NCBI RefSeq assembly: GCF_964199755.1
Contig: NC_133907.1
Coordinates: 5,399,001 to 5,463,000 of the forward strand
Length of the DNA stretch: 64,000 nt
Reading direction: 5' to 3'
From: Larus michahellis
Lineage: Eukaryota; Chordata; Aves; Charadriiformes; Laridae
Each line of letters opens with the position of its first letter. Within the stretch, counting starts at the first letter, position 1. Shown in pieces: positions 1 through 64,000 of this stretch. The position numbers and the translations under genes are program-made. The notes beneath the pieces were generated by a model, which searched no databases, was not told where the DNA came from, and was given only the letters and a program-made list of their open reading frames with translations.

Positions 1-336
1 TGCAATACCCTGATAGAAGATAAGATGCTGATTGCTGTTAGGAAACTTCTGGTGGAGACCTAGGGACCTTTTTTCCCTAGAACTGTACAGTTGTCATGCT
101 TGAAGAGTTTAACCGCATTGTGGGGCTGGTGGCACCTACCTTCTGGTCTCTGTTTTTTTACTAAGAATTCTTGCTGAGCTGTGGAGACTACAGGGTGAGG
201 ATTGAAAAGAATCACGTGGACTAAATCCATGGTCATCTGTTGGGAACGGCTTCATATAGTTGTGTTTGGATGTCTCAGGGCTGCAAGTGGGGCAAACATG
301 GGGCAGGGTTGGTGGAAGTTCTCTTTGTGGATACAG

Positions 337-3300
337 ACGACACTTTCATCCCCAGCCTCCAGAGTGTTCAGAAGGTGATTAGCAGTGACAAACACTGCTT
401 TGAGCTCTACAGCTATGACATCCTGATCCATCAGGATCTAAAACCTTAAGGGTGTTAATAAACATACAAGGGGTTAGAGTATCAGGGCAGCTACTTTCCC
501 TGGACAGGGGTGTCTTGTGATGCTTCTGCGTCTTGTAGGTAGGTGCTTGCAAGCTGGCTCTGGGTGAGCCAGTCTGGAACTGCAAGTGAAGTGTAGAGAG
601 GTTTGAACTGTTTTACATGAAGGAAGCTGGTGTCCAGAAGAAATACAGCTGGTTTTGCTCAAAGTATCAGAGTTTATTAGCTGGGCGCGGCACCCTGTAA
701 CTTTGTCTGTAGAATCTCTAGCACTGTGTTGTGAAACCCTGCCAATTTGGCTATTTCTGGAATATGTTCCCTTCCAAGTATCAGCATATCACAAGTACCA
801 CAACACTTGCCAGAGATGGAGGGTTACCATCATCTCTTCTCCTGCTTGTGTATCTTTCAGCAGTGCCCCATCAGCCCTGATAAACCTCCAGTTGGTGCCT
901 TTGGCTGCCAGCACTAAACATGACCCGTGTCTGTAGTGCACTGGCTAAAAGGCAGACCCCAACTGAAAGATGTCCCTCCTGCCAGTTGTGGAGAAAAGGA
1001 CTCCATAGGACTTGTCGGTATTTAAAACAAAACAACAAAAAAAAACCCTTTAAAACATAATGTGACTCTAGATATTTTTTTTTTCTTAAATACAAGTTTT
1101 CTCACTGGCTAAGTGAAAACTATGTATCATTAAAGTTCAGCTGAAATTCTCAGAATATTATCTGCTACATACGCAACCCAAGTATTGCAACAGCAGGAAC
1201 CCGAGAGCGCAACCGACTTGTAATTACAGGAGTTGAGAAAAACAGAAACAGCAAATAGTACTTCAGAAATTACAAGCAAATAGGATTATTTTTTTTTAGT
1301 CTTTCAGCCTTAATCATGTAAAGTGCAAGCAGGACCATAGGTAAGGAAATTTCCCTTAGATATGATTTATGTTGACGGTGCTCTCCTGTCAAACGTCTTC
1401 TCTAATTTACTTTTTTTTACCTCTTCTGTCTAACAAGACAGCTCTGTGTTCTATCAGCATCAGTCCAATATTTCACGTGATGCCATTGGGGACAGCTTTA
1501 TTTCAAAAGAGCAAATAAACGCAGCTCAGCTGTGGTCCTGGATAGCTCTAATTTGCACAATCTACTCAGTTCATAGCCTCAAACCAAATGACTGCTTAGG
1601 CAGCCTGCACATAAAGAGCTGGAGTAACTTCAGTTGGTCAGGAAACAAATGAATCGGAATGAAAGTCCTCGATGTCATCACAGTGCTCAGGTAGCGCTGC
1701 TGGGCTCTCGTAGAATTGCTATTTGAACACTGTGTTGTGCTAGGAAACTGTTTCCAGGAGACATCCACATTCCGCTGCTAAAAAAGGGTTAATGCTCATT
1801 CTGTGAGTTCTCCTCAGCATTTACGGCTTCAGCTAGACTTTGGTTTTCACTTGTGTGTCTTTCTGGAAGCTAGAGGGATTTTTTTTTTTTTTTCTTTAGT
1901 ACCATCAAGAACAGGAATAGAAACTTTGCAATAAGCTCAGAATGTTCTTTGGCTCGGCGCATGGGAAAGAGATTTGGGGTTGGATTTCCTATTGCTTCAC
2001 ACTTACTCCTGCCTCTAGCAGAGTAATGATTTTTGTAGACAGGCGTTTCTCTTAGATGAACCATTGGCAAAACTGCCGTTTCTCCCTAATTTACTGTTGT
2101 TGTATCCCCTTGGCTTCTGGAGGTGCATGCTTCACCTTCCCTCACTGACAGTAGCCAGGAAAACTGAACTCAAATGTCATCTTCTCAGAGACACACTTCA
2201 TAGTGTGGACAGGGAGAGCAGGCGGGCAAAGATGTTTATTACCTTCTAAGGGGTTTTATTAAACTGTTTGGAACGGATGGTCTGGTTCCATGTCTGTCTT
2301 GGCAACTGGTCGTAATACTCTATAACCTTTATAGCGATTAAATGGTGAATTTCCAGAAACAGAGCAAAGTAAGCAAGCGTGCTGCCACTTCAGAGTGGGA
2401 AAACAAAGCAGCATGGGGCTGCAAAGGGAACGGAGTCCGTGTCAGAGCTGGGACTTGCACAAGAGCTGTCTTTCAGAGGCCCTTCTCCATTGTGCCTCCT
2501 ACACTTACTGCTTCTGCAGCTCTCTGTTTCAAGCAGCTTGTCTTGCAGCATTTTGTGGCTGACTTTACAACTGTGCTAACCTCACATATTAATAGTAGAA
2601 AGATGTTCATCCACTGCTTTCAGCTGTCCAGCTTTGTCTCTGATTGTCTGTGAGTTTATTCTTGTGCGCAGACAGATAATTGTCATTGCTCAGGTACTTC
2701 AGTGTGTGTATTTGATGTTGTAGGCTGGTGGGGAAGGAGAAGCGTGTTGGAGGCTTTGACCTGATACGGAACAATGGGTCTGTCAGCAGAGGGGAAGACC
2801 CGGGTACTCCGGTGAATGAGAACATCATGACAAGCACACGTTTAGGTGCGTACTCATCCAGGGCTGGCAGGGTGCCCTGCTCAAGTTCTTATAGCATCTG
2901 CCCATCAGCAAGAGGAGAGCACACACCTTTCACTGAAAAACAAAAGAACAAGAACGTGTGTGTGAGCTCTTATGGGGTTAAGAGACCAAAAGGAGCAAAT
3001 GCCTTCCAAAAGTGGATGTAAGTGACCAGGCTGCAGAAGCACTGATGAAAACAAGCCTGTAAATGTAGTAGGAACAGTTTCATTCATAGTTCTGCTTTTC
3101 AAGCATTAAGTCACAGCAGACTTCTTCATATGCCAGTTTTGCTGCAAAAAACACTCTACAGTCACTGTGGGGACTGTTTACTGGGCACTTTCCTGAACCT
3201 AGCTGTGCATCTTACTGTTGGGAAGATTCTGAAGTCATACTTCTGAGAGGCTGACATGTATTGTAACTTTATTTCGCAGCACGCAGCTCAGTGTGCTTAC

Positions 3301-3504
3301 AGTCCTCTCTGGCTGTAGTTTCTAACTAGCAAGACATGAGTACAGCCTCACCTGAAAGCGGGACATTACCCCACCTCTATAGGAAGGTAGAGTAAGGTGA
3401 TGTGTGATTCCCCTGTTCACGTTTTCATTGCAGGCTGCTACGATGACAGGAAGAAACAACTGAAGCAGCTTTTCAGGAGTCTTCCTGCACAGCAGAAAGT
3501 GTAG
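337..3504 (+). pseudogene. TTLL9: TTLL9 C-terminal exons, decayed (tubulin polyglutamylase family)
   Basis: TTLL9 is a tubulin tyrosine ligase-like enzyme that adds glutamates to axonemal tubulin. Four terminal exons are recognisable: A 337-445 (contains [13 protein letters not shown]), B 2110-2221 (WLLEVHASPSLTDSSQE, then DTLHSVDRES in a shifted frame), C 2724-2845 (EKRVGGFDLIRNNG) and D 3434-3504 (YDDRKKQLKQLFRSLP, stop). Exons C and D have good splice sites and join in frame. Exons A and B do not: the exon A donor reads TT at 446-447, no AG precedes exon B, two bases are missing after about 2164 so that TGA follows at 2165-2167, the exon B donor is GC (GCGGGC), and the Mg-binding Asn of the EVN motif is His (2126-2128). 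Exon lengths minus the two-base gap fit the expected phases, so the exon boundaries are sound. Earlier exons lie outside the window. Identity comes from remembered human TTLL9. A transcribed but non-functional gene is possible. Confidence 0.8.
447..2109. other. Former TTLL9 intron between exons A and B
   Basis: About 1.7 kb, AT-richer than the rest of the left half. It holds short poly(A) and poly(T) runs (for example a T run near 1881-1894). I see no coding exon, RNA gene or recognisable transposon in it. Confidence 0.5.
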
Positions 3505-3790
3505 TGCTGATCCCGAGCTTGGGATGGGAGCGATCAGCCTGGATGAAGTTTGCTCTCTCTTCCTCGTATCGGGCAGCAGCAGTTCCCACTTCTCTCAGGA
3601 CACTGCTGGCTCAGCGCAAGATGCTGGCCGCCTGCTTCTGAAGGTTCCCCAGCTTGGAAGCCTGAATGAAGTATTTCATAGTGGCTGACATAAGACACAA
3701 GGGACACTGGCTTCTCAGCTGTCCACCTGCACTTGCAGAGCTTACTTCTGTACCATGTAAGAAAATAAAGGGGATAAACACATTCTGTAC
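3505..3790 (+). other. TTLL9: TTLL9 3' UTR remnant with poly(A) signal
   Basis: Sequence after the TTLL9 exon D stop contains a canonical AATAAA at 3764-3769, so transcript cleavage would fall near 3785. The signal is intact although the upstream coding exons are damaged. Confidence 0.5.
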
Positions 3791-4939
3791 AGCAAAACTA
3801 AGCTCTTAGGGAGGACAGCCACCTGGTCCTCCTACTGCTACTACTATGGAAACATGTCAGAGCAGAAAACCTGTTGCCACGATACTGTAAAAATAACCTC
3901 GCCATCACATGTTAGGGAGACGCTGGCTGGCTGTACTACAGGGTTGTGTAAGAGTGCGGCTCTAACATCGGGACTTGGCACTGTGCACTGCCGCTTGCTT
4001 CCAGAAGAGATGCAATTTTCTGAAAAAGCTACAGGCAAGATAGTTCAGGTGATAAGTCGATGTTATATTTAATCTGTGTATCTGAAACTTAAGCTTGAAG
4101 TGGACAGCCTTGCTTCTTGCAGTTGTACGTTTAGGGTACGTGGCATTAGCTACAGAATTTTAAAACTTAGATCAAGCAAGGGTAGTTGGCTTTTTAGATT
4201 TAAAGAAACCACACCTCGTTTTTAAGGAGTCTGAAACAAGGTATTTTTGGAACTATGTATAAGTTGAAGAACGTGCGGAACCGGACAAGGCAGTGCCAGG
4301 CTGTCTGGAGGAGGGACCGCTGGAGGGTGGTCAGGGAGCCAGGAAAACGGTGGTGCCATGTTCAAAGTTCTGCACGGCTGTGCAGAAGGGAAGAGAGCAA
4401 GGGATCAGGCCTCTGTGTTACGTGTGCGAGGTTTGACAGAACAGGTGAGCTACCTAAAGAGCTGGAGACAGAAGGACAACTGCCATATTTAAAGTTTTTA
4501 AATTCTATCCAGAAATATCTTTACAGAAGTTGAAAAAAAGAAAGGGCTTAGCAGGTCTCAGACACTTTCCTGTACACAGAAGAAAACCCAAAAACTTACT
4601 GTAGTCCATTTCTAATTATGATTTTTTTAAAAAAAAATCTTCTTATGGTCTTAACCAAGTTGTGCTTCAGACTAAGGGTAGCATAATGTTAAAACCTTTG
4701 AAGAAACCAATCAGTTGTCCTTTTACAAGACAGGCTCTGTGACTATTGCTGCTCAGCCCTCTTCAGGCTGCTTTTTTTAAATATACATACATTTTATCCC
4801 TTCATCTAGTTTTGAAAACCTCTTTTCTGTGGTCTCTCGCCTTACAACTTAACAGCAGAACACGTTTTCCAAGCGAGACTAAAAGGATGCTGCCTCTCCC
4901 TATCCCTCCCTACAAATCTTAAAGAAATTCCTGACGTGC
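3791..4939. other. Tail-to-tail intergenic gap between TTLL9 and PDRG1
   Basis: Non-coding, AT-rich and without recognised features. Short open frames here have no family resemblance. The PDRG1 transcript on the minus strand may end anywhere in the right part of this gap. Confidence 0.45.
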
Positions 4940-5441
4940 TTCAGATGTATAGTTTGGCTTTGTTTTAATACCACAGGCGCGCACAACTCCTCTTCTGTGC
5001 TTCGGGCACACTGTGGAGTCCCAGTTCCTCCTACTCCTGTTCCCAGCACAACAAAGAACCAACTCTGAAGCCAAACTCCAGAAGCGCTCGCACAAAAACC
5101 CAACAAGGAACAGACACACAGAGTTAGGAATGCTCCATTGCTCTGATTTTAATAATCCCATTTCCACCAGCCACAGGCGTTTGCCCATCGCTGTGTCCCA
5201 GCCCGTGCCTCCGTACAGCTCTGCCACCTGAGCTCCAGCAAGGAGCAGGAAAGGGTTTGTGATCCAAGAAAACTGCAGTGTCATAGCTAAGGAGCCAAAC
5301 GCTTCCCAGCACCTGCCAGAAATCTCACTTGAGGCAGACTCTGGCCATGCCAATGTCCTCCTGCAAACCCCGAAAGCTGCAGCTATTGCAGTGTGAGCTC
5401 CAGGTGTGCCAGCCCAATGACGTGACGTTGGCCCGGCCACC
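4940..5441 (-). other. PDRG1: Probable PDRG1 3' UTR
   Basis: After the PDRG1 stop (TGA at 5442-5444, minus strand) there are two ATTAAA variant poly(A) signals on the minus strand, at 5148-5153 and 4964-4969. Either could end the transcript. No AATAAA was found in the stretch, so the left end is approximate. Confidence 0.45.
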
Positions 5442-6769
5442 TCAGCCCTCCAGGATGCGATTGATTAGTTTCATTTCCTCAGCAGTCATGGGGTTCAGGT
5501 TAAATCCCTTCAGCTCAGCTTTACCTGAGAGAACACACAGAAAAAAAATCAGGATTTGGCTACAAAAGAAGTGAAGCAGTCCATGTGAAACTCTATAGAG
5601 GGGCTGCGGGGAGGGCAGGGACAGCCCTGGAAGTGATGTGGGAGCCCATTTAGTGTGCTGGGGGGTGACAGCTCCACACCAGGAGCCGTAGGATACTGCT
5701 GGAGCAGGGCAGGAATTGCAAAGCCAACGGGAAAGGGGCTACAGGAACGCACAGAGCTCAGGAGTTTCTGGACCCTCCTCCTGACACACAACGTCTGCTC
5801 CCAGATACTGAGAAGGTTCCAGAACAGGAGCGTTTACCTTGAGCTTCGAAGAGGCGGTTGACCTTCAGGCGCAGCTCTTTCCGGAGGTTGTTTATCTCCT
5901 CATCCAGATGTTCCTGGTCTGAGACAAGCGGGACAGGAGTGAGGAGGTGACAGCTCTGGGGCGAAGGCTGAACCTTCTGCGGGGCGCTCGGTGTGGAAGC
6001 CCAGGCCCGAGGGGCAGGAGAGGGCTCCTCCCCAGCTGTGTTGGGGTCCCACCCGGTGCTCTGCTGCCCACGGGGCTGAGCCCCGCGTTGCTTCGTGCCC
6101 AAAGGCGCTTCCCAGGACACTGCCTGGGACAGCCGAGCCACGGCCAGGACCTGCCTGCGCCTGCCAGGGGGAGGTTTTGGGCCCTTTGCAGCCCTTTTTC
6201 TAAAATCTTATTAGGGTTAAGACCACCTGTACACAGAGTCCCCGGGGCAGCCGGCCTTACCCTTCCGCAGCATCTCCTTGGTCTGGGCTTTTGGGAGTTC
6301 GATGAACATGTCCCCGAAGCAGACCATGGCCTTGCCTGGGGGGTTGGGGGGGGGGGGTGGGGCGAGAAGAGGGAAAGAAAAAAAGGGAAAGGGGAAGGCT
6401 TTGTCAGAGGGGCTTTCCTCCCCGATCACGCAGCCGTTCCCCGGGCTGCGGGGCTCCCGCGGGGTGCACCGGGCTGGGCCCGGACCTCACCATCGGGCTC
6501 CGGGTCCTTCTGCAGCGCCCGCAGGGCCTCCCGGTTCCGGTTCCGCTTCACGTCCAGGTCCACGATCTGCAAAAGGGAGAGAGGCAGCCGGGGCTCGGGG
6601 CTACCGGCGGCGGGGGAAGGAGGCGACCGGGGGGAGGGTTGGCCCGCCGGAGCTAACGGGGGCGGGGGGGGGAACCGGGCCGTACCTGCTGCCGCGCCGC
6701 CAGCACGTCCTCGGCCAGCTCCTCCACCTCGGCCAGGTAGCGCAGCACGAAGGCCGGGTCCCTCGCCAT
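5442..6769 (-). CDS. PDRG1: PDRG1, p53 and DNA-damage-regulated prefoldin-like protein
   Basis: A small beta-prefoldin-like protein known as a subunit of the URI/R2TP-associated prefoldin-like complex that helps assemble RNA polymerases and PIKK kinases. Five coding exons on the minus strand: 6686-6769, 6491-6566, 6261-6335, 5838-5918 and 5442-5524, all with GT-AG introns, total 399 nt, 132 aa (human about 133). The product starts MARDPAFVLRYLAEVEELAE, continues IVDLDVKRNRNREALRALQK, MVCFGDMFIELPKAQTKEML and LRKELRLKVNRLFEAQG, and ends INRILEG. The two helical arms flanking a short beta hairpin fit a prefoldin coiled coil. The start ATG lies in a CpG island and gives the length seen in mammals. 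Intron 2 contains a G-run at about 6341-6358. The neighbour upstream on the plus strand is XKR7, 5 kb away, so the promoter is not obviously shared. Confidence 0.95.
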
Positions 6770-7130
6770 GGCGCTGCCGGTGCCGGTGCCGGTCCCGGTC
6801 CCGGTCCCGGTCCGCCGCCGTTCCCCGCCGGTCGGCAGCCGCCGCCGCGCGGCCGGGTTCCGCGGCGGGAGGGGCCCGGTGGCAGCGCGCCCCCTGGCGG
6901 CCGCCCTGGGCGCTGCTCACCGATTCCGGGACCGGCTCCGTAAGCCCGGGATGCGGACGGCCCCGGCCCCGCGGGACCCGCCGCCCGGCAGAAGGACGGA
7001 GCGGCCGAGCGGCGCTGAGCCCCGGCGGCGGGGGGGTCCCGGCCCCCAGCCCCGCTCCCCGCAGCCCGGAGGGGCTCTGGGCTGGGACCCCCCCGCCTCG
7101 CCGCGGGTCCCCACGGCGTGTGAATTATTG
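6440..7130 (-). promoter_or_regulatory. PDRG1: CpG island promoter of PDRG1
   Basis: Very GC-rich, CpG-dense sequence covering PDRG1 exons 1-2 and its upstream region. Just upstream of the start codon is a short GGTGCC/GGTCCC hexamer array (about 6777-6815) that would lie in the 5' UTR. No TATA box is visible, which fits a housekeeping promoter. Confidence 0.6.
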
Positions 7131-8784
7131 ATGCCTTGTCACAAGCCGTCCCCTCTCCCCCCTCCCGCTGCCTGCCCTCCCTCGCCGCTTGCTAGCTCGG
7201 TGCCGCTGTCAGGCAGCTGGGCTTTTTAGAGCATCAGGTTGCCTCTCTGCCCCCTTTTTCTCCCCAGAACGCACTAAAGAGCCCTAAAAGCGCGGGGTGA
7301 CGAGCTCAGATTTCATGTCGCGCAGCTGGGTGGCTCGTCCGGAGCTCAGGGGGTGAGGGCCTGCCGTCCCCGGGGAGGGGAGCCGGCTGTGTTCCCGGTG
7401 GCTCGGCTCGCCCTCAGCCGGCCCCGGTGCCCCTCGGCCTGCACCAGGCAGGGACCAGCCCTTTTGGCAGGTCAGGGCAGCGACAAGACTCTGCCAAGGG
7501 CACCTCATCAATCTTCTGCCCTGAATGACCCTGCCTACAAGGAAGCGGGAAATATCACCCCTCAAAATGGCTTTTGTCCCCTTCTTTCCAGCCCACCCAA
7601 CCTGTGAAGTAGAGGAGACGGAGAAACGGGGTGTCAGAGACACAGGGAGACCCAGTTCACCGATGGCAAGGACTGGCAGACCCGCACCATGTGAGCTCTG
7701 CAGTGGGAGAGGGACCCTGGGAGCCCACCCGGGCTGGCAGGTAATGAGGGACACGGGTTTTCATGTCCTATGTCCTTGCTGCTCCTCCCTGGTGAAACTG
7801 CCCGGTTCCCAGCTCAGAACCTGTGTCGGTGCTGGTCCCGCTCCTGTCGCTTACTGGTAACGATGTGCTGCATGGTTGCCTGGGGTTCTGCACCCCCAAA
7901 TTGCCCAGAAAGTGCTGACTGATCTTCAGCATGACAGTACCCAACCGGGGCTGCTCCCTGGTCATAAACTCTGGCCCGTGCTGCCGAGTCCCTTCCACAC
8001 CGTTACTGCCTTCCTGACAATGCCACTCAGTGTCCTGTGGTGACAGTGACACCATTGCTTCCCCTTTGATGGTGGAGGGACCTCCAGTCTGTTTTGGATT
8101 GGTGCTTTTATGGGTGGAAGCCCCCAGTGACATCCCTGAGGCATTGATCGTGGGGTGGGGGAGGGAAGCACCACCAGTGGCAGGGAGGGACCTGACCTTT
8201 TGGCTTGCCCTCTTCATGGGACTCATCTTGGCAAGAAGTTCTCCAAAGGGTGTGGAGTGACCCCCAGCACTGCAGCACCTCCTGTCTGCTGGAGGTGGGG
8301 GTGGCCACATGGGGACCACAGGGGACAGGGATGGAGGGAGCAAGGCAGTGGCTGGCTGGTGGTCACCACACTTCTGTGGGCAAATAATCCCCTAAGGGAG
8401 ATTACCCAGATTGGAAGATTACTGGCCCTAATCCCATAAGGTCATTTGTTACAGTTAACTGGGGAGAGCTCCTCCGTCTGCGGCAGCGTGTGCTAAAATA
8501 AGGTGGCTTCCAGGCGAGTGGTGGAAACGAGCAGTTATGCGCAGCATCCTGGCCAGGCTGGGAGTGATTCAGACTCAGGTTGGATTTTTTCCTGACATCA
8601 ACCAAAAGAGGCAGCAGGATTGGGGATGGATGCCAAAGATGGAAAATGCTCCTTTTTCTAGGGGGGTGGCTGCCTGGAGATCTACAGACTGGGTTGGGGG
8701 GCAGCTGCTTCCCATCCACCATCTCAGTGTTGGCTCCTGCAGAGTCTCAGCAGGACAGGGGCATTGGGGTCGGATGCAGAGTGG

Positions 8785-8832
8785 GATGCAGGGCATGGGA
8801 CAGGACATGGGATGCGGGATGCGGGATGCAGG
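8785..8832. repeat. Short GGGATGC-type repeat
   Basis: Degenerate tandem run of GGGATGC / GGGACA units. It is a local simple repeat with no coding meaning. Confidence 0.55.
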
Positions 8833-9286
8833 TCTGTTTTTTTCCTGCAGCCTCACACCACAGCATCCATCATGGAGTGATTGGCTCAGCTTTCTGCCGG
8901 GCATGAAGGTAGCATTTGATCCTTGTTGCTTTGATGGGATCAGAAGACAAGAGCGTCTGATTCTCACAATGTGTGCTGGGACCCTAACCAGAGCTGGAGC
9001 TACATTTACCTCCCAGGGGGACATATCTTTCAGACCAGTGACAAAAAGCTCTGTGGGCAGTGAAAGCCCCGTCCATCTGTCCTGCCACACATGCACAGAC
9101 ACAGCCTCTTGAGACTGGGGTTTGGCTGCAGAGCTTGGAGCTGGGGGTGGTGCTTGGGAAGCATGGCCTGGCTGACTGGTAACCGTCCCCTTCAGTGGAC
9201 TGGAAACCTTCTCCCACTACCTCCACCAGCAGCCTTTGCGCTGCCCAGCAAGGGGAGGAGGAGGGAGCGCTTTTAAAGTCTGTGCA

Positions 9287-9380
9287 GGAGGGATGGGGAT
9301 GGGATAGGGATGGGATGAGGATGGAGATGGGATGGGAATGGGGAGAGGGTGTACATGGGGGCAGGGATGGGATGGGGACA
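9287..9380. repeat. GGGATG-type purine-rich minisatellite
   Basis: A run of imperfect GGGAT(G/A) hexamer units, interrupted by GGGAGAGG and GGGGCAGG variants. The complementary strand is pyrimidine-rich. The short proline/histidine-rich frames it creates on the minus strand are composition artefacts. Confidence 0.65.
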
Positions 9381-11917
9381 GGCTGTCCATGTCCTGGCAG
9401 CAGTGGAGGGAAGCAGTATCTGTCCGGGGTTGCCAGTGACAGCGCAATGAACGCAGGGTTTTGCCAGGGATGCTGGGCTGCACGGAGGGGAGGGGGCCGT
9501 TCTCCCCAGTACCAAGGGACCCAGCTCAGCACAGGCATGCAAGAAGCTGCAGCTGAGTGGGATCGCAAAGCCACTGACACCAGGAAGACATTCACAGGGC
9601 AGCGAGTGGCGGCTGGTGCTGCGCTCTGCGGGCCTCTCCCCAGCCAAGCTCTGAGCCAGCCGCAACTCATCATGGATTTCTCCTCCTGGAGCCAGCACTG
9701 GGGACAGGCCTTTTGCTGGTAAGCTGGACTCAGGCCAGGGACCAGAGGTCCATTTGGACTAGTTGCATGTTTATGTGCGCTCCCAGGAACCGGTCAGAGT
9801 CAGAGGGACCGGCTGCCTGCCCACCGCCAAAGGCTGCTTTGCTTTGCTGTGTATTTTGTTGTGGAAAGAGAAGGGTTTGGTTTCAGCATGTTCCTTTTTC
9901 TTCCTTGCAGCGCTTTTATGTATGCAGCTAGAAACCCTGCCTGCCTGCCTGCTGACAGCTGCACGGGCAGATTTCAGGGATGTTTATAGGTTTTTTTTCT
10001 CTCTCTTTTTTCCCTGTGGCTGCTAGGGCCTGTTGTTAAGATAAATCAGACTTCAAACCACAGTCCCTGTGTTCTCAGGCTGTGGATGTTTCACTCTGCT
10101 TTCAGAGGGCCCATTTCAGTGTCTGTGAAGGAAGATGGGTCCACCTCTCCCTGGTCTCCGGGTCCCCGCTCCCTGGTGTTGTGCCCACCATTGAGGCAGC
10201 ACCAGCTCTGCTCCATTGCCCAGCCAGGACAGAGATTCCCCTGGGACTGAACCCAAACAGGGCTGGGGCTGGGCAGGTGTCAGCGGGAACTCTGGCCAGT
10301 GGAGCCCTTCCGCTGACCGGCAGTGGATGAAAGGCTCCTTTCTTCGGGCTCTGGGATGCTGGGAACTTCCCCTCCCCCAGGCAGGCATTTGTCGAGGGGA
10401 TCTGTCAGGAGCATCTCAAGGTTAGGTATTTAAGTCATATTACCCATGCTAATACATGCAGCAGTGGGAGAGCGTCGCCAAGGGCCTGACTCTGCTCCCT
10501 TGTGCTGACTAACGCCTACCCCCCTCCCTACTTTTTCCCTCAGTTTTGTACGCCAGGAACCCAGACTCACACTAGGTTTGTGATGATCGACCTTGCTGCT
10601 CTACAAGGCAGAGTTTGGAAGTTTGACTTATTTCCTGGGCTAAAACATGCTGCCCCTCACTGAGTGCTGCGGTGTGCTCACTGTGGGCCAGGCTCCAGCC
10701 ATGCACGTGGCTCCTCCGCAGGCAGACACACAGGGCTGAGCCTTGGGGGCTGAAATGCAGCGAACAAGAAAAAGTCTGTCCCTCTGGGCTGGAGGCTGAA
10801 GCTGCCTTCATGAGGCAGCTGCCTGCATGCGATCATCCTCCCTGGAGACACCCTACAAAGGAGCAAAAAGCCCTTTCCTTCCCAGCACTGCCAGGGATGC
10901 CGGCACAGTACTGCTCCTTGTGCGAGCACATGTCCCGTGGCAGTACCAGCCCCTCGCACTGCCAGACAGCTCAGGGCAGCCTGGCTCTGCCAGACACGCT
11001 GCATTTGAACTCTGATGGGCAACAAATGGCAGAGAGATAGTGGGGCAGAGCCAAGGAGCAGGGCAGCATCTAGGCACATGTGCACCCAAACCCCAGTGCC
11101 CCATGTCCTCTCGGAGACCCTGGCACTTCAGCTGGTTATGGGGCTCCTCGGGGACTTCCCCAAGGCTGTGACTCTCCCTTCAAAACAGGGCTCAAGTCCA
11201 GCCCAGCAGGTCCCTGCTAGGATACCCTCAGGCTGTCTTGGGCAGGAGTTGGTGGCCTGTGTCCCTGCCCTGGTGGAGGAGAGGCATCCACAGCGTTTCC
11301 ATCCGCCCAGGCCCGTGGGGGGCTCACACCACCCTGTCCCACTTCAGGGCTGGACCCATGAGCAGGGTCTTGCCTGGGCTGAGACTGGGGGCCGGGGGAG
11401 CCCAAGGATACACAGCAGCTGCCCAGGGAACTCCAGTTCCTGGGACGAGCTGGGTGGGGGTGTTGGACAGTGTTGGATCTGGATCCCGGGGGACTCCACC
11501 GGGATGGGGCCGGGGTGCAGGAAGGCACCCGCTGGCACAGGGCGGGGGCTCGGTGGGGCCCAGGCGGCCCTTGCCGGCGGGGAGTCCGGGGGGTCGGGAC
11601 TGACCGGTGGAGAGGCCGGTTGCCCTTCCCGGCGGGAGCGCGGGGAGGCGCCCACCGGTACCGTGAGCTCCCCCGGGACCCCGCGGCGGCGCCTGGGAGG
11701 CGGCCGCCCTTTTCGGAGGGGGGAGCGGCGGGGCGGGGCGGAGGCTCCCGGGGCCGGCCGGGGGAGGGGGTTCGGCGGGGCCGGGCCGGGCCGGGCCGGC
11801 CGGCGGGCGCGGGGCGAGGCCGGCGGGGGCGGGCGCTGCCGGGGCGGGCTCGGCGGCGCCGTCCTCCCTCCGGAAGTCTCTCCCGCTCCCTCCTTTCTCC
11901 TCCTCTCCCCCGACAAC

Positions 11918-19850
<7,933 letters not shown>

Positions 19851-22785
19851 GGCAGGGGACGTGGGGCCGTGGCAGGGCCCTCCCGGTGCCATCCTGGCTG
19901 CCCCGCGTCTTCACAGCCATTTGCCTTTCTGTTGGGTTTGCCGGTGCTGCCGTGCTGCCACGCTGAGCGCCCTGCGGGTGGGGGCCAGGGAGGTCTCTTG
20001 GTGCTATGCCCCCCCATGCCACCCTCCTGCAGCCGAGACCCCTGTCCTACCCTGCAGTGGCCACCCCAGCTCCCCCCGGGGTTCCTCCTTGCCAAAATAC
20101 CTCACCGGTGCCTCAGCCCAAAGCAGTGGGTGCTGTGGCCCCACAGTGCTCGACCGGGTCGGCGGTGCAGGATGAGGACCGGGGGCACCCCCGGGCTGGG
20201 GGCTGTAGGGGCTGCGAGGGGCCTGGGGCATGGTGGGGCATGACATGGCCCAGGTGGGCAGCACGTGGGGACACAGGTGCAGGGGCTGCCCCATGTCTGT
20301 GCCGCAGCGGGGCCGTGGGGCTGGAACGTGGCTGCACTGGGGTGTGTGTGAGGCTCCTGTCACCCCCAGGGAGCTGGGGCAGGGGACTGCCAGGGTCTGG
20401 CCAGCCCCCCTGTGTCTCCTGTCTCCCCCTGCCTTGTGATGCCATCCATGGGGGAGTCCCCTCATCTCCATCCTTGGTCCCCCTGGCTTGAGTTTGAGCC
20501 GTGCCCCCATTCCACAGGTCCCTGCTGTCCTGTGGGGCGCAAACCCTGGCTGGGGGAGCCCCTCACAAGTGGGCACCAACCTCGATCCCCCCGGCATTGA
20601 GCTGGGCCCCCGGCTCCAGCTGGGGTGGCAGGGGATGGCTCCCCCTCATCGTACCCCCCAGTCCCCATGGGAACCGCTTCATCTCATCGGGTTTGTTTTC
20701 ACCTGAATAGTGACATTTTGTGTGACATTTTCTACCTCCGCTGAGGCCGGGGGAGGCAGGGCCTGCCTGGCACTGCTGGGGGGTGTGTGCAGGGCTGCGA
20801 GCATTCCCAGGGCTCCCCGAAGCGGGATTCACCCCACAGCCATTCTCCCCTCCCGGGTTTAGCACCGCTTCACACCTGGGAGCATTTCCATCCATCCCCG
20901 CATTGGCATCAGCACCCTCCAGCTTCCCAGTATAAATGTGAGCCGGGATCCTGCTCTCCCCTGCCTTCCCCCCTGCCTGCCCCCCTGCCTGTCCCCCTGC
21001 CTGCCCAGGGGAGCGGGGCTGCCCTGGGCTCCGGGGTTGAATGTGTCCCCTGGTCCTGCCCGGATCCGTTGGCATGTGCCCGCCCGAAGGGCTGTGCTGA
21101 ATGTACCCTGTGCCCCCCCGGGGCCAGGCGTGTCCACGCGTGTGCGTGTGCATGTGTGTGTGTGTGCAGGGGGTGGCAGGGGTTCGCAGGGCAGGGGAGC
21201 TGCCGGACCCTGCGGCTGTGCACCACCTCGGCCCCTCGCCCCCCGCACCCACGGTCCCTGTGCCTTCCCCGCACGCCCCGTGCCCCCCACGCCGGTCCCG
21301 GCTGACCCTGTGCCACGGTGCCAAGCCCTGGGCAGGGGAGTGTGGGCATCCCCGCACCGGCCCCACCATGCCACCCCACGAGGAACCCCACGAGGAACTG
21401 CGCCGGCCACGGGGAGGGCTGCTGTGGGGGAGCTGCCCCTGGGAACGGCTCTGGCTGCCACCCACTGGGACGGGGCGTGGGATCCCCGAAGGATGGTGCA
21501 GGTGCCCATCCCTGTGGCACAGGGTGGCAGTTGTTGGTGGCATCACATTGTTTTTGTTTCCCATTTCTCTGTAGCTGGAAAGCCGGGGTGACAGCAGGCC
21601 GGGGTGGGCCATCGTTGGGGTCGCTGGTGCTAACTGGTGCTAACTGGAAGCCTCGGAAACCCTTTTGGAGGAGGGTGCAAAGGATGCCGGGGGATGGGCA
21701 GCAGGCCGGGCCCCCTGCGACCTGTATCCCTCCTTCACCGCCAGTGATGGGCAGACCCCGGTGGTGGGTGCCGACCCTGCCGGGGACAGCTCTGGGCGCA
21801 GGGTGGTTCTGTGGAAGGGTCTCATTTCCTCAGGGAAGGTCAGGGGCAGTGGCCGGGGGAGCCAGGCTGAGGCCGGGGCTCACCCGCAGCCCCCGCATGG
21901 GTGCCCAGGTGGCGGCATCTCCTTGCCAGGTCCCACTTCTGGAGCCGGGGAGCCACCAGGGCTGGGTTGCATGGGGACTAGGGACCGGTGTGGGGCAGCT
22001 CACCTGGCTCCCCCCAGCCCCATCCCCTCTCCCCGTCCCCCCAAGGGCAGAGAGGAGCTGCCAGTCAGGGCAATCTGTACCCCCCCTCCATACCCTTCAC
22101 CCCTAGGGTTTGCGTGGGGACACGGGGGTTGCACTGGCAGGACAGAGGGACACTTTTCTATGCACTCAAGCCACGGTACCCTCAGCCCTGAGCTGCTGTG
22201 GGCAGGGATCTCAGCAGCGGCAGGTGGCACTGAGCCATGCGGGGGGCACAGGGCAGCCATGGGACCCAGCCCCGGGGTTCAGCCCACCCTCCTGCCACCC
22301 ACCAGGCCTGTGGTGCCACCTACCCAGCACCCCGGTGCCAGCGGCAGCAATGGGACCATGGCAACGGGGACCAAGCCGGGGCCAAGCCAGGCGCTGTGGG
22401 ATGGGGGAAGCTCCAGGGGTGCTTGAGCTCCCACTGGGGACGGGGGTCCTGGTCCTTTGGGGGGTGTCATCCCAGGGGTGGCAGTAGGGCCATCCCGGCT
22501 TCAGGGAGCGGGGAGAGGTTTGGACTGGGGCCATTCGTTCCCAGCGGGGGCTGCTGGGGGTCTCTGCCACGTCTCTGGCCCCTCCCCAGTGCCGGGACCT
22601 GGCGGCCACTGTCACGTACTGTAAATACTCTGTGTGCCACCTTCTTCTCTGGGACCCTCGGCGCGGGCGGGGGGGCGAGCGGTAGGCCGTGGTCCGTACC
22701 AAGACTTTTTTGTATACCACAAACTTTTTGTATATTTTTAATTTTGCTGCAACATGAGATATTAAATTCATTTCAATAAGCCCCG
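19851..22785 (+). other. XKR7: XKR7 3' UTR
   Basis: About 2.9 kb after the XKR7 stop with no gene-like frame. It ends in an AT-rich stretch typical of an mRNA end (repeated TTTTTGTATA at about 22704-22740), then ATTAAA at 22761-22766, so cleavage would be near 22785. It contains short simple repeats: CCTGCCTGCCCC units at about 20958-21008 and a TG-rich run at about 21128-21168. Confidence 0.6.
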
Positions 22786-23317
22786 CCTGCGGGAACCTGT
22801 CCTTGCCAGCACCTCCGGCTCATGCCCTGGGATCCGCACCAGGGCAGGATGCTGCCCCTCCGTACCGGGGTGCTTGGGGACGCTGGGGGACAGAGCAGGA
22901 GGGCTGCGGCGGTGCTGCCCATCTGGTGTCAGTGGCCCTGGCCGATGCTGGTGGCCGGCAGGGAAGGGGTGCAGGCAGGATGCAGTGTGCCGGGGAGGAA
23001 GCCGCTGGACACAGCCCTGTCCCTGTCGCCAGCGCTGCAGGGACAATCTCCTCCCTGCCGGAGGCCCCGATCCGTGGCTGACCCCCAGACCCACGGGGGG
23101 CTCAGGCTCCATGGCCGGCCGTGGGGATGGGGTGCTGGGTGCAGCTACGCGGGCTCCTGCCAGTGCCGTTCCCTGTGCCGGGGCTCCGTGTGGGCCTGGC
23201 AGGATGGGCCAGAGAGGGCCAGGAGCCTCCAGCACTGCCCCATGGTGATGGGGCTGATGTGGGGCTGTGGGGCAGCGGAACAGGCCCCAGACCCAGGGGG
23301 GAGCCCTGCGGCAGTGA

Positions 23318-27740
<4,423 letters not shown>

Positions 27741-28020
27741 GGGGGTGCCAAAACCCAGCTCCCTGCTCGCTGACACAGTGCTGCACCTCCAAGCCCAGAC
27801 GTGCCAAGTGCCCAGCTCTGCCACAGTGCCTGGGACAGGGGATGTTGTCCCCCTGTTTGTCACCATGGGAGGCGACATGGGTTTCGCACCACCCTGGCAG
27901 CTCTCAGAAGGGCTGATGGCATCGCAGGGCAGCCCTGGCAGTGGGGGAGCCCCCGGCCGGCAATGCCATGTGCTGTAATTTCTGCAGATTGCAATTAAAT
28001 GCCAGCACTGGGCGTGCAGC
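27741..28020 (+). other. CCM2L: CCM2L 3' UTR
   Basis: A short 3' UTR with ATTAAA at 27994-27999 and a plausible cleavage point about 20 bases later. No competing signal was seen nearby. Confidence 0.6.
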
Positions 28021-29130
28021 AGGTTCTTCCCTGGGGAAAGGCCATGCCAGGGTAGGGGGACTGCTGTGGCGGGGGGCAAGCTGGGGTGGGGGGATGATTG
28101 CAGCCCTGGCAGGCACTGTGCCACTGCTGGTCTGGGCACCCTGTCCATCCCAGTGCCATATGCAGGTCACTCCCAGAGCTGAGGAGCTCCCAGCCATGCC
28201 AGACTGTGCCCAGGGGATGCTTTTAGCAGTGCAGGATCCCGAGGAGCTCAGAACAACATGGGGGGCCATTGAGGGTGTGCTGGGTTGGGGGGCTGGTGGC
28301 TACAGCTAACCTGGGGGCTGGGGGATGCTCAGATGCAGGTAATGCCCTGAGCAGCCGTCCTCAATTTCTGTGAGTGACGTCCCTGCATCACCCGGCCAGC
28401 TGCGGGGCCTCCGGCGTTTCACAAAAGGAAGTTCCTGCCCCAGGATCCGGGTTCCTGCAGCCGTCCTGCCGCCGAGGGACAGGGCTGTGGTCCCTGCTGG
28501 TCAGCTGTCCCCCCACTGATGGCTCCCAGCCAACGTCCCATGGCCCATGGCCCCTAGGTAATGGTCTGCAGCCACTGTCCCATGGCTGATGTCCCCAGCC
28601 AATGTTCCCCGGCCACCATCCCTCAGGGGCTGCGGGATGGCACTACACCCTGAGGTCGGTGCGTGGGCAGGCAAATGTCGGGGTTACCGGCGGCAACTTA
28701 TTTTTTCTCTTAGAAAATTTCCATATGCAAATCCTCATGCAGGCGAGGTGCTCGCCACCCTGGCTGCTTTCTCCGCCACTCCTGAGCAAGGGCAGGGACT
28801 CAGCCCGGCCATGCCTGTCCGTGATGGTCACTGTCGCAGCAGAGACGCAGGTCCCTTTGCTGCTGCTGTCCCCATCCCAGATCCAGGGGTGCTCTGAGCG
28901 AACCAGAGCAAAGGCCGGAGCCCTGGGGGTCTGGGGAGGGGACCTGGGAAGACTTTTATCAGGGAAACACCAGGGCCAAGAGAGACACAGCAAAGCGCAT
29001 GGCCCCCCTGGCCCCTCCAAGCTGGGCTGCACAGTGCGGGCACCATGCCCTGCACCCCGCCATGCCCTGCACCCCGCTGTGTCCTGCACCCCCTCATGCC
29101 CGGCACCCCGTCATGGGGCCATGCTAAGGG
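28021..29130. other. Intergenic region between CCM2L and HCK
   Basis: Non-coding. It contains a perfect octamer ATGCAAAT at 28725-28732 and an ETS-like ACAAAAGGAAGTTCC at 28421-28435, both possible HCK or CCM2L control sites. A short CATGCCCTGCACCCC-type repeat lies at about 29043-29110. Confidence 0.4.
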
Positions 29131-29692
29131 GTTTCCTCTTTTCTTCTCCCTGGGGATGGCGAACCAGGCTCACACCGTGGCCACCCCACGCTCACCGCAT
29201 GCCCCCCGCTGCCACCCATGACCCCACGCCGGGCAGGGAAACAGCCCGGGGGGCCGCGGGTGGAGAGAAGGGCTCTGGCACCCATCGGGAGGATGTAAAA
29301 TCAACCCTGACAGCAGCCGGGCCAGGATGTCCCTGCGGGCAGCACTGGCGCCCGGGAAAGATGCTTCCACTGCCTTCAGACCGGGGGGATCCCGCTTGGA
29401 CCGGGAGGGTCCCGTTTGGTGCGTGATGGGAGTCCCTGCTCCCATCCCGGTTTGGGTCCCCCCGGGCCGGTAGAGGGAGGTATCGGCCACGCCCCCCCCG
29501 TCGGGCGGCACCGGTGGAGTCGGGTGGTCCCGCGGCCCCGGAACGGCACCGGGGGCGGGGCCTTACCGGGGCGGGGCGTGGTTTTACCGGGGCGGGGCGG
29601 CGGGCGCGCAGAGGGCAGGGCACAGCGGCGGCAGCAGCCCCGGCTCCGGGACGGCGAGCGGCACCGGGACGTGCCCCGGGACGGCGGCGGAG
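29131..29692 (+). promoter_or_regulatory. HCK: HCK promoter and first (untranslated) exon
   Basis: A PU.1-type ETS motif reads GAAAAGAGGAAAC on the minus strand at 29131-29143. Three GC boxes follow at about 29551-29562, 29568-29578 and 29589-29600. A good donor, GGAG|GTGAGA, ends the exon at 29692 and splices to 31224. The exon start is not visible; I place it near the GC boxes. The phase of the join (AG|G, an Arg codon directly before the Met) equals that of mammalian HCK as I remember it. Confidence 0.55.
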
Positions 29693-31223
29693 GTGAGAGC
29701 GGAGCGGAGCCGAGCCGTGCGCGGAGCCCCGAGGGCGGCGGGGCCGGGCAGGGGATCCCCGGGGCCGGTCCCGGGCAGCCCGGTCGGTCGGTCCCTGCCC
29801 CTGTCCAGCCGCCGCTGGCTCGGTCCTGCTCCGTGCCGGTCCCATCCCGAACCCGCTCGGTGCGGCGGCCCCTGGGGGCCCCGGGGGAGACAATGCCGGG
29901 GTGTCCCGGGAGGGGCACGATGCACTCCCGGGGAGGTGGTCCCTTATCGGTGGCCTTGCAGGGGCTGTTGGGGACTCGCCACCACCTGCCCTGCCAGCGA
30001 GGGCACGGGGCAGCAAGGGCACAGGGCAGCGGGCAGCCACGCTCTTGGAGCGATGGGCTCACCCCATCCCACCTGGTCCCCGACCCGGTCCCCATGGCTT
30101 GGGGACAGCCACATGGGCTGTGGGACGTGGCTCTCCAGGGTGGGACACCCCAGGAACAGCTGCTCCCGCCGGCATTCCCTGTGCCAGCAGGCCTCAGTGC
30201 TCTGCAGCAGGAGCCGTCGGGAAAGCCATGGCCCCCCGGTCACTGTGTGGCGGTGCACAGGATGCTGTGGGCCTGGGTGCCTGCGGGACGCTTGTACCCC
30301 CCAGAGGTGTCTGTGCTTTGTAGGGCCAAATGCTTCAACCCAGTGCAGGATGGGCAGAGAAAATACCTGCCGCAGTGTCGGCACAGGCCGTGGCTGTGTT
30401 TCAGCCAGGGGCTGCGTGGGTTTGCCAAGGGGAACTGGTGCTGGGCTTTTCTGGTGGCCAGTCCCAAGCCTGAGCCCGGGGCATCCCTGGTGAGGGGGAT
30501 GTGCTGTCTGGGACTGCTGCTGCGGCTCCTGCTCTGCCCTGGGGAGCAGGGACAGCCGAGGCTTTGGCACTCTTGGAAAGATGAGGAGTGACTGTAGGGT
30601 GTCTGGGAAGTGACAGTGACGTCCCTAGGGGACTGTGGGAGTAAGGTGGTGCTAATAATGCCTGGCCGCTCCCCCACCGAGGCCAGTGGTCCCATGCACA
30701 TCGTGGGGCCTCACTTAGCCCTGAGCTTCCTCCTTCGCTGTCACCAACAACACCTTCTCCTTTCTCTGCACTGAGGTCTCCCCCGGACAAGGGAAGTGCC
30801 TTTGCGGGGAGTTTCCCCCACACTCACTGCTTCTTGCAGCATATTTTCCTGCTGGTGGTTCTCAGGGAGCTGGAGAAAGTTGAGCATTTGCATTAGCCCT
30901 GGACTGGTAGCTGTTTGAGGCAGCTCCAACCTGGCAGAGAGCAGCCGGGCAGCGCAGTGGAGAGCGGTGACCCACAGCAGTGCGGGGGCCACGGCCACAC
31001 CGAGGGATGGCTGGGTGCCCCAGCACCCCATGGCTGCCACCCACCTCGGCTCTGATGGGGCAGCGGAGCCCTCTCTGCCCATGGCACTGCAGCTGGGTGG
31101 GCATCACCTCTCCCTGCCATGTGCCAGCCCCGTGCCGTGCCAGGCGGGAGATGCTGGGAACGGGACTGGAGTGGGGCTTTCACCTCTGTCGCAACAGCTT
31201 CACTTCCCCTCCCTTGGCTGCAG
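29693..31223 (+). other. HCK intron 1
   Basis: About 1.5 kb, GC-rich at its left end, then ordinary. Contains no coding exon or RNA gene that I can recognise. Confidence 0.5.
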
Positions 31224-31224
31224 G

Positions 31225-39502
<8,278 letters not shown>

Positions 39503-40690
39503 CTCAGGAAGCTTGGTGGAGGCAGCAGACGCCCTGCACTATGCCCGCTGTGTTAGCGGCAGCCAGCACATGCACCTCGCTCTTTCCTGTCCCACTCGTG
39601 ATCTGCCCGCGCGCGCCTTCCTCTGCCAGACTGGCCCAGGACCTAGACCCTTCCTGGTGTGGCTGGGCTGGAAGGAGGGGCAGGAGGAAGCCACACTCAC
39701 GCCAGCCCCCCCAGGGCTGCTGGACAGAGGGAGAAGCGATGCGGGGCCATACCTTGTGCCTTTCACACCTGCCTGAGTGCCCGCAAGGCAGCTGCTCCGA
39801 GAAGCGCTGGCTGGACGATGGTTGCCTGCGCTGGCAGCACCATGCAAGGAGGGCTGGGGCCAGGCCTGTTTCAGCTACAAAGGAAAAAAACCCAGATTAT
39901 TGTTTTTGTTTTTAACTCCTGAGATCTTATCGTGTTGTTTTGCAAGTGTTTGAGCTGCACTCGCCTCTGCGAAATGCCGTTACGCTCCGGGCATGCTGTG
40001 CAGCGCCCACGCCTCCCAGTCCCTGTGTGTCGGGGAAATCCCAGTGGATTCTCACACGGGCATGCTGCGATGTAGCACATTGGCTTGTCCTCAACGCGTG
40101 ACCCTGGTTTTTAAATGTCATGCGTCGCAGAAATATGTCTCTCTCCTCACTCTCCTGGGTTTCCTTCCTCAGTATTTTTCGTGGTACCCCGCTCTGCAGA
40201 GCACCGGTTTGGGTGAGGCTGTGCTGAGGAGGTGGGCAGCACGTGCTGCAGGGTATGGACAGACATCGATGGTGCTTTACAAGGCAGATCCTGGATGGAT
40301 CCCCCCAAGCTTGCCCTGGGAGGAACCTCTCCAGCTGGCCCTGGCCCAAGGAGCCCTGCCCCTCCATGGCAAAGGCCCATGGCTCCGCTCACAGGCATGA
40401 GTTCACATCTACTAGGGCACAGACAGTACCAGCAACAAACCCAGCGTTCCTTGCACACTCATTTTATGTTGTTGTTTATTTTTAGTATTTACTGATTGGT
40501 TATATAGGGAAAAGGTGGAGTATCTTTTTCAGAGTGCCCTGCACATCTTACAGGAGGGAGCTTCTGCGCCTGTCTTTCTATTTTCCTCATACAAAGAGGA
40601 AAAAACGTTGCTTCTATGTTTTTGTATCAGCTTTGGAAGCTTCTTTTTGTAATCGATAAAGTATTTATAAATCCTCCTGTCTTTCGGCCT
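39503..40690 (+). other. HCK: Probable HCK 3' UTR
   Basis: Sequence between the HCK stop and the TM9SF4 CpG island. I see no canonical AATAAA. The AT-rich end near 40610-40680 has GATAAA and TATAAA variants. An earlier end near 39920, after an A-rich and T-rich stretch, is also possible. Confidence 0.35.
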
Positions 40691-41190
40691 TTCCTCACGT
40701 TCCCCACCCCGGGCGGGGGGGGACGCGGATGGGACGAGGCTGGGGGCCCGCAGCGCCCCTCGGAGCCGGCCCCGACTGGCCCGTGGAGCGGGGTGGTCGT
40801 ACCGGAGGGACCGGGCCGGGCCGTTCCGGGCCTCTCTGCCCCAGCGCCCGCACCGAACGTGGCGCCTTGGGCCTCAGCGCGAAGGCCGCTGCCCTCAGCA
40901 AAGATGGCGGCGCGGGCTGCCCCTTCCCCGGCCGGCTCTGCGAGGGGCCGGAGACCCGCTGGTGACTGGCCCAGCGGTCTCTGTCCCGCTCCGCCCGGCG
41001 GCAGGGCTGGGCTGGGCCCGGTCCCGGCGCCGCCCGCAGCGGTAGCGCGGAGCCCCGCGCCCGGCCCGGCCCGGGCCCGCCGAGGCCGCTGTCGCCATGG
41101 CGATAAGCCCCGCAGCCAACCGCGCGCCACTTCCGCTGACGTCCGCCCCGACACGTGGATCCAAGATGGCGGCGTCGGCGGCGATGGTGA
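40690..41190 (+). promoter_or_regulatory. TM9SF4: TM9SF4 CpG island promoter
   Basis: Dense CpG sequence. Close to the start codon it has an ETS site ACTTCCG (41129-41135), a CRE half-site TGACGT (41137-41142), a palindromic E-box CACGTG (41152-41157) and a YY1-type AAGATGGCGGC (41163-41173) that includes the ATG. A second YY1-type element lies at 40901-40911. There is no TATA box. This is typical of a broadly expressed gene. Confidence 0.65.
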
Positions 41191-44100
41191 GTGCGGCGGC
41201 CCGAGCGGACGGCGGGGCCCGGTTCTGCTGCGGCTCCGCGTCCCGCCCGCCTCCTCCTCCGCCACGGCCCGGCCCGGCCAATGCGGGCAGGCGGCGCGGC
41301 CCGGGGGCGGCCCCGGCGCGGGGGGCTGTGAGGGGGATCCGTGTCGGGCCTGCACCGCGCCGGGAGGGACGCGCAGACCCCGCCGGGCCCCGCGCCGCCT
41401 CTCGCCCCGTCCCCGCGGAGTGCGCCGGGCCCTGGTTCCGCCTGGGGCCTTGTAGCCGCCCCGGGTGTGTCCCCGCGGCCCGGGCGGCGGTGTCACCGGA
41501 GGAGGGCAGGGGCGAGCGGTGTCGCGGCAGAGCCGGTGCTCGGTGACCGCCGGGCCCCGCGCTCCCTCAGCAGCAAAGCCGGCTCAGTTTCCACGATTCA
41601 CGGCGTTGTGTGGGCTGGAGGGACGCGGGGCCGGGCCGGGGGTCTCTGCCGTGGTGTGAGCGGGGGCTGCGGGGGCTCTCGTCCATCCTCTTCCCCCCCG
41701 TGCGGTTGTCTCGAAGGGAAGTGTAGTCCCGAACCAGGTGCTTGCGCCAAGTCAAGAGGCTTTTCGCGTTGCGTGGGGTTGTCACAAGTGTTTGGCAGCA
41801 TTTATCGACTTGGGGTGTGAGCAGCTGATTTACCCCCCTGGCATCTCTGTTATTGTTGAGTTATTCCCCGAGTCCTTGGATAGCGAAGGTGTTTCTGGTG
41901 GGAATGTGCTAAGGTAGATGATCATCGGTGCCACCTCACAGAGGAGAAGATGAGCTGCTGAGACGTTAAGTATCTGCCTGCAGTCTTGTAGTAGAAAAAT
42001 GGATTTTCCTCCTTGCTTTCATCGAAGGATATTTCCTTGATAATGTGTCGTAAGAATAGCTGTATGAATAAATGATGTGTGCTGATACAAAGGTTGCTGT
42101 TGGCCAGGGTGTGGGATGTGAGGTGACTCATGTAGCATAAAGATTGGCAGAAACTGGAAAGGAGATTGGAGGAGCGGAGGTTTTAATTTATTTTGCTTTA
42201 AGCATCTTCATACTCTGCTGGCTTTCTCCCAGGCAGGGAGGAGGGAGTGTCTGAGCTGGCTTTGAGAGCTGAAGATGGTCCTACTGGGAATTTCCTTGTA
42301 GCCTCCTCTTTTATGAAAGGCAGAGAAGACTGCTAACAGCTCTCCTGGTGTCAAAGGAGCTCTCTGAAATCAATGTGAATGCAGCACTTGTCTCCTTTCG
42401 AAAAGCTTTCAGTGGCTCCTCCGAGTGCAAGGGTGAGCTGGGCAGACATGCAATAAAGATGAGCTTGTCCAAACAGTTGTCAAGAACATCTAACAAGGCA
42501 GCCCTCGAAAAAGGGGGGCAAGTGTCAGGCTGGCACCTCGGAGGGGGTGAAGAGCAGGTGCCGTCAGCACTGTGCGTGTCCTGTTAATGTGCCTGAGAGT
42601 CGAATAAATGTTACGTGTGGGAGAGAGCTTCAGTTTGTTCTGTTACATGTGGATTTTTTTCCTCCCACAAAGTAGTGGATCATGTTTTTCATTCCTTTCT
42701 GTCACCGTATTAAAAAGTTTCGGTAAGTTAAACAGGATATCAGAGCTTTGTGAATCCGGATGGACAAATGGCTCTGCATAGTTTGTGTTTTCCCCATTTT
42801 TCTTCAAAACTGTCTGTGAAAGTGAGAAGCTCTTGATTGTGGCTGTTTGATGTCCCTCTGTGGAAAAGAAATGAGATGTTGTCTATCATCTCATTTATGT
42901 GATAGCCATCGTTGTCACTTCCTACTTCCTTTTTGTCCCTTTGAGCAAGTACAATTTAGTGTTCTTAAGTTCATATGTGGATTATGGAATTGTAAGGCCT
43001 AAATCAGCCTTGATACGGTACCAGCCCTATTGAAATGCTTGCAGAATGCTTGAAATTGCTACTACTCAAAGGTTTCTCCAAGTTGTCAGTCTATAGAAAA
43101 CGCTTGTCGGTAACCTGGGCAGGGATGTCCTGGATGCGAATGGCCCGGCTGTGGGCCCTCTGGGTTACGTTAGAGCATGTTGGCAGAGTGCCACAGGGAA
43201 AAGCTTCTTGTCAGCTTCCGTTTCCCCCTTCCCTTAAATAAATGTTGGAGTTCAGACTGGCAGTGGTAGCTTCGGGGACCGCGAGCTGTAGTAGAGCACA
43301 CGCTTGTGCGTGGTAATGGCATAAATGCACATTGTAGGGTCTCTTCACGCTTGGGCAGGCGGGGATTTAGCTAAGCGATTCCTCTGTTTGGCAGCGTGTT
43401 TTGTAAACCTTTTGTGAATTCGTAGAAAATGGCAATATTGTTTTTAAGTCTTTTTAAATCAGATAAATCAGAGAAACTGTGTCCTGGAATTGTTTGCAAA
43501 TATCAAGTCTAGTGATAATTATCCAGAAGTACATTCTTAGAGAGGGTTTGTGTGCAAATACCTGTTCTCCTTGCTGTGCACAGGATGAAAAATACTGTAT
43601 TAGAATCCCTGCAAGGAAGGTTTGAGTTAGTTTATTCTTACAGCTAAGTGCTTCATTCTAAAGTTATTTATGGGAATAGATTTTCAAAATCTTTCAAGAG
43701 AAATCCCACAGACTTCAGGATAGTTGCTGGTGCCTTTAGGGGACGGGTGTGCCAAGTTATGTGGCAATGGGGGGAGCGGCTGATGCCACTGCTCTGAGGG
43801 GTGGTTTTGTAGCTGTGGTTGCAGCAGTGCTGGCAGTGTCCTGCCTGCGCCCTGCCAGGTGCTCCCGGGGTGACGCTCTCTGCCTGCTCTCGTGCCATGA
43901 TTTCCCCAGGCTGCATTCTGCTGGTGCAAGAGAGGAATCTGAGTGTGACTTCTGCCAGGGTCCTGTGTGCAGAAGGAATATAGTGACATTTGAATTTGGG
44001 AGAGAGAGAGAGAAAGAGATTACTTCTGTCATTTATGTCATATCCCCCTAAGAAGGGGTCTTTTGCAAGCTTGTGTCTGCATGTACACATATAGTAAAAT

Positions 44101-47100
44101 AATAAGGCTTAGTTATTCCAAATTATTTCTGTCTACATGCAGCTGGGTTTTTCTTGATCTGGAGTTGTGCATATTTGTTGTGCTACTTGTTGCTTCATTG
44201 TACGATTACCTGGTACCTCAGATGCAAGACTGACATGTGAGAGATTATTTTTGTGGATGTGTTTTAAGTGTAAATAATTGGTAAAGGCCGTGAAGGCAGT
44301 GTCTCCTGTCTGCTGGAAGTCTGTGCCTCGCCAGGGCTCTGTGACTGAACTAAAGCAGAGCTCCGTCCTGCAAATTTTGACCTTGCGTAGGAGATAACTT
44401 AGCTTGCAGGCATGTCCCAAATGAGATGATTGCTTGGTCATGAGTTATGCAGATGTTTTGGCATGTATCTGTGTTGTCATTGCTAAGCTGCTGCCTTCAT
44501 TTGGAGAAGGTGAAGCACATCTGTCAATACGAAAGCAAAGATCCTGATAAGGAAGGCTGTTGGCTTCAGCCTGCACGTGCTCTGCCAGGCGTGAGCTGCC
44601 GGGATAGAAACCCGCGCTGGGCATTTCCTTCAAATTTCACTTCCAAAGCTCCCCCAACTTGTTGCATAGCAGCGTTCCCATTTTTTGCTACCAAATGTCT
44701 TTTCCTGGCAAGGCTTTCCATAGTCCCCCCCCTTGTCTTTTCTGTTGCCTGGTGCTGCCTGAGTCATCGTCATCTGTATGCAAAGAGCCTGATTTCTGCC
44801 AAAGGTGTCATCAAAAATTTCATCTTCTATGTGCTTGCATGTCTCCTGAGCTCCTTCCGAAGTTCTGTCCTTATCTTTTCATCTTGCAAGCTCTTCAGGG
44901 CAAGGATGGCAGCGGTGTGGTTTTGGTTTTTATTAAGCAATACTGTGCTGTGTATGTCTGGCACTTCAGTGACAAATGAAGCGGGATAATTGCTACAGGT
45001 CGCTGGCTGCTGTAGAGCGTGATGTAGGCCAAGAGTGCTCTTTCCTTCCAGTGCTTCACCTGCCTGAGACACCTTTTCCTACTTGGTTGGAGAGTTACAG
45101 AGCACTCTGACAGGATCGGAGAAAACAAAATCTAGTGAAGCACAGAAAACAAGCCACACATTGTTTCAAGGTAGATCAGTATTGAAGTCCAAGCGATTTT
45201 AAAAAGAGTACTTCCCAGGCTTTTTGCCTGTTGTAACTGTATTGAGCTGTGCTTAGAATAGATCTGAAAATCTCCCTTGTAAGCAAAAAAGATGTATCTA
45301 ATAATTTAGTATTAACACATTTTATGTAGGTGCCTAGCACTTGCATCTTAAATACATTTTAGATTTTTTAAAAACGCCAATATTTATGACTTTTTTTTTT
45401 TTTTTTCATCCTGCTCAGTGCCAGTAATTCTGGATGCTCTATTGGCCCTCACTGGTGTCTGGGCCAAATGTACCTTACTAGCCTCAGAATAAGGCAAAAG
45501 GAAGGCGATGAAGAGGAAGGGGGTGTGAGGGCAATGAACACAGATTCTCTCTCTCTCTCTTTTTTTTTTTTTTTTTTTTTTTTTTCCCCCCCCCCCCCCC
45601 GTTCCTGACCTGATGCAGGATCCCTGTGATGGAGCTGCTTTTTGTCCACACCTGGCTTGTTAAGATGAAGCTGTTGAATGTTTACTCTGGCGTTGTGGGC
45701 ATGCTGACTGTGATCCAGCACCGTGCTGAGAAAGGTGCTGTGGCTGTAGCAGCGTAGCAGCCTGCCCCTTCCAGCCAGGAGCGGTGCTGTTGGCAGTGCC
45801 GGTCCCCTGGGGTCTGTGTCTGTGCCCAGAGCTCCTGCCAGCCGCTCTCTGGGTCGTGGCTCCCAGCTCCCCTCCACCTTCCCTGTGGATCACTGCCGAC
45901 AGGGAGCAGCCATGCTGGGGCTGGACATTTGGGATGGGCTCTACTGGTGGCTGCTGGGAACCTGAAGCTTGCCGTGCTTTCTCCTCGTGTTTAATTCCCA
46001 GACGATGTTAACGGGAGGGAGGGTAGTACAGAGCCCCGCTCCCTGCTGACCCAGAGCAGGCACCAGGCGGGTCGTGGCTCATTCCAGTCCAAGCCCATCT
46101 CACTCGGTGAGAATGTTCCCTCTTTCCTTTCCCTTCTATATTTGTCTCCCTGCCCCTGATTGCAGAGCTCCTGCGTGTAGGTGGATGGACAGTAGGTCAC
46201 AGAGACCGATTCTGCCTGCCCTGCTGAGGACATGCAGAAGGCAGCAATTGGGTTTATTATTGCTGCTTCATTAGCTCAAGTTGTCCCAGACCGGACTCCG
46301 TTTTTTTTCTGTGGTTTTCCAACTGTGCCGTACGCACAGGGAGTTTAGGAGAATGGGCTGAAGCTAGGAATACAATGAGATTATACCAGAGTTGATATTC
46401 TAATCCAGCCAAGCTGCTGCTGTCTAATAACTCTTTAAAGCTCAATTTTCCTTTCACCCCTGCTCGTGCTCGAGCTGGGCTGGATTACCTGAGGTAACGG
46501 TAGGGACTGAGGAAGCAGCAAAGTCCGTTAAAGGGTTTGCTGCTGCTGCTGGCGTGTGGGGTCTGGCTTGTGTTGGAGTCCCTGTGGAATTGATTGAACC
46601 TTCCAGCCCGACCTGTCTCCCTGCTCCCTGAAAAAGGGATGAACACTTTTTTGCCATGTTACTGAGCTGTTTTGTGGCCTGGAGGGGTGAGGAAAGAAGA
46701 GTGGAATAGGAGGGAGCGGTTATGTGACCATCCCTTTGGGTACAGCGAGTGGTTAGTTTTGTGTCAGACCTTACCCTACACTAATTACTCCACTGCAGGT
46801 AGCGGCGTGTGAGCATCAGTCCATAAGTGGCTACAGGGTAACGCCTGATGGGCAGAGTTGACAGAAATCCAGTGCCAAGGCTACAGCCCTCTTCTCTAAT
46901 AATCCATGGTGTTTTCTAACATATAGGTGTGGATGGGTGGGAGTAGAAAAGTCAGATGGCAGCCCGCTAGATGAAGCATGTTACAGATAAGTGCATTTTT
47001 CTTGTGGCTGAACAAAGCCAATGTTTTCCTAATTGCAGATGAAGAGTCAGAGACACGTGGAGTGGAAAGTGACTTGATGAGAGTCACAAAACAAAGTTAA

Positions 47101-50100
47101 GAATAGCTTTGTGAATTTAATTTGTGTTTAATCACCTGGCTGTGCAGCCTTTCTAATGTCTGGGATGAACACTTTCAGTGTTGTTGTCCATCTCTGATGT
47201 CGTTGATATGTTTCTGTTGTATTAATGTTCCTTCTCCTTTTTGCAGGAAAGGCTAAGATATATGCTGCTCTTGCTCTTGTTTCTGCACGGTGCAGACTCT
47301 TTCTATGTACCTGGTGTGGCTCCTATCAACTTCCACCGCAATGATCCTGTAGAAATAAAGGTAGGATGAACTTGGATGGAGCTGTTAGTCGGTTTGTTTT
47401 GGGTTTTCTTGTGGTTTGTTTTTTTTCTGTCTTTATATTATAGCAGCTAATTGGGACTAGAAAGTCAAATTGGGGGATCCTGTTGCTAAAATTTTGGGGG
47501 CAGATATTTTCTCTTTTTCACAACATTCGTGTAGGGTGTTGGGGATGAGCAGCCCTCAAGTGGTCACTGTCGTCACCTTACCCTGCAGTTCCCAGCATGA
47601 TTCTCTTTCTTGCTTCTGCTATCTTCTACCAGATTCCTTCTGCAGTTGCACCAAAGTCCTCAAGATGTTGCTCTGTTTGGGAAAAGATCCCTCTTTCTCA
47701 ATTGAAGTGAATTTAATGAGAGATTTTTCTCCAGCATTATACTGACTCTCAAAGTGCTTATAGAGGGTGAGCCTTTAGAATCACAGAATCATAGAATCAT
47801 TTAGGTTGGAAAAGACCCTTGGGATCATCGAGTCCAACTATCAACTCCACTCTACAAAGTTCTTCCTTACACCATATCCCCCAACACCACATCTAAACGA
47901 CTCTGAAACACATTCAGGGATGGTGACTCCACCATCTCCCTGGGCAGCCTATTCCAGTGTCTGACCACTCTTTCTGGGAAGAATTTTTTCCTAATGTCCA
48001 GCCTAAACCTACCCTGTTGCAGCTTGAAGCCATTCCTTCTTGTTCTATCGCTAATGACCTGTGAGAAGAGACCAGCACTAACCTCTCTACAATGTCCTTT
48101 CAAGTAGTTATAGAGAGCGATGAGGTCTCCCCTCAGCCTCCTCTTCCTCAAACTAAACAGTCCCAGCTCCTTCAGTTGCTCCTCATAAGATTTCTTCTCC
48201 AGGCCCTTCACCAGCTTCGTTGCCCTCCTCTGCACTCGCTCCAGCACCTCGAGATCTCTCTCATATTGAGGTGCCCAGAACTGGACACAATACTCAAGGT
48301 GTGGCTTCACCAGTGCTGAGTACAGGGGGACAATCACCTCCCTACTTCTGCTGGTCACACTGTTTCTAATACAAGCCAGGATGGCATTGGCTTTCTTGGC
48401 CACCTGGGCACACTGCTAGCTCATGTTCAGCCACTTGTCAATTAGAACCCCCAGGTCCTTTTCTGCCAGGCAGCTCTCCAGCCACACTTCCCCAAGCCTG
48501 TAGCGATGCGTGGGGTTGTTGTGGCCCAAATGCAGGACCCGGCACTTGGCCTTGTTGAAGCTCATACCGTTAGCGTTGGCCCATCGGTCCAATCTATCCA
48601 AGTCTCTCTGTAGAGCCTCCCTGTCCTCATGTAGATCAACACTCCCACTTAGCTTCATGTCATCTGCAAACTTGCTGATGATACACTCTATGTCCTTATC
48701 AAGGTCATCAATAAAGATGTTAAACAGAAATGCTCCCAACACCAAGCCCTGAGGGACACCACTTGTGACCGGCCGCCAGCTGGATTTAACTCCATTGGGC
48801 ACCACTCTTTGGGACCGCCCATCCAGCCAGTGCTTGATCCAGCAGATCGTATGCTCATCCAGGCCATGAGCTGCCAGTTTTTCCATGAAAATTCTATGGG
48901 GGACAACGTCAAATGCTTTTTGAAAGTCTAGGTAGACAATGTCCGCAGCCGTTCCCTCATCCAATAATCGGGTCATCTTGTCATAGAAGGAAATCAGGTT
49001 CATCAGGCAGGATCTGCCTTTCATAAACCCGTGCTGACTAGGCCTGATCCCCTGCTTGTCCATTATATGAGTTGTAATGGCACTCAAGATGATCTGCTCC
49101 ATGACCTTCCCTGCTACCAAGGTCAGACTGACAGGCCTATAGTTTCCCGGATCCTCCTTTCTGCCTTTTTTTGTAGATGGGCGCTACATTTGCTACCCTC
49201 CAGTCCATTGGGACCTCAGCAGTTAGCCATGACTTCAGGTAGATAAGGTGGTAGCTGAATGGTAGAATAAAGAAGTGGTTTGAATCAGACCTTTTCAATT
49301 TTCTTTTCTACCCAGTTTGCTCATGTTGTGTCTTCAAGTCAAGTGAAATCTATGATAAGCCCTTTCCAGGTTCAGGTGTTTGTCCTTGAGTGTTGCAGAT
49401 CTTACAACCCAGGCTTGCTGAAGAGCTGTTCCTGCGCAGTATTGCTGGTAGTGAATGATGGAACTGCTTCACCCATACAGGAGGAAGCCAGGCTTTGTTT
49501 CCAGACATCAGCAATTTATAGCTCATTTCATTTATTTTTCTAAAGCTGTGGCCTCTGTCTCAGCAAAACCCATCACCCTTGGGGATGCTGAGGTTTGCTG
49601 CTCCCATTCGAAGCACAACACAACTCGCTCTCTGGCCACAGGCTGCCAGACGTAGGCTATTTTTAAGCAAATGAGACTTGCCTGTGGCTACAGTAAGCTT
49701 CCCAGAAGAAGGGAGTATTGGAATGGCTGTTCTCAAAGGGATTTTATGAGCCAAATGCTTCCTCAAGTGATAAGGCAAGTCAGCGTGTTTGCCAGTGCTC
49801 TTCCAATAAATGAGCTTGGCTGCGTTACAAAACACTTCTGTTTTTTGGAGCAGCTCTGGCCTTGACTCTCGCGGTATGTCTCTGCACTTCCCTTGTGCCA
49901 TGTGATTTGCGGGAACTCTCCAGAAATCTTTGGGTTTTGTCACCATCTGATGTGGGAAGACATCACCACCGTTGTCTTCCCAATCTGATGGCTCTCTGGC
50001 TTTCCTTATAGGGAAAAAAAATTGCTGAACTCTTCGTATCACTAGAGGCCAGACCTCTAGGTCCAGTGTGACATGGTTTTTTTATTTATTTTTTTTTTAG

Positions 50101-53100
50101 GAAATAACTGCAGTCTTGTATGAAATGTGACTCTTGAATCTCTTTTGAGTTCTTTGTTGTTTCTTAGGACTCCGCTGAGTCATAAATTTGTGAAACCAAT
50201 CCACCATGCTTCTTTCTCCAAGTGCTTCTCTTGGAGACTTTCTCCAAGTGCTTCTCTTTGTGTATGAATTGCTACTAAATCGTAGCGTTGAGAATGTACA
50301 GCTGGGAGTTGTGTAAAAGGAAAGAAAGCTGGAGCTCTCCCAGGAACATCTGTCTCCTTTTTTCATTTTTTTAAAATTTATTTATTTAACAGCTTCCAAA
50401 AGTGAGCTTTATGGGAGGTGTCTTGAAGTAAGCTTCAGCATCTGGCTGATGCCGAGTCGATAGGAAACCGAGTTCTTTCATGGGGATAATCCTTCCGTTT
50501 TTCCTCCAGGCTGTGAAGCTCACCAGCTCGCGAACCCAGCTACCGTATGAGTACTACTCGTTGCCCTTCTGCCAGCCCACCAAGATAACGTACAAGGCTG
50601 AGAATCTCGGTATGTATCTGTTGAACAGCATGTTCCCCAGCGGTAAGTGGGCTGCCATTTATGAGCTGCCTGAGGGTATGTTTACAGGAGTAAAAGCAAT
50701 TGCAAATGTCATCTCTAATAAACTGTTTGTGGAGAGCCTGCTTCCTCTAATTTATTATATGCTGGCCGTTTGCAAACTAGGATGTCCGTATATCGGAAAG
50801 AGGAAATGCCTTTCCTGAAGGAGGGCATGTAACCTGCTTCATAAGTAGTGCTTGATGCTTCCACAAAATAGCTAAACTCTCCTTCAGTCCTAACCTTCCA
50901 TCTGTGGTGGCAAAGGAGACTTGCTGACATCATTCCAGCTGCACAGTACGCTGCCAACCCAGTGGTGGGATGAGTGGCAAGAAGCCTGGCAGTCTTCAAC
51001 CCTGCCCTTATTTTCCTGTTTTCCAGGTGAGGTTCTTCGGGGGGACCGAATTGTAAATACACCTTTCCAGGTTTCCATGAACGTGGAGAAGAAATGTGAA
51101 GTTCTGTGCAACCTTCCCAATAAGCCAGTTACTCTGACAGTGGAGGAGAGCAAGCTGATCGCCGAGCGCATCAGGGAAGATTACTATGTCCATCTGTGAG
51201 TCATCTCAAGCATGAGTTTGTGTCGGTGGGGATTCTGTGTTGTGGACAAATTTGATCTGAAATCTATGTTTTCAGCATTGCTGATAACCTCCCTGTGGCA
51301 ACACGGCTGGAGTTTTATTCCAATCGTGAGGAAGAGGAGAAGAAGAAGGAGAAGGATGTGCAGTTCGAGCACGGATACAGGCTCGGGTTTATGGACGGTA
51401 ACAAGGTAGAGAATCCAGATGCTGAGGGGTGCCTGGAGGAGATCTGGGTGTCTGTCAGAGGGTGTTAAAAGTCAACCAGAGAGTATCAGAATTGGGAATG
51501 CCCCCAAAAGGTTTTATAAAGAGTGGAAATGAGAGAAATGTCCCTTATTGAAAGAAGGAGGTGGGTGCTGGACTACTGGTACAATTGCCAGGAGTCCTAG
51601 CTTTGACTCGCTGTATAACGTTGGACAAGCTTGTGCAGTGGTTTCCCCTCAGCGGATCAAAGGCAGTGTACCCCAAAGGCTAGCTAATCTTTGACAGTCT
51701 TGGAGTATCTTATGTCAAAAAAACCCAAAATAATTCAGGTGTTTATCGGATGAAAAGCTGCTTAAGTTTGCAAATGGGAACTTAGCACGTGTATTCCTGC
51801 AGATATTTTCAATGATTCTGTGCCCTAAGGTTATCTGTTTGACTTAACAGATGCATCTGTTTATCATACTCCAGTTGCACACGCAGCTCTGAACGCTTGA
51901 GCCCAAGTTCTTGTGGGTGAATGAACCTGGTGCGGCAGCTTGGGGACACTGTACTTTGGTCATGTAATAGGTGATGTAAGAGCCTTTTGAAAGCGCAAGC
52001 TTAGGACAGCTGTAGGTCCCCACAGAGTCTGCGTAATGTATGTCTGCCTGGTAGAAAAAGGAAGGAAACTCGGGGCTGTAGCTACTGAGGTTTTTCCAAT
52101 CTAAATTTGGTGATTCTGGTGCCGCTGAATGTGTGGTTGAGATGTGAGATATAATGATATTTTCCAGGCCAGAAATAGACTGAAACATTGTCCTGGGTGC
52201 CTGGAGTGGTTGAGGTGTTACCTTTTCCACATCTCTGTTCTCTCCTCTTGTTCTTTTAGCTTTGGAAGGTGTTAGCCTGATCTTGCTGTGTAGCACAATG
52301 CATCTGGGAACAGTTGGACTCTAGTTTTCTACACTGAAGCTGCTTTTTGCTGCTAAACTTTGCCTGTTCCTCCCTTGGGTTGCTAACATTTTATTTAATG
52401 TCAATCTGTTTTAGTTCTACCTGCACAACCACCTCTCCTTCATCCTTTACTACCACAGAGAGGATGTAGAAGAGAACCAGGAGCCCACCTACAGGGTTGT
52501 GCGCTTTGAAGTGATTCCCCAAAGTATTAAACTAGAAGGTGAGAGACTCTTAGGGAGGGGAGCAAAGGAGAAGAATCTCTGTAGGGCCAAGAGTTGAATG
52601 CCACTTGTGTATCAGGGTGCTAGTTGTTGCTTCTGTTATGGTCTCCAGGCAGAGAAATGAGGGAGTCTGAATTGTAAGAACAATAAACCCCTTTGTTGTT
52701 AAGAAAGTTCCAAAAATAGAGAGATATCCTTGAAGTGCCGTCCATGGAAAATTAATTCATATAAAAAGATTGGAGTTTGGGGTTTAGGGGTTGGGTTTTT
52801 TTGTACTGTGTCATCTAACATGAAGCATGCACGGCATCTAGCTCTTATTGTGGCCCAGATGTCCCCCACTGGGATACTACGTGCTAGTCCGGAGACCCAC
52901 AGAATGTTTGGAACTGTTTTAGGGGGACTGAATGTTATAAATAATGGATAGGGGGAAAATACTCTTACCTCAGTGAGCCCAACACGACACAGGTCATGTC
53001 TTGAAGGGAAGTTGCTCATCGTGTGTATCGTCCCGTGCAACTCTCCTGGCAACAGCAGGCTGCGATGGAGAGGTCTTGTTTCTCAGCATATCATGTGGAA

Positions 53101-56100
53101 TAGAGGATTTGTTCCTGATCTAGATCCTTGGCTTCAGAGCCTCTGGCTTTTATCCTTCCAGCCTTATGCATAGCTTTGCCTAAAGTTTGTTAACGGTGCT
53201 CCACTTCTGATGGGGAGAATAGTTTTGCAAGCTGCAAAGCAGGTGAGAAAGGAATGAATGCTTCCCCTGCTGTAATTGCAGCCCAGTGCCTCAGGGGTAC
53301 TTGGGGCCAGGGAGTTCAGTGGGAGAGGTGGTGCCTCGAGGGAAGGGCTGACATAGCGTGTCCCATGTTTTCCCTTACAGACCTGAAGGCTGATGAGAAG
53401 AGTATGTGCACCCTGCCTGAAGCTACAGGCTCTGCCCCTCAGGAAATAGATCCCTCTAAAGAGAACCAGTTGCTCTTCACCTACTCTGTCCACTGGGAGG
53501 TGAGGGATTAATGGGAAGCTGGCTGGCAGCTGGCTACCCCTGGCTGGCTGGCAGTTGGTGCTCCAAGTGTCTGTCACAGAGGTGTTGTGGAAGACATTGG
53601 GAGTGTGCTGGTGTGAGAAGAACTTTACTGTTCTTTCAGGAAAGTGACATTAAATGGGCTTCCCGCTGGGACACCTACCTGACCATGAGTGACGTCCAGA
53701 TTCATTGGTTTTCTATCATTAACTCGGTTGTGGTAGTCTTTTTCCTTTCAGGTGAGTGAGATGTGTGGGGTGAAGAAGGCTTTACCATTAATCTGCAGGG
53801 AACTTTCTTTAAGACTCAGCTGCTGGTGGCTTGGGGAGGATATGGCCACATCTGAACCTGATCAGAAGGGGCAGGAAACAAACATTAGCACACAAAATCT
53901 CCTGGTTCAGGCAGTGCCCCATGGGGTCAGACGGTTACCCACTTCTGCTCTCTGACTGGGGTGGTTGAGGGAATAGAACGTGGTTAACGCGCATCTTGGA
54001 TGTCCGTATTTAAGGGGGAAACAAAAACCACAGGAAAGCCACGGTGCCCTGTTCCTGCTAGAATACTGCCTTCCCTGCTCCCTGGGGTTTTGTTTTTGTC
54101 TTTGCTGAAGGCTGTGGGAGATGGCTGATGACTCAAGGCCTCCTCTCCTAGCCAGAACTGTGTGTTGGTGGGAGCCGTGTAGTTGCACAGCGTTAAGAGC
54201 AGCACAGCTGTGTAGGAGCCTCTGAGCTAAACTCAGTTTGTGCTTGTTTTCAGGTATTCTCAGCATGATCATCATCCGGACTCTCCGGAAGGACATTGCC
54301 AACTACAACAAGGAAGATGACATTGTATGTGCTTGTTCTTCGGGCTGGGACAGAGAGGGAGGCACAGATGAGGAGGGATGTAGTCTGAAGACTTGGATGT
54401 GTTGTCTCTTTCCTTGCCCCTGTTTTGCTTCGAGCTCTGAAGATGGGAGGGGCAGTTCTGTCATGTGCTGTCACAGCACCTTTGGCTCTCTGTACAATGG
54501 CAAATTACCAGTTCAGATGTCTTCAGACCTAAGTAATGACTGAAAACAGTTCCATAAATGTGTGCCCTGGCACTGGGCAGTTCAGGTCTGAACTGTTTTA
54601 AGCCCCAGAGTAAAGAAGTTTGACTGGAGTGATAAAGTTCTGCAGAACTGGATATAGGGAAATCAGTCGCTTAGGTTGGCTGTGGTAGGACGTTCATTTC
54701 CATCATTAGACTGTATCTAAATGCCTTCTTTTCCTGTTGTTGCTACAGGAAGATACTATGGAGGAATCTGGTTGGAAACTTGTGCATGGAGATGTCTTCA
54801 GGCCTCCACAGTATCCGATGATCCTCAGCTCTCTCCTGGGTTCTGGAATTCAGCTCTTCTGTATGATCCTGATTGTCATCTGTAAGTGGCACATGTTGCA
54901 TGGGGTGGCTGTAACGAGAAGAGGAACGATGCTCAAGGTCATTTGTAGCTCCCATTGACTTCGACCTATGCTCACCTGAGCTTGAGTGAAGTCACGTACG
55001 GATGCTTCCTGTTGTGGGGCTGATCAAGGCAATAGGCCTCTGCTCAGCATTTCTGAGTTTCTAGGCAGCATTTCCCATCTGAAGGCATCTTTTTGTGTTT
55101 ATATTGCCTGTTATCAAGATATGAGCCCTGAGTGATAGTGGGCTGAGAGACTTTCGCACACGTGTGCCTTGCCTTCTGAGCTGCACCTGCTCAACTCTGG
55201 GGAAGATGAAGCTAAAGCATGGTCTGTAGCTTGAGATCAAAGCTGTGGCTTCCTCTCTCTGGCCAGCGCTGGAGGCTGTGGATGCGTTATGCTTTGAAGG
55301 AAAAGAGGTCTGTGCAGAAGGCAGAGATTCCAGGCAGCTGTGGTCTGCACATGGGACAGGCCCCTGTTCTCCAGAGGCTGGCTAGCACACGTACATCAGA
55401 GCTGCTGTGCTTTGTCCTTTTTTCCCAGTTGTTGCTATGCTGGGGATGCTGTCGCCTTCTAGCCGGGGTGCGTTGATGACTACCGCCTGCTTTCTCTTCA
55501 TGTTCATGGGGTAGGTGTCTCCACTGCTTCCCACAGCAGTGCTGTCCTGCCTGCCCTTCCTCTCCCTCTCCACAACAATGAAAACTAATTTCTTTGTCTC
55601 GGCTTGTTTCTGTCAAGGGTTTTTGGTGGATTCTTTGCTGGCCGCTTATACCGGACTCTGAAAGGACATCGATGGAAGAAGGGAGCCTTCTGTGTGAGTC
55701 TTGTGGTGTTTGTGCTGTTAATCCAGCTTTGCTCATGGCAAGAGACGTGGATAAGCTCCACACGTATTTGTGGGTAGCTGGACAAAGCCTGGCTGTACTG
55801 TGGAGATTTGGTGTGGATTTTGAGTCCTTGTAGCTTTATATGAAAGGACAAACACCAGAGCACATACTAAAGCAAGAGGATTGTCTGAGATCCTCCCCCC
55901 GGCCCATCCCTGCTGTGTATTAGTGCTGCAGCAAAAGGGATGTTTCCCCGACATGTGCTTCGCCCCAGCAATAGACTCGTTAAAGAGAAACATCTCGTTG
56001 ATTCGTCACTTGTTTTCTCTTAACCGGTGTTTGCTCTTGCAGACAGCTACCCTGTATCCGGGTGTCGTCTTTGGTATCTGCTTTGTCCTGAACTGTTTCA

Positions 56101-58798
56101 TCTGGGGGAAACACTCCTCTGGAGCGGTAGGTACCACCTTCATCCTGGAGCCTGCTGGATGGGAGGAGGGTGACTGGGCTGTCAGGGACTTGCTGAGTCT
56201 CACGGTATCTTTCTAAACGTGGGTGTCAATGCAGTGATTGACTGGAGAGTTGGTCTGGCCAGTGACTTCAGTCTCTCTCACTTTTGTGACTCCTGGTGTG
56301 ATTCTAGGTGCCTTTCCCTACCATGGTGGCCTTGCTCTGCATGTGGTTTGGGATCTCCTTGCCCTTGGTCTACCTGGGTTACTACTTCGGATTTCGCAAA
56401 CAGCCGTATGACAATCCTGTGCGGACAAATCAGATTCCCAGGCAGATCCCGGAGCAGAGGTGGTATATGAATAAATTTGTTGGGTAAGTGATGAGTGTCC
56501 AAGAAATATGGTGAGTTAAGCCCCCTCCCCTCAGCTTCCTTGGGTTGCTGAACATCACCTTCTGCTGGTCTGCGGACAGACAAATGGCAGATGTGTTTCC
56601 TTGAGTAATGCGGTATCAGAGGCAATCCTGACAATTTGGATGTGGTATGAGTGGCGCTTATAAAAGCGATACGTGCTCAGCAATGGGAGCAGCTGTGCCA
56701 TTTAGCGTGTGAAATTTAATCTAGTAATCTGGAACTGTAGAGATTTTGCTGGGAGCACTCTGTGTGCTTACAGGGGACTTTTAATCGCCAGACAGTTATA
56801 TTGTGTTGCTTATGATTTTTCTTTCTCGCTCTACAGGATTCTGATGGCTGGTATTCTGCCTTTTGGAGCTATGTTCATTGAACTGTTCTTCATTTTCAGT
56901 GTAAGCGTTTAACCCACTTTGCTCCTGAATAGGATTCCTCTTGTGCCAAAGCTTTTGAAAGGGAGAGCGCTTCCACCGGAGCAGTCTGCTGCTCCTGTAC
57001 TTACTGAAGGGGCTAGCAGGTTCCCTCCAGGCCATTCAGTATTGTTTTCAGAGAGAGCTGGGCTGTGGGTCTCTTCAGGCTGTTGTCTTGTCTTGCTGTA
57101 GACACCTGGAGATGTCTATGGGATGCTCCTTGGTGATTTGAAAGATGGCGGTAAAGATGAAAGCTTACTGTAACGTTATGCCAAGGGGGGGTTCTGATCT
57201 TAAGACATTCACTGAGCCATTCCAGCTGCTGCCCATTTTTCACCTTCTATGGGTGGGGAGGAATTTGCCGTTCTGTTGCTAGGGAGATGGAAGGGAATGA
57301 ACAAGGTACCTCAGAGCTGTCTTTGGGCACCTTTTTGCAACCTGATTCCTCTGAAGCAGCATTGTGAAATGCATTAGTTCTGCGGTTTCAGCTATATGAG
57401 GCTGAGGGACTCCTCGTTTTCCCTTGGGTTAGCAGCTAGAAGTTAGTCTCATGTTGACTGACTGATCCCAATAGCACAGAAACAAATTTCTGCTGTGTCT
57501 TTGTTTCAGGCAATCTGGGAGAACCAGTTCTATTACCTCTTCGGCTTTCTCTTCCTGGTGTTTATAATCCTGGTGGTATCATGCTCCCAAATCAGCATTG
57601 TCATGGTGTACTTCCAGCTTTGTGCTGAGGTGAGATTTCCATGTTTGTAGTTTCGTAAGCTCAGGGGACTTGCTCCTGGAAAAGCACAGGTCACGTTATT
57701 GCGGCAGCTCAGCAGAAATCTAGTGTGGCCCAGCTTCACAAGCGTGATTGTTCTTAACACCTCTTGACTTCAAGGAGAATTGAAGCTACTTGATTATCTG
57801 CCGGGCTGGGAAGTGTCGTTTTGTACCAAAAATTATGCTGAGAGCCAGGGTATTTCCAGCTGACATGTCCTCCCAGAGAAACTTATTTCATTCCATCCAC
57901 ATCCAAAATGAAATGCAGGGCCAGAGGCTGAGCCGTGTTCCTCAGTAGCAGGTGCTGTGATACTGAGCCAGCTTTGCTTCGCTGTCAGCTTTTCATCCTC
58001 TTTGTTTGGAAACACTTCTGTGACAAAATAGTTCCCCAGCCCCAAACTGTGGTTTTCCTTTGAAGGAAAGTGGGTGGTGTTCTACCTGTCCCAGAAAGGT
58101 CACAGCTTCCCTGAGACAGTGACACAGGAGAAGGAAGCCTGTGGGATAATGAGGCTTTTTACCCTGTCAGGATTACCGCTGGTGGTGGAGGACCTTCTTG
58201 GTGTCTGGAGGATCTGCCTTCTATGTGCTGATCTATGCCATCTTCTACTTTGTGAACAAGGTATTGTTATTCCTCTTGTATGAAAAGTGCCACCTTTCCA
58301 GAGGAGATGGTTGGATTTAGGAAAGGAAATGGTGGGACTGCCTGGTCCTAGTCTGTCCCTGTGCCAGCCCAAGGCAGCTCACCAGCCAGTGGTGCAAACG
58401 GTCCTTCCAGAGGGAAGAGGAGGTTGTAAGTGCCCGAGGCCCCTGCCCATATTACCTGTGTGCAATGGTGTTCCCTAACCCTGTCCTCAAAGGGGATCTC
58501 TTTTCAGCTGGAGAAAAACGAGTCGAGTGGAGGGTTTCTTCCCTTTGTCAAATGCCACCTTGTAGAGGGCACTGGCTGGTTTGGGGAGCCAACTCTTGTT
58601 ACCTCTGTACTTGATTTTGCTTGTTTTTTCCCTCTTCTTCTGTTTTAGCTGGATATTGTTGAGTTCATTCCCTCCTTACTATACTTCGGCTACACCGCCC
58701 TCATGGTCTTGTCCTTCTGGCTCCTCACTGGCACCATTGGCTTCTATGCAGCCTACATGTTTGTCCGGAAGATCTATGCTGCAGTGAAAATAGACTGA
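41166..58798 (+). CDS. TM9SF4: TM9SF4, transmembrane 9 superfamily member 4
   Basis: A nonaspanin of Golgi and early endosomes, linked in other animals to phagocytosis, adhesion and V-ATPase regulation. Eighteen coding exons: 41166-41186, 47247-47360, 50510-50609, 51027-51195, 51276-51405, 52415-52538, 53381-53499, 53640-53751, 54254-54324, 54749-54881, 55429-55510, 55618-55693, 56043-56126, 56308-56483, 56837-56900, 57510-57629, 58171-58260 and 58649-58798; 1935 nt, 644 aa (human about 642). Exon 1 gives MAASAAM; the signal peptide core is in exon 2 ([13 protein letters not shown]), followed by [21 protein letters not shown] lumenal domain runs to about residue 280, then nine membrane helices (first: [20 protein letters not shown]). 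The C terminus AVKID is the family's KxD/E Golgi-retention, COPI-binding motif. The Met at 41166 sits in a YY1-type start and matches the remembered mammalian first-exon length. Confidence 0.96.
41187..47246 (+). other. TM9SF4 intron 1
   Basis: About 6 kb, CpG-rich at the left end and AT-rich afterwards. It holds a GA-rich microsatellite at about 43999-44020 and a long homopyrimidine tract at 45548-45600. No coding exon or RNA gene was recognised. Confidence 0.5.
45548..45600 (+). repeat. Composite homopyrimidine tract (CT)n-T26-C15
   Basis: An uninterrupted pyrimidine run: CT dinucleotides, then about 26 T, then about 15 C. Exact lengths may be affected by sequencing of homopolymers. Confidence 0.9.
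47777..49240 (-). mobile_element. CR1 LINE, 5'-truncated, in TM9SF4 intron 2
   Basis: A chicken-repeat-1 retrotransposon in reverse orientation. Its 3' end is at the left: AGAATCACAGAATCATAGAA at about 47778 is the reverse of the CR1 terminal octamer repeat, followed by the usual 3' UTR. The C-terminal half of ORF2 is readable on the minus strand: reverse transcriptase with [20 protein letters not shown] and FADDMKLS, then NPTHRYRLG and [21 protein letters not shown] single stop (TAG) at about 48416 splits the readable frame into 48419-49120 and 47867-48403, and the frame is lost again near 49165, before the truncation at about 49240. The frames are otherwise well kept, so the copy is not among the oldest. 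Confidence 0.93.
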
Positions 58799-60900
58799 AG
58801 ATACACAGACCCAGCAGCAAGTAGACACCTCTGAATGCGTGTCCTCCTGGGAGTGAAGGGGACATCTTCTCCCAACTCTTTTAAGGAATCAAAATCCAGT
58901 GGGAGAGTGACAAAAGAAATAAATAACTCCTCATTTTGGAATGTAACTTTGGCACAGTGTACATGGATTCTGGGCTACTTCTGGGGGGAAAAGGGGTCTG
59001 TAGATACCTTACATTTTAACTTTATTATCCTGTTCCATATTTGAGGGAGTTTTTTAGCAGAGAAATATCCCTCTGTATAAGTAAACCCCCTTTTTGCTAA
59101 TTCATCCCTTTTTTTTTTTTTTTATGTTGATGACGAACGGATTTGAGACAGCAGTGGAAACACTTGTGAAAATGTTTTCTTCCAGCCCTTAGGGTGCTCT
59201 AGGATTCAGGGAGACTCTTCAGACAAATATCAGACTGGGTTTCTTTCCTGCCTTCATGTCTACACGGAAGAGGGAGCTTGACTATGGCAAAATAAAGGGA
59301 GCCTAAAGGCTTGCCCAGCATGAGCCTGGCGTGCTCTGACCGCGAAAGTCCTGGCTTCGGCTTGTTTACAATTTGATGGAGGTGCCATTCGGAGCCTGGG
59401 AAGTGCAATTTCACCCTGAGAGAGCTTGAGAACTGCAACCCTCGGCATCGCTTCTCCCTCCCTCCGGCCTTGGACAGCACGGGCCGCTTTGGATGCCTCC
59501 ACTGGAAGGGCTGCGGGAGGGTGGGATTTCCTCTCTTTCGGAAGGTGCAGCCAGCTGCAGCAGGATGTACCGTTCTGGTGGAAGTGGCGACTGTGCTGGT
59601 GCTAGAATATATGACTGGAAGGATACGCGAGGTAACTACAAGAGTTTGTTCTGCCGATAGCTCTGCTCCAGCTGCGTGAGGAAATGAGGCAGGCTTCCTT
59701 CCCGGGAACCCACACCGGGATTGCGCAGAGCCCTGCAGAGAGAAGGCTGCGACGCCGCTGCTTTAGTGCCAAGAAATCGGATGCAGTATTGGGCCTCGGC
59801 TTCCGTGAGGCGTGTGCGGGTCGCGCAGAAGGGGCTGGGGACAGAGGGAGTGACCCCGAGGAGTTCTCCCATTGCCAGGAGCGGGCTGTCTCACTGCCCG
59901 CCTTGTGCTCCAGCTGTTCTTGCTGCTCTCTTCTCCTCCTCTTAGATTCTCTACCTCCAGGGAACAGAAGTGTACACCCCATAGCTGTATTTTGTTCTTC
60001 TACACAGAACGGTCCAAGCCCTCTGGGATAGCCGATGTGGGCTCTTCCGCAGTGGGCTGCTCTTCTGCAGCGGGCTCCTCTTTGTCTGTGGCTTGATCCC
60101 TTAATCGGTCCATGGGAATTTTTTTTAGAAGGTTAAAGTTTTTTTTATTTTGGTCACTTCAATGATGTTTACTAGTAAAAAGGTTCCACATTACAGTGAA
60201 GGCTCCCTCTGTCCCCAGACTAGCTGGATTCAGTCAGGGCTACAGGGGAGAGGGGTTGGGGTTTTTTTCTTTTTGTGAGATCTGTGAAAATTTTGGTTTT
60301 TGCTTCTTGCTGTAGGAAGCAGTGAGGTCTCCAAATGACCAACTGCCACAGGGGACACTGTTCCAACCCAGGAGTGTCCAAAGCCCTCCCTGTCACCAGC
60401 ACTGATGTGCACCCCGGAGGGCTTTGGGGGGTTTTTAACCCCAGTTGCCGTAAGAGTTTCCACCAGGTCCACGCAAGGACCTGTGTCTCTTACGGACGGC
60501 CTTGCCCCCCGCGGGGAGCTGGCTTCCCAGGCGGCTGGACTCCTCGGCACCGAGCCTTTCCAGCCTTGCCTAACAGCTCCTTCAGCCGCCCGTCATGCCA
60601 AAGTCTAATCAGCCAGGAATCAAGGATGGAAAAAGGGAGCAGGGGATGCGCAAGCCAACTGTGCTGTGGAGTCCTGCGTCAGTTCTGATTTGAGATCCCT
60701 CTCTGAGATTTTGGTTGACTTTTTTTTTTTCTTTTAATTTTTTTTTTTCCCTCTCTCCTGCCCCTGCCCCAGTGGAGAGGCTCAGCCAGCATTGATTTCT
60801 CCCCCTTCCCCGAAGTGTTTTCTCTGTATTCTTTGTAATTTTTAATTAATGTATGTATTCTTTGTGTCCTATTGTAAATAAATCTGCCATTGTCCTGTTG
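58799..60900 (+). other. TM9SF4: TM9SF4 3' UTR
   Basis: Non-coding sequence after the TM9SF4 stop. An AATAAA occurs early (about 58918-58923), another near 59290, and the strongest at 60877-60882 within an AT-rich end that includes TTAATTAATGTATGTATTC. Alternative polyadenylation producing short and about 2.1 kb 3' UTRs is likely. Long T runs occur at about 59109-59123 and 60719-60750. Confidence 0.6.
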
Positions 60901-62540
60901 TCCTGCTCTCCTGGGTTCTCCTAAGCCACCTCTTGGGATTTTCTTTTCATAACACTTAGCTTGTTTGACATCTGTGTGATCTTTGACGTGTGGCCTCAGT
61001 CAGAAGCACAGCTTGGAATACGCTGCGGTTTTCTTTATAGTATTTTTCTCCTGAGCAGTAAGTTTCTTTCAGTGTGGCATGTCCTGTGTACTGCCATATA
61101 TTGTCATTAAAATGCCACCAAAGTGCCATCCAAGGCATTTGGATCTGTTTCTCTCTGCTGCTCTCGTGTGCTGCGTGGTAAGCCCACTTAAGTGACTCAT
61201 CTCTTGCCTGCAAAATATGTTGTTTGAGTTGTAGCACTAATGGAGAGAGCAGCGGGACTGTGGGATGGCTGACGGGCTGGGAGCGTTGGGCAAATACACG
61301 GTGCTTTAGGGCAACAGAGGTGAGAGTACAGTTATTTAGGAAGGGAGCTGCCATTTCCTTCTCTGAGTATTTTGGAGGTTTGTTGGTGATGCAGAATCTT
61401 CATCATTAGCTTCCAGATTGGTGTCTTTCCCAGAGCCTGGGTGTTTCTGCTGGGAGGGATATTTACCTGGTCTAGTGGGAGGTGTCCCTGCCCATGGCAG
61501 CGGGGTTGGAACTGGATGATCTTTAAGGTCCCTTCCAACCCGAACCATTCTATGATTCCATGTGGCAGGAGAGCAGCGAGTGTCCCTTAAAGGTGCCGAC
61601 TGAGGGCGGGATCGTGAATTCGCTCTTCTTGTGACGTTTTGTCCAGCAGAGCAATGGATGCGCAGAGCCGTGGCTGGTAACGGATTACGGGGATGCCAGT
61701 GTTAGAGGCTGGTGACAGTCTGTGACCCTGGTGAGCTGCCGAGACCAGAGCAGGCAAATACTTCAATCAAAACTCAGAAATCATTGGAATAGTCCCTTCT
61801 CCCCTTAAAAAAAGGCAAAGGAAGGCTTCAGCTCCATCAACAGGACGACCTGTGCTGAATTGTTTTTCGTTTTTAGGCAGACTAGAGGAGCAGTGTCTCT
61901 GTAGTCGGGTCCTGTCGTAGCCCTCTGCTCTGGGGAGAGCACTGCTGAGGAAACGGCACGTTTTATCAGTGGCTGCATTAAGAATGAAAACTAGATCGTA
62001 TCTAGAAAAACTATCTGAACACTGAAAATGGTTGTCAGCTTTTAAACCGTGTTCTGAAGAGAGATTCCCAAGAGGGCAGGATGTTCTTTGCCCTTATTCA
62101 TCTCTGTCAAAATGTTTCTGTGGCTGGTGGCAGCAGACGGTCGTGGCTTAAGCCTTAAGGTTTGGTTCTGGTTCTGCTGCCTTTGTGCAGGGCCCGGTCC
62201 TGGGGAGCTGGATGTGGGGGGGTTCCTTGGAAGGGGGGAGTGGGCTGTACTCGTCTGAAATGCTTCCGCGCAGGCTGGTAATTTTAGTGAAACCAAGAGA
62301 TCAGAACTTCCTAACAAACATTATTCTTCTTGATAGGAGATAATGGTATCGGCTGTCGCTACATCCCCAACAGGACCCCGTGTCCTTTTTTTTGGGGGGG
62401 GTCTAATTGTTTCCTTGAAAGAAATTTCAGTCTGTGTGGATTTATGTAGGGAATTGGGTCTTTGACTTGCCCAGAGTGTCTCTTTATCTTTACTTAAAAG
62501 AAAACAAACCACAAACTCCATTCCCCTCCAAGATGACACC
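60901..62540. other. Intergenic region between TM9SF4 and the next gene
   Basis: About 1.6 kb, no gene recognised. It contains one CR1 3' tail fragment (listed separately). Confidence 0.5.
61465..61560 (+). mobile_element. CR1 3'-end fragment
   Basis: About 95 bases matching the CR1 3' UTR: GTGGGAGGTGTCCCTGCCC, GGTTGGAACTGGATGATCTT, then TCCCTTCCAACC and the terminal ATTCTATGATTC. It is a short, heavily 5'-truncated copy in plus orientation. Confidence 0.85.
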
Positions 62541-62544
62541 TGGG

Positions 62545-64000
62545 CCAGATAATTCAAATGCTTTTAATAAACAACTTCATTATAAAAAATGCTTTCAATT
62601 CAAACTTCATTTTGCAAGACAATAAAAGAGCTCATTTTAGTGGTGAACTGTACATTTCCTAATGGCACTTATTATTTTTACAGTTTAAAAACCTTGTTTA
62701 CAGCCCCCAAAATACTCCGTTAAAAGAAGTTATTCACTGTGTAAAAGTGCTAGAAAGTTTGTTTTTAGAAAAACAGTGGAGCTCTAACAATGGGAAGCTT
62801 CTGGCTTCGGCAGCGGTAGCTGCAGGAAGGGAGGTCAGGCACTGGGCCTGTCGAGATCCAGCAGGAGAGGGGGCAGCGTGAATTGCAGCCCCAGCGAGAG
62901 ACGCCGAATCTCTCCCACCAGCTCCCAGGGCTGAGAAATCCCAAACCCTTTCCCTTGCAACAGGACATTTGCTGGTTCCGGATCAAAGACTGCCCTCCGG
63001 TCAGACCCCCCCCAGCCTGCGATGGACGGCAGAGCTCGTGCCGGGGCCGCCCTGACCAGGAGAGGGTTCTCAGTGTGACTTTTGGCTGCAAAGGCCACGC
63101 AGTAGCTTTCCCTCCAGCAGCAGTTTCGGAGCTCGACTGTGCCCAAGGGCGAGTCTTCATGGCTTCCCCAGGTTCCCTCTGCCGTCCCTCTTGAAGCCGC
63201 CCGGTTGTCAGGCCACCTCGAAGGCAGGTATCTCTAGGTTTTCGTTCAATATCCTCATTTAAGGAAAATACCAGTACAAATGTTACAAACCAACCTTTCT
63301 AAAAATAGTTTCTAGATATCAGGGATCACTAGAAGGGGGGGAAAACCCACAAAGCAGTCAAGGCTGAGGCACTCAGTAGGGCAAGCAGAAGTCATGAACT
63401 CAAAGAGAAGCTTCCAGCAGAAGTTACGGAATCTGCCCACTCTCAATGCCAGCTCTCCGCTCGAATACGCAGGCTTTGCACCATTTTCAGTTGCATCTTT
63501 AAGCAGGGCGTGCGGGTGAGTTCCGTAAGGAGAAGCTTGTGTGTTACCTTCAAGTGACAGACACTGAGCTGCAGAGGAAAATGGTCTGCTGGGGCAGATG
63601 CTGTTCACCTGGACGCTAAACCAGCCAGGCCCCGTGAGCTGGGCGAGAGATGCTGGAGCTGTTCCTGCCCTGCAGGCTTCGCGCAGAGCTGTGCTTTATC
63701 GTCTCGGGGCATTCCGCGTTGCAGCTGGTGATCCGCTTGCATAGTAGTTTCAAAGAAAGACACGGTATGTGACATAGATGGTGAGAATGAAGGTGAAGAC
63801 AGCTGGTAAAATGAGGGACGGTTGTTTTTTAACAAGAGGCTTTAATGTTGAGGATTTTTTTCCCTAACTGAAAATGAAAAGCTGACCTATTTAGTAGTAA
63901 TAAAGAAAAATGGATTCCAAATTCCCTGTTCTTTATCTTCTGCAATGCCTTGAACTTCCCTTGTCGCTGTGATCTCCCACTACAGAGAAGCTGCCTCCGT
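62545..64000 (-). other. PLAGL2: Candidate 3' UTR of PLAGL2 (minus strand)
   Basis: In human the gene after TM9SF4 is PLAGL2 on the opposite strand. Here an AT-rich stretch read on the minus strand ends in ATTAAA (62563-62568), preceded by TTTTATTGTCTTGC and similar 3' UTR-like sequence. No zinc-finger coding sequence lies inside the window, so the call rests on gene order and base composition only. Confidence 0.4.

Follow-up and report, generated by a model that had tools for sequence, protein, structure and literature searches.

We found that TTLL9, which encodes an axonemal tubulin polyglutamylase, stands in the genome of Larus michahellis as a disabled gene in its ancestral place, with its introns kept and no intact copy found elsewhere in the assembly among the best candidates scored. 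We therefore read the locus as a unitary pseudogene, in which the only orthologous copy has decayed in this lineage, and put the probability of this reading at about 0.93. The first-pass annotation had proposed that TTLL9 appears to be inactivated by several independent lesions. This is supported, and the upstream half of the gene adds to the damage: its 5' end is missing, one codon is nonsense, one exon is nearly erased and further splice sites are lost.

The window analysed is a stretch of 64,000 nucleotides (C16:5399001-5463000, NC_133907.1), and plain positions below count from its start. As it begins inside TTLL9, the 30 kb preceding it were added, giving a joined stretch of 94 kb with no N; it lies in a GC-rich part of a small chromosome of 17.7 Mb. 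Genome-wide searches were run on the assembly (1.4055 Gb in 616 contigs), and the lesions were read in this one assembly of one species. Human residue numbers refer to a provisional 435-residue sequence of human TTLL9; the human TTLL1 used for comparison is likewise provisional. TTLL9 exon boundaries were inferred from homology and phase. The exon labels E4 to E13 are used for convenience and do not follow the human annotation; exons A to D, inside the window, are E10 to E13.

Firstly, we established which gene the remnant represents. Human TTLL9 matched exon A with an E-value of 3e-19 within the 94 kb and 2e-15 genome-wide, and the Pfam TTL profile matched the same exon at 21.9 bits (cut-off 20.1). 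The homology follows exon order with introns kept, so that the remnant is not a retrocopy. It lies on the plus strand between DUSP15 and PDRG1, both on the minus strand, which is the expected place; human has the order DUSP15-TTLL9-PDRG1 too. Six exons of DUSP15 were placed, and the intact PDRG1 (5445..6775), with five exons placed, served as both control and synteny anchor. In the genome-wide protein search, the two longest remnant stretches were 76 and 66 percent identical to human TTLL9 (pairwise). The four TTLL1 stretches reached 56-68 percent, and the longest match outside the remnant, a single-exon gene, 40 percent. With the closest sequence and the place between DUSP15 and PDRG1, the remnant is taken as the TTLL9 orthologue by descent; exon content and place identify it as the gene known as Ttll9 in mouse and tpg1 in Chlamydomonas.

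Secondly, we read the exons inside the window, all on the plus strand. Exon A (human 267-332) had been given a start at 337, which we corrected to 279: its span is 279..445, since GCKW and KHG..VEVLF, which align to the human protein, precede 337, and the acceptor AG is kept at 277-278. Between these two segments the exon carries an in-frame deletion of 30 bases at 290|291. The ten codons removed are present in human TTLL9 and have a counterpart in this genome's TTLL1 and in the TTLL6 of solved structures. At its 3' end, which reads AAACC|TTAAGG, TT replaces the donor GT at 446..447, and read-through gives a TAA. Exon B (human 333-370; 2110..2221) begins T|TGG at 2110 and is preceded by CC instead of the acceptor AG at 2108..2109. 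Its frame WLLEVHASPSLTDSSQEN is two bases short relative to the continuing frame ELKCHLLRDTLHSVDRES; this deletion is followed by a TGA at 2165-2167, and His replaces the Asn of the EVN motif. The donor of exon B is GC instead of GT at 2222..2223, in the context CAG|GCGGGC. Four of these defects had been named in the first-pass annotation (the lost donor of exon A, and the lost acceptor, the two-base deletion with its TGA and the GC donor of exon B), and all four are present in the sequence. Exons C (2724..2845) and D (3434..3504) are open, the former with both AG and GT present, the latter with AG present and open up to a TAG stop.

The half of the gene upstream of the window is damaged further. 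Exon E4 (human 89-150; C16:5394777-5394962) has an open frame and keeps both its AG and its GT. Exon E5 (human 151-173; about C16:5396890-5396957) has GT where the phase of E4 places the acceptor AG, and its W171 codon is TGA; entered through a nearby cryptic AG, it meets a TGA at the fourth codon, as read by eye. Little is left of the catalytic-core exon that corresponds to human 174-217: the only recognisable piece is LRVYVLVTS (C16:5397281-5397307), followed by CT for the donor GT. The score of this placement was reached by 2 of 400 shuffles, and by 1 of 100 in an earlier shuffle run; it took the place of a weaker candidate for the core exon that had been chosen by eye. Exon E8 (human 218-247) keeps the AG in front and has CT for the donor GT, and E9 (human 248-266) is open with AG and GT present. 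Neither a start exon nor any exon for human residues 1-88 was found in the 94 kb. DUSP15 exon 1 and E4 are separated by 2.1 kb, where the best match did not exceed shuffled sequence: its score was reached by 57 of 100 shuffles for human TTLL9 and by 97 of 100 for the species' own TTLL1. We also considered a repeat insertion as the cause of the missing 5' exons and set it aside: no inserted element was seen in these 2.1 kb, which gave 26 matches to the genome besides themselves, all short (about 50-134 bases).

The decay is uneven, with E4, E9, C and D in apparently good shape. In three of the four lost donors it is the first base of the GT that has changed, to TT (446) or CT (C16:5397308 and C16:5397477), a pattern that is odd for random decay and for which we have no explanation beyond chance.

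Thirdly, we compared these counts with controls. Of the TTLL9 splice sites that were placed, 4 of 8 donors have GT and 6 of 8 acceptors have AG, a count that leaves out the acceptor of the erased exon, which could not be placed. DUSP15 and PDRG1 together have GT at 10/10 donors and AG at 9/9 acceptors. Splice sites are therefore lost at 6/16 positions in TTLL9 against 0/19 in the flanking genes (Fisher p 0.005). TTLL1 in the same assembly belongs to the same family as the remnant but is intact: all 8 of its introns are GT-AG, its 423-residue frame is complete, and 399 of the 423 residues are identical to those of human TTLL1.

At the residue level, the alignment of the remnant to human TTLL9 spans 282 residues in 11 blocks, of which 210 match. 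The count leaves out residues 1-88, the erased exon except its nine residues, residue 351, where the frame shifts, the codons deleted from exon A and the one beside them, exon C past residue 395, and exon D at its ends. In these blocks, human TTLL9 and the TTLL1 of this genome share the same residue at 133 sites, and the remnant has changed at 22 of them. Over the whole protein, human TTLL1 differs at 10 of 179 such sites (Fisher p 0.002), a rough yardstick, as this control is human TTLL1 and not a TTLL9 orthologue and the sites were themselves chosen by agreement between TTLL9 and TTLL1. The changes at conserved residues include K157E in QGKG, W171 to stop, D327H and N338H in the EVN motif. 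The EVN Asn and the QGKG Lys we take, from work on TTL and ATP-grasp enzymes, to belong to the metal and nucleotide site. Judged on its sequence, the locus lacks the continuous frame, the intact splice sites and the catalytic residues of a working TTLL9 enzyme. Compared with a working TTLL9, it is a remnant from which core residues and splice sites have been lost.

Could the gene in fact be functional, and the lesions mistakes of sequencing or assembly? Errors would have had to produce missing exons, a nonsense codon, deletions of 30 and of 2 bases and splice-site changes, over about 9 kb that contain no Ns. In the same assembly, DUSP15 and PDRG1 are canonical at 19/19 splice sites and TTLL1 has its full frame with 8/8 canonical introns, which indicates that the assembly is not generally poor. 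The first-pass annotation had called sequencing error unlikely; the variety of the lesions, in a single copy beside clean genes, upholds that judgement, and we regard error as exceedingly improbable. Alternatively, an intact TTLL9 may have moved or be missing from the assembly, the remnant being a redundant dead copy. The assembly may indeed be incomplete, and the genome-wide protein search scores only its best candidates. Among these, it returned 21 matches: 4 on C16, which are the remnant, 4 on C1, which are TTLL1, and 13 on nine other contigs, at most 68 percent identical and on contigs that also carry TTL-family matches. Hence 17 of the 21 fall on stretches assigned to other members of the family, at most 68 percent identical, and the remnant itself occupies the expected place. 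Two DNA searches, one using 700 bases around E4 and the other using window positions 200-2900, matched only the remnant itself. No second copy of TTLL9 was thus found in the 1.4-Gb assembly by the protein search, with its best candidates scored, or by the two DNA searches, and we consider a functional copy elsewhere highly improbable. One of the other matches lies in a TTL-family gene (L012, C3:54224723-54225715) with an intronless frame of 578 residues over the match, probably TTLL2.

A different reading has the open exons still yielding a product, be it shortened, non-catalytic or put to some other use. Four exons (human 89-150, human 248-266, C and D) have kept open frames and normal splice sites, which together with the uneven decay speaks for such a product. 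These open exons also count against a pseudogene, as do the 210 of 282 matches to human TTLL9, a lot for an old one. Against a reused product, no start exon was found, and E5, which comes after the first open exon, runs into a TGA through either its inferred start or the cryptic AG. We hold a reused product very unlikely and return to the unitary pseudogene as the reading that best fits the locus.

If TTLL9 is such a pseudogene, no transcript from the locus would encode a working glutamylase. Ttll9-null mice are reported to be infertile (PMC11276731); in their sperm, doublet 5 is less glutamylated, doublet 7 is shortened and beating halts, and the Chlamydomonas homologue tpg1 acts with FAP234 (PMC7970040). 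For the sperm of this bird, we infer that the polyglutamylation supplied by TTLL9 in the mouse would be either absent or provided by another ligase, for example the intact TTLL1, and that sperm and cilia would manage with whichever ligases remain, TTLL1 among them. The number of independent hits that have accumulated suggests that the loss is not recent, and it therefore probably predates this species and is common to its relatives. That it occurred early in a whole group of birds, leaving sperm and motile cilia without TTLL9 glutamylation of doublets 5 and 7 as described in mouse, is a tentative reading, to which we give somewhat less than an even chance. It would find a parallel in the bird CatSper genes, sperm-motility genes that were left as broken syntenic fragments (PMC2572835). 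CatSper differs in being a calcium channel, and its fragments were reported for two birds, chicken and zebra finch (PMC2572835); the TTLL9 case comes from a single genome.

Gene losses in birds, sperm genes included, are known, and the decay of TTLL9 is a clear case of that known kind of event. For a gene that has been lost, TTLL9 is conserved to an unusual depth; it has homologues in Chlamydomonas, Tetrahymena and mammals (PMC11276731 and PMC7970040). A vertebrate living without TTLL9 would show that the requirement for it can relax and would serve as a natural experiment for telling axonemal functions that rely on TTLL9 from those that rely on TTLL1, and TTLL9 would join CatSper as a sperm-motility gene decayed in a bird. 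Were an early, group-wide loss true, nature would have made those birds knockouts for a gene that is retained from algae to mammals. Our literature search, which most subscription papers escaped, listed no published report of TTLL9 loss in birds among its matches; PMC5390458 gives TTLL9 as one table row, and PMC6609395 does not name it in the parts covered.

Other features were seen in the window. An XK-related match at about 12044-12352, probably XKR7 by its place, is overlapped at its end by a tandem array on the plus strand (12300-12848) of a 95-base unit in 5.6 copies; this unit apparently copies the final part of the XK-related exon together with a possible GT donor. Further along, at 48419-49183 on the minus strand, an open frame of 255 residues matches the reverse transcriptase profile PF00078 (E 4e-36) and is probably a CR1-like LINE, a putative type assignment.
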